The position numbers and the translations under genes are program-made. Under the pieces are notes generated by a model. The model was given only the letters and a program-made list of their open reading frames with translations, was not told the DNA's origin and ran no database searches. 64,000 nucleotides of DNA, from contig JACJGO010000001.1 in the NCBI GenBank assembly GCA_014163555.1, forward strand, positions 372,001 to 436,000. Direction: 5' to 3'. The stretch is from Flavisolibacter longurius. Its GTDB lineage: Bacteria > Bacteroidota > Bacteroidia > Chitinophagales > Chitinophagaceae. Shown here in pieces: positions 1-64,000 of this stretch (positions are counted from its first letter, which is position 1; each line of letters begins with the position of its first letter).

Positions 1-87
1 GACAACAAACAGGTGCAGGCCATGTGGGATTATTTTGATGCCAGCGTACACAAACGTCGCCGGTGTTATATAAAGTATTTAGACTAG
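1..87 (+). CDS. C-terminal tail of an unidentified protein (partial)
   Basis: Frame 1 is open from the window edge to a TAG at 85-87 and reads about 28 residues ending in CYIKYLD. The stop is 10 bases before the ATG of the epimerase-like gene, so the two may be co-transcribed. The fragment is too short to recognise a family, and its 5' part lies outside the window. Confidence 0.45.
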   Translation, partial: DNKQVQAMWDYFDASVHKRRRCYIKYLD

Positions 88-97
88 GAGTAATGCC

Positions 98-1102
98 ATG
101 AAAAAAAAAGTATTGATAACAGGTGCCAGTGGTTTTATTGGAAGTTACCTTGTAGAAGAAGCCCTGCATCAGGGTTATGAAGTGTATGCCGGCATACGCA
201 AGACCAGCAGTCGTAAATTCCTGCAACACCCCGATATCCGCATCATTGAATTTGATTTCTCCTCCCCGCTGAATCTTCGCCAGCAGTTAGACCAACAAAA
301 AAAGGAACATGGCGGTTTTGATTTTATCATCCACAATGCCGGCATTACGCAGGCTAATTCGCTGGATGAATTTCACACCGTCAACTTTTTTTATACGCAA
401 TACCTGGTGGAAGCCGTGAAGGGGGCCAACATGCCTTTGCAAAAATTTGTTTTAATCAGTTCCCTGGCTACTTATGGTCCGGGATCGACGGATTTTAAAC
501 CGATAAAAGTGGATGACGAGTGCCGGCCGATTTCAGATTATGGCATCAGCAAATTAAAAGCTGCCCAACACCTGGCCGCCTCCGGGTTACCCTATCTGTC
601 GGTACATCCAACAGGCGTGTACGGACCACGGGATAAGGGATTTTTCCAGTTTATTAAATTGGTGAATCGTGGCCTGGAGCCTTATGTTGGAAAACACCGG
701 CAATGCCTTTCGCTTATTTACGTAAAAGACCTGGCCCGTGCTGTGGTATCCCTATTGGATTCTGCCGCTGTCAATCGAACCTTTTTGCTTTCGGATGGAG
801 AAGTTTACGACAAAGAGCAGATTGGCCTTGAAACAAAAAAAATTCTCCGGAAAAAAACCCTTAAGCTGGTTTTACCCTTAAACACGGTAAGGGCAGGTGT
901 AAGCTGCCTGGATGCTCTAAACCGCGTTGTGTTCAAACGACTGCCCTTTTTGAACCGGCAAAAGTTGGATGAGATCAGCAGTCCCAATTGGCTGTGCAGC
1001 AGTGAGGAAATTTGGCAAAGTATCAATGGGAAACCCCAATACAACCTGGCCAGTGGCATTGCCGAAACCATTGCCTGGTACAAAGAAAACAAATGGCTTT
1101 AG
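98..1102 (+). CDS. NAD-dependent epimerase/dehydratase family protein
   Basis: This 334-residue protein is an extended short-chain dehydrogenase. The N-terminal Rossmann motif TGASGFIG is at residues 8-15, the catalytic pair is Tyr148 and Lys152 in YGISK, and the preceding Ser is near 121. Such enzymes oxidise, reduce or epimerise a sugar-nucleotide or other hydroxy/keto substrate using NAD(P). The substrate cannot be read from the sequence. Bacteroidota homologues of this general type include ceramide-pathway reductases, but nothing here proves that role. The gene follows the upstream tail closely and ends before a clear terminator at 1182-1210. Confidence 0.85.
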   Translation: MKKKVLITGASGFIGSYLVEEALHQGYEVYAGIRKTSSRKFLQHPDIRIIEFDFSSPLNLRQQLDQQKKEHGGFDFIIHNAGITQANSLDEFHTVNFFYTQYLVEAVKGANMPLQKFVLISSLATYGPGSTDFKPIKVDDECRPISDYGISKLKAAQHLAASGLPYLSVHPTGVYGPRDKGFFQFIKLVNRGLEPYVGKHRQCLSLIYVKDLARAVVSLLDSAAVNRTFLLSDGEVYDKEQIGLETKKILRKKTLKLVLPLNTVRAGVSCLDALNRVVFKRLPFLNRQKLDEISSPNWLCSSEEIWQSINGKPQYNLASGIAETIAWYKENKWL

Positions 1103-1181
1103 TGAGAAAAATAAAATCGAAACTGCGAAAATCCTGATGCGTTTTGTCTGCCTTTAGATGTTTGCTTTCATTGAAACAAAA

Positions 1182-1210
1182 AACCTGTCAAAACATTGAC
1201 AGGTTTTTTT
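1182..1210 (+). terminator. Rho-independent terminator of the epimerase-like gene
   Basis: A perfect 9-bp stem (AACCTGTCA with TGACAGGTT) encloses a 6-base loop and runs into a tract of T residues. Confidence 0.9.
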
Positions 1211-1575
1211 GTTTGTGGAGATGACCAGACAGTGAACAGGTACCCATATTGTATCCAAAGAAAACAAGATCAATTTTCGAAACCAGGAAGGTCCAACCGC
1301 TTCCTTCCATCAGTGCCAAGGGGAATTCTCTGACTTTTGCTACGAAGAAGAAATAGATGACAATTATTATCCTAGTACTTTATATCGTCAAAGTAAGGCT
1401 TCGATGCAGCTTTCCTACGGGTAAGGCAAAAAACGGGTTTTTTACGGTGTTTCTAAGCAACCTGCTTAACTCTATTTCCTATCCGGCTTTGTGCAATATT
1501 GTCCTGTGGAAAATCAGTGCCCTGTAATTGTCGTTTTCACCTAAATAAAGATTTGCGGGTAAGCAACTTTTACAA

Positions 1576-1601
1576 AAAAGCCCCTGAAAAAACAGAGGCT
1601 T
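1576..1601 (-). terminator. Terminator of the fibre-protein fragment
   Basis: Read on the minus strand, GCCTCTG and CAGGGGC form a 7-bp stem with one G-T pair around a T6 loop, followed by six T residues. It lies about 40 bases past the stop codon of the fibre fragment. Confidence 0.8.
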
Positions 1602-1642
1602 GACTTTAGAAAATTGTAAAAGCACAAGAGAAAGCCTATTCT

Positions 1643-2653
1643 TTACCGTACAATCAGCATTTGTTTGGTGTCGACCTGTTTACCATCTACCCATAAGCTG
1701 TAATTATAACTGCCAGCTGCCAGTGTACCCCCTTGTAGGGTAACCTGGCCACTGCTGCCGGTGCCTAAAGGAATGCTCTTCAGTGCTTGCCCTTTCGCAT
1801 TGGTGATCACTACCTGTGCTGCGAACGCACCTTGTGGCAGATGATACTTGATGATGGTAGCCGTATGAAAAGGATTGGGTGCGTTTTGCTCCAGGAAGGC
1901 AGATGAAAGGGTTACAACCGTATTGCCACCATTGTTGCCATTTCCGTTGCCGCCTGCCATCAAGGCTTCCAGTTTTGCCAGCCTTTTTTCCAACTCTTCA
2001 TTTTTTCTTGCCAGTTCTTTGTTCTCTGCACTCAACTCTTGAACGCTTTTCACTAGCGGCACCACAAACTCGCTATACCGAAGGCCATAAAAATCTTCGC
2101 TGTTCTTCGGAGCATCCACGCCGCTGAAGTCATAGTTCAGCTTTTTGGCTGCCTTCTCTACTTCCTGGGCCACAAAGCCGGTGTACTTTACTTTTGCTTT
2201 GTCGCTCTTTGCTTTTTGTTCCTCTGCAGAGGGTTCACTTTTCGGTGCCGCTTTCCTGGCCTCATTGCCGTTGTTCAAAGATGTCATTGCTTCATTTACC
2301 TCTTGCTGCGTAGCTGCATTTAACTTTGCATCAATGCCCGCTACATCCAGGTTGTAGGTAACCGGCCGCAGGCTATTGATAAATTCTAACCCAGGTACAT
2401 CTTCTTTGATATTCTTTTTGAACCGGCCATCAGATAGATTGGTCCAGTTTACCTGGCCACCTATCGAAGTTACTGCTGTATTGCCGATGCGCACCTGGTT
2501 GGAAGCAGTAACCGAGGCAGAATAGCCAAGAGCTGTTGAGTTGGTCTGCTCGAGAATCGAGAATGTGTTAGCGCCAATGAAAGTGTTGTTATTTGCGTTA
2601 AATATTCCACCAGCTGAACGACCTAATGTGGAGATTCCGCTGTAAGTGATCAC
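1643..2653 (-). pseudogene. 5'-truncated secreted fibre protein with S74 chaperone domain and T9SS sorting domain
   Basis: Only the C-terminal 336 residues remain. The fragment opens directly with head-repeat-like sequence (NTFIGANT, STALGYSA) and has no signal peptide. An intramolecular chaperone (peptidase S74) domain follows, starting at SDGRFKKNI near residue 78. A coiled coil (ELARKNEELEKRLAKLEAL) comes next, and a type IX secretion sorting domain ends at KQMLIVR. S74 domains fold trimeric fibres and then cleave themselves off; the sorting domain would direct export through T9SS. The frame begins with GTG inside the inverted repeat of the adjoining IS21 element, with a stop just upstream. 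The gene has lost its 5' end and is probably silent. Confidence 0.85.
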
Positions 2654-2738
2654 TTAATTTCGCTCCAAGTTGACCACCCTAAGTTGTATGTGTAAAGAAG
2701 GCATAAGGGGTTGTTTTCTGGTATGCTAAAGTTAGTCT

Positions 2739-3488
2739 TTAATCGATTGTTTCAGTTTGTTTTTTCGTCCATTTTCTTCTCAGCGATTCTCCTTTTAGTT
2801 CTACACGCCCAGCGTTATGTACAAGTCGGTCCAGTACCGCATCGGCCACCGTTTTTTCGCCGATTACATCATACCACTGCTTCACCGGTAATTGTGAAGT
2901 GATGATGGTAGAGCGCTTTCCATGCCGGTCTTCAATAATTTCAAGCAACGAGGCGCGGCCCTGGCTGTCAAAGGGCTGGATGCCAAAATCATCAAGGATA
3001 AGCAGGTCCTGTCTTTCTATTTTCATCAACTCCTTGATAGAAGAGCCGTCAGCTTTTGCCATCTTCAGTTGTGTCAGCAAGCGGGTTGTGTTTGCATAGA
3101 GAACCTTATACCCCTGCAGGCAAGCCTGATTGCCAATAGCAGAAGCCAGGAAGCTTTTGCCCGTTCCGGTAGGTCCCGTAATCAGTACGTTTTCCTTGGC
3201 TTTAATGAACTCGCCATCGGCTAACCGGTGGACTGCATTCTTATCCAGGCCTCTTTCCGGACCATACTCCAGTTGTTCAATCGTAGCCTTGTAGCGGAAG
3301 CGGGCGTTGCGAAGGCTACGCTCAATGGTTCGGTTGTGCCTGTCATCCCATTCACTATCGATAAGCATGGCGATGAGTTCATCAGCGGTAAGTGCTTCAC
3401 CGCTCGAAGATTCCAAACTGGTTTTAAAAGCGCGGTGCATGCCCAACAGGCGCATACGCCGCATTTTGTCCAAGGTGTCTGTGTTCAT
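2739..3488 (-). CDS. istB: IS21 helper ATPase IstB
   Basis: This 249-residue AAA+ ATPase assists the IstA transposase in choosing and activating the target DNA. Walker A is GPTGTGKS at residues 105-112 and Walker B is LLILDDF at about 162-168. The normal IstB length and intact motifs suggest it is functional. It starts 27 bases after istA ends, the usual istA-istB order. Confidence 0.95.
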   Translation of the reverse strand: MNTDTLDKMRRMRLLGMHRAFKTSLESSSGEALTADELIAMLIDSEWDDRHNRTIERSLRNARFRYKATIEQLEYGPERGLDKNAVHRLADGEFIKAKENVLITGPTGTGKSFLASAIGNQACLQGYKVLYANTTRLLTQLKMAKADGSSIKELMKIERQDLLILDDFGIQPFDSQGRASLLEIIEDRHGKRSTIITSQLPVKQWYDVIGEKTVADAVLDRLVHNAGRVELKGESLRRKWTKKQTETID

Positions 3489-3515
3489 AATTTACATTTT
3501 AGTGTGATAAAAAAA

Positions 3516-5093
3516 TTATTCATAATAACTGCTACCTCTTATGTTGTGATGTTGCGGCATTGGCTGATGCGTTTGCTGTTCTTCATCGCTTAGCTCATCG
3601 AGCTTCTTTTCCAGGATCTGCAGGATGATGGGATAGTTGTAAACGCCATAAGTGTGCGCTCTTCTGCAAGCATTAATCAGCCGCTCAGTACCGACTTTAC
3701 GCACCAGGCTTAAAATGCCTGTGCAGGACTTGTAAGCCTGCTCGGGATGTTGTTTGCTTTCTATTACTTTGATGATGTAGGTACTTACCTGTTCGTGTAT
3801 GGCGCCTGCCTGTTCCGTAAACTTTTCCGGTGTCCAATCGCTTATGTAGCGATGAGAAGAAGCCAGGTGCTCATTTAAAGTGGTGTAGTGATACTTACGG
3901 AGGTGCCTGTCATGGGTGGCGATGCGCTCGTAGCGGCAGTAAACCTCCACGCGGGTGGAAGTGTATAAGAGCTTAACTTTCTTTCCAATAAAGCGGTAGG
4001 GAACGCTGTAATAGTGCTTGTCTATGCTTAGGCAGACGTGACCGTTTTTCATGACGGTTACCATCGCTTGTTGCTTGAACTCATACCGGTAAGAGGGCAA
4101 GGGTTTGAGTGCTTCTTTTTCGATTTCTTCGAACTGAGAGCGCCGGCTGTATTCTCTTCCTTTAAACGGTGCATTGTTCAAGACCTCGAGCGCTTCTCTG
4201 ATGGCAGCGTTGAGGGCCATCAGTGACGTATATACTTCCGCATTGACCAGGGTGTAGATCGTGCGGTAAATGATCTTAACCATGCCTTCCACCAGTGCCT
4301 TATCCTTGGGGCGGTAAGCTCTTGCTGGCAACACCACAGTTAAATAGTGTTCGGCAAAGTCAGCGAACGTCTCATTGATTACCGGTTCATATCGACTGCT
4401 TTTTGTTACGGCAGAACGCAGGTTATCTGGTACAATGGCAGAAGGAACCCCGCCAAAATAATGCAGCGCATTCTCGCAAGCCCGAATCAGGTCTTCCTTC
4501 TTTTGTGTATAAACTGCTTCTACATACGTAAGCTGGCTGGCGCCAAGTACGGCCACAAAAACCTCTACTTCATTCACCTCACCGCTGCCTGTATCAATAA
4601 GGGAAAGTTTGGTGCCGGTGAAGTCAATATACATTTTATCACCGGCTTTGTGTTCCAGGTGCATGACCGGTTGCACACGCTTTAAAAAATAACGGAAGTA
4701 TTTATAAAACTGGGTAATGCCGTAGCCGTCAGGATACTCTTTTTTGTACTTTTCAAACAACAATAGAATCGTCACTCCTTTACGTTTCAGGTCCTTTTCC
4801 ATCTGAGGAAGCAAAGTTTGTAACTGCTGGAGACGATCATCTTTTACAACAGGTTCTACATACCCAAATAGCAGCTCCAGGTCATGATCGTTCATCTGCT
4901 CAAGCGCATCATAGGTCAGCCGCTGATGGCAAAACTTTGCGATGTACTTCTTTACCGTATTGCGGGAGCAAGACGTCAACTCGCTGATCTTTTTCTTACT
5001 GGCGCCTTGTGTATAAAGGCGAAGAATCTGTCTGATTCTGTTCATAAGGATTGTTTTATTAGCCATAGTTGACGTTGTTTTATTATTCAACAT
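3516..5093 (-). CDS. istA: IS21 transposase IstA
   Basis: This DDE transposase of about 525 residues cuts and joins the IS21 element ends. An N-terminal helix-turn-helix (about residues 20-55, KKKISELTSCSRNTVKKY) precedes a catalytic core in which Asp158 (YIDFTG), Asp224 (VPDNLR) and Glu270 (DKALVEGMV) are the likely DDE triad. The first ATG is at 5093; a second in-frame ATG at 5066 is an alternative start. No disruption is seen, so the element may still be mobile. Confidence 0.93.
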   Translation of the reverse strand: MLNNKTTSTMANKTILMNRIRQILRLYTQGASKKKISELTSCSRNTVKKYIAKFCHQRLTYDALEQMNDHDLELLFGYVEPVVKDDRLQQLQTLLPQMEKDLKRKGVTILLLFEKYKKEYPDGYGITQFYKYFRYFLKRVQPVMHLEHKAGDKMYIDFTGTKLSLIDTGSGEVNEVEVFVAVLGASQLTYVEAVYTQKKEDLIRACENALHYFGGVPSAIVPDNLRSAVTKSSRYEPVINETFADFAEHYLTVVLPARAYRPKDKALVEGMVKIIYRTIYTLVNAEVYTSLMALNAAIREALEVLNNAPFKGREYSRRSQFEEIEKEALKPLPSYRYEFKQQAMVTVMKNGHVCLSIDKHYYSVPYRFIGKKVKLLYTSTRVEVYCRYERIATHDRHLRKYHYTTLNEHLASSHRYISDWTPEKFTEQAGAIHEQVSTYIIKVIESKQHPEQAYKSCTGILSLVRKVGTERLINACRRAHTYGVYNYPIILQILEKKLDELSDEEQQTHQPMPQHHNIRGSSYYE

Positions 5094-5225
5094 CAACTTT
5101 TATAACCAGTAAAACAACCACTCGCTATACTTCTTTACAGGTGGTCAACTTCGAGCGAAAAAGGGTGGTCAGTTTGGAGCGTAATACCATGATCAGCTTC
5201 CAGCGTAATCAGGTGATCAGTTTGA

Positions 5226-5792
<567 letters not shown>

Positions 5793-5875
5793 ATTGCTGA
5801 AGCGGCAGCAAAAATAAGGGTTGGACAAATACGATGGTATAAAAATTTCATAGTCGATTGTAAATTTTTGTTTTT

Positions 5876-6736
5876 ATGCAAAAAGGTAAAGACCCCAAAC
5901 CCATTCGGCCACCACAGGAACAGGAGTTACCCGGACTGGAACAAAAAATGAAACCAAAGCCGGTATCGGAGCGACCAGAAAAAGGCAAAAAATTAGAAGG
6001 CAAAAAAGCCCTGATTACCGGTGGCGACAGTGGCATTGGTGCCGCCACGGCCCGGTTGTTTGCACGGGAAGGCGCGGATGTGGCCATTGTTTATCTTAAC
6101 GAACACCCAGATGCGGAAGCAGTGAAAAAAGATGTTGAAGGTTATGGCCAAAAATGTGTCTTGCTGCCGGGCAATATTCGCGAGGAAGATTTTTGTAAAA
6201 AAGCGGTGGAAGATGCCGTCAAACAGTTAGGTGGACTGGACATTTTGGTGAACAACGCCGCCACGCAAACGGAACAGGAATCCATCAAAGATATCAGTAC
6301 CGAACAGTTGTTGTCCACCTTTGAAACCAACTTCTTTTCCATGTTCTGGTTTACCAAATATGTGCTCAAACATTTGAAAGAAGGGGCTTCCATCATTAAC
6401 ACCACTTCCGTGACAGCTTATCGCGGCAGCCCTTCCCTGCTCGATTATTCTGCCACCAAAGGCGCCATTGTTACCTTTACCCGAAGCTTAAGCGCCCAGT
6501 TGAAGGACAAAAAAATCAGGGTCAATGCGGTTGCTCCCGGCCCTATCTGGACACCACTGATCGCGGCCTCCTTTGACGAGGAAAAAGTTAAAGAATTTGG
6601 TTCTGATGTACCCATGGGCCGTGCCGGCGAACCCGCAGAGGTAGCCACAAGCTATTTATTTTTGGCATCTGAAGACGGCTCTTATTTTTCCGGCCAGGTG
6701 CTTCATCCCAACGGTGGAGAAATTGTAAATGGTTAA
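5876..6736 (+). CDS. SDR family NAD(P)-dependent oxidoreductase
   Basis: This 286-residue classical short-chain dehydrogenase has cofactor motif TGGDSGIG at residues 48-55, NNAA near 126-129, and catalytic Ser178, Tyr191 and Lys195 (YSATK). The 40-residue N-terminal extension rich in Pro, Lys and Glu is characteristic of the YghA / general-stress-protein-39 subgroup, which is often linked to stress responses. The substrate is unknown. The stop codon lies inside the left arm of the inverted repeat at 6734-6764. Confidence 0.9.
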   Translation: MQKGKDPKPIRPPQEQELPGLEQKMKPKPVSERPEKGKKLEGKKALITGGDSGIGAATARLFAREGADVAIVYLNEHPDAEAVKKDVEGYGQKCVLLPGNIREEDFCKKAVEDAVKQLGGLDILVNNAATQTEQESIKDISTEQLLSTFETNFFSMFWFTKYVLKHLKEGASIINTTSVTAYRGSPSLLDYSATKGAIVTFTRSLSAQLKDKKIRVNAVAPGPIWTPLIAASFDEEKVKEFGSDVPMGRAGEPAEVATSYLFLASEDGSYFSGQVLHPNGGEIVNG

Positions 6737-6927
6737 ACACGAATTTTTGCACGGATTACACAAATTGTTTATCGAAAGTGCAAGGGTTTTTGAATGGCAT
6801 AACAGATAAAAATTGTTATCAAAAAAAGATTTTTATCCGATTCACCCGTCTGCTTTAAGCTTTTGTTATGCAAGAAAAGCTTGAATGAAGGAAGCGTTCG
6901 TGTAATTCGTGGTAAAATCCGTGTTTA
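6734..6927. repeat. Intergenic element bounded by 31-bp imperfect inverted repeats
   Basis: The sequence at 6734-6764 (starting TAAACACGAATTTTTGCACG) is nearly the reverse complement of 6897-6927, agreeing at 26 of 31 positions. Inside lie a second inverted pair, GCATAACA and TGTTATGC, and a GATAAAAAT/ATTTTTATC hairpin. The block is about 194 bp with no coding frame. It resembles a miniature transposable element or REP-type hairpin cluster and starts exactly at the SDR stop codon. Confidence 0.6.
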
Positions 6928-7043
6928 CTTGTTTTTCTGTTCGACGTTCCTACGACTTTCCCAAATTCTTCTTAAAACGGGACAATCTCCTGTTTAGAAG
7001 TAGGCTGTGCCGTCAGCCTCCCCCAAAACTGGCTCTCAACTGC

Positions 7044-7051
7044 TATCTTTG
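7044..7051 (+). promoter_or_regulatory. Bacteroidota -7 promoter box upstream of yidC
   Basis: TATCTTTG matches the TAnnTTTG consensus 20 bases before the yidC start codon. No good -33 TTTG is seen at the right distance. Confidence 0.55.
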
Positions 7052-7071
7052 CGGCCTTTAAACAAGGATAA

Positions 7072-8922
7072 ATGAATTTTGACCGCAATACCGTCATAGG
7101 TTTTATTGTTCTGGCCATTTTGTTTTTTGGCTATTTCTATTACAACAACAAAGAACAAGGTGTCTACCTCGCCGAAAAAAAGAAGCAGGATGAACTGAAG
7201 CGGGTGCAGGACAGCACTAAAAGAGCGCAGGATTCCATTGCAAACTATAAAAACAGTCCAACACTCACTACAGTAGCACCGGTTGTGCGGACAGCAGCCG
7301 ACAGCGCCGGCTTCCAACTTGCCCTGGACGGAAACGAAACTACCACTCCTGTATCGACTGACCTTCTCACAATTCATTTCACCAACAAAGGCGGCCAGAT
7401 TAAAGCGGTAGAATTAAATAAATTCAACAATCCCGATAGCAGCCCTGTGAAAATGGCCGCTACCGATTTTGATAAGATCACTTACAACATTTCCGCAGGC
7501 CCCAATCGTTCTGCAGCCATCGACCAGGTATTTTTTACACTGACCGAGAAAAAAGAAACGCCTGACAGCACCATTATCAGCTACAGTACCCGGTCTTCCG
7601 AAGGACAGGAGATTGTTCACCGGTTTGTGGTAAAGCCCAATAATTATATGATTGATTTCACCATTCAGATCAATGGTGTACAACAGGTATTGGGCGCCAA
7701 TGTGCTGAATCTTACCTGGCAAAACAGCGCCGTTCAGCAGCAAAAAGACCTGGAATATGAAAGAGGACAGTCGAAAGTGGGCTACTTCTTCGATGGTGAT
7801 TTTGATGATCATATTGCCGCTGGTGGTGGCAGCAAAGAGTTTGATGCAAAGGTTAATTGGGTAGCCGTTAAACAACAATTCTTCAACGCCACGCTGTTGG
7901 CAAAAGAAGGCTTTAGCAGTGGCAATGTAATCTGGTCGGCGCCTACCGATAACAGCCAGTTGGTGGTGAAAGCAACTGCCAATATGCAGGTTCCGGTGCA
8001 GGGCACTGGGTCAGCAACCATTCCGCTGGGTCTTTATTTTGGTCCTAACGACTACTCTACGCTGAAGCAGTACAACAACGACATGGAAGACATGGTGGAC
8101 CTGGGAAGCGGCATTTTTGCCTTTGTAAAATACATCAACCGCTTTATTGTTCTGCCGGCCTTTAACTTCTTCGACCAGTTTACCAACAACTATGGTATTG
8201 TGATCCTGATGCTGACCCTTTTGATCCGGTTGATGATTTCGCCGCTGACCTACAGCAGCTACCTGAGTGCAGCCAAGATGAAAGTATTGCGTCCGGAGAT
8301 TGAACAATTAAAAGTAAAGACGGGTGGCGATCAGCAAGCCATGAGCATGGAGCAAATGAAACTGTTCCGCGAAGCCGGCGTGAATCCGCTGGGTGGTTGT
8401 GTTCCCGCACTCCTGCAGATCCCGATCTTCTTTGCCCTTTACAGCTTTTTTAACTCCAATGTGGCCCTGCGCGGACAAGGATTTTTGTGGGCAGATGATT
8501 TGTCGCAGTATGATTCCATTCTTCAGTTGCCCTTTACAATTCCGCTCTATGGCGATCATGTGAGCCTGTTTACCATCACCGCGGTGGTGACTTCGTTCCT
8601 GATCTCGCTGTATGCCATGGCATCCACACCCGACCAGGGTAACCCTGTGCTGAAGTATATGCCTTACTTCTTCCCTATTATTCTCCTGTTTGTATTCAAC
8701 AAGCTTCCGTCGGGGCTGACCTGGTATTATACCGTTTCAAACATCATTACGCTGGTACTGCAGTTCATTATCCAGAACTACATTATCAACCACGATAAGA
8801 TTCTGGCGAAAATTGAAGAAAACCGTAAAAAGCCAAAAACAAAATCAAAATGGCAGGAGCGGCTGGAACAAATGCAGGAACAGCAAAAGCAGATGCAGGA
8901 TCGCCAGCAGCGCAAACGCTAA
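7072..8922 (+). CDS. yidC: Membrane protein insertase YidC
   Basis: YidC inserts proteins into the inner membrane alone or with Sec. The 616-residue protein has an N-terminal membrane helix (about residues 8-24), a long periplasmic domain, and the conserved 60KD_IMP/YidC core from about residue 365. The hydrophilic-groove arginine falls near residue 387 in LLIRLMISP. Further helices end near residue 580, followed by a Lys/Gln-rich cytoplasmic tail (RKKPKTKSK, QEQQKQMQ) of the kind that contacts ribosomes. Length and layout match other Bacteroidota YidC proteins. Confidence 0.97.
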   Translation: MNFDRNTVIGFIVLAILFFGYFYYNNKEQGVYLAEKKKQDELKRVQDSTKRAQDSIANYKNSPTLTTVAPVVRTAADSAGFQLALDGNETTTPVSTDLLTIHFTNKGGQIKAVELNKFNNPDSSPVKMAATDFDKITYNISAGPNRSAAIDQVFFTLTEKKETPDSTIISYSTRSSEGQEIVHRFVVKPNNYMIDFTIQINGVQQVLGANVLNLTWQNSAVQQQKDLEYERGQSKVGYFFDGDFDDHIAAGGGSKEFDAKVNWVAVKQQFFNATLLAKEGFSSGNVIWSAPTDNSQLVVKATANMQVPVQGTGSATIPLGLYFGPNDYSTLKQYNNDMEDMVDLGSGIFAFVKYINRFIVLPAFNFFDQFTNNYGIVILMLTLLIRLMISPLTYSSYLSAAKMKVLRPEIEQLKVKTGGDQQAMSMEQMKLFREAGVNPLGGCVPALLQIPIFFALYSFFNSNVALRGQGFLWADDLSQYDSILQLPFTIPLYGDHVSLFTITAVVTSFLISLYAMASTPDQGNPVLKYMPYFFPIILLFVFNKLPSGLTWYYTVSNIITLVLQFIIQNYIINHDKILAKIEENRKKPKTKSKWQERLEQMQEQQKQMQDRQQRKR

Positions 8923-8961
8923 TTTCGCTTCATCATAATCGCCTTGGTTTTCACTTCAGGG

Positions 8962-9000
8962 CAAACAAAAGACCGGTCGCATTGACCGGTCTTTTGTTTG
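8962..9000 (+). terminator. Terminator of yidC
   Basis: A perfect 17-bp stem, CAAACAAAAGACCGGTC with its exact complement, encloses the loop GCATT. The 3' arm contains TTTTGTTTG. Confidence 0.93.
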
Positions 9001-9334
9001 ATCCTATACCTATTTGGGAAGATTATTTTAGGCTGATAAAATTCAACCTCTTATTATACATCTTTATTTAGTGAAACGATATAGACATGTTCGAACTGCC
9101 TAAGGCCTTTCATGAATGCAATGGGAAGAAAGAACATCCATTCCTCACTGCATTTCATTCTTCATCGTTGCTAAGTAGCCCGCACAAATTTTGCTTTCAC
9201 ATCAATACCTTATTTCATTTAGTTCACACTTGTTTTATAAGGTTATTCTTTCACAACAGGATTGAACTACCATAACATTTGGTTTATGTCGTCGGAAATG
9301 ATTCGATTCTAGTATAGATAGTCCCCAGTGAAAC

Positions 9335-9363
9335 AAAAAAGAAAGGCGGCTAGAAAGCCGCCT
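9335..9363 (-). terminator. Terminator of the T9SS-exported protein gene
   Basis: On the minus strand AGGCGGC and GCCGCCT form a 7-bp stem with a 6-base loop, followed by TTCTTTTTTG. Confidence 0.85.
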
Positions 9364-9387
9364 CGTTTTTCACGAATCAATCGTAAA

Positions 9388-10860
9388 CTATCGCTTCTTT
9401 ACTATTATCTTTTCTGCTGTCAGCTCTCCGGTTGTACGGTCAATGATCTGAACCTGGTACAGACCGTCCTGCATGATTTCAAGACTTATATTATTGCTTC
9501 TTTGACTCTGAAGCTGTTTTACGATACGTCCGCTCATGTCGAGTACTGAAATATCCCGAACGCTGTTGTTGTCAAAAACAAGGGTCAGGCGTCCGGTTGT
9601 GGTTGGGTTTGGATAAACAGTTATCCTGGTGCTGGAAGCTTCACCGCGAACACTGCGTACTTCGCTCAGCTTTTGCTTGCCGTCTATATCAACAGATTGA
9701 ATACGGTATTGGCTAAGTCCACTATACGTGTTGATGTCTGTCAGTTCATAACTTCCACCATTCGCAAGGTTTTTAGCGGGGACAAATGCTACGGTTGTCC
9801 AGTTGCCGCTCGTTATACGCTGCACATTGAAACCGGAAACATTTTGCTCAAAAGATGTTTGCCATTTAACGGCTACTGTATTTCCTTTTCTTGAGGCTGT
9901 GAAAGCGCCGAAGGTGACGGGAAGAGGTGCGCAACTGTTTCTGATATCAAACACTTGGTTAGATTTACCTGTGAGCGAAACAACTAACCAAATCATTTTG
10001 CCATTGTATTCATTCGGAATTGTTATCGCCTCAGATTTATACTCATATGGAAAATCAACTTCATTGGAAAGTGGTGAAGATGAACTCGTTGTAAAAGACA
10101 GTTCCGACCCAAGTGGTGTATCAGAACTTGCATTAAAGGAACCGGATTTATCTGTATCGATAAAAATCCGATATGTACCTGTTGCTGAAGGTTGTGTTGA
10201 TTTCAGTGTTACATTGACCAATCCTGCTAGACCATCATCATTACAACGAAAAAGGCTTTGGCTTACAACATCATTTACGACAAAATCATTATCACTCATG
10301 GAGCAGTGAACATTCGCACCCTGATTGTGCTGACTCGACCAGATATCTCCTGTGAAATTGTAAGTTCCACCCTCGTTGTAGGTTACACCTGGAATTAACA
10401 GATTCTCAATTGTGAAACGTTCAATTGAAGTACCTGGCAATAATTCCCTACTCAATCTTGAACCTGTATTAAGTGTTTGTAAAACGTTTGTGAATAAGGG
10501 GTCAGGGTTATAAGTTCCCACAATTGTAGGATTAGTAGAAGGATCTTTGATTACTATAGTAGTTAAAGTAGAGCTCAAATCTGCTGCCTTGGGAGGGGTT
10601 GACTTATTTGCATAATTGAAAGGAGTATAGGACGCGGCTTCCCAAATATGGAAATAAGAATACTTGTTCCCTGTATTCATTTCGATATCCCAAGATAGAT
10701 TTACTTTTAAATCATACTTACCATTACCAGAAGCAGAAGGCTCAACAGAGATATACTGCAGTGTAAAACCGTAAACTTTACATGCTCCAGTACCATTTTG
10801 TGCAAGAACGTTCATAGACAGGCATAAGAATGCCACCAGGGGTAGAATTAATTTTTTCAT
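9388..10860 (-). CDS. Secreted protein with type IX C-terminal sorting domain
   Basis: This 490-residue protein has a signal peptide (MKKLILPLVAFLCLSMNVLAQ) and ends in a T9SS type A sorting domain (ITVYPNPTTTG through KIIVKKR, about residues 408-490). It should cross the inner membrane by Sec and the outer membrane by T9SS. Before the sorting domain is the Bacteroidota linker segment beginning LPVTFGAFTASRKGNTVAVK, which resembles a fibronectin-type fold. The N-terminal 300 residues contain no domain I recognise and may form beta-rich modules. No catalytic motif is visible. It is transcribed alone, away from cmk. Confidence 0.85.
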   Translation of the reverse strand: MKKLILPLVAFLCLSMNVLAQNGTGACKVYGFTLQYISVEPSASGNGKYDLKVNLSWDIEMNTGNKYSYFHIWEAASYTPFNYANKSTPPKAADLSSTLTTIVIKDPSTNPTIVGTYNPDPLFTNVLQTLNTGSRLSRELLPGTSIERFTIENLLIPGVTYNEGGTYNFTGDIWSSQHNQGANVHCSMSDNDFVVNDVVSQSLFRCNDDGLAGLVNVTLKSTQPSATGTYRIFIDTDKSGSFNASSDTPLGSELSFTTSSSSPLSNEVDFPYEYKSEAITIPNEYNGKMIWLVVSLTGKSNQVFDIRNSCAPLPVTFGAFTASRKGNTVAVKWQTSFEQNVSGFNVQRITSGNWTTVAFVPAKNLANGGSYELTDINTYSGLSQYRIQSVDIDGKQKLSEVRSVRGEASSTRITVYPNPTTTGRLTLVFDNNSVRDISVLDMSGRIVKQLQSQRSNNISLEIMQDGLYQVQIIDRTTGELTAEKIIVKKR

Positions 10861-11110
10861 GGCGATAGTTTTAACTGATCAATTTGCGATTATGATGAAA
10901 TAGCTCATCCGATTGTCGGGGGTAATTCGCAGAAAGGATTACTTGATCATTGATAGGATGACGGATACGCCAGACGATTGCTCGAAAGGAAACAATAATA
11001 AACTTGTTAAGGATTACAGGTACGGTTTACGTAAGAAAGGATTGTGTGGAGGTTCTGATCAATGGGATACGGTGGAAGTGTGTGCTTGTGAGGACAAATG
11101 TAGAATGGAC

Positions 11111-11129
11111 TTTTCAAATTTGCAATAGT
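11111..11129. repeat. 19-bp sequence shared with 60727-60745 (copy 1)
   Basis: TTTTCAAATTTGCAATAGT is identical at both sites and contains the palindrome CAAATTTG. A weaker relative, TCAATTTGCGATTA, lies at about 10879-10892. Both exact copies are in intergenic DNA 210-250 bases upstream of a minus-strand start codon. Confidence 0.5.
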
Positions 11130-11210
11130 TGACCAATTTTTTTTTACAGTGATTTTAAAACTAACAGCTACGAACAAGTGATATTAAAGCCTGCATTCTT
11201 TAGAGAGCAT

Positions 11211-11251
11211 AAAAAAACGTATGGAAGGAAACTTATTTTCTTCCATACGTT
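11211..11251 (-). terminator. Terminator of cmk
   Basis: AACGTATGGAAG and CTTCCATACGTT form a perfect 12-bp stem. On the minus strand it is followed by a run of seven T residues. Confidence 0.92.
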
Positions 11252-11279
11252 TCTAAATAGTTGCAAGTTGCATTTGTCA

Positions 11280-11972
11280 TTATTGTTGCGGGGCAACAAG
11301 CTTTAACTGGTGCGCCCATTTCAGCGCCTTTTGAAATTGTTCTTTCTCGGTAAGGTTTGTATTGTCAAGAATACGGGCATCATCGGCTTTGCGCAAAGGA
11401 CTGATCTCCCGGTGAGAATCTATATAATCACGCATCTCCAGGTTGGCTTTGACCTCCTCCATCGTTGTCGCAGGATTCTTTTCAATCATCTCTTTAAAGC
11501 GACGTTCTACCCGAACAGCGTTATCGGCAGTCATAAAAATTTTCAGTTCCGCATCCGGAAAAACAACCGTACCGATATCACGGCCATCCATCACGATCCC
11601 GCGGTGGCGGCCCATCTTCTTTTGCTGCGCTACGGCAAACTCCCGCACTTCTTTGATAGCAGCTACTTCACTTACTTTTTCAGCTACCACAAGATCCCTG
11701 ATGACATATTCAACGTTTTCTCCATTCAGGTAAATTTCCGATTGCTGTGCTTTTTCGTTGTAGATAAACTGTAGAGAAACTTGCTTCAAAGCCTTTTCTA
11801 CTTCTTTATGATCGGTCCAGTCGACATGGTTGCGCAAGAAATGAAGGGTAATGGCCCGGTACATGGCACCACTGTCTACATAAACATAATTCAGCTCTTT
11901 GGCCAATTGTTTTGCCAGCGTACTCTTTCCGCACGACGACCATCCATCTATGGTGATAATAATCTTTTTCAT
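11280..11972 (-). CDS. cmk: (d)CMP kinase
   Basis: Cytidylate kinase phosphorylates CMP and dCMP with ATP in pyrimidine nucleotide recycling. The protein is 230 residues from the ATG at 11972. That start places the P-loop GWSSCGKST right after the first beta-strand (MKKIIITIDG), as in the family. YVDSGAMYRA and DGRDIGTVVFPDA are the CMP-binding and core motifs, and the lid region has RRFKEM and RDYIDSHREISPL. The frame continues 15 codons upstream, but that extension is not conserved family sequence. Confidence 0.95.
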   Translation of the reverse strand: MKKIIITIDGWSSCGKSTLAKQLAKELNYVYVDSGAMYRAITLHFLRNHVDWTDHKEVEKALKQVSLQFIYNEKAQQSEIYLNGENVEYVIRDLVVAEKVSEVAAIKEVREFAVAQQKKMGRHRGIVMDGRDIGTVVFPDAELKIFMTADNAVRVERRFKEMIEKNPATTMEEVKANLEMRDYIDSHREISPLRKADDARILDNTNLTEKEQFQKALKWAHQLKLVAPQQ

Positions 11973-12103
11973 CAGGCTTCTATGATGCAAAAATGACGAG
12001 TTAATGCTAATTGACAAAGAATAAATCGGCCTTGATATGCAGGTTACAGATTCAATATTGCAGGTTCACTATCGCCAGCACTTCTTTTATTTCAGAACGA
12101 AAT

Positions 12104-12132
12104 AAAAAAAGCCGCTGGTTAAACCAGCGGCT
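12104..12132 (-). terminator. Terminator of clpC
   Basis: AAGCCGCTGGTT and AACCAGCGGCTT form a long GC-rich stem with a minimal loop, followed on the minus strand by seven T residues. Confidence 0.92.
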
Positions 12133-12151
12133 TGTATGAAGTTTTATTGTG

Positions 12152-14677
12152 TTATGCTTTTGACTCCTGCTCTACTTCCGAACGGATGCTGAACACCAGT
12201 TTGCTGTTTTCCTTATCCAGATCGGCTCTCAATATATCTCCCGCTTTGATATGCATGTTCAGGATCTCTTCCGCCAGCGGGTCTTCCAGGTATTTCTGGA
12301 TGGCCCTGTGAAGCGGACGGGCACCAAACTGCTGATCGTACCCTTTGTCGGCTAGGAAGCTTTTTGCATCTTCTGTCAGTTCCAGGTTAAATCCAAGGTT
12401 GTTCAGACGTTTCAGCACATTCTTCATCAGGATGTCGATGATCTCGAAGATGTTTTCTTTCGTCAGTGAGTTGAAGATGATCACATCATCGATACGGTTC
12501 AAGAACTCCGGAGAGAAGGTACGCTTCAGGGCTTTTTCAATCACCGCCTTGTTGGCTTCATCCTGGTTTTGCACTTTGGCCTGAGTGGCAAAACCAACAC
12601 CAGCTCCAAAGTCTTTTAACTGACGCACACCAATGTTCGAGGTCATGATGATCAGCGTATTCTTGAAGTCAACTTTTCGGCCTAAACCATCGGTCAACTG
12701 ACCATCATCCAACACCTGCAACAGGATGTTATAGATATCCGGGTGTGCCTTTTCAATCTCATCCAACAGGATTACACTGTAAGGCTTACGACGGACACGT
12801 TCAGTCAACTGGCCACCTTCTTCGTAACCCACATAGCCGGGAGGCGCACCAATCAAACGAGATACGGTGAACTTCTCCATGTACTCCGACATATCAATGC
12901 GGATCAGCGCATCTTCACTGTCGAACATATGACGGGCCAAAGCTCTTGCCAACTCTGTTTTACCTACACCGGTCGGACCTAAGAAGATAAAGGTACCAAT
13001 TGGCTTTTTCGGATCTTTCAAACCAACACGGTTCCGCTGGATGGCTTTCACCACTTTTACAATGGCTTCGTCCTGACCAACCACCATACCTTTCATTTCT
13101 TCGCTCATCTTGCGCAGCTTCTCCGTTTCCGCTTCCACCATTCTGCGAACCGGTATTCCGGTCATCATACTGATCACTTCAGCGATCTCTTCTTCACCAA
13201 TCGGGTAACGCTTGTGCTTGCTTTCTTCTTCCCACTGCGATTTTGCTTTCTCCAGTTCTTCGCCCAATCGCTTTTCTGTATCACGCAATGCCGCCGCCTC
13301 TTCGAACTTCTGGCTCTTTACTACTCTATTCTTCTCCGACTTGATGTCTTCGATTTTTTTCTCCAGGTCAAGAATATTCTGCGGCACATTGATGTTCTTC
13401 AGGTGAACCCTTGCGCCCACTTCATCCATTACGTCGATAGCCTTGTCAGGCAATAAACGATCGGTGATGTAACGGTCGCTCAATTTCACACAGGCATCAA
13501 TGGCTTCATCATTGTAATCAACGTTGTGATATTCTTCGTATTTGCCTTTGATATTGTTCAAAATCTGGATGGTATCATCCACAGATGGCGGATCGATCAT
13601 CACCTTTTGAAAACGGCGATCAAGGGCACCATCTTTTTCGATATACATTCTGTATTCATCCAGTGTAGAGGCACCAATGCACTGGAGCTCACCGCGGGCA
13701 AGGGCCGGCTTAAAGATGTTCGAGGCATCCAGCGAACCGGAAGCGCCACCTGCGCCAACGATGGTGTGAATTTCATCGATGAACAGGATCACGTCGCGGT
13801 TCTTCTCCAGTTCGTTCATAATGGCCTTCATGCGCTCTTCAAACTGACCGCGGTACTTTGTACCGGCAACCAGGGCGGCAAGGTCAAGAGAGATCACCCG
13901 CTTGTCGAACAGCACCCTTGAGACTTTGCGCTGCACAATGCGTAAGGCAAGACCTTCCACGATAGCGGTTTTACCAACACCGGGCTCACCAATCAGGATA
14001 GGGTTGTTTTTCTTCCGCCGGGAAAGAATCTGTGATACCCTTTCAATTTCCTTCTCCCGGCCAATGATCGGATCCAACTGACCGGTTTCGGCCAGTTTGG
14101 TAATATCACGACCGAAATTATCCAACACGGGAGTTTTGCTTTTGGTAGCACCTTGCTGACGCGATTTGGAGCTGGAGTATTTTTTCTCCTCGTCAAAATC
14201 GTCATCGTTTTCCTCCTGGTATTCGGCACGGGTATCGTTCGATTTCACCATGCCCAGTTCCTGTCTGAAGATGTCGTAGTCCACGTCAAATTGATTTAAG
14301 ATTTGTGTAGCAATATTTTCCTTGTTCTTGAGGATGGACAGCATCAGGTGTTCGGTTTCTACAGTCGGGCTTTTTAAGGCCTTTGCTTCCAGCACGGTTA
14401 CACGGATCACTTTTTCGGCTTGCTTCGTCAGGGGTAAGCTGTTGATATTTGCGATGTTTTTACCGGTTTTATCTTTTACAGCCAACTCTACTTCTTTGCG
14501 TAATTCGTACAGGTCAACGTTAAAGCTTTTCAGAATCCGAATCGCTGTATTGTCACCCTCACGAATGAGACCTAGCAATAAATGTTCCGTGCCGATAAAG
14601 TCATTGCCTAACCGCAATGCTTCTTCCCGGCTGAACGAGATGATCTCTTTTACTTGTGAGGAAAAATTATTATCCAT
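12152..14677 (-). CDS. clpC: ATP-dependent Clp protease ATP-binding subunit ClpC
   Basis: ClpC is the ring-forming AAA+ unfoldase that feeds proteins to ClpP. The 841-residue protein has two Clp_N repeats (about residues 1-145), a first AAA domain with Walker A GEPGVGKT at 230-237 and IDEIH near 300, and a middle domain with a UVR segment ([13 protein letters not shown]). The second AAA domain has GPTGVGKTE, and the ClpB-type C-terminal domain ends the protein. All ATPase motifs are intact. The start codon follows AGGAG. Its promoter region is shared with the divergent STAS gene. Confidence 0.96.
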
Positions 14678-14737
14678 TTTGTTCTCCTATATGCTTTGTA
14701 CAATAATAAAAAATATTTTTGAGCAACCTCCGGCACG

Positions 14738-14745
14738 TTTCTTTG
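14738..14745 (+). promoter_or_regulatory. Possible -7 box of the STAS-like gene
   Basis: TTTCTTTG differs from TAnnTTTG at one position and lies 14 bases before the ATG at 14760. A TTG at 14719-14721 sits at a plausible -33 distance. Confidence 0.35.
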
Positions 14746-14759
14746 CCTTTTAAGATATT

Positions 14760-15152
14760 ATGGAAGTCAAAACTGATACCAAAGAGAAATTTCATGTCAT
14801 AAGGGTGGAAACCCAGGAATTGTCTGCTACAATGGCAGCGAATCTGGACCGGCAGTTGCAAGAACTTCTTAAAGATAAGGTGAGAAATGTAGTTCTCAAC
14901 CTGCATGGTGTTAAAACTATACAGGAAGAAGCCGCTGAAAGAATCGTTCGTACCCAGCAGAAATTCTATGATGAAAGTGCCTCTTTTGTTGTTTGCGAAC
15001 TAACGGATGACCTGGAAGATTTCTTAGACAAAATTGACCTTTTGGAATTGATGAACGTAACCCCCACCGAAAGTGAAGCCGGCGACATTGTGCAGATGGA
15101 AGAGATTGAAAGAGAGCTGCTGGATGATGAATTTGGTGAGGATTTCAAGTGA
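14760..15152 (+). CDS. STAS-like domain protein
   Basis: This 130-residue acidic cytoplasmic protein fits the STAS / anti-anti-sigma fold. It has a strand-rich start (FHVIRVETQELSATMAANLD), a central VRNVVLNLHGVKTIQEEAAE where phospho-acceptor Ser would normally sit, and a Glu/Asp-rich tail. The usual regulatory Ser in the D(L/M)S motif is not evident (LHGVKTI). It may be a non-phosphorylated relative or a scaffold. It starts a short plus-strand group with the kinase-like gene and rnz. Confidence 0.6.
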   Translation: MEVKTDTKEKFHVIRVETQELSATMAANLDRQLQELLKDKVRNVVLNLHGVKTIQEEAAERIVRTQQKFYDESASFVVCELTDDLEDFLDKIDLLELMNVTPTESEAGDIVQMEEIERELLDDEFGEDFK

Positions 15153-15176
15153 CGTTTAAACAAGGATACCGTAGCC

Positions 15177-16046
15177 ATGAATACGCAAGATATCCTGCAG
15201 AAAAAGCTCCGGATGCTGACTGGAAATACTGCCCGCTTAGAACTTTATCCGGTGGGTGGCGGAAGCATCAATGAAACGTTTCGCATCCGGTTTGGCGATG
15301 ATCATTTATTCTGTAAAATCAATTCTGCTACAAAATTTCCCCAATTGTTCAGCCGGGAAGCTTCCGGGCTGAAAACCCTGGGCGCCGCCGGTAAAATCAA
15401 AACGCCAACAGTTGTTGACTGTTTTGAAAAAGAGGGGTATCAATTTCTTTTATTAGAATCGATAGAACAGGGGGAACGAACAACTGGTTTCTGGAAACAA
15501 TTTGGCGAACAACTGGCGGCTTTGCACAAGGTGAAAAGCGAAACTTGCGGATTGGACGAAGACAATTACATGGGTAGCGTTCCGCAACAAAACCATCGGG
15601 TAAAAGACTGGTGTTCTTTCTTTTCAGATTATCGGCTGACGCCCATGATTAACCGTTGTGCAAAAGCGACTTTGTTAAGCAGCAATGATCAATTCCTGTT
15701 TGAGAAACTGATTAGCAAGCTTTCAGCTATTTTTGATGACGAAAAGCCTTCGCTGCTTCATGGTGACCTGTGGAGCGGCAATTTTTTATGCGATGCAAAC
15801 GCACAACCTGTTCTGATCGATCCGGCGGTGTATTATGGTCAACGTTCTATGGACCTGGGCATGACAACACTTTTTGGCGGCTTTCGCCAGCCTTTTTATG
15901 AAGCATACCAATATCATTACCCGCTACCAAAAAATCATGAAGAACAATGGGCTGATTGCAATCTTTACCCGTTGTTGATACATCTCTATCTGTTTGGCGC
16001 TGGTTACCTATCTTCTATAAGGGATACACTTAAAAAATTTACCTGA
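15177..16046 (+). CDS. Fructosamine kinase family protein
   Basis: This 289-residue protein belongs to the fructosamine/ketosamine-3-kinase group, which phosphorylates sugar adducts on proteins so that they fall off (deglycation). The nucleotide-binding loop is GGGSINETFRI (about residues 27-37). The catalytic loop HGDLWSGNFL lies near residue 195, followed by the metal-binding DPAVYYG. The gene starts 24 bases after the STAS-like gene stops, suggesting one transcript. The true substrate is not known. Confidence 0.87.
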   Translation: MNTQDILQKKLRMLTGNTARLELYPVGGGSINETFRIRFGDDHLFCKINSATKFPQLFSREASGLKTLGAAGKIKTPTVVDCFEKEGYQFLLLESIEQGERTTGFWKQFGEQLAALHKVKSETCGLDEDNYMGSVPQQNHRVKDWCSFFSDYRLTPMINRCAKATLLSSNDQFLFEKLISKLSAIFDDEKPSLLHGDLWSGNFLCDANAQPVLIDPAVYYGQRSMDLGMTTLFGGFRQPFYEAYQYHYPLPKNHEEQWADCNLYPLLIHLYLFGAGYLSSIRDTLKKFT

Positions 16047-16103
16047 GACTTCGCTTACTGGTATAGTGCCATCATACCCCTACTTATCTTCATACCGAGC
16101 TGG

Positions 16104-16137
16104 CAACTTATTAACCTATCAACATATCAACTTAACT
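16104..16137. repeat. Heptamer-phased degenerate repeat
   Basis: The sequence between the kinase-like gene and rnz is a string of near-copies of a 7-base unit (AACTTAT, TAACCTA, TCAACAT, ATCAACT). It belongs to the same style of repeat seen near 17045, 24631, 27731, 32451 and 54752. Confidence 0.5.
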
Positions 16138-16144
16138 TGCCTGC

Positions 16145-17050
16145 ATGTTATCGGTTACGATCCTTGGAAATAATTCGGCCGTACCGGCCTTTGACCGGCA
16201 TCCAACGAGCCAGGTCGTATCACAGGATGGGACAAACTTCCTGGTGGACTGCGGCGAAGGCACCCAGATCCAGATGATCAAATACAAGATCCGCAGAAGC
16301 CGGATCACACACATTTTTATTTCACACCTGCACGGGGATCATTATTTTGGATTGATTGGACTGATCAACACGTTTTCTCTCCTATCACACAAGCAGGAAC
16401 TGCACATTTTTGCGCCATCACCCTTGCAACAGATTGTGGAGATGCAACTGAAAGTGGCTGACAACACCCTTTCCTACCCTTTGCATTTTCATACTCTCAC
16501 CGAGCCCGGTGTGTTGGTAGACAATGAACGAATTACAATCTCCTGCTTTCGCACAGCACACCGAATCGAATGTTACGGTTTTTTGTTTGCGGAAAAAGAG
16601 GGCCGCCGAAAATTGCTGATTGATAAAGTGCAGCAATACAATATCCCGGTAAGTTTTTACAGCAGCCTGCAGGATGGGATGGATTATGTAGATCCTGATG
16701 GTTCCCGTGTGCAAAACGAAGCGGTAACCATTGCGCCTGAACCGGGTAAAAAATATGCATTCTGTGCCGACACAAAATATGATGAAAGCATCATTCCGTA
16801 TATCCAGGGGGCCGATGCCATTTACCACGAAACTACCTATCTCGACAACCTTCGTGACAAAGCCACAGAACGTTTTCACAGCACGACCAAACAGGCAGCA
16901 ACCATTGCCCAAAAAGCAGGCGTTGGCAAACTGCTGATCGGACATTTTAGTTCCAAGTACAGTGTGTTGGATCAGTTTGCACAGGAAGCAAGAGAAGTAT
17001 TTCCCAACACCGAACTGGCGCTGGAGGGAGTAACGTATAACATCAAGTGA
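16145..17050 (+). CDS. rnz: Ribonuclease Z
   Basis: RNase Z trims the 3' ends of tRNA precursors, which fits a genome whose tRNA-Ala lacks an encoded CCA. The protein is 301 residues. The metallo-beta-lactamase motif HLHGDH (His61, His63, Asp65, His66) binds zinc. The flexible-arm region and later metal ligands (TAHRIECYGF, CADTKY, HSTTKQAA, IGHFSSKY) are present in order. The last codons run into a heptamer-type repeat. Confidence 0.95.
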   Translation: MLSVTILGNNSAVPAFDRHPTSQVVSQDGTNFLVDCGEGTQIQMIKYKIRRSRITHIFISHLHGDHYFGLIGLINTFSLLSHKQELHIFAPSPLQQIVEMQLKVADNTLSYPLHFHTLTEPGVLVDNERITISCFRTAHRIECYGFLFAEKEGRRKLLIDKVQQYNIPVSFYSSLQDGMDYVDPDGSRVQNEAVTIAPEPGKKYAFCADTKYDESIIPYIQGADAIYHETTYLDNLRDKATERFHSTTKQAATIAQKAGVGKLLIGHFSSKYSVLDQFAQEAREVFPNTELALEGVTYNIK

Positions 17051-17080
17051 GAAGTGAGAAGCGAATAGTAAGTAGCCACT
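17045..17080. repeat. Heptamer-phased repeat, arm 1 (after rnz)
   Basis: Units such as AAGTGAG, AAGTGAG, AAGCGAA and TAGTAAG follow the rnz stop. The arm is imperfectly complementary to the repeat at 17161-17195, with the shared terminator between them. Confidence 0.6.
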
Positions 17081-17100
17081 CTATTCAACCAATCCTTTAA

Positions 17101-17135
17101 AACAAAACCTCCCTGAATTGCAAGGAGGTTTTGTT
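17101..17135. terminator. Bidirectional terminator between rnz and uvrA
   Basis: AACAAAACCTCC and GGAGGTTTTGTT form a perfect 12-bp stem with T-rich sides in both directions. Confidence 0.9.
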
Positions 17136-17160
17136 ATATAAAGTATGACCACTTAGAGGC

Positions 17161-17195
17161 TACTCGCTATTCACTATTTACTACTCGCTACTCCT
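17161..17195. repeat. Heptamer-phased repeat, arm 2 (overlaps the uvrA 3' end)
   Basis: Units TACTCGC, TATTCAC, TATTTAC, TACTCGC and TACTCCT run head to tail. The repeat covers the uvrA stop codon, so the last UvrA residues (VASSK) are encoded by repeat sequence. Confidence 0.65.
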
Positions 17196-20056
17196 TTCAG
17201 TTCCTCTTTCAGAAACTGTCCGGTAAAGCTTTCTTTTACTTTCAGCAAATTTTCCGGTGTGCCTTCAAACAGAATTCTGCCGCCGCCAGAGCCACCTTCA
17301 GGACCCAGATCAATGATATGATCGGCTACTTTGATCACGTCCATGTTGTGTTCAATCACAAGCACGGTGTTACCGCGATCTACCAACTTGTTCAGCACCT
17401 CCAAAAGATGATGAATGTCTTCAAAGTGCAAACCTGTGGTGGGCTCATCCAGAATGTAAAATGTTTTACCAGTATCGCGTTTGGCCAATTCTGTTGCCAG
17501 CTTTACCCGTTGCGCTTCGCCACCGCTTAAGGTAACTGCTGATTGTCCCAACGTGATGTAACCAAGACCCACATCTTCCAACACCTTGATCTTACGATGC
17601 AGGAAAGGAACGGGCTGAAAAAATTCAACGGCTTCTTCCACGGTCATGTCCAGTACATCGGCAATGGATTTTCCCTTGTAACGGATCTCCAGCGTTTCAC
17701 GGTTATACCGTTTGCCATTACACTTTTCGCAGTGCACATACACATCGGGCAGAAAGTTCATTTCGATGGTGCGCAAACCACTGCCTTCACACATATCACA
17801 ACGACCGTTTTTGACATTGAACGAAAAACGACCGGCATTGTAACCACGGATTTTCGCTTCCGGAATGGAAGCAAACAAAGTCCTGATCTCGGTAAAGAAA
17901 CCGCAATAGGTTGCCGGGTTGCTTCTTGGTGTACGGCCAATGGGTGACTGATCGATCTCGATGACCTTGTCAATCTCATCCAGGCCTTTTACCGATTTGT
18001 ATGGCATCGGCGTCATTTTGCTGTTGTAACAATGCGTCGACAGCAAAGGGTAAAGCGTTTCGTTGATCAGGGTTGATTTTCCACTGCCACTCACGCCGGA
18101 AACCACAATAAATTTCCCCAACGGAAATTTTACGCTGACGTTTTTCAGGTTATGCCCGGTAGCGCCTTTGATCTCGATGCATTTTCCATTGCCCTTGCGG
18201 CGCTCTGCAGGTACGGCAATCTCCCGTTCACCATTTAAAAAATGAGCCGTTAGGGTATCTTTTTTTAACACCTCCGTAGGCGTGCCTTGTGCCATAATAC
18301 GGCCACCATGATAACCGGCTTTTGGCCCCACATCAATCAGGTGATCCGAAGCCAGCATAATATCCTTGTCATGCTCCACCACCAACACGGAGTTGCCGAT
18401 ATCACGAAGGTTTTTGAGCGCCGTGATCAACCGATGGTTATCGCGTTGATGAAGGCCAATAGATGGTTCATCTAAGATGTATGTAATGCCCTGCAATTGG
18501 GAACCGATCTGTGTAGCCAGGCGAATGCGTTGCGATTCGCCACCACTCAGTGTTCTGGTAGCGCGGTAAAGTGTCAGATAGGTTAACCCAACATCCAGCA
18601 AAAACTGGAGACGGTCACGAATCTCTTTGTTGATCTCTTTGGCAATCACATTTTGTTTTGCACTAAGCCGCTTTTCAATACCGGTGAACCATTGCTGCAA
18701 CTCGGTCAGGTCCATGTTGCTTAGTTCAGCAATGTTTTTTTCATCCACCTTAAACCAAAGGCTTTCTTTTTTTAACCGTGTGCCATCACAGGTTTTGCAG
18801 GTTGTGAGTTCCATAAACCCTTCAGCCCAACGCTGAATCGCTTCGCTGGTGCTGGTGGCAAACCAACGCTTTACCTGGTTCACTACGCCTTCAAACTCGC
18901 CATTGTACCCTGACGTTTCAATTTCTTCATCATTGTACTGCAGGTCTTCATCGGAAACGCCTTCTGTTTTTCCATAAAGCACAAGATTCAGTGCTTTTTC
19001 CGGCAGGTCTTTCAGCGGTTTATCCAGACTGAATTTTTCCTTTTTTGCCAACTGCTGCACCTGTCGGAAGATATAGGCTTCCCGTTCGCCACCCAGCGGC
19101 GCAATGCCACCGTCGTTGATGCTAAGACTATCATCCGGAATAATGGCAGACATATCCACCGTATACACTTGACCCAAACCCTTACAGGTAGGACAGGCGC
19201 CATAAGGCGAATTAAATGAAAAAGCATTGGGCGATGGTTCCTCGTACGAAAGACCGGTATCCTCACACATCAGCGCTCTAGAGTAGGTCGCTTCGTCTTT
19301 GGCATCTTCAGCAAAAACAAACATCAGATCTTTGCCCAGCTTCAGCGATTGCTGCACACTTTGGCTAATCCTTGTCCGCATGTCTTTCGCCACTTTCAGG
19401 CGATCGACCACCAGTTCAATATCGTGGATCTTATAGCGATCCACCTGCATCTTCGGCGCCAGGTCTTTGATCTCTCCATCCACCCGCACTTTCAGAAATC
19501 CTTTTTTGCGAACTTCTTCAAACAGTTCACGATAGTGTCCCTTACGACCACGTACAAGAGGCGCCAACAAAGAAATCTTAGCGCCGTCAAAGCGCTTCAT
19601 AATATTATTGACAATCTCGTCTTCGCTCCAGCGCACCATTTTTTTGCCGGTGTTATACGAATAGGCCTCACTAGCCCTGGCAAACAGCAGGCGCAGGAAA
19701 TCATAAATCTCCGTTACAGTACCTACAGTTGAACGCGGATTTTTATTGGTGGTTTTTTGCTCAATTGAAATCACCGGCGAAAGCCCGGTGATTTTGTCCA
19801 CGTCGGGCCGCTCCATCTCGCCCATAAACTGGCGGGCATAGGCACCAAAGGTTTCCATGTAGCGGCGCTGTCCTTCGGCAAAAATGGTATCAAAGGCCAG
19901 CGAACTTTTTCCGCTGCCGCTGATACCGGTAATCACCACCAGTTTATTTTTTGGGATCGAAATATCAACGTTCTTCAGGTTGTGCTCCTTTGCGCCAAAA
20001 ACCTCGATGAATTCTTCTTCCGGATTGCCGTTCACAGGCATTTTTGTTTTTTTCAT
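17174..20056 (-). CDS. uvrA: Excinuclease ABC subunit UvrA
   Basis: UvrA is the damage-recognition ATPase of nucleotide excision repair. This 960-residue copy has Walker A GISGSGKS (residues 44-51) and GVSGSGKS (near 650), with two ABC signatures, LSGGESQRIRLA and LSGGEAQRVKLA. The C-terminal zinc module CDMCEGSG...CEKCNG is intact. In the first zinc module the leading pair reads CEDT where CxxC is usual, while the trailing CPTC is present. A TATCTTCG box at 20081-20088 on the minus strand may be the -7 element. Bacteroidota often carry more than one UvrA; this looks like a full-length canonical one. Confidence 0.95.
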   Translation of the reverse strand: MKKTKMPVNGNPEEEFIEVFGAKEHNLKNVDISIPKNKLVVITGISGSGKSSLAFDTIFAEGQRRYMETFGAYARQFMGEMERPDVDKITGLSPVISIEQKTTNKNPRSTVGTVTEIYDFLRLLFARASEAYSYNTGKKMVRWSEDEIVNNIMKRFDGAKISLLAPLVRGRKGHYRELFEEVRKKGFLKVRVDGEIKDLAPKMQVDRYKIHDIELVVDRLKVAKDMRTRISQSVQQSLKLGKDLMFVFAEDAKDEATYSRALMCEDTGLSYEEPSPNAFSFNSPYGACPTCKGLGQVYTVDMSAIIPDDSLSINDGGIAPLGGEREAYIFRQVQQLAKKEKFSLDKPLKDLPEKALNLVLYGKTEGVSDEDLQYNDEEIETSGYNGEFEGVVNQVKRWFATSTSEAIQRWAEGFMELTTCKTCDGTRLKKESLWFKVDEKNIAELSNMDLTELQQWFTGIEKRLSAKQNVIAKEINKEIRDRLQFLLDVGLTYLTLYRATRTLSGGESQRIRLATQIGSQLQGITYILDEPSIGLHQRDNHRLITALKNLRDIGNSVLVVEHDKDIMLASDHLIDVGPKAGYHGGRIMAQGTPTEVLKKDTLTAHFLNGEREIAVPAERRKGNGKCIEIKGATGHNLKNVSVKFPLGKFIVVSGVSGSGKSTLINETLYPLLSTHCYNSKMTPMPYKSVKGLDEIDKVIEIDQSPIGRTPRSNPATYCGFFTEIRTLFASIPEAKIRGYNAGRFSFNVKNGRCDMCEGSGLRTIEMNFLPDVYVHCEKCNGKRYNRETLEIRYKGKSIADVLDMTVEEAVEFFQPVPFLHRKIKVLEDVGLGYITLGQSAVTLSGGEAQRVKLATELAKRDTGKTFYILDEPTTGLHFEDIHHLLEVLNKLVDRGNTVLVIEHNMDVIKVADHIIDLGPEGGSGGGRILFEGTPENLLKVKESFTGQFLKEELKGVASSK

Positions 20057-20222
20057 TCAGACCTCTCCAATCAGGGACAGCGAAGATACAGAACGGATTC
20101 CCTGCACGATTTGCGAAAGTTCTTAGCAAAAAATATTTCGGGGATTTTAACCTTTCCTTCGTTTCTGGCACAGTTTTATGTAAGAAGGGCGAAACGCCTT
20201 TATCAACACAAAATACGCAGAT

Positions 20223-20804
20223 ATGAAAAACGCTTTCGTTTTAGCAGGTGCCTTCTTTTTGGCCACAGTAACCAATGCGCAAACTACGCCAGCCACACAA
20301 CCCGCCACGCCTGTGCAGGACACAGCAACTGTATCGTACAGAGATACCAGCATCGGGAAAGCCTATGTTACCAACCCTGAACGGTTCCAGGGATTAACGT
20401 CGGAAACACTTACTCCCTCTCATGTTTTCCCAGCGTTAGGTTCCTATACAGCAAGCGGTACGTCTACAGCAAGCATCACCATTTCACTGGACGAAACCAA
20501 CAAAGGAATTGTTTGGGTTGATGGCTTGCCGCAAGGTCGCTTTAAAGCTCTAATGAAAAAATCACCGGCTGTTTATAAAGTGCCCGCGCAGAAATCTGAA
20601 AGCGGTCAAAGTATAGCAGAAGGTACATTATACCTGAACCCTGAAACAAATGAACTGACGATTCTTTTGGGTCGCTCATTTAATGACGCAGATCCTACAT
20701 CAGCTTTCACCAACGTTTCCAAGAAGACTAAAGTTTGGCAATACACCGGTATCAAAGCCGATGCACAGCCAACATCTACGCTGCCAGCCTCGCAAAATCA
20801 ATAA
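20223..20804 (+). CDS. Secreted protein of unknown function
   Basis: This 193-residue protein has a clear signal peptide ending near TNAQ (residue 20), then a Thr/Pro/Ala-rich stretch. A single folded domain may follow (about residues 70-175; KGIVWVDGLPQGRFKALMKK and GTLYLNPETNELTILLG). I do not recognise a family. It has no lipobox and no T9SS sorting domain, so it is probably periplasmic. It is a single-gene unit with its own terminator. Confidence 0.75.
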   Translation: MKNAFVLAGAFFLATVTNAQTTPATQPATPVQDTATVSYRDTSIGKAYVTNPERFQGLTSETLTPSHVFPALGSYTASGTSTASITISLDETNKGIVWVDGLPQGRFKALMKKSPAVYKVPAQKSESGQSIAEGTLYLNPETNELTILLGRSFNDADPTSAFTNVSKKTKVWQYTGIKADAQPTSTLPASQNQ

Positions 20805-21146
20805 CCTATCCAGAACCAAAAAAGGTCCCGCAATGCCGGGACCTTTTTTATTTATATAACCCCTCCTTTCCCCATTTGTAGAAAATAATCCTGACCTGAT
20901 TTGATTGATCGTTGTAAAACTTTAAATCGTCTGAACAAAACAATTATGCGCTGCAAATGAGTGAATTTTTTTAAGTGGTAAAACCACTATTCTTTCCTGT
21001 TTGTGAAAGAATACTTGTCTTGCATTAAGGAAACAGCAGCAACTTGTTCACATTCTCTTAAAGCTTTCTAAAAATGAGGTTTTGAACAGTGTGTATTGAC
21101 ACCCAATGGTACAGTGTTTGGAATTTGGGATACCAAATAAAGTACT
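20805..21146. other. Intergenic region before the OmpA-like gene
   Basis: After the terminator at 20819-20850, about 300 AT-rich bases lead to the OmpA-like gene. I see no ORF or RNA; they probably carry its promoter, but no clean TAnnTTTG box is visible. Confidence 0.5.
20819..20850 (+). terminator. Terminator of the secreted-protein gene
   Basis: AAAGGTCCCG and CGGGACCTTT form a GC-rich stem with a 6-base loop, followed by a T tract. Confidence 0.9.
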
Positions 21147-21821
21147 ATGAAACAAATTAAACACGTTACCCTCCTCGCTGCACTGTTTGCCATTCTACTA
21201 TCTAGTTGTAAAACGGCTACCCGCACACAAAAAGGCGCTGTGATTGGTGCTGCCGGCGGAGGTGCCATTGGTGCCGTTATTGGCAAAGCTGCCGGTAATA
21301 CAGCCATGGGTGCCATCATTGGTGCAACCGTAGGTGGCGTTACCGGCGCCGTGATTGGAAAGAAGATGGACAAACAGGCTGAAGAAATGGAGAAAGTGTT
21401 AGGGGATGCAGAAGTACGTCGCGAAGGCGAAGGCATTGTGGTAAAGTTTAAAGAACAGGTGCTTTTTGCCTTTAATAGCTCGGACCTGGGAGGCAATGCC
21501 CAAACAAACCTTAACAAGCTGGTGGATGTACTGAACCGTTATCCGGATACCGACATTACCGTGATTGGTCATACCGACAGCAAAGGCACAGATTCCTATA
21601 ACCAAACGCTTTCTGAAAAGCGGGCCAATTCTGTGATCAGTTATCTCCGTAACCGCAACATTACGTCTTCTCGCCTGACGGCAAAAGGTATGGGTGAATC
21701 AGACCCGATTGCAAGCAATGACACAGAGGATGGCCGTTCGCAAAACCGCCGCGTGGAGTTTGTGATTACCGCCAACGAAAAAATGAAGGAAGAAGCCCGT
21801 CGTGAGGCCGCCAGACAATAA
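21147..21821 (+). CDS. OmpA family lipoprotein
   Basis: This 224-residue protein is an outer-membrane lipoprotein that binds peptidoglycan. The signal ends in the lipobox LLSSC with Cys21. A glycine-zipper segment follows (about residues 30-75, GAAGGGAIGAVIGKAAG), then an OmpA C-terminal domain (about 105-215) with the peptidoglycan-binding GHTDSKG and NRRVEFV motifs. It resembles the YiaD group. It anchors the outer membrane to the cell wall. Confidence 0.93.
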   Translation: MKQIKHVTLLAALFAILLSSCKTATRTQKGAVIGAAGGGAIGAVIGKAAGNTAMGAIIGATVGGVTGAVIGKKMDKQAEEMEKVLGDAEVRREGEGIVVKFKEQVLFAFNSSDLGGNAQTNLNKLVDVLNRYPDTDITVIGHTDSKGTDSYNQTLSEKRANSVISYLRNRNITSSRLTAKGMGESDPIASNDTEDGRSQNRRVEFVITANEKMKEEARREAARQ

Positions 21822-21899
21822 AGTTATTGGCAACAAGTAAAGAATAGCAGAAATAGTTTTTAAGAATAATTATTACACGCATTAAACCCGGATTTACTT

Positions 21900-22577
21900 A
21901 TGAAAAAAATGGTATTGACAGCAGGCATCATCAGCGTATTTGCCTGGAGTGCTGCCGCGCAGCAAACAAAGGTTTCGATGGTTAGAACAGATGGTACGTC
22001 AGTTGGCATTCATGCCGGTGTAAACATGTTTAACATCAATGGCAAGAATGCCGTAGGCACAGAACTCGACAACAAATTGAAAACCGGTTTCAGTGCCGGT
22101 GTGAATGTTGCCATTCCGCTTGGCAGTGGTTTTTATGTGCAGCCCGGCGTTGACTTTACACAAAAAGGTACGGAAACAGAAAACGACATTAAAACCACGC
22201 TTAATTACATTGACATTCCTGTGAACTTTGTGTACAAGCCTATCCTCGGTTCCGGCAACCTGGTTCTGGGTTTTGGTCCCTACCTTGGTTTTGGGATTAG
22301 TGGAAAAGTGAAGAATGCAAACGGCACTACATCCGATGTAGAATTCAAGGATGAATACGATGCAAGTCTGCCGGGTACAACCACGCAGTTGCGAAGGTCC
22401 GATGCCGGTGCCAACCTGATGGCGGGTTACGAATTCTCCAACAAGCTTTCCGTAAACCTGAAAGCGCAATTGGGACTGAAAGACATCAACCCTGATGTAC
22501 CGGATAATTCTTCTGTAAACGATCAAACCCGCTTCCGCAATACGGGTTTTGGTCTTTCACTGGGTTATCGATTCTAA
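21900..22577 (+). CDS. Outer membrane beta-barrel protein (PorT-like family)
   Basis: This 225-residue protein has a signal peptide ending AAAQ and alternating hydrophobic strands typical of an eight-stranded barrel (GVNVAIPLGSGFYVQPGVDF, LGFGPYLGFGISG). It ends in an aromatic residue (LSLGYRF), as outer-membrane barrels do. The role is unknown; members of this porin-like family are common in Bacteroidota. It may be co-transcribed with the OmpA lipoprotein 78 bases upstream. Confidence 0.87.
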   Translation: MKKMVLTAGIISVFAWSAAAQQTKVSMVRTDGTSVGIHAGVNMFNINGKNAVGTELDNKLKTGFSAGVNVAIPLGSGFYVQPGVDFTQKGTETENDIKTTLNYIDIPVNFVYKPILGSGNLVLGFGPYLGFGISGKVKNANGTTSDVEFKDEYDASLPGTTTQLRRSDAGANLMAGYEFSNKLSVNLKAQLGLKDINPDVPDNSSVNDQTRFRNTGFGLSLGYRF

Positions 22578-22598
22578 ATTTGCGCAACTCTTTTAATA

Positions 22599-22629
22599 AA
22601 AAAAGCTGCCCTGGAGGCAGCTTTTTTAT
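22599..22629 (+). terminator. Terminator of the beta-barrel gene
   Basis: AAAAAAGCTGCC and GGCAGCTTTTTT form a perfect 12-bp stem around CTGGA. Confidence 0.92.
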
Positions 22630-22705
22630 TGCAATTCATCCGGCCATTTCACCAATCCGTATACAATGTGCATGCATGTTTTTGATGATGTTGTTATTTC
22701 GTAGC

Positions 22706-23575
22706 ATGAATACGGCATCCTCTTCCCTCCTTCTTTTTGGCAGTACCGGGAACTTGGGTAAAAAGATTGCCCGGGCCGCCACCGAACAAGGCTACCGCGT
22801 AGTAGCTGTTGTCCGAAACAAAGCCAAAGGCGAAGCCATCAAAGGATTGGTACAGGATTATATTGTGGCCGATGTGACCAATCCCTCATCGCTGGAAGGC
22901 ATCTGTAATGGTTTTCAAATTGTCATCTCCGCCTTGGGCAAATCGGTTTCGCCCAACGAAAAGAGCAAACACACCTTCCGGCAAATTGACCTCGAAGCGA
23001 ACAGCCATATACTTACCGAAGCTGTAAAAAGCGGTGTGAAAAAATTTACTTACGTTTCTGCGTTCTCCTCCGAGCAGTACCCGCATCTTGAATACTTTTC
23101 CGTGCACCACCAGTTTTCTGAAAAGCTCAAAGCATCTGGCCTTGACTATGCCATCATCAAACCACCGGCGCTTTTCAGTGCCTTTCTGGATTTGATGGAT
23201 ATGGCAAAAAAAGGCATGCTGGTTACCATGGGCAAGGGTGACAAACTCACCAATCCCATTTATGAAGGCGATCTGGCTGCCATTTGCATACATGCTATCA
23301 ACCAACCGAATGTTGTTATCGAAGCCGGTGGCAAAGAAGTGTTGAGCCGTCACCAGATCAATGAGATCATTCAGCGGGCCATTAATCCTGCCAAAAAAGT
23401 GCGAAAAATCCCTTTGGGGCTGGTCACTTCCGGTCTGCCTCTGCTGAAACCCTTCTCCCGCAATCTTTACGATAAAATGGCGTTTTTTACTGAGGTGATG
23501 CAACACGATACGGTTGCACCAGCATTGGGCGAAACCCGCCTGGCGGATTATATCCAGCAACAATTGCAAGGCTGA
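22706..23575 (+). CDS. NmrA-like / SDR family NAD(P)-binding protein
   Basis: This protein of 289 residues from the ATG at 22706 has a dinucleotide-binding motif GSTGNLG (residues 12-18) and the atypical-SDR layout of NmrA or NAD(P)H-binding proteins (VRNKAKGEAI, VADVTNPSSLEG, FTYVSAFSS). The open frame begins at 22580, but that part crosses the preceding terminator and does not look like protein. Its function could be redox sensing or a reductase; the substrate is unknown. Confidence 0.85.
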   Translation: MNTASSSLLLFGSTGNLGKKIARAATEQGYRVVAVVRNKAKGEAIKGLVQDYIVADVTNPSSLEGICNGFQIVISALGKSVSPNEKSKHTFRQIDLEANSHILTEAVKSGVKKFTYVSAFSSEQYPHLEYFSVHHQFSEKLKASGLDYAIIKPPALFSAFLDLMDMAKKGMLVTMGKGDKLTNPIYEGDLAAICIHAINQPNVVIEAGGKEVLSRHQINEIIQRAINPAKKVRKIPLGLVTSGLPLLKPFSRNLYDKMAFFTEVMQHDTVAPALGETRLADYIQQQLQG

Positions 23576-23648
23576 TCAAAACGTTTTTACCAGCCAGGAA
23601 CTCCAATTTTATGCTATACGTTTAACGTTTGGCGTTGGCCGTTTGCCG

Positions 23649-23656
23649 TACTTTTG
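23649..23656 (+). promoter_or_regulatory. -7 promoter box of the GT2 gene
   Basis: TACTTTTG fits TAnnTTTG and ends 8 bases before the ATG at 23665. A TTTG at 23628-23631 is at about the -33 position. Confidence 0.6.
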
Positions 23657-23664
23657 CCGCCTGT

Positions 23665-24630
23665 ATGAGAGAACTTTCGCTTGTCATCCCGGTGATGAAT
23701 GAAGAAGACAACATTCAACCCCTGCTGGAAACCGTTCGGGAGGCCCTGAGGGACATTGACTATGAAGTGATTTTAGTGGATGACGGCTCATCCGACGCTA
23801 CCCGCAAACGCATTGTTGAACATGCCGATGACCGTACCGTATTGGTAGAGCTGCGCAAAAACTATGGGCAAAGCACTGCCATGACGGCGGGAATCGACCA
23901 TGCCAACGGCAAGTACGTCGCCCTGATTGATGGCGACCTGCAAAATGATCCCTCCGACATTCCTTTTATGCTGGACCTGCTCAAACGCGAAGACTGGGAC
24001 GTGGTGGCCGGCAACCGCAAGAACCGCAAGGATGGCGCTTTGCTTCGTAAACTACCCAGCAAAATTGCCAATGCAATTATTCGTCGCATGACAGGTGTTT
24101 ACATTAAAGATTATGGCTGTACGCTAAAGATCTTCCGCAAAGAAATTGCCGACGACCTGGGCCTTTACGGCGAATTGCATCGCTTTATTCCGGTGCTGGC
24201 CAAGCTTCAGGGTGCCCGGATGACGCAAGTGGATGTAAAACACCACCCCCGCCGTTTTGGAAAAAGTAAATACGGCATCGGCCGCACCTTCCGTGTATTG
24301 TCAGACCTGGTGCTGATGGTGTTTTTCCGTCGCTACATGCAAAAACCCATGCACCTGTTTGGCCCTATTGGCTTTGTTTCGTTTGGACTTGGCCTGTTGA
24401 TCAACCTTTATTTGCTGGTACTGAAAATCCTGGGACAGGACATCTGGGGAAAGCCGATCCTGATCCTTGGTCTTATCTTTCTTTTGGGCGGTGTACAATT
24501 AATTACCATTGGTATTTTGGCGGAGATTGCTGTTCGTACCTATTACGAATCGCAAAGCAAAAAGACTTACCAGGTACGAAAAGTACATTACAAAGAAAAA
24601 GTGCCGCAAACGCTGGAAATCACGGTGTAG
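23665..24630 (+). CDS. Glycosyltransferase family 2, polyprenyl-phosphate type
   Basis: This 321-residue protein resembles dolichol/undecaprenyl-phosphate sugar transferases (GtrB, ArnC). It has the GT-A start ELSLVIPVMNEED, the nucleotide-binding DDGSSD, the metal site DGDLQNDP, and two C-terminal membrane helices (about residues 220-285). It probably loads a sugar onto a lipid carrier at the inner membrane for envelope glycan modification. The start at 23665 is chosen because the upstream in-frame TTG at 23629 overlaps the promoter. Confidence 0.9.
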   Translation: MRELSLVIPVMNEEDNIQPLLETVREALRDIDYEVILVDDGSSDATRKRIVEHADDRTVLVELRKNYGQSTAMTAGIDHANGKYVALIDGDLQNDPSDIPFMLDLLKREDWDVVAGNRKNRKDGALLRKLPSKIANAIIRRMTGVYIKDYGCTLKIFRKEIADDLGLYGELHRFIPVLAKLQGARMTQVDVKHHPRRFGKSKYGIGRTFRVLSDLVLMVFFRRYMQKPMHLFGPIGFVSFGLGLLINLYLLVLKILGQDIWGKPILILGLIFLLGGVQLITIGILAEIAVRTYYESQSKKTYQVRKVHYKEKVPQTLEITV

Positions 24631-24750
24631 GGATGTGAGACGTGAGAGGTCAGACGAGAAACAGTAGCATCTCTATATTTCAAACTGTTTTACAAAAGTT
24701 TGCCGGGCTTTCAACGTGTGAACCCGTGAACAAGTAAACTCGTAAACTCC
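24631..24750. repeat. Intergenic heptamer-style repeats between converging genes
   Basis: Two degenerate 7-base repeat arrays flank this gap. One directly follows the GT2 stop (GATGTGA, GACGTGA, GAGGTCA, GACGAGA). The other directly precedes the end of the opposite gene (AACGTGT, GAACCCG, TGAACAA, GTAAACT, CGTAAAC). No standard terminator is seen here. Confidence 0.5.
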
Positions 24751-24752
24751 TG

Positions 24753-25739
24753 CTACGGCAGGATCAGCACTTCCCTGTTCTGCAAAAACCATTGGTGAAA
24801 GGCTTCAATTCCATCTTTTAATTTGGTCGATGGCTGGTAATTCAGGAGCCGTTGCGCTTTGCTGATGTCAGCATAGGTGTGCGGCACATCACCTTCCTGC
24901 TCGGGCAGTTGATTGATGACTGCTTTTTTCCCCATGACTTCTTCAATGGTTTGCACCAGGTCTTTCAACGAAATGGAATACCGGTTACCCAGGTTGATAA
25001 TTTCAAAATTGGAAGCCTTGTATTCAATGGCGGCCAAAATGCCTTTTACAATATCATCCACATAAGTATAATCGCGGCTGGTAGAACCATCGCCATAAAA
25101 CGGGATGGGTTCGCCGGTTTCAATGGTGCGAATGAATTTATGGATCGCCAGATCGGGACGCTGTGAAGGACCATAAACGGTAAAAAAGCGCAGGGCGATA
25201 AACCGCAAACCCGTCAGGTGACTGGCCACATGACCAGCCATTTCTCCCGCCAGCTTTGTCATGGCATAAGGCGAAATGGGTTGCAGCTTTTCATCTTCGG
25301 CCCAGGGAAGGTTTTTATTGACGCCATACACGCTGCTGCTGGAAGCAAATACAAATTGTTTTACACCCACTTGCCGTGCATAATCGAGCAACATCTGCGT
25401 ACCCACAACATTGGTTTGCTGGTAGCCTACCGGGTCGGCAATACTGGGACGAACGCCGGCCTTTGCGGCCAGGTGAATAATGACATCGACCGGCTGCGGA
25501 AGAATCTTTTCCAGTTCTATGGCAGTGAGGCTGGTGATATCCCTGTCAAACACCAAAATATTTTGAAAATCCTCCCAGTTTTCGGTGTTCAGCAGTTTGA
25601 TCTGCCTGGCGTAAAATGGGTCAAAATTGTCAATCACGGTAATGAGCAGTTCCTCATTTTCTTTTACTGCGTTCACCAGATGACTGCCGATAAATCCCGC
25701 CCCGCCTGTGATCAGATAATGTTTTTGGTACTGGCTCAT
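24753..25739 (-). CDS. NAD-dependent nucleotide-sugar epimerase (UDP-glucuronate 4-epimerase-like)
   Basis: This 328-residue extended SDR has TGGAGFIG at residues 11-18, the active-site SSSSVYG and YAMTK, and C-terminal sugar-nucleotide motifs (PFYGDGSTSRDYTYVDDI). AKAGVRPS and the overall pattern fit UDP-glucuronate 4-epimerases, which interconvert UDP-glucuronate and UDP-galacturonate. With the adjacent GT2 and PAP2 genes it suggests envelope or capsular sugar metabolism. The exact substrate is inferred. Confidence 0.85.
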   Translation of the reverse strand: MSQYQKHYLITGGAGFIGSHLVNAVKENEELLITVIDNFDPFYARQIKLLNTENWEDFQNILVFDRDITSLTAIELEKILPQPVDVIIHLAAKAGVRPSIADPVGYQQTNVVGTQMLLDYARQVGVKQFVFASSSSVYGVNKNLPWAEDEKLQPISPYAMTKLAGEMAGHVASHLTGLRFIALRFFTVYGPSQRPDLAIHKFIRTIETGEPIPFYGDGSTSRDYTYVDDIVKGILAAIEYKASNFEIINLGNRYSISLKDLVQTIEEVMGKKAVINQLPEQEGDVPHTYADISKAQRLLNYQPSTKLKDGIEAFHQWFLQNREVLILP

Positions 25740-25749
25740 TCGTTGATTT

Positions 25750-25757
25750 TAACTTTG
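25750..25757 (+). promoter_or_regulatory. -7 promoter box of the PAP2 gene
   Basis: TAACTTTG matches TAnnTTTG and ends 11 bases before the ATG. It sits in the 29-base gap between divergent genes, so the PAP2 promoter must reach into the start of the epimerase gene. Confidence 0.6.
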
Positions 25758-25768
25758 CTCCCTTTATT

Positions 25769-26419
25769 ATGAGACTGCAAAGTAAAGAATATCAGTATTT
25801 CCGGATGGCAGTCCTTTTTAGTTCCCTGCTCGCCATCCTTCTTTCGGTGTTTGTTGCCATCTATGGCAGAGACCAATCATTCCTGATGATTAACGGTAAC
25901 CATTCGCCGCAGGCCGATTATTTTTTTAATTATTTCACCTATCTCGGCGATGGCATGATATGGGTTCCCCTGTTCCTGTATACGCTTATATATCGTCGCG
26001 ATTTTTTTATTGCCGTACTGGCAGCGCTGATCATTTGCACCTTTATCACCCATTTTGGCAAACGGGTCATATTTGAAGGCACGCCACGGCCGCTCCGCCT
26101 CCTGGAAGACGCCGCCAGGGCCGTTCCGCTCATGACCGGCCGTGATGCCTATAGTAACAGTTTTCCTTCAGGCCACACCAGCACAGCGTTTACGTTCTCG
26201 TTATTACTGGCGTTTTTGATAAGGCGAAAATTTGTTGTTTATGTATTCCCTATCATTGCCTTTTTGGTTGGTTATTCGCGGGTGTACCTGGCGCAGCATT
26301 TTGTAACCGATGTGCTAGCAGGTACGGTCATTGGCATCATCTCTTCCTACCTGTCAATTGTTATTTACGACCGGTACCGGCAAAAGAAAAAACAAAAAGA
26401 AGCTCAAACCGCTACGTAG
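25769..26419 (+). CDS. PAP2 family phosphatase
   Basis: This 216-residue inner-membrane protein has about six helices and the three acid-phosphatase motifs: KRVIFEGTPRP, SFPSGH and SRVYLAQHFVTD. PAP2 enzymes remove phosphate from lipid phosphates such as undecaprenyl pyrophosphate or phosphatidic acid. The neighbouring polyprenyl-phosphate sugar transferase makes a lipid-carrier role attractive but unproven. The Lys-rich C-terminus is cytoplasmic. Confidence 0.92.
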   Translation: MRLQSKEYQYFRMAVLFSSLLAILLSVFVAIYGRDQSFLMINGNHSPQADYFFNYFTYLGDGMIWVPLFLYTLIYRRDFFIAVLAALIICTFITHFGKRVIFEGTPRPLRLLEDAARAVPLMTGRDAYSNSFPSGHTSTAFTFSLLLAFLIRRKFVVYVFPIIAFLVGYSRVYLAQHFVTDVLAGTVIGIISSYLSIVIYDRYRQKKKQKEAQTAT

Positions 26420-26443
26420 TTACCTCACGACTGATTTATCCCC

Positions 26444-27685
26444 ATGCAGTTCCAGAAGCAAAGCCTGACGCCGCTAAACCATAAGGAGTTCCGTCTTTTT
26501 CTTCAGTGCCGCTTTTTTTACATTATGTCGCTGCGCATGGTGGCAACCGTAGTGGCCTACCACCTGTTCCAGCTTACAAAAAGTTCGTTTTCTATTGGCA
26601 TTGTTGGCCTTTCAGAGTTTGTGCCGGTGTTTGCCCTGGCGCTGTACGCCGGCCATGTCATCGACCGTTCCGACAAACGCACCTTGCTTCTTCGGGGCAT
26701 TGGTTCCTATGCACTTTGTGTGCTGGCTTTGATTGTTGTTACCTCACCTTATGTCCAGTCCTACATGAGTCCGGGCAACACGGCGCTTTCATTTTATATC
26801 ATCATCTTTTTTTCGGGGATCATCCGTGCTTTTGCAGGCCCAACCTCCAGCGCCATTATTGCACAACTGGTACCGAAAGACGTATTGCGGTTTGCGGCCA
26901 GCCTCTCCTCCACCTCCTGGTTGGCGGCTTCAATTTTGGGTCATGCCTCTGCCGGATTTCTGATTGCCGGCTTTGGGGCGCATGTTACGTTTATCGTAAT
27001 TTTTTGCCTGACAACGATATCGGCTTTCATCTTAACACGGATTGCAAAAAAGCCGGTGGTGCAAACCAATCTCACCACCAAAACTTTGGACAGCGTGAAG
27101 GAAGGGCTCCGGTTTGTTTTTACCAATAAGGTTTTGCTTAGCACGATTTCACTGGATCTTTTTGCCGTATTGTTTGGCGGTGCCGTGGCCCTCATCCCTG
27201 AATTTGCCGACCAGGTGTTGCTCGTAGGCCCTGTTGGTTTTGGCTGGCTCAATGCGGCAATGGACATTGGTTCTGTGATCATGATTTTTTCCATTACCCT
27301 GAAACCCATTACCCAAAAACAGGGTTACAAATTGTTTTGGGCGATTGGTGGCTTTGGCCTTTGCATTATCGTTTTTGGTTTGAGCCGTGTGTATTGGGTT
27401 TCGTTTGTTGCCCTGATGCTGGCCGGTATGCTGGATGGTATTAGTGTAGTGATTCGGAGCACCGTATTGCAGCTGACCACTCCCGATGAAATGCGGGGCC
27501 GGGTGAGTTCGGTCAATTCCATGTTTGTGAATTCTTCCAATGAATTGGGACAGTTTGAAAGCGGTTTTACGGCTAAAATTTTCGGCGGTGCGGTACCGGC
27601 CGTCATCTTTGGTGGCAGCATGACTGTACTTGTTGTGATCCTGACCTGGCTTCGGTCGAAGGCACTGCGGAAATTTGAGTATTAA
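26444..27685 (+). CDS. MFS transporter (EntS-like)
   Basis: This 413-residue protein has twelve predicted helices and the loop 2-3 motif GHVIDRSDKRTLLL of major facilitators. The N-terminal arrangement (LFLQCRFFYIMSLRMVATVVAY) and the second-half motif DEMRGRVSSVNSMF fit the MFS_3 / enterobactin-exporter-like group. It is likely an exporter of unknown substrate. It starts 24 bases after the PAP2 stop, so the two may share a transcript. Confidence 0.88.
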   Translation: MQFQKQSLTPLNHKEFRLFLQCRFFYIMSLRMVATVVAYHLFQLTKSSFSIGIVGLSEFVPVFALALYAGHVIDRSDKRTLLLRGIGSYALCVLALIVVTSPYVQSYMSPGNTALSFYIIIFFSGIIRAFAGPTSSAIIAQLVPKDVLRFAASLSSTSWLAASILGHASAGFLIAGFGAHVTFIVIFCLTTISAFILTRIAKKPVVQTNLTTKTLDSVKEGLRFVFTNKVLLSTISLDLFAVLFGGAVALIPEFADQVLLVGPVGFGWLNAAMDIGSVIMIFSITLKPITQKQGYKLFWAIGGFGLCIIVFGLSRVYWVSFVALMLAGMLDGISVVIRSTVLQLTTPDEMRGRVSSVNSMFVNSSNELGQFESGFTAKIFGGAVPAVIFGGSMTVLVVILTWLRSKALRKFEY

Positions 27686-27730
27686 AGGTAAGCTGTGAGC
27701 TACTAGCTTACATTGGTTTCCTTCCTGTTA

Positions 27731-27763
27731 GCGCAATAACCCAATGACCTAATAACTGACAAC
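27731..27763. repeat. Heptamer-style degenerate repeat after the MFS gene
   Basis: Repeated units resembling AATAACC, CAATGAC, CTAATAA and CTGACAA lie between the MFS and fibre-like genes. A short hairpin (GTAAGCT/AGCTTAC) is just upstream at about 27688-27711. Confidence 0.4.
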
Positions 27764-27971
27764 TTCTACCCTTATCCTTATCCCATTTCTTCAAAAGCAT
27801 CACATCATCAGGGTAGAGATGAGTTTTTCAGCCATTCTACCTTTAAGGCAGTCTTCCTTTGATGGTAGAAAGCATTTTCAGCGAATCGGTCATAACGCTT
27901 ACTAACAATCAAATTGCCACTTCATCAAAGGAAAATTATTCGACCATTTGGTAAACAATAAAACAAATGTG

Positions 27972-29036
27972 ATGAAAACGATTTTTCTCTTTCTAAGCCT
28001 TTTTTGTAATGGTATTTTGTTTGCCCAGCCGGGCGTGGCAATTAATACCGATGGCAGTGCTCCGGCGAGCAGTGCACTGCTGGATGTCAAAAGTACAGAT
28101 AAAGGGATGCTGGTTCCGCGGATGACTTCGGAACAACGGACAGCCATTGCAAATGTGGTAAAAGGACTGTTGGTCTTTGACAACACCACCACCAGCTTTT
28201 GGTTTTTCAACGGTTCCGCCTGGACAGAGCTCGCCTCCGGTGGGGCTTCACCCTGGGCAGCCAGCAGCACCAACATCTCCAACACCAATGCCGGCAATGT
28301 AGGCATTGGCACCACCACGCCAACGGCCAAGCTGCATGTAGGGGGCAACGTTCGCACCACGGGCCGCATCGATGCGGAAGGCGTGCTGCAAAGCGCCGGT
28401 GTCAGCGCCCTGGGAGCCCTGTATGTTTCAGGCACCTCGCTGCTTACAGGAGCGGTTACCGGCAACAACTCCGCCACCTTTGGCGGGAACATCAACTCCA
28501 ATACCTCTATGAGCATTACGGATGCGGCAGGAATCCTGGATTTTAAAAACGGCAGTACTGATAAAGGTTTTGTTCAGCTGAGTGGTGATGACTTGCGTAT
28601 TGGAACATACAGCACAAATACCACTGGACGATTCATTGTGCGAACCCAGGGAGCCAACCAGGCTATTATTGATGAAAACGGGATAAACCTGCCGACGAAC
28701 GGAAAAATGACAAGAACCCTGACGGCCAGCAAAAACCTGCTGCCGGTTTGTTACGGCCGGGTGAAATTTATGGCCAATTCATATTCCGGTACGCCCAATT
28801 TCACCGTGGTGAGGCTGGCGAGAGGGGATTATGAAATTGACTGTCCCCAATTCGGCTCCAACACGGTTCTTGTCGTAACTATGAATGAATACCAGGGCGG
28901 GTATATTGCTTATCCAAACGTAGAGAACTGGCCTACGGGTTCTACAAAATACCGGGTTCGGTTTGTCAACAGCAATTCATCCGATGGAGAAAAACTTGAC
29001 GGCGGTTTCAGCTTTGTTGCCTACCAGAACGATTGA
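27972..29036 (+). CDS. Secreted fibre-like protein
   Basis: This 354-residue protein has a signal peptide (MKTIFLFLSLFCNGILFAQ). Its N-terminal segment (VAINTDGSAPASSALLDVKS, KGMLVPRMT) and the GIGTTTPTAKLHVGG motif are common in Bacteroidota tail-fibre-like surface proteins. Unlike the protein at 1643-2653 it has neither an S74 chaperone nor a T9SS sorting domain; the C-terminal 110 residues form a beta-rich domain I do not recognise. The ATG at 27972 is preferred over the upstream in-frame codon because it gives a clean signal peptide. Confidence 0.75.
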   Translation: MKTIFLFLSLFCNGILFAQPGVAINTDGSAPASSALLDVKSTDKGMLVPRMTSEQRTAIANVVKGLLVFDNTTTSFWFFNGSAWTELASGGASPWAASSTNISNTNAGNVGIGTTTPTAKLHVGGNVRTTGRIDAEGVLQSAGVSALGALYVSGTSLLTGAVTGNNSATFGGNINSNTSMSITDAAGILDFKNGSTDKGFVQLSGDDLRIGTYSTNTTGRFIVRTQGANQAIIDENGINLPTNGKMTRTLTASKNLLPVCYGRVKFMANSYSGTPNFTVVRLARGDYEIDCPQFGSNTVLVVTMNEYQGGYIAYPNVENWPTGSTKYRVRFVNSNSSDGEKLDGGFSFVAYQND

Positions 29037-29168
29037 TGATAAAACCGTTACTGTTTGTTGCCTTTACTTCGGAAGTAATTGCATCCAGCGGCGGCAAGGT
29101 TCCTGTACTGATCCATTGAATGACAGATGGGGAGTGATAGCACTTAAACTTATAATGTAACGTTCGAA

Positions 29169-30584
29169 ATGCAGAATGCTACTCTTTCATCACCTATACA
29201 AATTTCCGAACGGGCACAGGTATTGGATGTATTGCGTGGCCTTGCTCTACTTGGCATTTTTCTCAACAACATTTATGCATTCAGCGGGTATGGCTTCCTG
29301 GAAGAAGTGCAACAACTAAAATTCGCCACTTACCAAATGGATCGTATAGCCGACTATTTGCAAACAACCCTGGTTGAAGGGAAATTTTATTCCCTCTTTT
29401 CTCTCCTGTTTGGCATTGGCTTCAGCATTATTTTGCGTCGTGGCGAACAAAAAGGCAACAATACAACCGCGTTGTTTTACCGGCGGTTGCTGGTGTTGTT
29501 CCTGATTGGTGCAGCCCATCTTTTTCTTCTCTGGGAAGGCGATATCCTATTACTGTATGCTTTGTTGGGAGCTTTGTTGCCACTCTTCCGTAACTGCACC
29601 AACCGAACACTCTTGATTTGGGCTGCAGCGTTGATCATTTCGCCGGTGGTTATCGACCTGGTGAAGCTTTGGCTGCAGGCCTCACCTGCGCAGTTTCTGC
29701 AGCCGATCGGCGTTGCCATTGATGCAGAGAATGGCATTACCGAACAAAACTGGCGAAGCTTTTTGTTTACGGAAAACAGCGGATGGAAAGAGTGGCGTGC
29801 CTGGCAGGAAAGCGGTTGGGCCATCCGATTTCATTACCTGCTTGACTCAAACCGGCTGCCCAAAGTATTAGGTGTTTTTTTACTGGGATTTTATGCCGGA
29901 CGCAAAATGATCTATATCCAACTAAGCGAACATAAACCGCTGCTCAAAAAGATGTTGATCTGGGGCTATGGCTTGGGACTACCCTTCAGTATTGCAATGA
30001 CATATTTTGAACACGACGACTATTCCGTTTTTACCAGTGCCTGGGGTATGGCCGATACGGTTTCCTATGCATTGGGAGTTGTACCGCTGGCACTGGCTTA
30101 CGCTGCTACCATAGCTTGGGTCTATATAAAATTCCAGCAACAACTTTTGTTTTTTGCACCGGCAGGACGCATGGCGTTAACCACCTATCTCTCCCAAACC
30201 CTCCTGGGAATTCTTTTGTTTTACAACCTGGGATTGGGACTAGGTCAGCAATTCGGACTTATTTGGTTATTTATTCTTGTTATCGGTATCTACATTATGC
30301 AGGCAATCTTCAGCCGGTGGTGGCTGCGCCACTTTGCCTATGGACCGGCGGAGTGGATTTGGCGACAGCTTACTTATGGTAAGCGTTTGGCGTTGCGGCA
30401 AAAAAAAACACTGTACGGCCGACATCCCCTTTCAGTTCACTTTCCGCATCAACCAAAGATGCCTTGCGTTAGCACTACCACTTTACTCAAAACTCTTTCA
30501 GGAATCTATTCGTTCAAGGCTTTGCAAACAGATAGCACCAACCTTTGCAGCTATGGCAACAATGTGGGCTGGCAATTGTTTTGA
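29169..30584 (+). CDS. DUF418 family membrane protein with unusual C-terminus
   Basis: This multi-spanning inner-membrane protein starts with the family signature RAQVLDVLRGLALLGIFLNN and ends its conserved part at FAYGPAEWIWRQLTYGKRLALRQ (about residue 413). The role of DUF418 proteins is unclear; some are linked to acyl transfer. The last 55 residues are not family-like and follow nine consecutive A residues at 30400-30408. Slippage or a sequence error there would change the tail. Confidence 0.82.
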   Translation: MQNATLSSPIQISERAQVLDVLRGLALLGIFLNNIYAFSGYGFLEEVQQLKFATYQMDRIADYLQTTLVEGKFYSLFSLLFGIGFSIILRRGEQKGNNTTALFYRRLLVLFLIGAAHLFLLWEGDILLLYALLGALLPLFRNCTNRTLLIWAAALIISPVVIDLVKLWLQASPAQFLQPIGVAIDAENGITEQNWRSFLFTENSGWKEWRAWQESGWAIRFHYLLDSNRLPKVLGVFLLGFYAGRKMIYIQLSEHKPLLKKMLIWGYGLGLPFSIAMTYFEHDDYSVFTSAWGMADTVSYALGVVPLALAYAATIAWVYIKFQQQLLFFAPAGRMALTTYLSQTLLGILLFYNLGLGLGQQFGLIWLFILVIGIYIMQAIFSRWWLRHFAYGPAEWIWRQLTYGKRLALRQKKTLYGRHPLSVHFPHQPKMPCVSTTTLLKTLSGIYSFKALQTDSTNLCSYGNNVGWQLF

Positions 30585-30625
30585 CAGGATAAAATTGATT
30601 ACATTTCATTATCAAAATTTGACCC

Positions 30626-31525
30626 ATGCACAGACGAAACTTTCTTCGCTACAGCGGTGTGATGGCCGGCGCTTCCCTTTTTTTACAGCAAAAAGCAATC
30701 GCTTCTTTTTTCAGCACCAATGCCTTCAACATAAAAATGCTGCGCAATAACGTTGGCATCTTTACAGAGCGTGGTGGCACCATCGGCTTTCTTCTTTCCA
30801 AAGATGGTATTCTGGTTATCGATTCGCAGTTCCCTGATACATCTGCCCATTTTATTGAGGAGATCAAAAAACAACAGGATTCGCCGTTTCGTTTTCTGCT
30901 GAACACTCACCACCATGGCGATCATTCTTCAGGTAATATTGCGTTCAAAGGCATTGTGGAGCATGTAGTGGCGCACCAGAATTCACTGGTCAACCAGAAG
31001 GCAACGGCTGAAAAGCAAAATACCGTAGACAAGCAATTATTCCCCGGCAAAACCTTTGATAAATCATTGGAACTGAAAATGGGCGATGAAAAGATCGATG
31101 CCTATTATTTTGGTCCGGGACATACCAACGGCGATGCCGTATATCATTTCAAAGGGCCAAACATCATGCACCTGGGCGACCTTCTTTTCAACAAACGCCA
31201 TCCTTTTGTTGACCGCAGTGCCGGCGCCAACATGCGCAACTGGATTAGTGTACTGGAGCAGGTGCAAAAGAAAGGAAACAAGGATACGCTGTACATTTTT
31301 GGCCATTCGCTGAATCCCGGTGAAGAAACCGGTTCTGCCGAAAACCTGAAAGGTTTCCAGGATTACCTTGACAAGGTTCTGCGTTTTGCCGAAGCTGAAA
31401 TCAAAAAGGGCGTATCGAAAGATGAATTCATCAAAAACACATCCATACCGGGAGTAACCGAATGGAGCGGACAGGGTATTGAACGACCGCTGACCGCTGC
31501 CTACGAAGAGATTGCCAGCGCCTAA
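30626..31525 (+). CDS. MBL-fold metallo-hydrolase with Tat-like signal
   Basis: This 299-residue protein has a twin-arginine start (MHRRNFLRYSG) followed by a hydrophobic stretch, suggesting export by Tat. The zinc motif THHHGDH (near residue 95) and the later GPGHTNGDA and FGHS ligands define a metallo-beta-lactamase fold. The substrate is unknown; similar secreted proteins include class B beta-lactamase relatives and cyclases. It may be co-transcribed with the DUF418 gene 42 bases upstream. Confidence 0.87.
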   Translation: MHRRNFLRYSGVMAGASLFLQQKAIASFFSTNAFNIKMLRNNVGIFTERGGTIGFLLSKDGILVIDSQFPDTSAHFIEEIKKQQDSPFRFLLNTHHHGDHSSGNIAFKGIVEHVVAHQNSLVNQKATAEKQNTVDKQLFPGKTFDKSLELKMGDEKIDAYYFGPGHTNGDAVYHFKGPNIMHLGDLLFNKRHPFVDRSAGANMRNWISVLEQVQKKGNKDTLYIFGHSLNPGEETGSAENLKGFQDYLDKVLRFAEAEIKKGVSKDEFIKNTSIPGVTEWSGQGIERPLTAAYEEIASA

Positions 31526-31531
31526 ACAAAA

Positions 31532-31566
31532 AGTGGTAAAGCAAACACCTGCTTTACCGCTTTTAT
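31532..31566 (+). terminator. Terminator of the MBL-fold gene
   Basis: The hairpin pairs AGTGGTAAAGC with GCTTTACCGCT and is followed by TTTTATTA. The DUF4242 gene converges on it from the other side. Confidence 0.85.
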
Positions 31567-31579
31567 TAAGCTCCTTCAT

Positions 31580-31870
31580 TTACACTGCTACAGCCGACTT
31601 TTCAGCCGTTACCGGACTGATGACGTTTCTGATCTCTTCAATGCGATTAGCAGGAAATCCTCCCTGTTCTGCATGCTGCTGGATAATCTCTTTGTTCGGC
31701 GCCTGGTACACACAGTAGATCTTGTCTTCCGTCACAAAGCTTTCCACCCATTGAATGCTGGGTCCCAGGTTATCCAGTACACTGCATGACTTTTGCGAAA
31801 CAGCCTGCAGATCCTGCTGGGAAAGTTTGCCGGCACCTGGCAATTCTCTTTCGATAATGTAACGTGGCAT
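31580..31870 (-). CDS. DUF4242 family protein
   Basis: This 96-residue protein starts MPRYIIERELPG and continues in the DUF4242 pattern (SVLDNLGPSIQWVESFVTEDKIYCVY, APNKEIIQQHAEQGGFP). This is a ferredoxin-like small domain; one characterised actinobacterial member binds nickel. The cellular role here is unknown. It has no signal peptide. Confidence 0.88.
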   Translation of the reverse strand: MPRYIIERELPGAGKLSQQDLQAVSQKSCSVLDNLGPSIQWVESFVTEDKIYCVYQAPNKEIIQQHAEQGGFPANRIEEIRNVISPVTAEKSAVAV

Positions 31871-31929
31871 ATGGGATAAGTTTAGACAGAGAAGTTACGA
31901 AGTTTTGGCTCGCCCCAAAAACATATATA

Positions 31930-32415
31930 TTATTTCGCTGATGCAGTCAGGCGGTCCAGAACATAAAATGTAATGGGGCAAAACGTGGAATTTTTCAGCG
32001 TTAGATTTTGTCGCTTGATGATTACATCTTCATCGGTGTAGGGGAAGCGGGAACAGTCGGATGGGCGTACATCGTAAATGGAGCAGAAATTATCCGTACC
32101 CAGGAAAGGACAGGGAGATGCTTTCACTACAAAATCGCCGTCTTCATCCACCCGCAGATAGGTTTCGATAAAAGCACTTTCCTTCATGCCCAGGTGCTTG
32201 CTGATGCGCTTTACATCCGGCGTTTTAAAGCGGGGCGAATAGTTTTTACAGCAGGCAGCACATTGCAGGCAATCCACTTTGGAAAAAGCTTCTTCGTGCA
32301 AGGTTGGCAACTGCTTCAACACCGTGTTTTTTTGAGCACGGGCAAGGTAGCTTTTGAAAAGCTTTTGCTTTTCCTTGCTCTTTTTTTGCCAGTTATGGAG
32401 CGGATCGTTTTGCAC
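31930..32415 (-). CDS. YkgJ family cysteine cluster protein
   Basis: This 161-residue protein has the CxxCxxCC pattern DCLQCAACC near residue 49 and later Cys residues in SPCPFLG, FCSIYDVRPSDCSRFP and FCPITF. These conserved cysteines probably bind a metal or Fe-S cluster. The biochemical role is unknown. It is a single gene, followed on the other side by the 32451-32548 repeat block. Confidence 0.9.
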   Translation of the reverse strand: MQNDPLHNWQKKSKEKQKLFKSYLARAQKNTVLKQLPTLHEEAFSKVDCLQCAACCKNYSPRFKTPDVKRISKHLGMKESAFIETYLRVDEDGDFVVKASPCPFLGTDNFCSIYDVRPSDCSRFPYTDEDVIIKRQNLTLKNSTFCPITFYVLDRLTASAK

Positions 32416-32450
32416 GGCTGCAAAGAACGGAAATCAAGCGTTAAGGTGGG

Positions 32451-32548
32451 GTGAAATGAGAGTAGATAATGGGATATTGGATACTGGATATTTCAAGCAC
32501 CTCCTCTCCACTCTCTACTCACTCACCACTGACCACTCACCAATTCCA
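32451..32548. repeat. Heptamer-phased repeats in opposed arms
   Basis: The left part (GAGAGTA, GATAATG, GGATATT, GGATACT, GGATATT) and right part (CCACTCT, CTACTCA, CTCACCA, CTGACCA, CTCACCA) are degenerate 7-base repeats of opposite sense, so the block can fold back on itself. It ends exactly at the stop of the next gene. Confidence 0.6.
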
Positions 32549-33184
32549 TCACCCTAAGCGGGGTTTGGTAATGGTTATCTTGGTATAGCCGGCGGCGCGG
32601 AAAAAATTCAGCAATACCTCACGGGCTCTTTCTTCAGCCTGAAACAGGATGCCGTTGGCTTGGACTTCGGCCACGGCTTTATCCCGGATTTTTGTTTTCA
32701 TGGCAACAACTGCCGCATTGCTCCACTCCCCTTCTTCCAGGAAAATATCAGTGCCGGAAGGGTTAACAATCACATCCAGAATTTCGGCTGCGGGAAGTTG
32801 GATACTGACCGAATCGCCACTGATAAAAATGTGCTGCGGCGTAAGTTTTTCCAGATTTACTCCGGCATGGATCACCACTTTTCCAACCACTACCAGGTTC
32901 CGGTTCATGGCTACTTCCATCGAAAACGGGTTGATCACATCCCGTAGCCGTTCGCCCACCGAGGTGCGTACGCTGCTGTCGGCCGCCACTTCGGTATAGG
33001 CCGTGATGGTAGCCAGTTGTGCCAGTGGTTTGATTTGCCGGATCACCAACGGCGTTTTGTCAATTTCAACAGCTTTGGGTCGGAACAGATCCCTAGGCGA
33101 TGGCAGCCAGTCCATTTTTCCCAACAGCCACCAGGCGGCCAGCGCTAACAGAAATATCAGCAATATGTTCCGTATCCACCTCAT
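32549..33184 (-). CDS. DUF4230 domain protein (second of a pair)
   Basis: This 211-residue protein has an N-terminal membrane helix (NILLIFLLALAAWWLL) and a DUF4230 domain (LAQLATITAYTEV through LLNFFRAAGYTKITI). It should face the periplasm, anchored in the inner membrane. Function is unknown. Its start overlaps the stop of the upstream DUF4230 gene by 4 bases, so the two are translationally coupled. Confidence 0.85.
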   Translation of the reverse strand: MRWIRNILLIFLLALAAWWLLGKMDWLPSPRDLFRPKAVEIDKTPLVIRQIKPLAQLATITAYTEVAADSSVRTSVGERLRDVINPFSMEVAMNRNLVVVGKVVIHAGVNLEKLTPQHIFISGDSVSIQLPAAEILDVIVNPSGTDIFLEEGEWSNAAVVAMKTKIRDKAVAEVQANGILFQAEERAREVLLNFFRAAGYTKITITKPRLG

Positions 33185-33729
33185 TTTTTAAATTCAATAG
33201 TTACCGTTTCAAATCCGCCCTGTTGCAATAGGTTCCGGATGAACAGTTCTGCATTTTTTTGTGCTGTTTGCAAAATTCCCAGCGAATCGGCAACGCTTCT
33301 TACCTGTCTTTCTGCCTGCCGGAGCAGGCCTTCCCGTTCGGCTGCCGAAAACCGGCTGCGAAAAACCGATACATCCTGGTAGAGTACTTCGATCTTATCC
33401 GGCGGAATGGAAACACTAAAAATCTGGGGCGCCGGCAATTGAACACTGATGGCTTCTTTGCTAACCTCAACCTGCTCTTCGCGAAGGGTCTGCAGGTCGA
33501 CGCCGGCTTTTACAATGGCTTCAGCAGAAATCAGGATGCGCCTTTCGCCAACCTTGTACCAGGTTTTGTTATCGCTGGCCCTTACCATTTTGCTGAGGGT
33601 GTACTCTGCCGTTACCAGCTTTCCGCTTTGCTGAATGGATTGAACGATGGCGCTTTCCTTTTTTTCTTCCCGGCTACAGGAAAAAAGCAATACGAAAATC
33701 AAAAGAAAAAGCGTTTTTTGAACCGTCAT
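33181..33729 (-). CDS. DUF4230 domain lipoprotein (first of a pair)
   Basis: This 182-residue protein has a lipobox-like signal (LLIFVLLFSCSREEKK, Cys18) and a DUF4230 domain with the same VGERRILISAEAIVKAGVDL and QLPAPQIFSVSIPPDKIEV pattern as its neighbour. The pair arose by duplication, with one protein lipid-anchored and the other helix-anchored. Function is unknown. Confidence 0.83.
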   Translation of the reverse strand: MTVQKTLFLLIFVLLFSCSREEKKESAIVQSIQQSGKLVTAEYTLSKMVRASDNKTWYKVGERRILISAEAIVKAGVDLQTLREEQVEVSKEAISVQLPAPQIFSVSIPPDKIEVLYQDVSVFRSRFSAAEREGLLRQAERQVRSVADSLGILQTAQKNAELFIRNLLQQGGFETVTIEFKK

Positions 33730-33803
33730 TCTACCTGTTTGTTGCCGAAGGGTTTCTACCGGGTATATACTTTGTACAAACTATTTGCCTAAGTGTTGTG
33801 ATC

Positions 33804-34241
33804 ATGATTAGAAAGTTCTTAGCAGGCATTATTCTCCTGGGGTTTTGCAAGAGTGCCTGGTCGCAGGGAAAGATCAATGTGCGTATCAGCAATTTTGAAA
33901 ATAATAAGGGAAGCTGTATTGTTTGTGTTTACGACAACCCCAAATCCTTTTCAGATAAAGGCGGGACACCGGTAAGCTGCCTTACGGTACCCGTTGTGGG
34001 AAAAAATGCCACAGCTGTTTTTGAAAACCTAAAGCCGGGCGCCTATGCCATCATGGTTATTCATGACGCCAATAACAACCGCAAGTTTGATAACAATTTC
34101 CTGGGCATCCCAAAGGAAGGCTATGGGGCTTCGCAAAATAAACTTCCCTTTGCTGCCGCACCAAAATTTGAAGAAAATAAAATAACGGTAGCCGATGGTG
34201 CCACTACACAGAGCAGCATTAAACTGCGTTATATTTTCTAA
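33804..34241 (+). CDS. DUF2141 family secreted protein
   Basis: This 145-residue protein has a signal peptide (MIRKFLAGIILLGFCKSAWSQ) and the DUF2141 pattern: VRISNFENNKGSCIVCVYD, FENLKPGAYAIMVIHDANNN, KFDNNFLGIPKEGYGAS. This is a small beta-sandwich domain of unknown role in the periplasm or outside the cell. The ATG at 33804 is chosen; a GTG lies two codons upstream. Confidence 0.87.
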   Translation: MIRKFLAGIILLGFCKSAWSQGKINVRISNFENNKGSCIVCVYDNPKSFSDKGGTPVSCLTVPVVGKNATAVFENLKPGAYAIMVIHDANNNRKFDNNFLGIPKEGYGASQNKLPFAAAPKFEENKITVADGATTQSSIKLRYIF

Positions 34242-34267
34242 ACCCGGCAAGGGGTTGCCGCAGTCCG

Positions 34268-35146
34268 TCAGGCCAGAATTTCTTCAACATTCCGCTCGAT
34301 GTTTTCGCACATGCGTTTCATGGGCAGATCGTTGGTGTCCCGTCCAAAAGGGTCTTCAATTTCTTCGGCAATCAGTTCCAGGCTGCCGAGCACATAGGAA
34401 ATAAATACCACTACGGGTATGGCATAATAACCGAGGCTAAAGACCAATCCTATCGGCAGCGTTAGCACATAGAGAAAAATAAATTTTTTGATAAACTCGC
34501 TGTAGGAATACGGGATGGGTGTGTTCTTGATCCGCTCACAGGCACCGCATACGTCTATAAAAGCGCCGGCTTCTGTTTGCAGAAAGATCAACTGGTTGCC
34601 GGTAATTTTTTGCTCACGGTATAGTACCTGCAGTTTCGCCGCCATGTTGGCCGCAACCTGGTTGGGAAGGTGGCCGTCTTTATTAAAATTCGAAAACTCA
34701 GGGTGTGGCTTTTCGTCCAGAACCCAGGCAGTAGACTCAGCGAGCAGATGTTTTTTTAAGGCAAACGCAAATGCAGGAATCATGCGGGCAAAGAACTGTC
34801 GGTCGTTGTCACCAGCCGGCAGCATAGCCGCCAGTTTTACCGCAAAGTTTCGGCTGGCATTTACCAAGCTTCCCCATTGTCGCCGGCCTTCCCACCACCG
34901 GTCATAAGCGGTATTGGTTCGAAAGACCAGCAGCATGGAAATGGCAAAGCCCAGGAGCGTATGTAAGACTGATACATTCTTTAGCTGGCTTTGTTCGGAA
35001 AGACGGAAATATTCCAGCTCAAGGTAAGCAACCAGCCAGGTATAAACGGCCATGCCCATCAGGAGGGGAAACATCTTGCGGACCGTATCGGTTTTGTGGA
35101 TGCTGAAAATAAACTGCAGCCAGCTTTTCGGATTGTAATTGATCAT
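34268..35146 (-). CDS. Bestrophin family anion channel
   Basis: This protein of 292 residues is related to bacterial bestrophins (UPF0187). Membrane helices (MFPLLMGMAVYTWLVAYLEL, VLHTLLGFAISMLLVFRTN) precede the signature NTAYDRWWEGRRQWG and the C-terminal EEIEDPFGRDTNDLP. Bestrophins are pentameric ion channels in the inner membrane. The frame extends to a TTG at 35170, giving eight more residues as an alternative. Confidence 0.92.
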   Translation of the reverse strand: MINYNPKSWLQFIFSIHKTDTVRKMFPLLMGMAVYTWLVAYLELEYFRLSEQSQLKNVSVLHTLLGFAISMLLVFRTNTAYDRWWEGRRQWGSLVNASRNFAVKLAAMLPAGDNDRQFFARMIPAFAFALKKHLLAESTAWVLDEKPHPEFSNFNKDGHLPNQVAANMAAKLQVLYREQKITGNQLIFLQTEAGAFIDVCGACERIKNTPIPYSYSEFIKKFIFLYVLTLPIGLVFSLGYYAIPVVVFISYVLGSLELIAEEIEDPFGRDTNDLPMKRMCENIERNVEEILA

Positions 35147-35226
35147 AGAAGGTTCAACGGCAAAATTCAAAAGTAAAAAACCACTGTCAGAATTGGTTCC
35201 CCTGTTTAAATTTTGCCCTTCCCTTC

Positions 35227-35685
35227 TTAGTAAATACGGCCGCTTTCATCTTCGTCAACTAGTCGTTGGGCCCGATCCCTGTCAAATACCAGCGACTTGT
35301 CTTTCAGCACCTGCCGCAGGATATCATGAATGGTAATAACGCCAAGCAGCTTTTCTTCGCCATCAAACACCAGCAGGTAACGGGATTTGGATTCTTCCAT
35401 TAAGATCATGCACTGTTCAACTGTATCGGTTGTGGCAATAACGGGTACATCGGTACTCATTACCTCTTGAACAGTTGTGCTGTTGCTGTGCCGTCCCTGC
35501 AGAATAACTTTGCGGCTGTAGTCGCGTTCCGAAAAAAGTCCTTTGTACACATCGCCTTCCATGACGATGAGGTAACTCATATTAAGAGAATTCAACAAAC
35601 TCAGGGCGTCAAACACGAGGGTATTTGGCGCCACATGGTTAAACGGTTTTGCCTTGGCTTCTAAAATGTCTTGAACTGTACGCAT
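35227..35685 (-). CDS. Protein with two CBS domains
   Basis: This 152-residue soluble protein consists of a CBS pair (about residues 12-65 and 75-130; SYLIVMEGDVYKGLFSERDYSRKV and YLLVFDGEEKLLGVITIHDIL). CBS pairs bind adenine nucleotides and regulate partner proteins. No enzyme domain is attached. The partner is unknown; the bestrophin gene is next door but separated by 80 bases. Confidence 0.92.
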   Translation of the reverse strand: MRTVQDILEAKAKPFNHVAPNTLVFDALSLLNSLNMSYLIVMEGDVYKGLFSERDYSRKVILQGRHSNSTTVQEVMSTDVPVIATTDTVEQCMILMEESKSRYLLVFDGEEKLLGVITIHDILRQVLKDKSLVFDRDRAQRLVDEDESGRIY

Positions 35686-35923
35686 GTCATCATTTTAATA
35701 AACAAAATTAGTCCTGTTCCTCTCCGGAATATAATTGCTAAAAAATGTTGCCGGAGCTGGTAAAGGAGGGGCAAATTAGGATTTTTACCGTGTTTGCTAC
35801 GTAGTTTTCCTTGATCTTCTGCGTACAGGTCCAATTCGCAACACCCAACACTATATTTTCACTATCAATATGTTACCTTAGTATTCTGTCCAACATCCTT
35901 GTTAAACCTAAACGCTAAATCCT

Positions 35924-38900
35924 ATGAATGCTTTGGTGTATAACCATCGCCGTTCGTTGCTGCTTATTCTGTGTTGCTGCCTTCATGTTGCTGTTTGGTC
36001 ACAGATCAAAGCCAACTTCACCGCCACTACCCGTTCGGGTTGTTCACCACTGGTCGTTTATTTTTCCGATAGTTCTGCCGGCTCTCCCACCAAATGGAAA
36101 TGGGACCTGGGCAACGGTGTTACGTCTATCCTTCGCAATCCTTCGGCCACCTATTTCAATCCTGGTACGTATAAGGTCAAACTCATTGCCAGCAATGCGG
36201 CTGGTGCGGATTCGATTGTAAAAACCGAGTTTGTTACGGTTTACGGCAGTCCGCAAGTTTCATTCTCGCAGGATAAAACGGGTGGTTGTTTCCCGCTGCC
36301 GGTGCAGTTTACCGACAACAGCAAAGCCGGAAGTGGCAACATTGTTTCCTGGCAATGGGATTTTGGCGACGGAACCGTTTCCACCGAAAAAAATCCGACG
36401 CATGTTTACAAAGCCGCCGGGAATGCTTTGGTAACGCTTCGGGTAACCAATTCGTTCGGTTGCGCTACTTCATTTACTATGCCGCAGCCCATTGTTGTAA
36501 CCGATGGCGTTAAAGCCAGCTTTCGCCACAGCGATCCCGGTATTTGTTCGGCACTGGTGTCTGTGCAATTCACCAACCAGAGTACTGGTACGGGGCCGCT
36601 CTCCTATCAATGGAACTTTGGCGACAGCACCCTGAGTGCTGCAGCAAACCCTTCGCATACGTACACCCGCAACGGCTTTTATACTATAAGCCTGAAGGTG
36701 ACCAGTGCCCAAGGTTGTGTGGATAGCATTCGCCAGGAGGGCCTGATAAAGGTCGGTGTTGCAAAAGCTGATTTTGCTGCACCGGTAGCTGGTTGTGTGA
36801 ATGAACCCGTTCTTTTCACCAGCACCTTGTCTTCTGCCACCTCTGTACGTTGGAATTTTGGTGATGGCACTACGGCAACAGAAATGAATCCTACAAAGCG
36901 GTTTACAAAAGCCGGTACGTACATAGTTCAACTGATCTCCAATTTTGGCGCCTGCCAGGATACTACCGAAAAACAAATTATCATCACGGATAAACCGGTT
37001 GCCGGTTTTACCGCCAATCAGCAAAGTTTCTGCAGCCTGCCGGCAACTGTTCAATTCCGGAGCACTGCTTCCGGCAACAATCTTCGGTACGAGTGGAATT
37101 TTGGCGACAGCAGCACGGCTACCGGCGCCACGCCGATTCATACCTATACCAACGAGGGCAACTATACGGTACAATTGGTGATTACCAACGATGCCGGATG
37201 CAGCGATACCCTTACCAGGGAAAATTTTATTACCATTCAAATACCCAAACTGGCCCTGCAGAGTTTTCCGCAAACGGGTTGTATCCCATTAACGGTTTCA
37301 CCAACGGCTACAGTTGCTTCTGGTCAAACCATAACCCGTTATGCCTGGGACTTTGGTGATGGCAACACATTTTCCTTACCGGCTCCTTCGCATACCTATA
37401 CAAAACCGGGTACCTATACCGTTAGTTTGGTGGTTACTACCGCTGGTGGCTGCATCGATACGGTGCGTATCGATAGTGCCGTGCGTGTGGGTGAAAAACC
37501 AAAAGCGGCTTTCGTCAACTTTCCACTGGTTGTTTGCGCTTTTGAAATGGTTGCCTTTACAGATAAAACAACCGGCCCGGTGGATCAATGGCTCTGGGAT
37601 TTTGGCGGCGGCATGTTTTCCACTGAACAAAACCCTGTAGTGCCCTTCAGCGATACGGGCTATCATCATGTTATGCTGATCTCTTACAGCAACACCTGCG
37701 CCGATACCATCCTGGTACCGTATGCAGTTTATGTAAAACCACCGGCTTCCATTTTCACACCGGTCAATAATTGTGAGAACCGGTACACAAAATACTTCCG
37801 CGACGAATCACTGGGAGCGACGTCCTGGTTCTGGGAGTTTGGAGATGGCACCACCTCAACAGAGCAGGCGCCAACACATACTTACGCAAGACCAGGCGTT
37901 TATACGGTACGGCAAACGGTTACCAATGGGCAATGCACGCATTCCAGTGAAAAAAATGTAAACGTTATCGATGAAAGCGCATTGATTCTTACGGCAGACA
38001 GTATTGTTTGCCGAAATCAGCCTGCAACCTTGACGGCAAAGGGTGTAAAGGTTGAAAACATCGCTGCATGGCAATGGGATTTTGGTGACGGCACCCGCAG
38101 CGCCGATTCCAATACCACCACGCACCGTTATCAAAAAACGGGCAACTATACCGTAACGCTGAAAATAACCGATCTACTGGGTTGTAAAAACACCTATACA
38201 ATACCGGTAACCGTTTACGGCCCTGCTGCTAATTTTACACCGGTGACTACAGAAGTCTGTCTGAAAGATAACCAAATCACCTTTCAGGAAACCTCCACTA
38301 CGGATGGCCTTCACCCGATCAATAAACGAATCTGGGATTATGGTGATAATACAAAGGACTCCCTGTCTGCAGCCCCGTATCAACACAGTTATGCCGCGGC
38401 AGGAACCTACGCCGTTAGTTTGACGGTGGTGGATACATATGGTTGTCGTGACACCAAAACGCTTCCTGCTGCCGTGCTGATTGCACAACCAACCGCAGCG
38501 TTTGGGGTAAGCGATACGTTGACCTGCACCGGCAAAACCATTTCGTTTTCCAATACATCAACCGGCATTGAGCCAACCTATCAATGGTCGTTTGGTGATG
38601 GTGGCAGCAGCGCAGCGCCAAGACCATCGCATGCCTACACCAAAACCGGTGTTTACAGCATTGGCCTGTATGTTACGGATAAATATGGTTGTAAGGATTC
38701 ACTGACCAGAACGAACCTGGTAACCATTTCCTATCCCAAAGCAAAAATGGCAGTATCAGATTCTATCGGCACCTGTCCGCCGCTGCTGGTTCAGTTTACC
38801 AACCTTTCAACTGAGTATACCCATGTGCGCTGGGATTTTGGCGACGGCACCCATTCAAACCTGGATGCTCCCTCTCATTTTTACACGGCACCGGGAACCT

Positions 38901-40717
38901 ATACTGCTTTGTTAATTGCTACAGGCCCGGGCGGCTGTACCGACACAGTGCGACAAAAAATCGTGGTCAAAGGGCCCAGTGGTTCCTTTACATACAGTCC
39001 GCTTACAGGCTGTAATCCGCTAACGGTAAATTTCACCGCCAGCACCCAAAACAGTATCTCGCTAATCTGGGATTTTAGCGATGGATCAACGGCGCCATCC
39101 CACGGATCAACTATAAAGCATACCTACGTTTCTGCCGGTGAATTTGTACCAAAAATGATTGTAACCGATGATGCCGGGTGCAGCGTTCCGATTGTTGGCA
39201 AGGATACCATCCGCGTGGTGGGTGTTACTGCGGCTTTCGAACTTAGCGGCACTACGTTTTGCGATAACGGGCAGGTGCAGTTTACCAACAAAACGGTAAG
39301 CAATGATTATATCACCGGCTATCAGTGGAGCTTTGGCGATGGAGCCACCAGCACGGCTATGCATCCTGTTCATCGGTACACTAAGGCGGGCAATTATATG
39401 GTTCGTTTAAAAGTAACCACACAAACCGGATGCACCAGTGAATATGTAGTAACCGACACTATCACCATTTACAATAAGCCCGCTATTAGCATTTCCGGCG
39501 ATTCGGCTTCCTGTGCGCCTGCAGCACTTACATTTAAGGGGATAGCAGCCTCCAGTGATCCTTCTCTGCAATGGGACTGGAACTTTGCCAATGGCCAGAG
39601 ATCCGCCATACAAAATCCGGAGCAACAAACCTATCTAGCAGAAGGAACCTACATGGTTTCGGCCATTGCTACAAACCAATATGGCTGTAAGGATGCGGCT
39701 ACAAAACCCATCACCATCTATCCATCACCGAATACAAATGCCGGCGCCGATGGGTGGATTTGCCGGGGCACAACAGCACAGCTGCAGGCAACCGGCGCCA
39801 TTACGTATACCTGGCAGGCGGCATCAACTTTAAGCTGCACCCAATGTGCAAATCCTGTGGCAACTCCTACGGATTCGACACGGTATATCGTCACCGGAAC
39901 GAACAGCTTTGGTTGTCGTACATCTGATACCGTCATTGTGAGAGTGCACCAACCTGTAACACTCCTCGTTGGAAGCGGAGATACAATCTGCATTGGCGAA
40001 ACCAGCCGCTTGGTTGCCAGCGGGGCAGAAGTTTATAACTGGTCGCCGGCCACCGGTGTGAAAGATCCTGCAACCGGAACAACCACAGTAACACCGCAGG
40101 TTTCCACCCGCTATACGGTTATTGGACGGGATAGGGCCGGCTGTTTTAGCGATACGGCTTCTGTTGAAATCAGGGTCTGGCCAAGGCCAACAGTATCCAT
40201 TGAGGATGTCATTACATTGCCAGTAGGAAATTCCGTTGTGCTGCGACCGCAGTATTCAAGCGATGTTTCGGCATACCAATGGAGCCATGCCCAAACACTG
40301 AGCTGTGCTACTTGCCCCTACCCTTCTGCCAAACCAAAAGCAGAAACCACCTATTCGATCACTGCAAAAAATGAGGGCGGTTGTGCAGCCAAAGACGAAG
40401 TGACGGTGCAGGTAGTTTGCAACGGCGGCAATTTGTTTATTCCAAATACATTTTCACCGAACAATGATGGTGTCAACGAACAGTTTTACCCCCGTGGATC
40501 GGGTATTAGCCGTATCAAATCCCTTAAAATTTTCAACCGCTGGGGAGAGATCGTATTTAGTCGTGATGATTTTAATGCCAATGATGCGACAGCCGGTTGG
40601 GATGGTACTTTCAAAGGAAAGCTTTTATCACCTGATGTGTACATCTATAGCTGTGAAGTGATATGCATAAATAATGAGGTGTTATCATTTAAGGGTGATA
40701 TAACTCTGTTAAGGTGA
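35924..40717 (+). CDS. Giant PKD-repeat surface protein with gliding-type C-terminal domain
   Basis: This 1597-residue protein has a signal peptide (through about residue 26) and about fifteen PKD repeats, each with a W-x-F/L-G-D/N-G core (for example WQWDFGDGT) and an HxYxxxGxYTVxL-like strand. Three more Ig-like repeats with paired Cys (about residues 1265-1500) follow, then a C-terminal CHU_C domain starting NLFIPNTFSPNNDGVN. CHU_C is the T9SS type B sorting domain found in SprB-like adhesins. The protein should be exported to the cell surface as a long rod for adhesion or motility. The PorP/SprF gene that type B substrates need lies 92 bases downstream. Confidence 0.93.
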   Translation: MNALVYNHRRSLLLILCCCLHVAVWSQIKANFTATTRSGCSPLVVYFSDSSAGSPTKWKWDLGNGVTSILRNPSATYFNPGTYKVKLIASNAAGADSIVKTEFVTVYGSPQVSFSQDKTGGCFPLPVQFTDNSKAGSGNIVSWQWDFGDGTVSTEKNPTHVYKAAGNALVTLRVTNSFGCATSFTMPQPIVVTDGVKASFRHSDPGICSALVSVQFTNQSTGTGPLSYQWNFGDSTLSAAANPSHTYTRNGFYTISLKVTSAQGCVDSIRQEGLIKVGVAKADFAAPVAGCVNEPVLFTSTLSSATSVRWNFGDGTTATEMNPTKRFTKAGTYIVQLISNFGACQDTTEKQIIITDKPVAGFTANQQSFCSLPATVQFRSTASGNNLRYEWNFGDSSTATGATPIHTYTNEGNYTVQLVITNDAGCSDTLTRENFITIQIPKLALQSFPQTGCIPLTVSPTATVASGQTITRYAWDFGDGNTFSLPAPSHTYTKPGTYTVSLVVTTAGGCIDTVRIDSAVRVGEKPKAAFVNFPLVVCAFEMVAFTDKTTGPVDQWLWDFGGGMFSTEQNPVVPFSDTGYHHVMLISYSNTCADTILVPYAVYVKPPASIFTPVNNCENRYTKYFRDESLGATSWFWEFGDGTTSTEQAPTHTYARPGVYTVRQTVTNGQCTHSSEKNVNVIDESALILTADSIVCRNQPATLTAKGVKVENIAAWQWDFGDGTRSADSNTTTHRYQKTGNYTVTLKITDLLGCKNTYTIPVTVYGPAANFTPVTTEVCLKDNQITFQETSTTDGLHPINKRIWDYGDNTKDSLSAAPYQHSYAAAGTYAVSLTVVDTYGCRDTKTLPAAVLIAQPTAAFGVSDTLTCTGKTISFSNTSTGIEPTYQWSFGDGGSSAAPRPSHAYTKTGVYSIGLYVTDKYGCKDSLTRTNLVTISYPKAKMAVSDSIGTCPPLLVQFTNLSTEYTHVRWDFGDGTHSNLDAPSHFYTAPGTYTALLIATGPGGCTDTVRQKIVVKGPSGSFTYSPLTGCNPLTVNFTASTQNSISLIWDFSDGSTAPSHGSTIKHTYVSAGEFVPKMIVTDDAGCSVPIVGKDTIRVVGVTAAFELSGTTFCDNGQVQFTNKTVSNDYITGYQWSFGDGATSTAMHPVHRYTKAGNYMVRLKVTTQTGCTSEYVVTDTITIYNKPAISISGDSASCAPAALTFKGIAASSDPSLQWDWNFANGQRSAIQNPEQQTYLAEGTYMVSAIATNQYGCKDAATKPITIYPSPNTNAGADGWICRGTTAQLQATGAITYTWQAASTLSCTQCANPVATPTDSTRYIVTGTNSFGCRTSDTVIVRVHQPVTLLVGSGDTICIGETSRLVASGAEVYNWSPATGVKDPATGTTTVTPQVSTRYTVIGRDRAGCFSDTASVEIRVWPRPTVSIEDVITLPVGNSVVLRPQYSSDVSAYQWSHAQTLSCATCPYPSAKPKAETTYSITAKNEGGCAAKDEVTVQVVCNGGNLFIPNTFSPNNDGVNEQFYPRGSGISRIKSLKIFNRWGEIVFSRDDFNANDATAGWDGTFKGKLLSPDVYIYSCEVICINNEVLSFKGDITLLR

Positions 40718-40809
40718 CGAATCAACGTAAGTAACAAACAATGACAAATATTTAATTAAACAAATAATTCCAAATCCTTGCCTGTACAAAACGTTCTAAA
40801 TCCAACAGT

Positions 40810-41823
40810 ATGAAATACCATTACACGCTGATCCTTATGCTAACTTGCTTTCTAACTTCTACCACCAGTCTATCGCAGGATATTCATTTTTCGCAGTTTT
40901 TTGAAGCTCCACTGTATCGCAACCCCGCCTTAGCAGGACTTATAGATGGAGATGTGAGAATACAAGGAGTATACCGTACACAGTGGAATAGCATAGCAAA
41001 AGCATATAAGACTACTTCATTCAATGCGGAATACAAGCTTCATTTAACGTCCGATGACTATTTAACTATTGCCGCACAAATGCTTCATGATAAAGCCGGA
41101 TCAACAAATTTAACCACCACCCATTTTCTCCCGGCAATTAATTATCACAAGTCTTTAAGTTCAGATAAGAATATATACCTGTCAATAGGCTTTATGGGCG
41201 GATTTGTACAGCGTCGAATCGACCGCAGCAAAATGACCACAAACAGCACATATGAAGGAAGTGGTGATGGAGAATCAGATCTCCTGCAATCCCATTACAG
41301 TTATTTTGACGGTAGTACTGGAATAAGTCTAAATGCTCAGCTAAGTGACAATCCAGAAGATATGTTAGTATTGGGAGCAGCTTATCACCACTTTAACAAA
41401 CCAAAGAATTCATTTTTCAATAATGAAAAAGTAGCTGTTCCCGCAAAGTTAGTTTTTAGTGCAGATGCCAAGCTTGCATTAGATGATCAATTTATTACTA
41501 CGGTTCATAATGATTTCGTTAAGCAGGATTCGTATCATGAAATAATCAGTGGCGCATTGTTAGGTTATAAAATGGGACCATATACAGAGGATTCATATAC
41601 TTTGCTAAGCTTGGGTGTATTTTACCGATGGAGTGATGCTTTCATTCCGGTCGTTCAACTAGACTATTCTTCTCTTTCCTTTTCACTTAGCTATGATGTG
41701 ACTTCCTCCCAGCTTACGTCTTTGAATTACGGTAAAGGAGGTTTCGAATTGGGTGTAACTTATACTGGCTTTCTGAACCGCGAATATTCTACGATCAATG
41801 CTACGAAGTGTCCACGGTTTTAA
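40810..41823 (+). CDS. PorP/SprF family type IX secretion membrane protein
   Basis: This 337-residue protein has a signal peptide (to about SLSQ, residue 22) and the family opening QDIHFSQFFEAPLYRNPALAGL. It is a 14-strand-type outer-membrane barrel; the C-terminal strands (GGFELGVTYTGFLNR) are typical. SprF-like proteins are needed to secrete and attach CHU_C-bearing partners, and the gene directly follows such a partner. Its base composition is more AT-rich than the upstream gene. Confidence 0.93.
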   Translation: MKYHYTLILMLTCFLTSTTSLSQDIHFSQFFEAPLYRNPALAGLIDGDVRIQGVYRTQWNSIAKAYKTTSFNAEYKLHLTSDDYLTIAAQMLHDKAGSTNLTTTHFLPAINYHKSLSSDKNIYLSIGFMGGFVQRRIDRSKMTTNSTYEGSGDGESDLLQSHYSYFDGSTGISLNAQLSDNPEDMLVLGAAYHHFNKPKNSFFNNEKVAVPAKLVFSADAKLALDDQFITTVHNDFVKQDSYHEIISGALLGYKMGPYTEDSYTLLSLGVFYRWSDAFIPVVQLDYSSLSFSLSYDVTSSQLTSLNYGKGGFELGVTYTGFLNREYSTINATKCPRF

Positions 41824-41956
41824 GAAGAGTGATACTAAATTTATGTAATTCAAAATAAACCCAGATATAGAAAAACGATACTCCAAAAATAACTTACCTA
41901 CTGAATTAAGATATATTTAAAACTTCTTACAAAACTTCATCTTAAGTTGCAGGAAG

Positions 41957-42721
41957 ATGGAATATTTCGTTCAACCGGGTTCAATTGTCCGAAAGATCTG
42001 GGGGAAGAGTGATACGATCCTTGTGATCTTTTCCGGCGCGGCAGCCGAATTTGCCCTCAATAGGGCTGTTGACTGGCTGTACTTCACCGGCCGGCTTCCG
42101 GCTGACCCGGTGGGCCGTCTATTTTCTACGGTTAGCTATGCCCGTCAGATTGTTTTTGCGTCGAAGGTTGATGCGGAAAAAGCGATTGACAAAATCACAT
42201 CCATCCATGCTGGTGTGGAAAAAGCAAGAGGGGCGAAGATTCCCGACTGGGCATACCGTGATGTATTGTTCATGCTGATCCACTACTCCATTGCAGCCTT
42301 TGAATTGCTGGAAAGAGGCCTGACGTCTGCCGAAAAAGAAGAAATGTACAATGTGTTTCTGCGCATTGGTCAGCGCATGCAGATTCCCGGTTTGCCCCCC
42401 ACCTATGAAGCCTGGTTGCCGGTGCGGGAGAAACACATGCAAGAAGATCTGGTTCGCAGTCGCTACACAGATGATCTTTTTGTACAGTACAAACGAAGCC
42501 TCGGAAGTTTCCGGTATTATGTGATGAAGGAAGCGCAGATACTTGTGATACCCCAACGGGTGCGACAGCTTTTGCAATTCAGAAAATTTTCTTTACTTAC
42601 AGTGTTGGTCCCGTGGTATCAGCTAAGCAAAACGTTGAAGTTGGATGGGTTGGTGAAAGCGCTTTTGCTTCCGCGGGAATACAAAGCGCAGATTCGAGCA
42701 CTCGACATGACAACTACCTAA
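41957..42721 (+). CDS. Oxygenase MpaB / rubber oxygenase family protein
   Basis: This 254-residue protein fits the DUF2236 / MpaB family: IVRKIWGKSDTILVIFSGAAAEFALNRA resembles the N-terminal core, and VLFMLIHYSIAAFELLERGLT and KHMQEDLVRS are later conserved segments. Family members are heme-dependent oxygenases or have unknown substrates. It has no signal peptide. It ends 7 bases before the next gene, so the two are probably co-transcribed. Confidence 0.8.
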   Translation: MEYFVQPGSIVRKIWGKSDTILVIFSGAAAEFALNRAVDWLYFTGRLPADPVGRLFSTVSYARQIVFASKVDAEKAIDKITSIHAGVEKARGAKIPDWAYRDVLFMLIHYSIAAFELLERGLTSAEKEEMYNVFLRIGQRMQIPGLPPTYEAWLPVREKHMQEDLVRSRYTDDLFVQYKRSLGSFRYYVMKEAQILVIPQRVRQLLQFRKFSLLTVLVPWYQLSKTLKLDGLVKALLLPREYKAQIRALDMTTT

Positions 42722-42728
42722 ACCGCCC

Positions 42729-43361
42729 ATGATAAAAAAAGATTTCATCGCCCAGGTTGTAAAACACGGTGTACCCGTACAGGAAGCTGAAGAACACTGG
42801 CTCCAAATCGAAACGGCCTACTTAGAGCCCGGCCGCTACTTTCACGACCTGTCTCACCTGGAGTACCTGCTCATCGAACTCATTCCGTTAAAGCCCCGTT
42901 TTGAAGACTGGGAAACGACATTCTTCTCACTTGTTTATCATGATGTGGTGTATGATGTGGAGCAGCATATGGTGATGAATGACAACGAAGAAAAAAGCGC
43001 CGACTTTGCCGTTAAACAAATGACCGCAATGAAATTTCCGGCTGCCATCATTGACAAATGCCGGGGACAGATTATGGCTACCCAAAAGCACGGGCTGGCT
43101 GCAGAAAACGATACCAATCTATTTACAGATGCTGATCTTTCCATATTGGGCAAACCCTGGCCACAGTATGCTGCTTACAAGGACAAAATCCGGAAAGAGT
43201 TTTCGGTATATACCGATTCTATTTACAAAACTGGCCGGCGCAAATTTTTAGAAACCTACCTGCAGAGGGAACCCATTTTTAAAACCAAATATTTCTACGA
43301 CCGTTACGAAGAAACGGCAAAAGCAAATATGCGGAAAGAGCTGGAGCTATTGCAGGAATAA
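42729..43361 (+). CDS. HD-superfamily metal-dependent phosphohydrolase
   Basis: This 210-residue protein has HD-type metal motifs: YFHDLSHLEYLL, SLVYHDVVYD and TDADLSILG. It matches the predicted HD phosphohydrolase group (COG4339), whose substrate is unknown. The seven-base gap to the MpaB-like gene suggests a shared function or transcript. Confidence 0.88.
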   Translation: MIKKDFIAQVVKHGVPVQEAEEHWLQIETAYLEPGRYFHDLSHLEYLLIELIPLKPRFEDWETTFFSLVYHDVVYDVEQHMVMNDNEEKSADFAVKQMTAMKFPAAIIDKCRGQIMATQKHGLAAENDTNLFTDADLSILGKPWPQYAAYKDKIRKEFSVYTDSIYKTGRRKFLETYLQREPIFKTKYFYDRYEETAKANMRKELELLQE

Positions 43362-43437
43362 CGGTGTCTAGTAATCGATTTACCGTTACACCAGCGGTGA
43401 AATGATGGAATGAAGTAGAACAGCAGCACAGGCTTTT

Positions 43438-43932
43438 CTATACAATACTCAATCCCACAGGATCGGCAAAATGAAACCGCGAATGATCAAAAACAAACCC
43501 TGCCTGAAGATGCATTTCTTCCACCTTTTCAACGGCCCGCTCCAATAATACATACTGCGGATCGGCATCAAAATAACGATAGCTTGCTACGTTGGCAATC
43601 TGGTTCCTCCGCAGGAATTCAGCCACAACAATGTTGATCGCAGAAATAATAATGTACAGCGCATCGATGTATTGCTCGTCGTGCAGCAAACGATTTTCCT
43701 GTAACATCTGAACAGAACCCACATTGATCATGTTGGAGATAAACGCATCGGTTGGCGTTTGCACATCATAATTCAGGTCGTACTTCACGGCCTCTAATCC
43801 GCGGTTGGCTACAAAAACAGAGAACAATTCGGTAACGAATTCTTCCAGGCGGATAAAATCAATCTTTTCCATTGTTTCCGCAATGCCGGGTGTGATGAGG
43901 ATATTCTCCTGCAGGATCTCTTTCGTATTCAT
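43438..43932 (-). CDS. Conserved-looking protein of unknown function
   Basis: This 164-residue soluble, mostly helical protein (MNTKEILQENILITPGIAE...) has no motif I recognise and no signal peptide or membrane helix. The long open frame, good start and position between functional genes support it as real. It is separated from gcvP by the gcvP terminator. Confidence 0.7.
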   Translation of the reverse strand: MNTKEILQENILITPGIAETMEKIDFIRLEEFVTELFSVFVANRGLEAVKYDLNYDVQTPTDAFISNMINVGSVQMLQENRLLHDEQYIDALYIIISAINIVVAEFLRRNQIANVASYRYFDADPQYVLLERAVEKVEEMHLQAGFVFDHSRFHFADPVGLSIV

Positions 43933-43958
43933 ACAGCAAGTGATTATGTTTTAAATAT

Positions 43959-43988
43959 AAAAAAGGCTGCTCAAAGGAGCAGCCTTTT
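43959..43988 (-). terminator. Terminator of gcvP
   Basis: AAAAGGCTGCTC and GAGCAGCCTTTT form a perfect 12-bp stem with a 4-base loop; T residues follow on the minus strand. Confidence 0.92.
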
Positions 43989-44007
43989 GCAGGAATATTT
44001 TTAATCC

Positions 44008-46905
44008 TTATGCTTCGGCATACATTTCCGTGGGCAGGCAAACGCAAATAAGATTGCGGTCGCCATAGGTGTTGTTCACCCTTGAAACGCTGGGCCAGAA
44101 CTTGGCTGCCTTTACATAGGGCAATGGGAACGCTGCTGCTTCGCGGCTGTAAGGCCGTTTCCACTCATCGCTGCAAACCGTGAACATTGTATGCGGTGCG
44201 TTTTTCAGCGGGTTGTCCTTTTTATCCAGCGAACCTTCTTCCACCAAGGCAATCTCACGCCGGATGCTCAGCATCGCATTACAGAAACGATCGAGCTCCC
44301 CTTTGTCTTCGCTCTCTGTCGGTTCAATCATGATGGTGCCAGCAACAGGGAAGCTCAAGGTCGGTGCATGGAAGCCATAATCCATCAGGCGCTTGGCCAC
44401 GTCTTCAGCTTCAATTTCAGCCGACTTTTTAAACGGCCGCAGATCCACGATAAATTCATGGGCACAGGCACCGTGGTCGTTAGTATATAAAATATCAAAC
44501 TGCTCTTTCAGCCGTGCCAGCATGTAGTTGGCGTTGAGGATGGCATATTCCGTTGCCATGCGAACGCCACCGGCACCCAGCATCCGGATGTAGGCATACG
44601 AGATCAGCAAAATAGAAGCAGAACCGTACGGCGCGGCGCTTACCGCGTTTGTCGTTTGTGGCGTACTGTTAGAGCCAGCTTCTTCTTTTGCAAATTCAAC
44701 GTGTCCGGGCAGGAAAGGCGCCAGGTGCTCACGAACACAGATAGGGCCCATGCCGGGACCACCGCCACCATGCGGGATAGCGAAGGTCTTGTGTAAATTC
44801 AGGTGACAAACATCGGCGCCAATCAGGCCCGGTGCTGTTAAACCTACTTGTGCGTTCATGTTAGCACCATCCATATACACCTGTCCGCCGTGCTGGTGAA
44901 CAATCTCGGTGATCTCTTTTACGGTTTCTTCGTACACGCCGTAAGTAGAGGGATAGGTGATCATGATGCCGGCCAGCTTATCGGCATGCTGGGCCGCTTT
45001 TGCTTTCAGATCTTCCACATCAATGTATCCATTCTCCAGTGCCTTTACCACCACTACGTGCATGCCGCACATTACGGCCGATGCCGGGTTGGTACCGTGT
45101 GCTGAGATCGGAATCAGCATCACATCGCGGTGACCTTCTCCCCTGCTTTCGTGGTAGGACTTAATGGTCAACAAGCCGGCGTATTCGCCCTGTGCACCGC
45201 TGTTGGGTTGCAGGCTGCAGGCATCAAACTTGGTGATCTCGCAGAGGTAGCGGCTCAATTCCTTCACAATAAAAGAATAGCCTTCGGCCTGCTCTTTCGG
45301 TGCAAAGGGGTGCATTTTGCCCCAGTGCGTCCAGCTCAACGGAATCATTTCCGAAGCCGCATTCAGCTTCATCGTACAACTTCCGAGTGGGATCATGCTG
45401 TGCACCAGTGAAATGTCTTTGTTCTGCAATTGCGTAATGTAACGCATCATTGTGGTTTCGCTGTGATAGCTGTTGAACACCGGATGCGTGAGGTATTCAG
45501 ACGTGCGGGTCAAGGCAGTAGGAATAATATCCAGCGTGTCTTCGTGTTCCAATGCATAAGCCACCGGGTCCACGTCATTCACAAAGGAGTTGATCACATC
45601 AAACAGATCAGACGGCGTGGTGGTTTCGTCCAGCGAAATACCAATCAACTGTTTGTTATAATAACGGAAGTTGAGTCCCTGGCGTTCGGCCTTTTCACGG
45701 TATGGCGTTACATTGTCCACTTTGACCACGATGGTATCAAAGAAGTATTCATGCAGCAATTCATAGCCCCGCTCTTCCAAAGCATTGGCCAGCGTTTGTG
45801 TGAGCAGCGCTACACGCTTGGCAATGTTGCGCAGGCCATCCGGACCATGATAAACTGCATAAAAAGCAGCCATATTGGCCAGGAGTGCCTGGGCCGTACA
45901 AATGTTAGACGTTGCTTTTTCCCGCTTGATGTGTTGCTCTCTTGTTTGCAGGGCCATGCGCAAGGCACGGTTGCCCTGAGCATCCACACTCACACCAATA
46001 ATACGACCGGGAATACTGCGTTTGAAATCATCTTTGCAGGCAAAGAATCCTGCATGCGGACCGCCATAACCCAGTGCCACGCCAAAGCGTTGTGCAGAAC
46101 CTAAGGCCACATCGGCACCCAGTTCGCCGGGAGGCGTTAACAGTGTCAATGCCAGCAGGTCCGTTGCCATGGCAACATAGGCATTTACACCATGCACTTT
46201 ATTGATAAATTCACGATAATCTTCAATAGAGCCTTTGTCGTTGGGATACTGCACCAGCGCACCAAAATAACTTTCATCAATTTGCACTGTCCTGTAATCG
46301 CCATACACCACTTCAATGCCAACAGGTGTCGCTCTAGTCACCACCACATCTTTGGTTTGTGGAAACACGTCGTTGTCCACAAAAAACTTCGGACGGGTGA
46401 TGGTATTAATGTCTTTATTGAGGAGGTTAAAAAACATGGTCATGGCTTCGGCAGCAGCCGTGGCCTCATCCAAAAGAGAAGCATTGGTCAGTGGCAATGC
46501 TGTAAGATCGCTGACCACAGTCTGGAAGTTCAGCAGGCTTTCCAGGCGACCTTGTGAGATCTCTGCTTGGTACGGCGTGTACTGTGTGTACCAACCCGGG
46601 TTTTCAAACACATTGCGCAGGATCACACTGGGTGTGATGGTATCGTAATACCCCTGGCCAATGTAGTTCTTGAAAACTTTGTTCTTCATCGACACTTCCT
46701 TGATGTGTTGCAAGTAGTCTGCTTCACTCATGGCGGCGGGAAGATTCAGCTCTTCTTTCATGCGGATACCCGAAGGCACGGTACGGTCGATCAGTTCTTC
46801 CAAACTGGCCACCCCAATAGTTTTCAGCATCTCAGCCAATTGCTGGCCATCAGGACCAATATGGCGGCGTTGGAACTCTGTGTTCTGCGCTTCAAAAAGG
46901 TTCAT
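44008..46905 (-). CDS. gcvP: Glycine dehydrogenase (decarboxylating), P protein
   Basis: The P protein of the glycine cleavage system decarboxylates glycine using PLP and passes the aminomethyl group to the H protein. The 965-residue length matches single-chain P proteins. The PLP lysine is Lys706 in [18 protein letters not shown], and [17 protein letters not shown] and other core motifs are present. The start codon follows a strong AAAGGAG site. The other glycine cleavage genes are not in the window. Confidence 0.97.
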
Positions 46906-46920
46906 AGTTTTTTCTCCTTT

Positions 46921-46964
46921 GGAAGGCGCAAAGGTAAGTGAAGATTGATTCTCCCTCGCCTTCC
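46921..46964. promoter_or_regulatory. gcvP promoter inside an inverted repeat
   Basis: A minus-strand -7 box TACCTTTG (46929-46936) lies just outside the gcvP ribosome binding site. It is enclosed by GGAAGGCG (46921-46928) and its complement CGCCTTCC (46957-46964). The arms extend as CCTTTGG / CCAAAAGG with one extra base. Such a pair could be an operator or a hairpin; this is inference. Confidence 0.5.
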
Positions 46965-47032
46965 AAAAGGGAGATGCAGGGCAAATATTTCTTATTTAAC
47001 CAATCGTTTTTTCTCCTTTGGTGAAGGAAATC

Positions 47033-49429
47033 CTATTGCTGGTTTCCGCCGTTTAAAAGTTCGGGTAATTTGTTTTCATCCCGCTTGCGGAAACCGAAAT
47101 TGTAACGCAGGTTCAGGCCAAAACGCCGGGTATCGGCACGGCGATTCCCGGTGGCGTTAATAGAGCCCTGCGTTAGCACAAAACTGTTTTGATTGGTGTA
47201 AAAAAGATCCTGTGCATTCAGCGTTACGGTTAATTTTTTGTTGAGCAATTGCTGGCTGAGATTCAGTCCCAACTGGCCAAAATCCGAGAGTTCGTAAAAC
47301 TGCAACTGCCCGTTCTTAATCAGGAAACCATACATGGAGAATTGGGTATTGGGCGAAAGACGTAAGTTGTGATAGGTGAAAAAGCGCCAGCTTCCCCGTT
47401 TAAAGCCCAGTGGCTTGTTTTCGTAAAAGCCTTCGTAGTGATTGTAGTTAAATTGAACACCCACCACAAAGAAGTATTTGCCGCCGGGCGGAATGGCACC
47501 CAGGGCCCTGAAATAGGTTTCCTTGTTTTTTCCCAGGTTTACATAGGTACGATAAGCTTGGCTGCGGTTACTGTCGGCCTGGTACACTACCTGGTTAAAA
47601 ATGTCTTTTGTTTCGTTGTACCCAACCGCAATAATGGGACGTTCATCAATGGAAACATTGGCCTCGTAGTTTTGGTTGAACTGGGGCCGCAACGTAGGGT
47701 TGCCGGCCTCAAACAAATACGGATCGATATACCGGGGAGAAGGATTCAGGTTTTCATAGGCAGGTCTGATGATGGTGCGGCGGTATACGAGATAAGCCTT
47801 AAGGTCATAACCGGCAATCTTCATAATGCTCCGGCTCAGGTAGAGATAAGGAAAAAAGTCAGTGCGGTTAATCGAAAATGAGGTATCTCTTGGCACCCGC
47901 TGATGGCCCCGCATGTTGGTATTTTCTGCCCGAACACCACCTTTTATGATGATAGAACCGAGCGTTTTTGAGGCCTGCACATAGGCTGCGTTGATGTTTT
48001 CGTTGTAGTCGTAAGCGCCGGTGCGAACGGCATCGATGGTGCGGGAACCATCTTTGCCGCGATAATACTGATTGCTGTTCTCAAAACGGGTGGCCGTTGT
48101 TTTCAGTCCGGTTTCCAGGGTAATGTTGCCCCGTATTTTTTTCAGGTAATTGGTAGCACCGGAAAAGAATTGGAGGCCATTTTCAATTCGTGCATCGCCA
48201 TTGGTTGTAAAAGGAACCGGCAAGCGGTAGTTCGTATAAAAAACCTGGTCGGTATTGTTGGGCGAATAACTGAACGAAAGATCGGTGGTCCATTCCGATC
48301 CCAGTGAGTCGATCTTGTATTTTGCATTTAGCCCCTGGTTGATGGAAAAATTCGACTGCCTGTTGTTGATATACGCAATATTATCGGTCAGTCCCTGCCC
48401 TGTGCTGATCTTCCGAATGATGGACTGATTGGCACTGTTGGTACGGGTACGGTTATAACTCAGGCGGCCGTCGTAACTCAGGTCCCATTTGTCGGATAAA
48501 CTGTAGTTGATTCCATAGCCAAGATAATAACTGGTGGCGGGGAATTTGGTCAGGGCATCCTGGTTCAGGGCGGTGTCCGGTGCAAAAAGGCGGTCGGTTG
48601 TCAGTTCTTCAAACGAATTTCTCTTCGACACCTGCACATTCAGGTAAGTAGAAAGTGGTCCATTGCTGTTATTCAGGTTAAATCCTAAAAATTGGTTGCC
48701 ATAGCGGCCTTGGTTAAAGCCCCCATTGACACTGCCGGTCAGGCCGATGCGGATGCCTTTGCGCAACACAACATTCACAACACCACCACTGCCCGAAGCG
48801 TCGTAACGGGCCGACGGCGTACGAAGAATCTCGATGGAAGCAATGGCGTTTGGCGGAAGGTTTTTTAAAATGGTAGCGATGTCCGCGGCACTCATCCGCT
48901 GTTCGCGGCCGTTGATGTACACCCGTGCCGGCGTGGTGCTGCTCAGGTAAATATTTCCATCCTGGTCCACAAACAGGCCTGGCGTTTTTTCCATGATCTC
49001 GTAAGCATTGGTGGAAGCGTTGGCCAACGGCTCAGGATCCACAATTGTTTTGTCATCTTCCTGCCGCATCAGGGGTCTGCGGGCAGTAACCACCACCGTA
49101 TTCAGGTTTGTTGCCTGCGGCTGCATCACCATCCGGAAGGTGGTTGCATCCGGTCGAACGTTGATGGTTTTTTCCAGCATTGCGTATTCCACCGACGTAA
49201 TACGAATGGCATAAAGATTTTGTCCCAGTTGAAAGAGGGCTTGCCCGGCACTATCGGAAATTATACTTTGTGAGGCCAAAGAATCGGCCACCGGCCAAAC
49301 AACAACTGTGGCAGACGGAACCGGTTCGCCTTTCTGGTTTACGATTTTCAGAGAAACAGCAACGGATTGCGCATTGGCCAAACAGGAACTAAGGAGGAGA
49401 AAGAGGAACAGAACACGGTTCATAGTCAT
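47033..49429 (-). CDS. TonB-dependent receptor-like outer membrane protein
   Basis: This 798-residue protein has a signal peptide (MNRVLFLFLLLSSCLANAQ), an N-terminal carboxypeptidase-like regulatory domain (about residues 22-110) and a plug-like domain with TVVVTARRPLM and SIEILRTPSARYDASGSGGVVNVVLRKG. The C-terminal barrel is of the OMP_b-brl_3 type and ends in FGFRKRDENKLPEL. It is probably involved in TonB-driven uptake of an unknown substrate. No SusD-like partner is nearby, so it is not a typical polysaccharide-utilisation pair. Confidence 0.9.
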   Translation of the reverse strand: MTMNRVLFLFLLLSSCLANAQSVAVSLKIVNQKGEPVPSATVVVWPVADSLASQSIISDSAGQALFQLGQNLYAIRITSVEYAMLEKTINVRPDATTFRMVMQPQATNLNTVVVTARRPLMRQEDDKTIVDPEPLANASTNAYEIMEKTPGLFVDQDGNIYLSSTTPARVYINGREQRMSAADIATILKNLPPNAIASIEILRTPSARYDASGSGGVVNVVLRKGIRIGLTGSVNGGFNQGRYGNQFLGFNLNNSNGPLSTYLNVQVSKRNSFEELTTDRLFAPDTALNQDALTKFPATSYYLGYGINYSLSDKWDLSYDGRLSYNRTRTNSANQSIIRKISTGQGLTDNIAYINNRQSNFSINQGLNAKYKIDSLGSEWTTDLSFSYSPNNTDQVFYTNYRLPVPFTTNGDARIENGLQFFSGATNYLKKIRGNITLETGLKTTATRFENSNQYYRGKDGSRTIDAVRTGAYDYNENINAAYVQASKTLGSIIIKGGVRAENTNMRGHQRVPRDTSFSINRTDFFPYLYLSRSIMKIAGYDLKAYLVYRRTIIRPAYENLNPSPRYIDPYLFEAGNPTLRPQFNQNYEANVSIDERPIIAVGYNETKDIFNQVVYQADSNRSQAYRTYVNLGKNKETYFRALGAIPPGGKYFFVVGVQFNYNHYEGFYENKPLGFKRGSWRFFTYHNLRLSPNTQFSMYGFLIKNGQLQFYELSDFGQLGLNLSQQLLNKKLTVTLNAQDLFYTNQNSFVLTQGSINATGNRRADTRRFGLNLRYNFGFRKRDENKLPELLNGGNQQ

Positions 49430-49707
49430 AAAAGTAATTTCTGTTGCTCTTTACAACAGTCCATTTAACAATTAGATAAGGGCTTTCTGCTTTTACCCTG
49501 CACACCCCTTTCATGTAACAAATGGTTGACAACTGTATTATCCTACAATGCTCTCCCGGCTTTCAGGTTGCGTTTCAGGTGAAGCATTGGAACCCGGTTA
49601 AACATTTTTTCCCTGCAAAAGTTCATTTCACCGAGAATTAGCCGCAATTGACACGAACAGGAAGGCCTTCCGACTTTCCGGCAAAAAAGGTTTGCTGTCA
49701 AGGCCCT

Positions 49708-49715
49708 TATCTTTG
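49708..49715 (+). promoter_or_regulatory. -7 promoter box with very short leader (GT2, second)
   Basis: TATCTTTG matches TAnnTTTG and ends 4 bases before the ATG at 49720. Transcription would begin at or next to the start codon. A second ATG in the same frame is at 49726. Confidence 0.65.
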
Positions 49716-49719
49716 TCGC

Positions 49720-50838
49720 ATGCTTATGAGTTGGGAAGGTATTTTGTTTCTGGTATTTGTACTGGTCACCTGCATACAGCTATTTTATTACCTCTATTTC
49801 TTCAGAAGAGTTGCGTTTTACAAGCCCGTCGAAAGGCCTGTATCGCAGCAACATCCGGTAACGGTAGTAATCTGTGCAAGAGACGAAGATGAAAACCTGG
49901 CCCGCCACCTGCCCGGGATTCTGGTTCAGGAATATCCTACTACACATGAAGTAATTGTGGTGAACGATAACTCGGTTGACGACAGCAAATACATCCTGGC
50001 CGAACTGCAGAAAACATTTAAAAAACTCCAGATTGTTGACCTTACCCAGGAAGCCAAGTTGATTGCAGGAAAAAAATATCCGCTTTCCATTGGCATTAAA
50101 GAAGCCAAACACGAGATCATGCTGCTGACCGATGCGGATTGCGTACCGGCATCGGAGCACTGGCTGCACAAAATGCAAGGCGCCTTTGCAGATGGCGTGG
50201 AAGTAGTGCTGGGTTATGGTGCCTATCAAAAAGGAAAAGGGTTTTTAAACAAGGCCATCCGGTTCGAAACCTTTCATACTGCGTTGCAATACCTGAGTTA
50301 TGCATTGGCCGGCAAGCCGTATATGGGTGTAGGCCGAAACCTGGCCTACCGCCGGAGCTTGTTTTTACGAAACAAAGGTTTTTCTTCCATCAATCATATT
50401 CCCAGCGGCGACGACGACCTGTTTATAAACAAAGTGGCCAACAGAAACAATACAGCGGTAGTCCTGGATAAAGAGGCCTTCACGATCTCTCCGGCCAAAA
50501 CCACCTGGAAAGATTGGATACGACAGAAAAGCAGGCATTACTCCACGGGTAAATTTTACAAGAAGTCACACCAGGTTTTGTTAGGGCTTTATACCGGATC
50601 GTTCTTTCTTTTTTACCCGTTGTTTGTATTGTCTCTTTTGCTTTTCGACTGGCGTTATGCATTGATACCATTTAGCGTTCGGCTGATCACACAGGCTGTT
50701 ATCTGGAAAAAAGCCATGAAGCACCTGGGTGAAGATGACCTGTTTTCGCTTTTCATTTTCTGGGATCTCTGGCAGTTTTTCTACTACATCATGTTTGCGA
50801 AGTCTTTGTACCAAAAACCCAGGAGAACCTGGAATTAA
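49720..50838 (+). CDS. Membrane glycosyltransferase family 2
   Basis: This protein of 372 residues has an N-terminal helix (EGILFLVFVLVTCIQLFYYLY), a GT-A catalytic domain (VTVVICARDEDENL, DNSVDDSK, LTDADCVP, and QKSRHYSTGKFY as the QxxRW-like site) and C-terminal helices. It is a processive-type or polysaccharide GT2 of unknown product. The upstream in-frame codons from 49648 cross the promoter and are not counted. Its stop is followed at once by a G/C palindrome. Confidence 0.88.
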   Translation: MLMSWEGILFLVFVLVTCIQLFYYLYFFRRVAFYKPVERPVSQQHPVTVVICARDEDENLARHLPGILVQEYPTTHEVIVVNDNSVDDSKYILAELQKTFKKLQIVDLTQEAKLIAGKKYPLSIGIKEAKHEIMLLTDADCVPASEHWLHKMQGAFADGVEVVLGYGAYQKGKGFLNKAIRFETFHTALQYLSYALAGKPYMGVGRNLAYRRSLFLRNKGFSSINHIPSGDDDLFINKVANRNNTAVVLDKEAFTISPAKTTWKDWIRQKSRHYSTGKFYKKSHQVLLGLYTGSFFLFYPLFVLSLLLFDWRYALIPFSVRLITQAVIWKKAMKHLGEDDLFSLFIFWDLWQFFYYIMFAKSLYQKPRRTWN

Positions 50839-50868
50839 GCCCCCTCCATCCCCCAAGGGGGAGGTGGC
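50839..50868. repeat. C/G-tract palindrome after the GT2 stop
   Basis: CCCCCTCCATCCCCC is followed by AAGGGGGAGG, making an imperfect hairpin right after the stop codon. A similar block follows the rsmG stop at 52131-52156. Confidence 0.55.
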
Positions 50869-50903
50869 TCGGCTCAAACCCTGCTTTTGCACGATAAATT
50901 ATT

Positions 50904-50940
50904 AGCCTTCACCATTCTTTTGGTGAAGGCTTTTGTTTTG
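50904..50940 (+). terminator. Terminator of the GT2 gene
   Basis: AGCCTTCACCA and TGGTGAAGGCT form a perfect 11-bp stem, followed by TTTGTTTT. Confidence 0.9.
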
Positions 50941-51220
50941 GTTGTAATGTCCAATGCTCAATAATCAATCCTCGAGGAAGATGACCATCCATAATTGCAT
51001 CCCTTCACCCGCTCGTTCAGCGCCTTATTGCGCATTGGCTAAGGTTTCTCTTTACTGTAAAGAAGGAATAGCGCAATACAGCGCCTGCAGTAGCTTGCCT
51101 TATCAGCCAGTAAAAAAGAATTGTTTCATGCAACCTGTAGTAATGAATATGGCTGAAAAGAAAGATTGCGTAAATAAGAATACAAGCAACGTGTAATGAC
51201 TGCCTTTTGTGCGCCGGCCG

Positions 51221-51294
51221 AAGCAAATCCAGCGGAGCCTTTGGATTTGCTTTGAACTTTTGGCTCCACCTTTTCTTTCAAGAGAAAAGGTGGA
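51221..51294. repeat. Two adjacent perfect hairpins of unknown role
   Basis: AAGCAAATCCA (51221-51231) pairs with TGGATTTGCTT (51242-51252). TCCACCTTTTCT (51265-51276) pairs with AGAAAAGGTGGA (51283-51294). Neither is followed by a normal T tract. They look like a dispersed intergenic hairpin repeat. Confidence 0.6.
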
Positions 51295-51474
51295 AAGGAA
51301 AACAAAGTAAAGAAAGACTAGACTGTAATCAAAGGCTGCTAATACTATAATCCTTAGCCCCCTTCTTCCTCGGAATGACAGGCAAGAGTGTTTACGATAG
51401 CAAGCAGATTGCATATTAAAAGAAAGGGTAACAATTCTTCGCCAATATAGCAAAGCCCTGAAGAAGGCCTTCGC

Positions 51475-51482
51475 TATCTTTG
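51475..51482 (+). promoter_or_regulatory. -7 promoter box of rsmG with very short leader
   Basis: TATCTTTG ends 4 bases before the rsmG ATG. The mRNA is likely leaderless or nearly so. Confidence 0.65.
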
Positions 51483-51486
51483 CCCG

Positions 51487-52131
51487 ATGGACATCCTGCT
51501 GAAATATTTTTCCGACTTCACTGAAAAACAACTGACGCAATTCCAGGCGCTGGAAGAACTTTACAAAGAATGGAATGCAAAAATCAATGTGATTTCCCGG
51601 AAAGATATCGATAGCCTGTATGAAAAACATGTTCTCCACTCTCTGAGCATTGCGGCGGCGTTTGACTTTCCGGAAGGAACAAACATCGTCGACATCGGTA
51701 CCGGCGGCGGTTTTCCCGGTGTGCCCCTGGCAATCTTTTTCCCTACTGTAAAGTTTCACCTGGTTGACAGCATCGGCAAAAAATTAAAGATCATAGAGGC
51801 CGTGAAGGAAGCCGTGGGTCTGACCAACATCACGACACAGCATACCCGCGCCGAAGACATCAAAGGCCGCAAGTTTGATTTTGCGGTGAGCCGGGCCGTG
51901 GCGCCCCTCGCAGACCTCTGGCGATGGAGCAAGCCGCTGTTGAAAAACGAAACGTATAAAATAGAGAACGAAGGGGGTACCATACAGCTTCGATCTGGCC
52001 TTATCTGCCTTAAAGGCGGCGACTTGGCACAGGAAATTTCGAACAGCAGGCTTCGCCCCCGGATGACAGAAATCAGCAATCTGTTTGCAGAGGATTTCTT
52101 TAGAGAAAAGTATATTCTTTATACGACATAG
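51487..52131 (+). CDS. rsmG: 16S rRNA (guanine(527)-N7)-methyltransferase RsmG
   Basis: RsmG methylates G527 of 16S rRNA using SAM. The 214-residue protein has the N-terminal helix region LQALEELYKEWNAKINVISRKD, the SAM motif IVDIGTGGGFPGVPLAI and the later SRAVAPLADL. The length fits the family. A C-tract palindrome follows the stop codon, as after the GT2 gene. Confidence 0.95.
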   Translation: MDILLKYFSDFTEKQLTQFQALEELYKEWNAKINVISRKDIDSLYEKHVLHSLSIAAAFDFPEGTNIVDIGTGGGFPGVPLAIFFPTVKFHLVDSIGKKLKIIEAVKEAVGLTNITTQHTRAEDIKGRKFDFAVSRAVAPLADLWRWSKPLLKNETYKIENEGGTIQLRSGLICLKGGDLAQEISNSRLRPRMTEISNLFAEDFFREKYILYTT

Positions 52132-52156
52132 GCCCCCTGTCCCCCGGTGGGGGAAC
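52131..52156. repeat. C/G-tract palindrome after the rsmG stop
   Basis: GCCCCCTGTCCCCC is followed by GGTGGGGGAACC, an imperfect palindrome resembling the one at 50839-50868 and placed the same way, right after a stop codon. Confidence 0.5.
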
Positions 52157-52297
52157 CAAGACCGATTATAGTTTTATTGATATACCTTTTCTGACAGCAG
52201 ATTGTTCGATTGCCTTGTTGAATTGTATTTCAAAATGCATACGAGATGCTCGCATCCGTTAATTGCAGCACAACAGTTCAATATAAAAAAGGACAAT

Positions 52298-52320
52298 GCC
52301 TGTTAATGACAGGCTTTTTT
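52298..52320 (+). terminator. Terminator upstream of tgt
   Basis: GCCTGT and ACAGGC form a short stem around TAATG, followed by six T residues. Confidence 0.75.
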
Positions 52321-52403
52321 AGGAACAGGTTGTTGTGCTAAAGTGATTTCGCGAAACAAAAGTTTAACAGACTAAGGTTTCTCCTTTAGGGACATAGGGG
52401 GAT

Positions 52404-52411
52404 TATCTTTG
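52404..52411 (+). promoter_or_regulatory. -7 promoter box of tgt
   Basis: TATCTTTG ends 6 bases before the ATG at 52418. The box overlaps an upstream in-frame TTG at 52409, which rules that codon out as the start. Confidence 0.65.
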
Positions 52412-52417
52412 CCGCTT

Positions 52418-53557
52418 ATGCCCGCATTACAATTTGACCTTGAGAGAACGGATATACAATCGGCAGCCCGTGCCGGTACAATTACCACGGATCATGGTAA
52501 GATAGAGACGCCCATTTTTATGCCTGTGGGCACTATCGGCAGCGTAAAAGGTGTGACGCAACAGCAACTGAAAGAACAGGTGAAAGCCGAGATTATTTTA
52601 GGCAATACGTATCATCTCTATCTGCGTCCCGGTATGGAAACAATGGAAGCAGCCGGTGGCCTGCACCGGTTTATGAACTGGGACCGTCCCATCCTGACCG
52701 ACAGCGGTGGCTTCCAGGTGTTTTCCCTGGCGGCCAACCGAAAGATCAACGAAGAAGGCGTGATGTTTCAAAGTCATATTGACGGCAGCAAACACCTCTT
52801 TACGCCGGAGAAAGTAATGGACATTGAACGCACCATCGGCGCCGATATTATGATGGCGTTTGATGAATGCCCGCCGGCGAATTCGGAATACAAATATGCA
52901 CTGGATTCGATGAACCTTACCCATCGCTGGCTCGACCAATGCTTTACGCATTTCAACAATACGCCTGACAAAAGGGGCTATACACAAAACCTTTTTCCCA
53001 TTGTGCAGGGCGCCGTTTATCATGACCTGCGCAAAGCATCCTGCGAATACATTGCCTCCAAAGAAGCTACCGGTAATGCCATTGGTGGATTAAGCGTAGG
53101 AGAACCGGAACCGGTGATGTACGAGATCTGCCAGCTTTGCTGTGAACATTTGCCGCAGGCGAAACCACGTTACCTGATGGGCGTAGGCACGCCGTGGAAT
53201 ATCCTGGAATGCATTGCGCTGGGCGTGGACATGTTTGACTGCGTGATGCCGACACGCAATGGCCGTAACGCTATGCTGTTTACCACCAAAGGCATCATCA
53301 ACATCGACAATAAAAAATGGGAACGCGACTTCTCTCCCATTGACGAAGGCTTGGACAATGAATGGAGCCAGTACTACAACAAAGCCTACGTCCGGCACCT
53401 TTTTAAATCAGGGGAACTGCTTGGCTTAACCATCGCATCGGTACAAAATATATCGTTTTATCTCTGGCTGGTAAAAGAAGCCCGGAAGCATATCCTTGCC
53501 GGCGACTTTTTAAGCTGGAAGAATGAAATGGTGCCGGTACTCAAAACAAGATTATAG
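52418..53557 (+). CDS. tgt: Queuine tRNA-ribosyltransferase (zinc ligands absent)
   Basis: Tgt exchanges guanine 34 of certain tRNAs for a queuosine precursor. This 379-residue protein has the core motifs TDSGGFQVFSL, IVQGAVY, GGLSVGE and FDCVMPTRNGRNAML, with both catalytic Asp residues. Where bacterial Tgt usually has CxCxxC and a later IHN histidine, this copy has LDNEWS and VQN, so all four zinc ligands are missing. The rest of the C-terminal region (KAYVRHLFKSGELLGLTIAS) is well conserved. The protein is probably active but zinc-free, or it depends on another structural support. Confidence 0.93.
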   Translation: MPALQFDLERTDIQSAARAGTITTDHGKIETPIFMPVGTIGSVKGVTQQQLKEQVKAEIILGNTYHLYLRPGMETMEAAGGLHRFMNWDRPILTDSGGFQVFSLAANRKINEEGVMFQSHIDGSKHLFTPEKVMDIERTIGADIMMAFDECPPANSEYKYALDSMNLTHRWLDQCFTHFNNTPDKRGYTQNLFPIVQGAVYHDLRKASCEYIASKEATGNAIGGLSVGEPEPVMYEICQLCCEHLPQAKPRYLMGVGTPWNILECIALGVDMFDCVMPTRNGRNAMLFTTKGIINIDNKKWERDFSPIDEGLDNEWSQYYNKAYVRHLFKSGELLGLTIASVQNISFYLWLVKEARKHILAGDFLSWKNEMVPVLKTRL

Positions 53558-53659
53558 AACAAAGCTTTGAACCATGCGTGAAAAGCTTCATATTTCTTGT
53601 TAATCCTGCCAAATGCATAAACCAGTGTTCATACATTTTTACTTACTTCGTCGCCCGGG

Positions 53660-54751
53660 ATGAAAAAGCTGGACTGGTACATACTGCGTAAATTCTTCAG
53701 CACCTTTGTGTTTTGCATGCTGGCATTTACGGTCATTGCCGTAGCTGTTGACAGCAGTGAAAAGACGGATGATTTTGTAAAAACCGGTCTCTCCACCTTT
53801 GAAATTATCCGGCAGTATTACGTAGGATTTGTGCCGTTCATCTGGGGCATGCTCTTCCCCCTGTTTGTATTTATTGCAGTTATTTTTTTTACGTCAAAAA
53901 TGGCGCTGCGCTCCGAGGTGATTGCGATTCTTGCCAGCGGCACTTCGTTCCGTCGGTGGTTGCGGCCTTATTTCATTGGCGGTACGTTTATGGGATTGCT
54001 CTTGTGGTTTGCCAACTTATATGCCATTCCGAAAGCCAATGAGGTTCGCAGCGATTTTGAAACCAAACACCTGACCACCTTTAATGCACAGGAAGCCTAT
54101 CAACGTTGCGCCAATTGTTTTTACAAACGGCTTGATTCCATTACCTATGCCGGGATCAAATATTTTGATGTAACATCAAAAAGCGCTTCCGGTTTTTTCA
54201 TGGAGAAAGTGCAAAACAACAAAGTAGTTTACAACCTGCGTGCTGACCGGATGCAATGGGATTCGACCCAAAAAGCCTGGAAGTTGACAAACGTTGTTGA
54301 ACGAAAGCTTGACAGCGCCGGTGAAAAGGTGCAGCAGTTTCCGGAAAAGATCATGAAGCTAAACCTGCTGCCTTCGGAATTACGGAAAGACGATTTTCTG
54401 AAAGACAAGCTGACCTCACCCGAACTGAAGCGTTTTATAGAAGTCGAAGAACAACGGGCAACAGAAGGTCTTGCACCCATGAAAGTAGAACTGGCCCGGC
54501 GCAATGCCACACCCTATACGGTTTTGTTGCTTACACTAATCGGCGCTATTATTGCCGGACGAAAAACCCGCGGTGGAAGCGGTTTGCACTTGGCCATCGG
54601 GATTATCATTGCCTCGCTTTATATCCTGTCGGACCGGTTCTCCAGCGTGTTTGCCATCAAGAGCAATTTTCATCCCGTGCTGGCCGCCTGGGTGCCAAAC
54701 ATTGTATTTACCATCGTTGCCATATACCTATTTAAAAAAGCGCCGAAATAA
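53660..54751 (+). CDS. LptF/LptG family permease
   Basis: This 363-residue protein has six helices arranged as three, a periplasmic domain, then three (MLAFTVIAVAVDSSEK, LLLTLIGAIIAGRKTRGGSG, VFTIVAIYLFKKAPK). It matches the YjgP/YjgQ family, the transmembrane part of the LPS transporter LptB2FG that lifts lipopolysaccharide off the inner membrane. Whether it is LptF or LptG cannot be decided. It follows tgt, a common pairing in Bacteroidota. Confidence 0.9.
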   Translation: MKKLDWYILRKFFSTFVFCMLAFTVIAVAVDSSEKTDDFVKTGLSTFEIIRQYYVGFVPFIWGMLFPLFVFIAVIFFTSKMALRSEVIAILASGTSFRRWLRPYFIGGTFMGLLLWFANLYAIPKANEVRSDFETKHLTTFNAQEAYQRCANCFYKRLDSITYAGIKYFDVTSKSASGFFMEKVQNNKVVYNLRADRMQWDSTQKAWKLTNVVERKLDSAGEKVQQFPEKIMKLNLLPSELRKDDFLKDKLTSPELKRFIEVEEQRATEGLAPMKVELARRNATPYTVLLLTLIGAIIAGRKTRGGSGLHLAIGIIIASLYILSDRFSSVFAIKSNFHPVLAAWVPNIVFTIVAIYLFKKAPK

Positions 54752-54787
54752 GGTAAAGGTTGGGAGTTTGGAGTTTGGGTTGGCGGG
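54752..54787. repeat. Heptamer-style repeat, arm 1 (after the LptF/G gene)
   Basis: Units GTTGGGA, GTTTGGA and GTTTGGG run head to tail right after the stop codon. The arm is the approximate reverse complement of 54891-54926. Confidence 0.6.
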
Positions 54788-54890
54788 ATATGTTTAAACC
54801 TCTTTTCTTTCTCTTCGTGGCCTTTTTATCAAATCCAGATGAACGATAAAAGCATGCTTTGAAAGCTGCAAAAACAAAAAACGTTTCTTG

Positions 54891-54926
54891 CCAAACAACT
54901 CCAAACCAAAACCCAAACAACAAACC
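54891..54926. repeat. Heptamer-style repeat, arm 2 (before trpS)
   Basis: Units CCAAACA, CTCCAAA, CCAAAAC and CCAAACA end just before the trpS promoter and are roughly complementary to the arm at 54752-54787. Confidence 0.6.
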
Positions 54927-54932
54927 TTCTCC

Positions 54933-54940
54933 TATCTTTG
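54933..54940 (+). promoter_or_regulatory. -7 promoter box of trpS
   Basis: TATCTTTG ends 7 bases before the ATG at 54948. Confidence 0.65.
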
Positions 54941-54947
54941 CCGCCTT

Positions 54948-55946
54948 ATGCAAAAGGAAATTGTTGTAAGCGGAATCAGGCCTACAGGGAATCTTCACCT
55001 GGGCAACTATTTTGGCGCCATGCGTAATTATGTGCGCATGCAGGATGAGTATGACTGCTATTTTTTTGTTGCCGACTGGCATTCGCTAACCACACATCCT
55101 GATACAAAAGAATTGCGCAACAGTGTACTGCATGTGCTGGCTGAAAACATAGCGGCCGGACTGGATCCGGAAAAGGTTTGCCTTTACCTGCAAAGCAGCG
55201 TTCCCGAGATCAGTGAATTATACCTTTATTTGAATATGCTGGCGTATAAAGGTGAGCTGGAAAAAACCCCCACCTTTAAAGACAAGGTAAGGCTGCAGCC
55301 TGACAATGTAAATGCAGGTTTGTTGACGTATCCTGTATTGATGGCTGCAGACATTATTATTCACCGCGCCAAGTATGTTCCTGTTGGAAAAGACCAGGAA
55401 CAGCACCTGGAGATCACCCGAAACTATGTGCAGCGTTTTAATCATCGGTATGGTGAATTGTTCCCCGAACCGCAAGCCTTCAACTTTGGCGCCAGCCTGT
55501 TGAAAGTACCAAGTCTTGATGGTGCGGGTAAAATGAGCAAGAGCGAAAACCAACTGGCCACGTTATACCTTGCCGATGATGATGATCTGATCCGCAAAAA
55601 AGTAATGAAGGCAAAAACGGACAGCGGGCCTACAGAACCGAATTCAGAAATGCCGGATTACATTCAGAATATTTTCCAGCTCATGAGTCTTGTGAGTGAC
55701 GAAAGCACCGTGCAAAAATTCAGGGATGATTTCAACAACGCTTCCATTCGGTATGGTGATATGAAAAAGCAGTTGGCAGAAGACATGGTAAAATTTATTG
55801 CACCAATTCGCGAAAAAGCACAAAACATTCGCAATAACGAAGCCTACTTGAAAAAAGTGGTGGAAAAGGGTGCAGAAAAAGCAAGGATAAGTGCCCGCAA
55901 AACCATTGAACAGGCAAGGCAGTTGGTTGGTCTTAAATATTTTTAA
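54948..55946 (+). CDS. trpS: Tryptophan--tRNA ligase
   Basis: This class I aminoacyl-tRNA synthetase charges tRNA-Trp. The 332-residue protein has the HIGH-type motif TGNLHLGN near residue 13 and KMSKS near residue 196, plus the Trp-binding helix pattern. The open frame begins 20 codons upstream, but those codons are repeat and promoter DNA, so the ATG at 54948 is the start. Confidence 0.96.
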   Translation: MQKEIVVSGIRPTGNLHLGNYFGAMRNYVRMQDEYDCYFFVADWHSLTTHPDTKELRNSVLHVLAENIAAGLDPEKVCLYLQSSVPEISELYLYLNMLAYKGELEKTPTFKDKVRLQPDNVNAGLLTYPVLMAADIIIHRAKYVPVGKDQEQHLEITRNYVQRFNHRYGELFPEPQAFNFGASLLKVPSLDGAGKMSKSENQLATLYLADDDDLIRKKVMKAKTDSGPTEPNSEMPDYIQNIFQLMSLVSDESTVQKFRDDFNNASIRYGDMKKQLAEDMVKFIAPIREKAQNIRNNEAYLKKVVEKGAEKARISARKTIEQARQLVGLKYF

Positions 55947-56023
55947 GCACCTTGTCGGGAAAAAGGAAAACTCTATTTTTAACGCTCTAATTTTTATTCC
56001 CTCTATAACCGGAGGCGCTTATC

Positions 56024-56656
56024 ATGAAAACAAACAAGCCAAAACATATTGCCGTTGCCGGAAATATCGGAGCCGGGAAAACCACGCTGACACAGCAGCT
56101 CAGCAAGCATTACAAGTGGATCCCGCATTTTGAAGACGTGGAGAACAATCCTTACCTGAATGATTTTTATGAAGACATGCCCCGATGGAGTTTTCAGTTG
56201 CAGATTTATTTTCTGCAAAGCCGCCTGGGCCAACTCATCGAAATTCATAATGGCACGGAGACCATCATACAGGATCGCACCATCTATGAAGATGCACACA
56301 TCTTTGCACCCAACCTGCATGAGATGGGCCTGATGAGCGGTCGCGATTTTGAAAACTATTTTTCTTTTTTTCAAACATTGAAGGCAATGGTAAAGCCACC
56401 GGACCTGTTAATCTACATACAGGCATCGGTACCCACGCTGGTAGGCCAGATCCAAAAACGCGGAAGAGAATATGAAGAAAACATTCGCCTGGATTATTTA
56501 AAGCGACTGAATGAGTATTACAACAAATGGATTGAGTCGTATAAAGAAGGTCCCTTGCTAATCATAAACGGTGATGAAAATAAGTTTGGTGAAAAAGACG
56601 AAGACCTGGGTAAGATCATCAACAAGGTAGATGCACAACTGTTTGGTTTGTTCTGA
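56024..56656 (+). CDS. Deoxynucleoside kinase
   Basis: This 210-residue protein phosphorylates deoxynucleosides with ATP for salvage. The P-loop is AGNIGAGKTT (about residues 12-21), with the DRTIYEDAHIFA substrate motif and the lid KRGREYEENIRLDYL. It belongs to the dNK / dAK-dGK family; the preferred nucleoside is not clear. It is 77 bases downstream of trpS and may be co-transcribed. Confidence 0.92.
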   Translation: MKTNKPKHIAVAGNIGAGKTTLTQQLSKHYKWIPHFEDVENNPYLNDFYEDMPRWSFQLQIYFLQSRLGQLIEIHNGTETIIQDRTIYEDAHIFAPNLHEMGLMSGRDFENYFSFFQTLKAMVKPPDLLIYIQASVPTLVGQIQKRGREYEENIRLDYLKRLNEYYNKWIESYKEGPLLIINGDENKFGEKDEDLGKIINKVDAQLFGLF

Positions 56657-56680
56657 TGTACTGAATCAGATCAACCCATA

Positions 56681-56713
56681 AAAAAATCCCCGCAACAACT
56701 GCGGGGATTTTTT
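56681..56713. terminator. Bidirectional terminator
   Basis: AAAAAATCCCCGC and GCGGGGATTTTTT form a perfect 13-bp stem with a 7-base loop between converging genes. It overlaps the stop codon of the DUF922 gene by two bases. Confidence 0.93.
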
Positions 56714-57314
56714 ATGGATACGCTGCAAACATTTCGGTTTCCAAGAGAATCTGGTCGATCCGGTCGAGCCAGTCAACTTGTTTTCCCCGTTTGCGGCTAT
56801 GATCTGTTTGTTTGTCATACGTCCGCTGCATCTCTTCCTTTTCTTTTACAATCTGGTTGTAGATAGCCGCGACATCAGCCTTTACGGTTGAGGGATTTAC
56901 CTCATAATTGTACAAAGCCTGGTAAAGTTTACGGGCATGAATTTCCGTGATATCAAAATGGGCCTGTTCGTGTGCTAGGATGTAATCGGTTTTTAGCGAA
57001 CCCCATGACTTCTCTTTCGAAAAATCGCAGGTAATGGTATAGGAAAGCTTGTTCTCTTTAAACTGGTAAGAAAGCCCCAGCGATGTACTGGTAGATGCCA
57101 CAGCATCCCCTTCACGCTTCGGCTGGGATTTAAAATCATCCCACACCAGTTTACGTGATGCCATCCACGGAATGATTTTATCTGTTTCTTTTACATCGGT
57201 CTTGCCAGGGTTACCTGTATTTGCACCGACCACTGCTTCCGGGGCAACCGGTACTGGTTTGCCGGTATAGTTCAGCGTCAGTATGAGTAACGGAATCAGG
57301 TGGAAAAGTTTCAT
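56712..57314 (-). CDS. DUF922 family putative zinc protease
   Basis: This 200-residue protein has a signal peptide (MKLFHLIPLLILTLNY...). Its conserved domain contains the zinc motif HEQAHFDI (LAHEQAHFDITEIHARKL). The surrounding SRKLVWDDFKSQP and SYTITCDFSKEKSW fit DUF922, predicted to be a small metal-dependent hydrolase. It is secreted, with unknown substrate. Confidence 0.85.
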   Translation of the reverse strand: MKLFHLIPLLILTLNYTGKPVPVAPEAVVGANTGNPGKTDVKETDKIIPWMASRKLVWDDFKSQPKREGDAVASTSTSLGLSYQFKENKLSYTITCDFSKEKSWGSLKTDYILAHEQAHFDITEIHARKLYQALYNYEVNPSTVKADVAAIYNQIVKEKEEMQRTYDKQTDHSRKRGKQVDWLDRIDQILLETEMFAAYP

Positions 57315-57394
57315 ACCCGTAAATAACGAAACCTAGTCAAAAAAAATTATTAACGAGATGCGAAAGCTTTCCAATTGTCGGTCAATGGCGGTTT

Positions 57395-57961
57395 TCAGGG
57401 GTTTAATCGCGGCTTCCAGGGCACTTCTTCGGCCCCTAATAGCTTTGCAACATAGCGGGCCAGCGTAAAAAGGTAATCGCTCAGCCGGTTGAGGTATTGA
57501 ATTATTTTTTCATCTATGAAAAGATCGTTCATCTGCATGTTTACAGCCAATCGTTCGGCACGGCGACAAACACAGCGTACAATATGAATAGATGATACAA
57601 TGGGATGCCCTCCAGGAAGGACAAACGATTTCATCGGCGGCAGTGCCTCCGTCATGGCATCAATGCGATTTTCAAGAAAAGCTATGTCGTCAGGCAACAG
57701 GTCGGGCAATTTCATTTTAGGCTCTTTCTCGCCGTCTGTTGCCAATGCAGAACCAATGGTAAAAAGACGGTCCTGAATTTCTCTTAACTCACCGTTTAAT
57801 TTCTGGTTTTGTAATTGATCATTGATGTTCCCGATCCAGGAGTTTAATTCATCTACCGTGCCATAGGTTTCAATGCGTATGTCGTTCTTAGGCACCTTGG
57901 TTCCGCCAATCAAAGCAGTAGCACCTTTATCACCTGTTTTTGTATAAATCTTAAATGCCAT
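57395..57961 (-). CDS. ATP:cob(I)alamin adenosyltransferase, PduO type
   Basis: This enzyme makes adenosylcobalamin from cob(I)alamin and ATP. It is 188 residues from the ATG at 57961. It starts with KIYTKTGDKGATALIGG and has the active-site segment YGTVDELNSWIG and the later VRCVCRRAERLAV. The earlier in-frame codons up to 58000 are not family sequence. No other B12 genes are nearby. Confidence 0.94.
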   Translation of the reverse strand: MAFKIYTKTGDKGATALIGGTKVPKNDIRIETYGTVDELNSWIGNINDQLQNQKLNGELREIQDRLFTIGSALATDGEKEPKMKLPDLLPDDIAFLENRIDAMTEALPPMKSFVLPGGHPIVSSIHIVRCVCRRAERLAVNMQMNDLFIDEKIIQYLNRLSDYLFTLARYVAKLLGAEEVPWKPRLNP

Positions 57962-58170
57962 TTCGTATCGTTTATGTGAGGATTGCAGAGAATGTATCAC
58001 AGTTTGCTGGAAGAAATTAGCGGCTCAAACAAAGCAGTAATAAGAGCATGCTTATGCCAATTCAACTTTTCCGAAACGGTGATAGGGTTTCCTGTAACGC
58101 TAAACTAACGAACAAATAATGACCAGTAAAGTTTGTATAGGAAGCAGTTGTTATTTTCTGTGCGGTATTC

Positions 58171-58821
58171 TTAATCGACAAGGTTATTCTTCACGGCAAA
58201 AAATACAAGGCCAGCCGTATTCTTACTGCCAAAGCGTTCCATTAATCGATCTTTAATGGCTTCAACTGTCCGGGGGCTGATATCCATTTTCTGTGCAATT
58301 TCCTGCGCTGTAAACTCCATGCAAATAAACCGCAACACATCTCTTTCTTTGTCACTGATGGTTATCTCGCTGTTGAGAGAAGGAATGGCCTTTTGTTTTG
58401 AATGGGCTTTTTTGATCAGGATGCGGTTGACAAAATTATTGAGGTAATAACCCTTCTCGAAAACATCCATAATGGCCTTGCGGATTTCCTGCGGTTCAGC
58501 ATTCTTCAGCAGGTAGCCGTTGGCTCCATTTTCCATGAGGTGCGAAACAAATCGCTCATCCTCATACATGCTCAGTACCAGCACGAACATATTCGGGTAT
58601 TGCTTGCTGACAATTTTTGTAGTTTCAATCCCGTCTTTTTGCGGCATACGCAAATCCATCAGAACCACATCCGGTGCCGCCTCGGCCAGGCCAGCCAGCA
58701 ATTCATCTCCGTTCTCCGCCTCCAGTACAAACTTTATGTTCGTATACGGACGAAGAGAGAGAATAACACCTTTTCGAAAAATTTTGTGGTCATCGGCAAT
58801 TGCCACTTTAATGACATTCAT
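58171..58821 (-). CDS. NarL/FixJ-type response regulator
   Basis: This 216-residue two-domain regulator has a receiver domain with phosphorylated Asp56 in DVVLMDLRMPQ and acidic pocket Asp10/Asp11, plus a C-terminal LuxR helix-turn-helix (about residues 145-210; AQEIAQKMDISPRTVEAIKD). It is the last gene of a minus-strand group with a histidine kinase (24 bases upstream), a seven-helix membrane protein and a small peptide ORF. The regulator at 61052 is a clear paralogue. Confidence 0.95.
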   Translation of the reverse strand: MNVIKVAIADDHKIFRKGVILSLRPYTNIKFVLEAENGDELLAGLAEAAPDVVLMDLRMPQKDGIETTKIVSKQYPNMFVLVLSMYEDERFVSHLMENGANGYLLKNAEPQEIRKAIMDVFEKGYYLNNFVNRILIKKAHSKQKAIPSLNSEITISDKERDVLRFICMEFTAQEIAQKMDISPRTVEAIKDRLMERFGSKNTAGLVFFAVKNNLVD

Positions 58822-58845
58822 CGGAAATCAGATTTCACTTTAAAA

Positions 58846-59691
58846 TTAAGAATTGTAAAGCATCTCCTCGGGCACGTCTTCACGGGGCACTTCAATCGTA
58901 ACTTTAAAATAGGTTTGTGAAACATCTTTTTCAAAGTGAATCTTTCCGTGTAAAACCCGCAAACGGCTGGAGATATTTTTTAACCCCAGTCCACTCTTGC
59001 TTTTATTTAATTTCTCAAAATCACTTTGAACAAGTCCACGACCATCATGATGAATACGGATATAACAATTATCGTTTTGAAAATTCTGCGTCAAATGTAT
59101 AAAGCTGGAGCCACTGTGTTTTAAAATATTATTCACCAACTCCTGCACAACACGAAAAATGATGAGTTCCTTCTCCTGTTTAAGGCGCTCTTTATAATCG
59201 TGAAAGCGACTGCTGGCATTGATGGCGCCTGAACCGCTGATTTTTTGAAACAGGTCATTCACTGCCGATTCCAGACCAAAATTTTTCAGGGTTGGCGGCA
59301 TCAGGCTGTGGCTGATGTTGCGGATCAGTTGAATGGTGTCGTCGAGAATCTGGCGAGCCTGGAAGATGGATTGCAACTGTGTGGCTTTGTCCATGTTCAC
59401 CAGGTTTTCATTCAGGTACAACCGGGCTGTGGCCAGTAACGGGCCGGCATCATCGTGCAAATCCGCAGCCAGGCGCTGACGCTCTTCTTCCTGCAGACGA
59501 ATAGAGGCATTCAACAAAATCTTTTGCTGCTTCTTTTCCATTTCCTGCAGGCGAAGCTGAAAACGGATGACCTTTCGTTGGTGGAAGATGATAAAAAGAA
59601 TCAGACCAATGGTGAGGATAAGCATGCCCAAAGTGCCTAAAAATAGCACGAGTGATATTGGACTATCGATATTGGATTGTAAGAGATACAT
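58846..59691 (-). CDS. Sensor histidine kinase (HisKA_3 type) without a sensor domain
   Basis: This 281-residue kinase has one N-terminal helix (about residues 13-37), a coiled segment and a HisKA_3 dimerisation domain with phosphorylated His79 in LAADLHDDAGPLL. A HATPase domain follows, with N-box QELVNNILKHSG and G-box GRGLVQS / SGLGLKNISSRL. It has no periplasmic or PAS sensor domain, so the membrane protein encoded 10 bases upstream is the likely input. The partner regulator is the next gene. Confidence 0.94.
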   Translation of the reverse strand: MYLLQSNIDSPISLVLFLGTLGMLILTIGLILFIIFHQRKVIRFQLRLQEMEKKQQKILLNASIRLQEEERQRLAADLHDDAGPLLATARLYLNENLVNMDKATQLQSIFQARQILDDTIQLIRNISHSLMPPTLKNFGLESAVNDLFQKISGSGAINASSRFHDYKERLKQEKELIIFRVVQELVNNILKHSGSSFIHLTQNFQNDNCYIRIHHDGRGLVQSDFEKLNKSKSGLGLKNISSRLRVLHGKIHFEKDVSQTYFKVTIEVPREDVPEEMLYNS

Positions 59692-59701
59692 TTTTATAGG
59701 G

Positions 59702-60328
59702 TTAGTTTAGGCTGCTAAGTTCGAAGTCGTTAGGCGGAATTTTACGAGTTGGTTTGGAATTTACAATAACAGCAATTGTAAAAAATACATTCTTTAGAAA
59801 CCCCATAATATTTGTCAATCCCCAATATTTATGAAGCTCTTTGCTCGAGAGAGTTGATGAAAACAGATAGACAAAAAATGAGCCTGAAAGATATATAACC
59901 ATACCAATAACAACCCAAAACGGAAATGTACTATAAATGTACAATGTCGTTGTATCGTTTGTTCTTTCGTATAAATAGTAGTAAGAAAAAACAAGGATAA
60001 TTATTGTTTCGACACCAATAGGAATCGAATCTACAAGCTTTGTATTATCGGTAAAGAATGGATAAATAATATTAAACAGAATAATAGCTACGCCAACAAT
60101 TGCAATGGACTTTTTTACACTTTGGCGGTCTGTTTGGACATACAGAAAACTGAAAAATGCAATACATTCTACTATTGTATAAGAGACATACAATACATAG
60201 CTATACGGATTATTAAAAAGTATAAAATTGATTATTATACTTAAAATCGAATAGTAAAAAAGTATCCGCAGTCCAATTTCGGAATAAGAACTTTTCCAAT
60301 AATAGATTATACAGAATATTGGAAGCAA
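59702..60328 (-). CDS. Seven-helix membrane protein, likely sensor partner of the kinase
   Basis: This protein of 208 residues or more is almost entirely membrane helices (for example VLYVSYTIVECIAFFSFLYV and FPFWVVIGMVIYLSGSFFVY), with no enzyme motif. It is AT-rich. The only standard start codon is a TTG at 60328, but the frame is open upstream to about 60412. The 13 codons before the TTG add a hydrophobic stretch (ENLFYFLDVFSY) that would complete a seventh helix, so the true N-terminus may be longer and overlap the peptide terminator. Its place before a sensorless kinase suggests a signal-receiving role. Confidence 0.75.
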   Translation of the reverse strand: MLPIFCIIYYWKSSYSEIGLRILFYYSILSIIINFILFNNPYSYVLYVSYTIVECIAFFSFLYVQTDRQSVKKSIAIVGVAIILFNIIYPFFTDNTKLVDSIPIGVETIIILVFSYYYLYERTNDTTTLYIYSTFPFWVVIGMVIYLSGSFFVYLFSSTLSSKELHKYWGLTNIMGFLKNVFFTIAVIVNSKPTRKIPPNDFELSSLN

Positions 60329-60351
60329 GTACGAGAAGACATCCAGAAAAT

Positions 60352-60401
60352 AAAAAAGGTTTTCTATAGTTTTGGTTTTTGGCCAAATATAGAAAACCTT
60401 T
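60352..60401 (-). terminator. Terminator or attenuator between the peptide ORF and the membrane-protein gene
   Basis: AAAGGTTTTCTATA (60355-60368) and its exact complement TATAGAAAACCTTT (60388-60401) form a perfect 14-bp stem with a 19-base loop. On the minus strand it runs into TTTTTTATTTT. It begins 25 bases after the peptide stop codon and just before, or within, the start of the membrane-protein gene. Confidence 0.85.
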
Positions 60402-60426
60402 GGAAAATTTTACAACGATTTAGAAA

Positions 60427-60516
60427 TTAAAATTCCCACCATGTTGCTGCTTCATCGCCGCCGCTTCCCAGTCCACCGGGAGGGAGTGATCTGAAGATTT
60501 TTGAAGTTGGTACCAT
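60427..60516 (-). CDS. Putative 29-residue peptide gene
   Basis: An ATG-to-TAA frame of 29 codons encodes a peptide opening MVPTSKIFRSLPPGG and closing GDEAATWWEF. The coding bases are clearly richer in G and C than the flanking AT-rich DNA, and a strong terminator follows closely. The peptide has no signal sequence; it has a Lys/Arg-containing head, a Gly-rich centre (PPGG, LGSGG) and an acidic-aromatic end. The layout suggests a secreted or processed signalling peptide or a modified-peptide precursor. The function is inference, and homologues have not been checked. Confidence 0.5.
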   Translation of the reverse strand: MVPTSKIFRSLPPGGLGSGGDEAATWWEF

Positions 60517-60726
60517 ATCAGTAAGTTTTTGTACTGTAAATATGGTCAGCGAATTTTTCGAATACAATACCATACAAATACCCTATAAATAATCATTTGT
60601 TTTAATAAGACAGGCATAGCAAGTATTTGCGTAGGAAAACTCTGGAGGCTTACGAAGGAAAATCGAGTGTTTTTGCGCAACATAAACAGTAATTTTACGC
60701 AGCAATTTTGGAGAAAAATTCTTGCT

Positions 60727-60745
60727 TTTTCAAATTTGCAATAGT
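60727..60745. repeat. 19-bp sequence shared with 11111-11129 (copy 2)
   Basis: TTTTCAAATTTGCAATAGT is identical to the copy at 11111-11129. It lies about 210 bases upstream of the peptide ORF and about 310 bases before the divergent regulator gene. Confidence 0.5.
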
Positions 60746-61012
60746 GGAATGGATCGATTAAAACCCTTTACGGGCCTACATTTGAGCAGAATAATCAGGT
60801 TAGGTAAAAACCCTTATACAGTTAAGGTACATACATTTTCAATACCATAAGAAAGGCTTTTTAACAGGCTTCGCATTTTCAAAATTGAACACGCGAAATT
60901 CCTATCATACTAACGTATATCTACGGTCGAATTCCCGTAGCCTTTCGATGAACTATGCGTGAACATCGGTGAAATACTTTTACGTCCTCTATGCAGTAGT
61001 TGAAAAATCGAT

Positions 61013-61020
61013 TAGCTTTG
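61013..61020 (+). promoter_or_regulatory. -7 promoter box of the second response regulator
   Basis: TAGCTTTG matches TAnnTTTG 31 bases before the ATG at 61052. Confidence 0.6.
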
Positions 61021-61051
61021 CGCAACTGCTAAACAAGCAAAACCAATTTCC

Positions 61052-61708
61052 ATGAATACCCAGCTTATAAAAGTGGCCATCGCTGATGATCATAAAATTT
61101 TTCGCGATGGCATCAAAATGGCTCTCACTGGCCGCGATCAACTCAAATTTTTATGGGAAGCTGAAGACGGCAAAGATCTGATGCATAAGATTCAGCTCAA
61201 ACAACCCGATGTTCTTTTGATGGATCTTCGGATGCCGGAACTGGATGGTGTTAACGCTATCAACATGATCCGGAAAGAATATGAAGCGGTTAAGGTCATT
61301 GTGCTTACTATGTACGACGATCAGGAGATGATCACCAAGATGATGGAGATGGGAGCCAATGCCTATTTAACCAAAACATCTGACCCCGAAGAAATTTACA
61401 AAGCCATCCTCGCCTGCATGAGTGATGATTTTTACTTCAATGACCTGGTGAATAAAGCTGTGTTGATGCGTTTGCAACACAAAAAAAACGTACGCCAATA
61501 CTATCCTGCACCAGTTAAGTTTTCAGATAAAGAATTGCGCATTTTGAAAAGCATTGCCGAGGACAAAACAACCGAGGAAATTTCGAAAGATGTATTCCTG
61601 AGTCCCCGCACCATTGAAACCATTCGGCAGAACATGAAACAGAAAGTGGGTGCGAAAACCATTGCCGGTCTGGTGATGTACGCAATGCGTAACCGTTTAA
61701 TCGATTGA
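61052..61708 (+). CDS. NarL/FixJ-type response regulator (paralogue)
   Basis: This 218-residue regulator has the same layout as the one at 58171: a KVAIADDHKIFR start, phosphorylated Asp58 in DVLLMDLRMPE, and a LuxR helix-turn-helix (TEEISKDVFLSPRTIETIRQ). No kinase gene is adjacent on its own strand, so it may be served by the kinase at 58846 or work as a second output. It is followed 4 bases later by a methyltransferase gene. Confidence 0.95.
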   Translation: MNTQLIKVAIADDHKIFRDGIKMALTGRDQLKFLWEAEDGKDLMHKIQLKQPDVLLMDLRMPELDGVNAINMIRKEYEAVKVIVLTMYDDQEMITKMMEMGANAYLTKTSDPEEIYKAILACMSDDFYFNDLVNKAVLMRLQHKKNVRQYYPAPVKFSDKELRILKSIAEDKTTEEISKDVFLSPRTIETIRQNMKQKVGAKTIAGLVMYAMRNRLID

Positions 61709-61712
61709 AAAA

Positions 61713-62468
61713 TTGACTTCGAAAGAAAACAATATTAACGACAGTTTTTTCAGCGGACATTATAAAGAGGTCTGGCGCAAACTCATTCCACCCGGACTTT
61801 CAGAGGCCGAATGTTCATTTATAGAAGACGTTGCGAACCTGAAGCAAGAAGACGCTGTTCTTGATCTGATGTGTGGGTATGGTCGCCATGCATTGGAGTT
61901 GGGTCGGCGGGGTTACCACGTAACCGCTATTGACAACCTGCAGGCTTATACAGATGAAATCAATGAAATGGCTGCTACTGAAAAGCTACCAGTAAAAGCC
62001 ATGACCAGTGGTGCGCTGGAGGTTTCGCTGGAGCAAACTTTCAAGGCAGCCATCTGCATGGGCAACAGCTTTGCTTTCTTTAACAGTGAAGATGCAGCTG
62101 CCATACTTCAAAAAATTGCTTCTCATTTAACCGCCTGTGGTACCCTTATTCTGAACACATGGATGATTGCAGAAATTGCCATCAAACATTTCCAGGAAAG
62201 AGAATGGTATTACGTAGAAGATTATAAATATTTATTGGATTACCAGTATCATTTTTCACCCAACCGCATTGAGTCGGAACATACACTGATTGCACCAGAT
62301 GGATTAGTAGAAGTGATCAAAGGTGTTGACTACATTTTTACACTACAGGAACTGGAAGCGATGCTGCAAACGGCGGGTCTGAAAATGAAAAGCATTTACA
62401 GCACTCCACGCAAGAAGCCTTTTCGAATGGGCGATAACAAAGCGTATATCGTTATCGAAAAAAACTGA
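61713..62468 (+). CDS. Class I SAM-dependent methyltransferase
   Basis: This 251-residue protein has the SAM motif AVLDLMCGYGRHALELGRRGYHV, followed by TAIDNLQAY and later Rossmann strands (GTLILNTWM). The start is a TTG at 61713, four bases after the regulator stop, since no ATG precedes the SAM motif. The substrate is unknown. The tight spacing suggests co-transcription with the regulator. Confidence 0.85.
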   Translation: MTSKENNINDSFFSGHYKEVWRKLIPPGLSEAECSFIEDVANLKQEDAVLDLMCGYGRHALELGRRGYHVTAIDNLQAYTDEINEMAATEKLPVKAMTSGALEVSLEQTFKAAICMGNSFAFFNSEDAAAILQKIASHLTACGTLILNTWMIAEIAIKHFQEREWYYVEDYKYLLDYQYHFSPNRIESEHTLIAPDGLVEVIKGVDYIFTLQELEAMLQTAGLKMKSIYSTPRKKPFRMGDNKAYIVIEKN

Positions 62469-62496
62469 TTGTTTCTATTGCTTAATTTCCCCTCTG

Positions 62497-62853
62497 CTAT
62501 TGTGCCAATTCCTTTGGAGCGGAGGTAGACTTTTTGGAAGTATCGGTGATGTCAGCATGAAGATTGTTCATCATTTCCTTTAAAAGATCAGGTCTTCCCT
62601 GGTAATACTTCAAACTTTGCTGAAACCGCTCTTTGGTGACCTTGTGAAGCCCGAAAACCGTATCGTACAGGGCTGACCGTTTTGAAAATAAATGGTAAGT
62701 AGAATCTGACATCCGCAAAAAATCCACCATCTCATCAACCCGAACTACATCATACATTACATCCTGCATTTTTTCAGGCGGCAAAACATTCTTTGGCACC
62801 GACTCTCCGGAGCAGGACGCCCAAACCAGGCAGATTATGATCCAGTTACGCAT
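62497..62853 (-). CDS. DUF4296 family lipoprotein
   Basis: This 118-residue protein has a lipoprotein signal with lipobox WASC (Cys14) and the DUF4296 core LPPEKMQDVMYDVVRVDEMVDFL. Function is unknown. Its start abuts the stop of the DUF4835 gene, so the two are coupled. Confidence 0.88.
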   Translation of the reverse strand: MRNWIIICLVWASCSGESVPKNVLPPEKMQDVMYDVVRVDEMVDFLRMSDSTYHLFSKRSALYDTVFGLHKVTKERFQQSLKYYQGRPDLLKEMMNNLHADITDTSKKSTSAPKELAQ

Positions 62854-63765
62854 TTATTTTAGTTCCTTGTAAGTATTTGCATTGGTGAGATCCAAGCGGG
62901 TAAGAATATTTCTTGCCTGCGTTTTCATTTGCCCATCGGCTTTGCTGAAAATGCGTAACAGTTCATTGCTTTTTCCCTGAAAGAAAAACTGAATAGCCAT
63001 GGCGTTAGGATTTTCCTGGCTAACTGTATTGAGATAATTCAATGCATTCAATACGCCAACACGGGCATCTTTTTCCCGCTCTGAAAATACATCCAAGCCA
63101 CCGCGATAGTACGAATAAATGGCATCGTGCATCAGCGCAAAACGATTGTCCACAAAACCCTCAATCAGTTTAAACCGGTTCCGTAGTCCATCAAAAGGTT
63201 TCCATCCACTGATTTGCCCGCCTTCCGGAGCATTGTTAACGATATTCTGTGCTTTTTGAAAATACGGATCGCCACCACGCAGCGAAAAGGACGCATAATC
63301 CATTCCTAATATTAGGTTGACATAATATGCCACAATAGCCGGTAAATTGGCGGTTAACGGGTCGTTGCCCTGCACACGGTTTTCATTAAACTCCACAGGC
63401 TGAAACTCGATATACTTAAACGTGACTTCATTGTCCTGAAAGTTTACCAGTGGCGATTCATAAGAAGTGTTGTATGCAGGACGGGCCGACTGCACTGTGA
63501 GGGTTGCTTTGTAAACATTGTTGCCCAATTCCTGGTCGATGTTGAGCAGGAAATTACAACGGATTTTTTCCTGGGGCTGGTAGCCATCAGCCGACCACTT
63601 ACGGTTGTTTACAAAATTCGTCAGCGTTGTTTGCAGGGTCTGAAACGTTTTTTTATCAACCTGTGTACTTACCCGGTTGGCCATTACGGTAAAACGTGCT
63701 TGCATTTCCTGCGTCCTGGCCAGTTGCGCAATCAGCAACAGGGCAGGCAATACGATCCATTTCAT
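62854..63765 (-). CDS. DUF4835 (PorD-like) protein
   Basis: This 303-residue protein has a signal peptide (MKWIVLPALLLIAQLARTQ) and the DUF4835 pattern: FTVMANRVSTQVDKKTFQTL, FNENRVQGNDPLTANLPAIV, YYVNLILGMDYASFSLRGGD. This family is associated with type IX secretion in Bacteroidota (named PorD in some annotations, from memory). It overlaps the coaBC stop by 4 bases, placing it in a coaBC-DUF4835-DUF4296 operon. Confidence 0.87.
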   Translation of the reverse strand: MKWIVLPALLLIAQLARTQEMQARFTVMANRVSTQVDKKTFQTLQTTLTNFVNNRKWSADGYQPQEKIRCNFLLNIDQELGNNVYKATLTVQSARPAYNTSYESPLVNFQDNEVTFKYIEFQPVEFNENRVQGNDPLTANLPAIVAYYVNLILGMDYASFSLRGGDPYFQKAQNIVNNAPEGGQISGWKPFDGLRNRFKLIEGFVDNRFALMHDAIYSYYRGGLDVFSEREKDARVGVLNALNYLNTVSQENPNAMAIQFFFQGKSNELLRIFSKADGQMKTQARNILTRLDLTNANTYKELK

Positions 63766-64000
63766 GGTAATAAATTCGTTATCGTGTCAACAATATCTTT
63801 GGCCAATGCTTTCTTTGATTTCAGCGCAATGGCTTTTTCCTCCCCGTTTCGCATGTAAAAAGTAGCTTTGTTGGTATCGTGCCCGAATCCTGCACCTTCA
63901 TCCTGCAGAGAATTAAGCACAATCACATCCGCATTTTTCTCGGCCAACTTTTTTAAAGCACTTTCTTTTTCGTTGTTGGTCTCCAATGCAAATCCTACCA
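63762..64000 (-). CDS. coaBC: CoaBC C-terminus (partial)
   Basis: The reading frame runs off the window edge and encodes about 79 residues of the phosphopantothenate--cysteine ligase domain, recognisable by VGFALETNNEKESALKKL and ADVIVLNSLQDEGAGFGHDTN. The bifunctional enzyme makes 4'-phosphopantetheine for coenzyme A. The 5' part is outside the window. Confidence 0.9.
   Translation of the reverse strand, partial: VGFALETNNEKESALKKLAEKNADVIVLNSLQDEGAGFGHDTNKATFYMRNGEEKAIALKSKKALAKDIVDTITNLLP

Follow-up and report, generated by a model that had tools for sequence, protein, structure and literature searches.

Organization of the locus

A 29-codon open reading frame, a seven-helix membrane protein (MEM), a histidine kinase (HK) and a response regulator (RR1) follow one another on the minus strand of the window, the 64,000-nucleotide stretch of DNA that was analysed, and a second response regulator (RR2) is transcribed divergently from the peptide gene (Table 1). 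The window comes from Flavisolibacter longurius, a soil bacterium. The MEM-HK and HK-RR1 gaps measure 10 nt and 24 nt, respectively, in keeping with the tight spacing noted in a preliminary description of this DNA, whose proposal of a peptide-linked two-component system is supported by the present analysis.

Table 1. Genes and sequence elements of the peptide-MEM-HK locus (window coordinates)
Feature	Position	Strand	Remarks
Peptide gene (PEP), 29 codons, ending WWEF	60427..60516	-	In relatives, equivalent short ORFs lie 5′ of the MEM gene
TTACTG immediately 5′ of the peptide ATG	60519..60524	-	In 25/32 short-form loci (counted by eye)
CATATTTAC element 5′ of the peptide	60536..60544	-	Resembles CAATTTTTAC in many relatives; may be an atypical promoter or a regulator site
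Hairpin of 14 + 5 bp, then T-run	60355..60401	-	Probable terminator of the peptide transcript
TATATTTG	60384..60391	-	Fits TAnnTTTG, the -7 box of Bacteroidota sigma-A promoters
ATA	60365..60367	-	Inferred start codon of the MEM gene
Seven-helix membrane protein (MEM)	59702..60367	-	Fast-evolving; candidate receptor
Histidine kinase (HK)	58846..59691	-	One N-terminal helix, HisKA_3 + HATPase_c; sensor domain not found
Response regulator RR1	58171..58821	-	Receiver + GerE
Response regulator RR2	61052..61708	+	Receiver + GerE; divergent from the peptide

HK scored above the Pfam cut-offs for HisKA_3 (PF07730; 29.2 bits, cut-off 24) and HATPase_c (PF02518; 39.6 bits, cut-off 26.4) and for no further Pfam domain, in agreement with its earlier description as a kinase with one helix and no sensor domain. 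RR1 and RR2, both of which carry receiver and GerE domains above the cut-offs, are 40% identical and bear out the claim of two paralogous regulators. The kinase and the regulators together show the domain composition of NarL-type two-component systems. The AlphaFold2 model of MEM (pLDDT 93) was read as seven helices, the first of them kinked into three DSSP pieces, and neither MEM nor four of its relatives matched a Pfam or NCBIfam family above the cut-off; the preliminary description had called MEM a seven-helix protein with no enzyme motif. Searches of the PDB sequences with MEM and with the long-form protein described below returned no relative at E <= 1. The best Foldseek matches of the MEM model, an opsin and GPCRs, were not significant (best E 0.095, TM 0.53), and we do not claim membership of the microbial rhodopsin or GPCR fold.

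The short peptide gene and its long-form counterpart

The peptide encoded by the 29-codon frame is MVPTSKIFRSLPPGGLGSGGDEAATWWEF. The frame is open further 5′ to an ATG at 60573, which would give a product of 48 aa; the shorter version is favoured by the relatives, including locus L073 (72% identity). The family locus set comprised the best 80 loci of the scan, and among the matches listed either a peptide of 15-30 aa or a protein of 118-136 aa with a similar aromatic tail, here called the long form, was found 5′ of the same MEM and kinase genes in 62 of 73 Chitinophagaceae loci, while the 11 loci with neither by these criteria were mostly those with more diverged kinases. ORFs of 15-30 aa with a tryptophan in the last five residues were present at the peptide position in 36 of the 73 loci (four being merely the end of a long form), compared with a mean of 2.4 and a maximum of 8 in 60 shuffled sets and with 2/73 on the reverse strand. 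According to the preliminary description, it would count against the proposal if relatives had lost the 29-codon frame; this was looked for, and the frame held. Judged by this conservation, the ORF is very probably a gene. A chance frame, with conservation limited to the surrounding DNA elements, might be suspected from a tblastn search of 195 family genomes, in which the peptide had matches at E <= 1 in 18 genomes besides its own, all of them weak (0.035 to 0.86); eleven such places (L003-L011, L021, L022) were read in context and rejected as chance overlaps. The 36 loci against 2.4 expected and the long forms at the same place make a chance frame scarcely credible.

The short peptides of the window's group have a basic front and an acidic end that usually bears tryptophan. 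They are charged and not membrane-spanning, and no Sec-type signal was seen in them by eye; the window peptide has no evident export signal and no anchor. The long form, found in 28 loci of sister genera, has a variable tail that is of low confidence in the model (pLDDT 72), for which there was no fold match. Neither the long form nor the peptide matched a Pfam or NCBIfam family, and no signal sequence was evident by eye in the long forms of Chitinophagaceae.

A conserved hairpin carries a promoter box and the probable start of the MEM gene

The 14-bp hairpin reported earlier at the peptide gene is present, with an inner stem of 5 bp in addition to the outer one. It was not among the results of a generic terminator scan, which looks for G+C-rich stems, and a sigma-70 scan of the region was equally uninformative. 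The hairpin scored 0.142, compared with at most 0.064 in slid controls, and both sides had changed in 18 cells (15 at one pair), compared with at most 8 when it was slid, although the number of pairs with both sides changed (2) did not exceed the controls. Its stable, conserved stem followed by a T-run is the form of an intrinsic terminator, and it probably ends the peptide transcript.

The TAnnTTTG box sits in the 5′ arm of this hairpin. Among the matches listed, the box was found at most 30 nt from the MEM-gene start in 72 of 74 loci, at 13-21 nt in 66 of those, compared with a chance level of 3.4 (maximum 9) in 100 shuffled sets. Such a -7 box near a gene start is expected of a Bacteroidota sigma-A promoter, and in a study on Flavobacterium psychrophilum it is placed at -12 to -5 (PMC9723704). 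The operon transcript is predicted to start near 60379, and since the box is in the 5′ arm, the operon could be transcribed without passing the terminator. The same housekeeping promoter was discarded for the peptide gene itself, as the box was missing both 10-60 nt 5′ of the peptide ATG (0/32 short-form loci) and within 70 nt 5′ of the long-form gene (0/28).

There is no ATG near the start of the MEM gene, and a TTG at 60328 falls within the first helix; the more likely start codon is the ATA located in the hairpin's 3′ arm. Canonical start codons are absent for MEM in 42 of 73 loci, and translation in relatives apparently begins at non-AUG codons of the same arm, most often AUA. Gene finders would tend to overlook starts of this kind, which gives the conserved apparent AUA initiation an interest of its own.

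The preliminary description had suggested that the peptide and the operon may be coupled by attenuation. In trpL-type attenuators a Trp-bearing short ORF is followed by a terminator-like hairpin, and the window shares both elements: ribosomes pausing at the Trp codons (W or WW, close to the C-terminus of the peptide) would set termination at the hairpin that precedes the operon. However, the peptides of many relatives contain just one Trp and that of L074 contains none, a protein of 118-136 aa takes the same position in the 28 long-form loci, and the internal promoter box could bypass the hairpin. Furthermore, when 32 peptide-to-start transcripts were folded, the 3′ arm was paired at a probability of at least 0.87 in 31 of them, the exception being L134 (0.16), and therefore no competing structure or antiterminator was visible. 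With a conserved hairpin, the promoter box and the apparent MEM start in its 3′ arm, the peptide and the operon look like separate transcripts rather than an attenuator; we consider attenuation very improbable, and that part of the description is not supported. Transcription of the two may nevertheless be coupled by read-through.

The peptide and MEM diverge together

Within the genus, the kinase and regulators match the window at 71-99.5% and MEM at 28-59%; over 14 genus loci the values are 72-98% for HK and 77-99.5% for RR1, compared with 49-76% for a neighbouring methyltransferase that 11 of these loci possess. No concentration of the variability of MEM was found in its presumed outer third (2.47 v 2.33 bits, p 0.26). 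The similarity of the peptides is correlated with that of MEM when HK is taken into account (partial correlation 0.57; 0/2000 permutations as high). On these alignments MEM co-varies with the peptide beyond the relatedness of the kinases, and part of this co-variation may reflect ancestry that the HK distance misses.

Paired divergence would also be seen if a two-component system controlled a bacteriocin, here the peptide, together with an immunity factor, here the seven-helix protein, and in one genome of the genus (G200) the locus occurs twice, with different peptides and MEM (L083, L088). The bacteriocin reading is very unlikely, given that a single ortholog was found at E <= 1e-75 in 39 of 39 matching order genomes, that the operon with its kinase is fixed and that no transporter was seen. 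Moreover, the short and long forms changed only once on the kinase tree (a quick tree with support 70, 60 of 74 rows labelled), so there is no sign of exchange of the two forms between lineages, which we rejected.

Related gene pairs across Bacteroidota

Of 27 long-form loci in the phylum, 22 have a MEM homologue (profile E <= 4e-3) 3′ of the long-form gene and 19 a kinase within the 3 kb examined, and locus L240 has two long-form/MEM pairs and then HK in a row. A small protein with a Pro/Cys-type tail was encoded 5′ of a MEM homologue in 25 of 30 fetched loci (22 outside the family; nine of the 25 were also reached via the long-form search), and a short peptide in 2 further loci. Tails of the form CP-x(1-4)-C occurred in 15 of the 25 upstream proteins, compared with 2 of 829 other ORFs; the broad tail rule, set after the sequences had been seen, matches 46 of the 829 control ORFs. 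By a hydropathy rule, export-signal-like N-termini are present in 10 of the 25 and absent from 15, and six of the 10 have a lipobox-like cysteine (L255, L258, L269, L272, L273, L274).

These relatives bear on two further explanations. The small product could be an intracellular regulator of the 7TM-kinase complex, like the MgrB- or SafA-type connector peptides, rather than a cell-to-cell signal. The lack of an evident signal in the short peptides, the family long forms and the 15 phylum proteins is consistent with this, as is the conserved block, in which no exporter or protease gene was seen; on the other hand, the signal-like N-termini and lipobox-like cysteines of the others, and the charged, non-spanning nature of the peptides, argue against it, and we regard it as possible but rather unlikely.

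Alternatively, the locus might serve envelope surveillance: a 7TM protein in the inner membrane would monitor proteins that are exported, and often lipid-anchored, by reading their tails, with the window peptide as a reduced relative. The reading of RcsF in the Rcs envelope stress system, to which IgaA also belongs, is somewhat similar. The lipoprotein-like proteins encoded 5′ of a membrane regulator and a NarL-type kinase in the phylum, together with the NarL-type regulators, resemble that arrangement, but the window has a bare peptide with neither anchor nor export signal, and peptide and MEM diverge faster than would suit a housekeeping stress sensor. MEM and the long form, moreover, match no Pfam family. 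We consider this explanation unlikely.

A candidate ligand-receptor pair controlling a sensorless kinase

Our preferred reading, to which we give a probability of roughly 0.6 from comparative sequence evidence, is that the small gene product serves a separate 7TM receptor as its dedicated ligand (or as a regulatory partner) and that this receptor controls the sensorless kinase. In the window's group the ligand would be the 15-29 residue peptide with its basic front and acidic, usually Trp-bearing end; in the sister genera it would be the flexible tail of the long form, and elsewhere in Bacteroidota it would be provided as a Pro/Cys-type tail by various proteins, some of which carry export-signal-like N-termini. 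This ligand or partner would act on MEM, which would control a membrane-bound kinase without a sensor of its own, and the kinase would phosphorylate RR1 and perhaps RR2; binding, the direction of signalling and any export are predicted in this scheme. Joint divergence would be confined to ligand and receptor, with kinase and regulators remaining fixed. The peptide would be made from its own transcript, closed by the terminator hairpin, the receptor-kinase-regulator operon would be transcribed from the promoter inside that hairpin, and MEM would be translated from a non-AUG codon. The role of ligand, already offered in the preliminary description, is still an interpretation, now backed by the co-variation, the tandem copies of the pair and the exported relatives.

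In the Agr, Fsr and Com quorum-sensing systems of Gram-positive bacteria, a small peptide gene stands beside genes for a polytopic membrane protein, a kinase and a regulator, and peptide and receptor diverge together. The window locus resembles them in its gene set and in the joint divergence. However, its receptor candidate is a separate gene and not the N-terminus of the kinase, the kinase is of the HisKA_3 type, no peptidase or exporter gene was seen at the locus, and MEM, with no family match, is not recognizable as an AgrB-type peptidase. HK, RR1 and RR2 instead belong to the NarL/UhpB-type systems, from which the locus differs in its kinase, with one helix and no sensor domain found, and in that a separate 7TM protein, together with a ligand gene, apparently takes over sensing.

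Whether the peptide acts as a diffusible pheromone is a more tentative matter, and the sequences make this conceivable rather than probable. If true, it would be a Bacteroidota peptide pheromone system with its receptor outside the kinase; we know of no established peptide pheromone system in this phylum, and among the literature matches listed neither such a peptide/7TM/kinase system nor a Bacteroidota peptide pheromone system was described. It is similarly possible, though speculative, that the locus represents an undescribed, phylum-wide Bacteroidota signalling class in which C-terminal tails or free short peptides act as ligands for seven-helix receptors that stand alone and switch a kinase lacking a sensor, with, in Chitinophagaceae, a promoter buried in the peptide-gene terminator and a conserved non-AUG start. 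The peptide, the long form and the 7TM protein, as families outside Pfam and NCBIfam, could account for sensing by a kinase that has no sensor of its own, and for testing the locus offers species by name, the exact peptides and a receptor candidate matched to them.

Organization and distribution of the locus

The preliminary description had proposed a candidate peptide-linked two-component system for this region, with the hairpin as a possible attenuator, and every element that it listed was found in its place.

Features of the peptide, membrane-protein and kinase locus, in window coordinates
Feature	Position	Strand or direction	Remark
29-codon ORF (PEP)	60427-60516	minus	25 nt to hairpin
Hairpin with T-run	60355-60401	minus	
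Seven-helix membrane protein frame (MEM)	end at 59702	minus	10 nt to kinase
Kinase (HK)	58846-59691	minus	24 nt to RR1
Regulator RR1	58171-58821	minus	
Regulator RR2	61052-61708	opposite to minus-strand genes	
Cobalamin adenosyltransferase	57395-58000		ordinary neighbour
Methyltransferase	61713-62468		ordinary neighbour; adjoins RR2 in 11 of the 14 genus loci compared

A close kinase ortholog (at least 74%) was present in 16 of the 18 genomes sampled in the genus, the remaining two having a completeness of 78% and 84%. At E <= 1e-75, kinase orthologs were found in 39 of 298 genomes of the order, all within the family Chitinophagaceae. One genus genome, G200, has two kinase copies, one of which ends at a contig edge; its two loci (L083 on C16 and L088 on C18) differ in their peptides and membrane proteins, and may reflect either a duplication or assembly contamination.

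A short peptide or a longer protein precedes the membrane gene

The upstream DNA was read by eye in 16 genus loci and 20 other family loci. The 29-codon ORF proved to be kept in relatives, with an equivalent short ORF in 28 of the 36 loci, starting 76-113 nt ahead of the membrane frame (for instance MVPTTKIFRAMPPGGLGGGVVEETTWWEF in L073, MVPTKKIMRSVPPVGDEPIWWEQN in L075 and MTKKVFRAVPPIEWPTTPSWWEF in L077); in L074 it is kept without Trp. Seven loci have a long form instead, and the last, L082, where the contig ends, has an apparent long-form tail.

A scan with the kinase alignment provided a broader sample of named loci, L109-L188, these being the best 80 of a larger number. Six of these have insufficient upstream DNA, leaving 74, in 73 of which the membrane frame was located. 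Among 73 upstream regions (the window and 72 of these loci), 36 contain a 15-30 codon ORF that has Trp among its last five residues, four of them being simply the end of a long form, compared to a mean of 2.4 and a maximum of 8 in 60 dinucleotide-shuffled sets and 2 on the reverse strand. The long form, gathered from 28 loci, is a protein of 118-136 aa with a variable tail at its end, and a profile search detected its domain in 30 of the 80 loci and nowhere in the short-form set of 32. One form or the other was present in 62 of 73 loci, including L145 (long) and L183 (short), which were added by eye, and the doubtful L159, which lies outside the short-form set; neither was found in the other 11 (L146, L147, L174, L176, L177, L180-L182 and L184-L186). 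Similar ORFs of 17-20 codons (M-x-QLFINHK...) lie upstream of the membrane gene in L181, L184 and L185, where the usual peptide is absent, and are perhaps another form of ligand or just conserved DNA.

Across the 32 short-form loci the mean peptide charge is +2.9 in the N-terminal half and -3.3 in the C-terminal half, and Trp stands third from the end in 22. No Sec signal or membrane helix was evident by eye among the short peptides.

The membrane protein diverges rapidly and co-varies with the peptide

Divergence from the window was compared in 14 of the 16 genus loci, two truncated loci being left out. Identity was 72-98% for the kinase, 77-99.5% for RR1 and 28-59% for the membrane protein; for RR2 it was 71-98% where an ortholog exists (11 loci) and just 39% in the other three, and the adjacent methyltransferase reached 49-76% in those 11. 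Between the window and L073, dN was 0.016 for the kinase, 0.002 for RR1, 0.020 for RR2, 0.326 for the membrane protein and 0.174 for the methyltransferase, at a dS of 1.4-2.8, which is close to saturation. These values indicate unusually strong conservation of the kinase pair and unusual freedom to change in its membrane partner. Once kinase similarity was removed, peptide similarity in the 32 short-form loci still correlated with that of the membrane protein (partial r 0.57, with 0 of 2000 permutations as high), a value that shared ancestry beyond what kinase distance captures could have inflated; the converse partial correlation with the kinase was 0.23.

An AlphaFold2 model of the membrane protein, built on 72 aligned sequences (pLDDT 93.1), was read as having seven helices. 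F165 is invariant, while E67, F150, W151, Y159, F164, K192 and N193 are almost so, and the loop charges favour an outside N-terminus. The top Foldseek matches of the model in the PDB were a rhodopsin and GPCRs, and none reached significance (lowest E 0.095). The window protein and four relatives scored below cut-off for every Pfam and NCBIfam family, and no PDB sequence matched.

Tail proteins accompany the membrane protein across the phylum

The long-form profile matched 20 of 296 phylum genomes, and 27 loci, a few of them overlapping, were read (L217 and L220-L245). Downstream of the long-form gene lies a membrane-profile match at E <= 4e-3 in 22 loci, a weak match in L217, L235 and L239, and in L224 a frame recognized from hydropathy alone; no membrane frame was seen there in L236. 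A kinase lies inside the 3 kb examined in 19 loci. In L240 the order is long form, membrane protein, long form, membrane protein, kinase; tandem membrane genes also occur in L228, L234, L242, L250, L253 and L274, with L234 and L253 belonging to one genome.

A search with the membrane profile matched 31 of 247 phylum genomes. Among 30 loci fetched in this way, 25 have an upstream protein of 104-250 aa with a Pro- or Cys-type tail (CPPxC, PPY, NLWP and similar); 22 of these are outside the family and nine had already been found by the long-form search. A short peptide occurs in two (the window and L246), and no tail protein lies directly upstream in L248, L253 and L265, in L253 because another membrane gene occupies the place. 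The broad tail rule, fixed post hoc on sequences already seen, fits 25 of 25 upstream proteins and also 46 of 829 control ORFs, whereas the narrower CP-x(1-4)-C in the last 40 residues fits 15 of 25 and 2 of 829, one of these two controls being itself a long form. A hydropathy rule assigned a signal-like N-terminus to 10 of the 25, six of which have a lipobox-like cysteine by eye.

Two more copies lie elsewhere in the window's genome: L217 (C18), with a long form of tail CPPTCPPDEEENP and a weak membrane-profile match, and L218 (C21), where an 88 aa ORF ending in GCPKPPCSTDDEGEGDAI lies 19 nt ahead of the membrane frame. Both are membrane protein-kinase-regulator operons with a small upstream protein bearing a Pro/Cys motif at its end. 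Membrane protein and tail thus go together as a pair, and the window's peptide looks like a tail without its carrier.

Most likely the seven-helix protein, which would in turn switch the kinase, has the peptide or tail as its ligand or regulatory partner; the conservation, pairing, co-variation and gene order are observed, and we infer binding, its compartment and the sign of control. The putatively exported relatives argue that the peptide or tail may act outside the cell, and the short peptides, lacking any signal, would argue for caution on this point. Among the matches listed in a search of the open-access literature, which includes few subscription papers and no bioRxiv preprints, we saw none describing a system of this type, CPPYC tails in such a setting or AUA as the start codon of these genes.

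The operon probably has its own promoter and a non-AUG start

The hairpin alignment took in 29 of the 32 short-form loci, of which 28 are distinct, and omitted L128, L132 and L134; 92.8% of its cells are paired. Cells changed on both sides numbered 18, 15 of them at one pair, compared to at most 8 in slid controls, and the covariation score was 0.142 compared to at most 0.064; the number of pairs with such change, two in these 29 loci, was not above controls.

The motif TAnnTTTG lies 0-30 nt ahead of the inferred membrane-gene start in 72 of 74 loci, compared to a mean of 3.4 and a maximum of 9 in shuffled sets. The distance is 14-19 nt in 60 of the 72, and the motif is kept even in loci with a different hairpin sequence; of the two loci that lack it, L134 is probably misaligned here. 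In Flavobacterium psychrophilum this sigma-A box is placed at -12 to -5 (PMC9723704), and a transcript so positioned is predicted to begin near 60379, without the 5' arm, and to carry a leader of about 12 nt. Since the promoter box falls within the 5' arm of the terminator itself, peptide and operon, for which attenuation had been proposed, are most simply read as two separate transcription units.

At the homologous start column, the 74 aligned rows have ATA in 41, ATT in 8, ATC in 4 and ATG in 1, the rest being other codons or a gap. In 42 of 73 loci the stretch from the upstream stop to this column has no in-frame ATG, GTG or TTG, and for 22 of these 42 the nearest one further on is at least 26 codons downstream, beyond the first helix. 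The other 31 do have such a codon; it is often the box's own TTG, which would be missing from a transcript starting at the box. With such starts absent, non-AUG initiation of the membrane gene seems hard to avoid.

Elements upstream of the peptide and the long form

No TAnnTTTG was found 10-60 nt ahead of the peptide in the 32 short-form loci. By eye, a CAATTTTTAC-like element recurs upstream of it in many of them and TTACTG immediately precedes its ATG in 25; that such elements are the regulator's target is speculation. A short palindrome lies about 25-40 nt ahead of the peptide ATG in L110, L112, L113, L117, L155 and others, its letters varying by species with the symmetry kept (e.g. CAAATCGATTTG, GGAATATTCC and TCAAATTAATTTGA), and an inverted repeat, GGAGGTT ... 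AACCTC, precedes the long-form ATG in L126, L133, L140 and L156.
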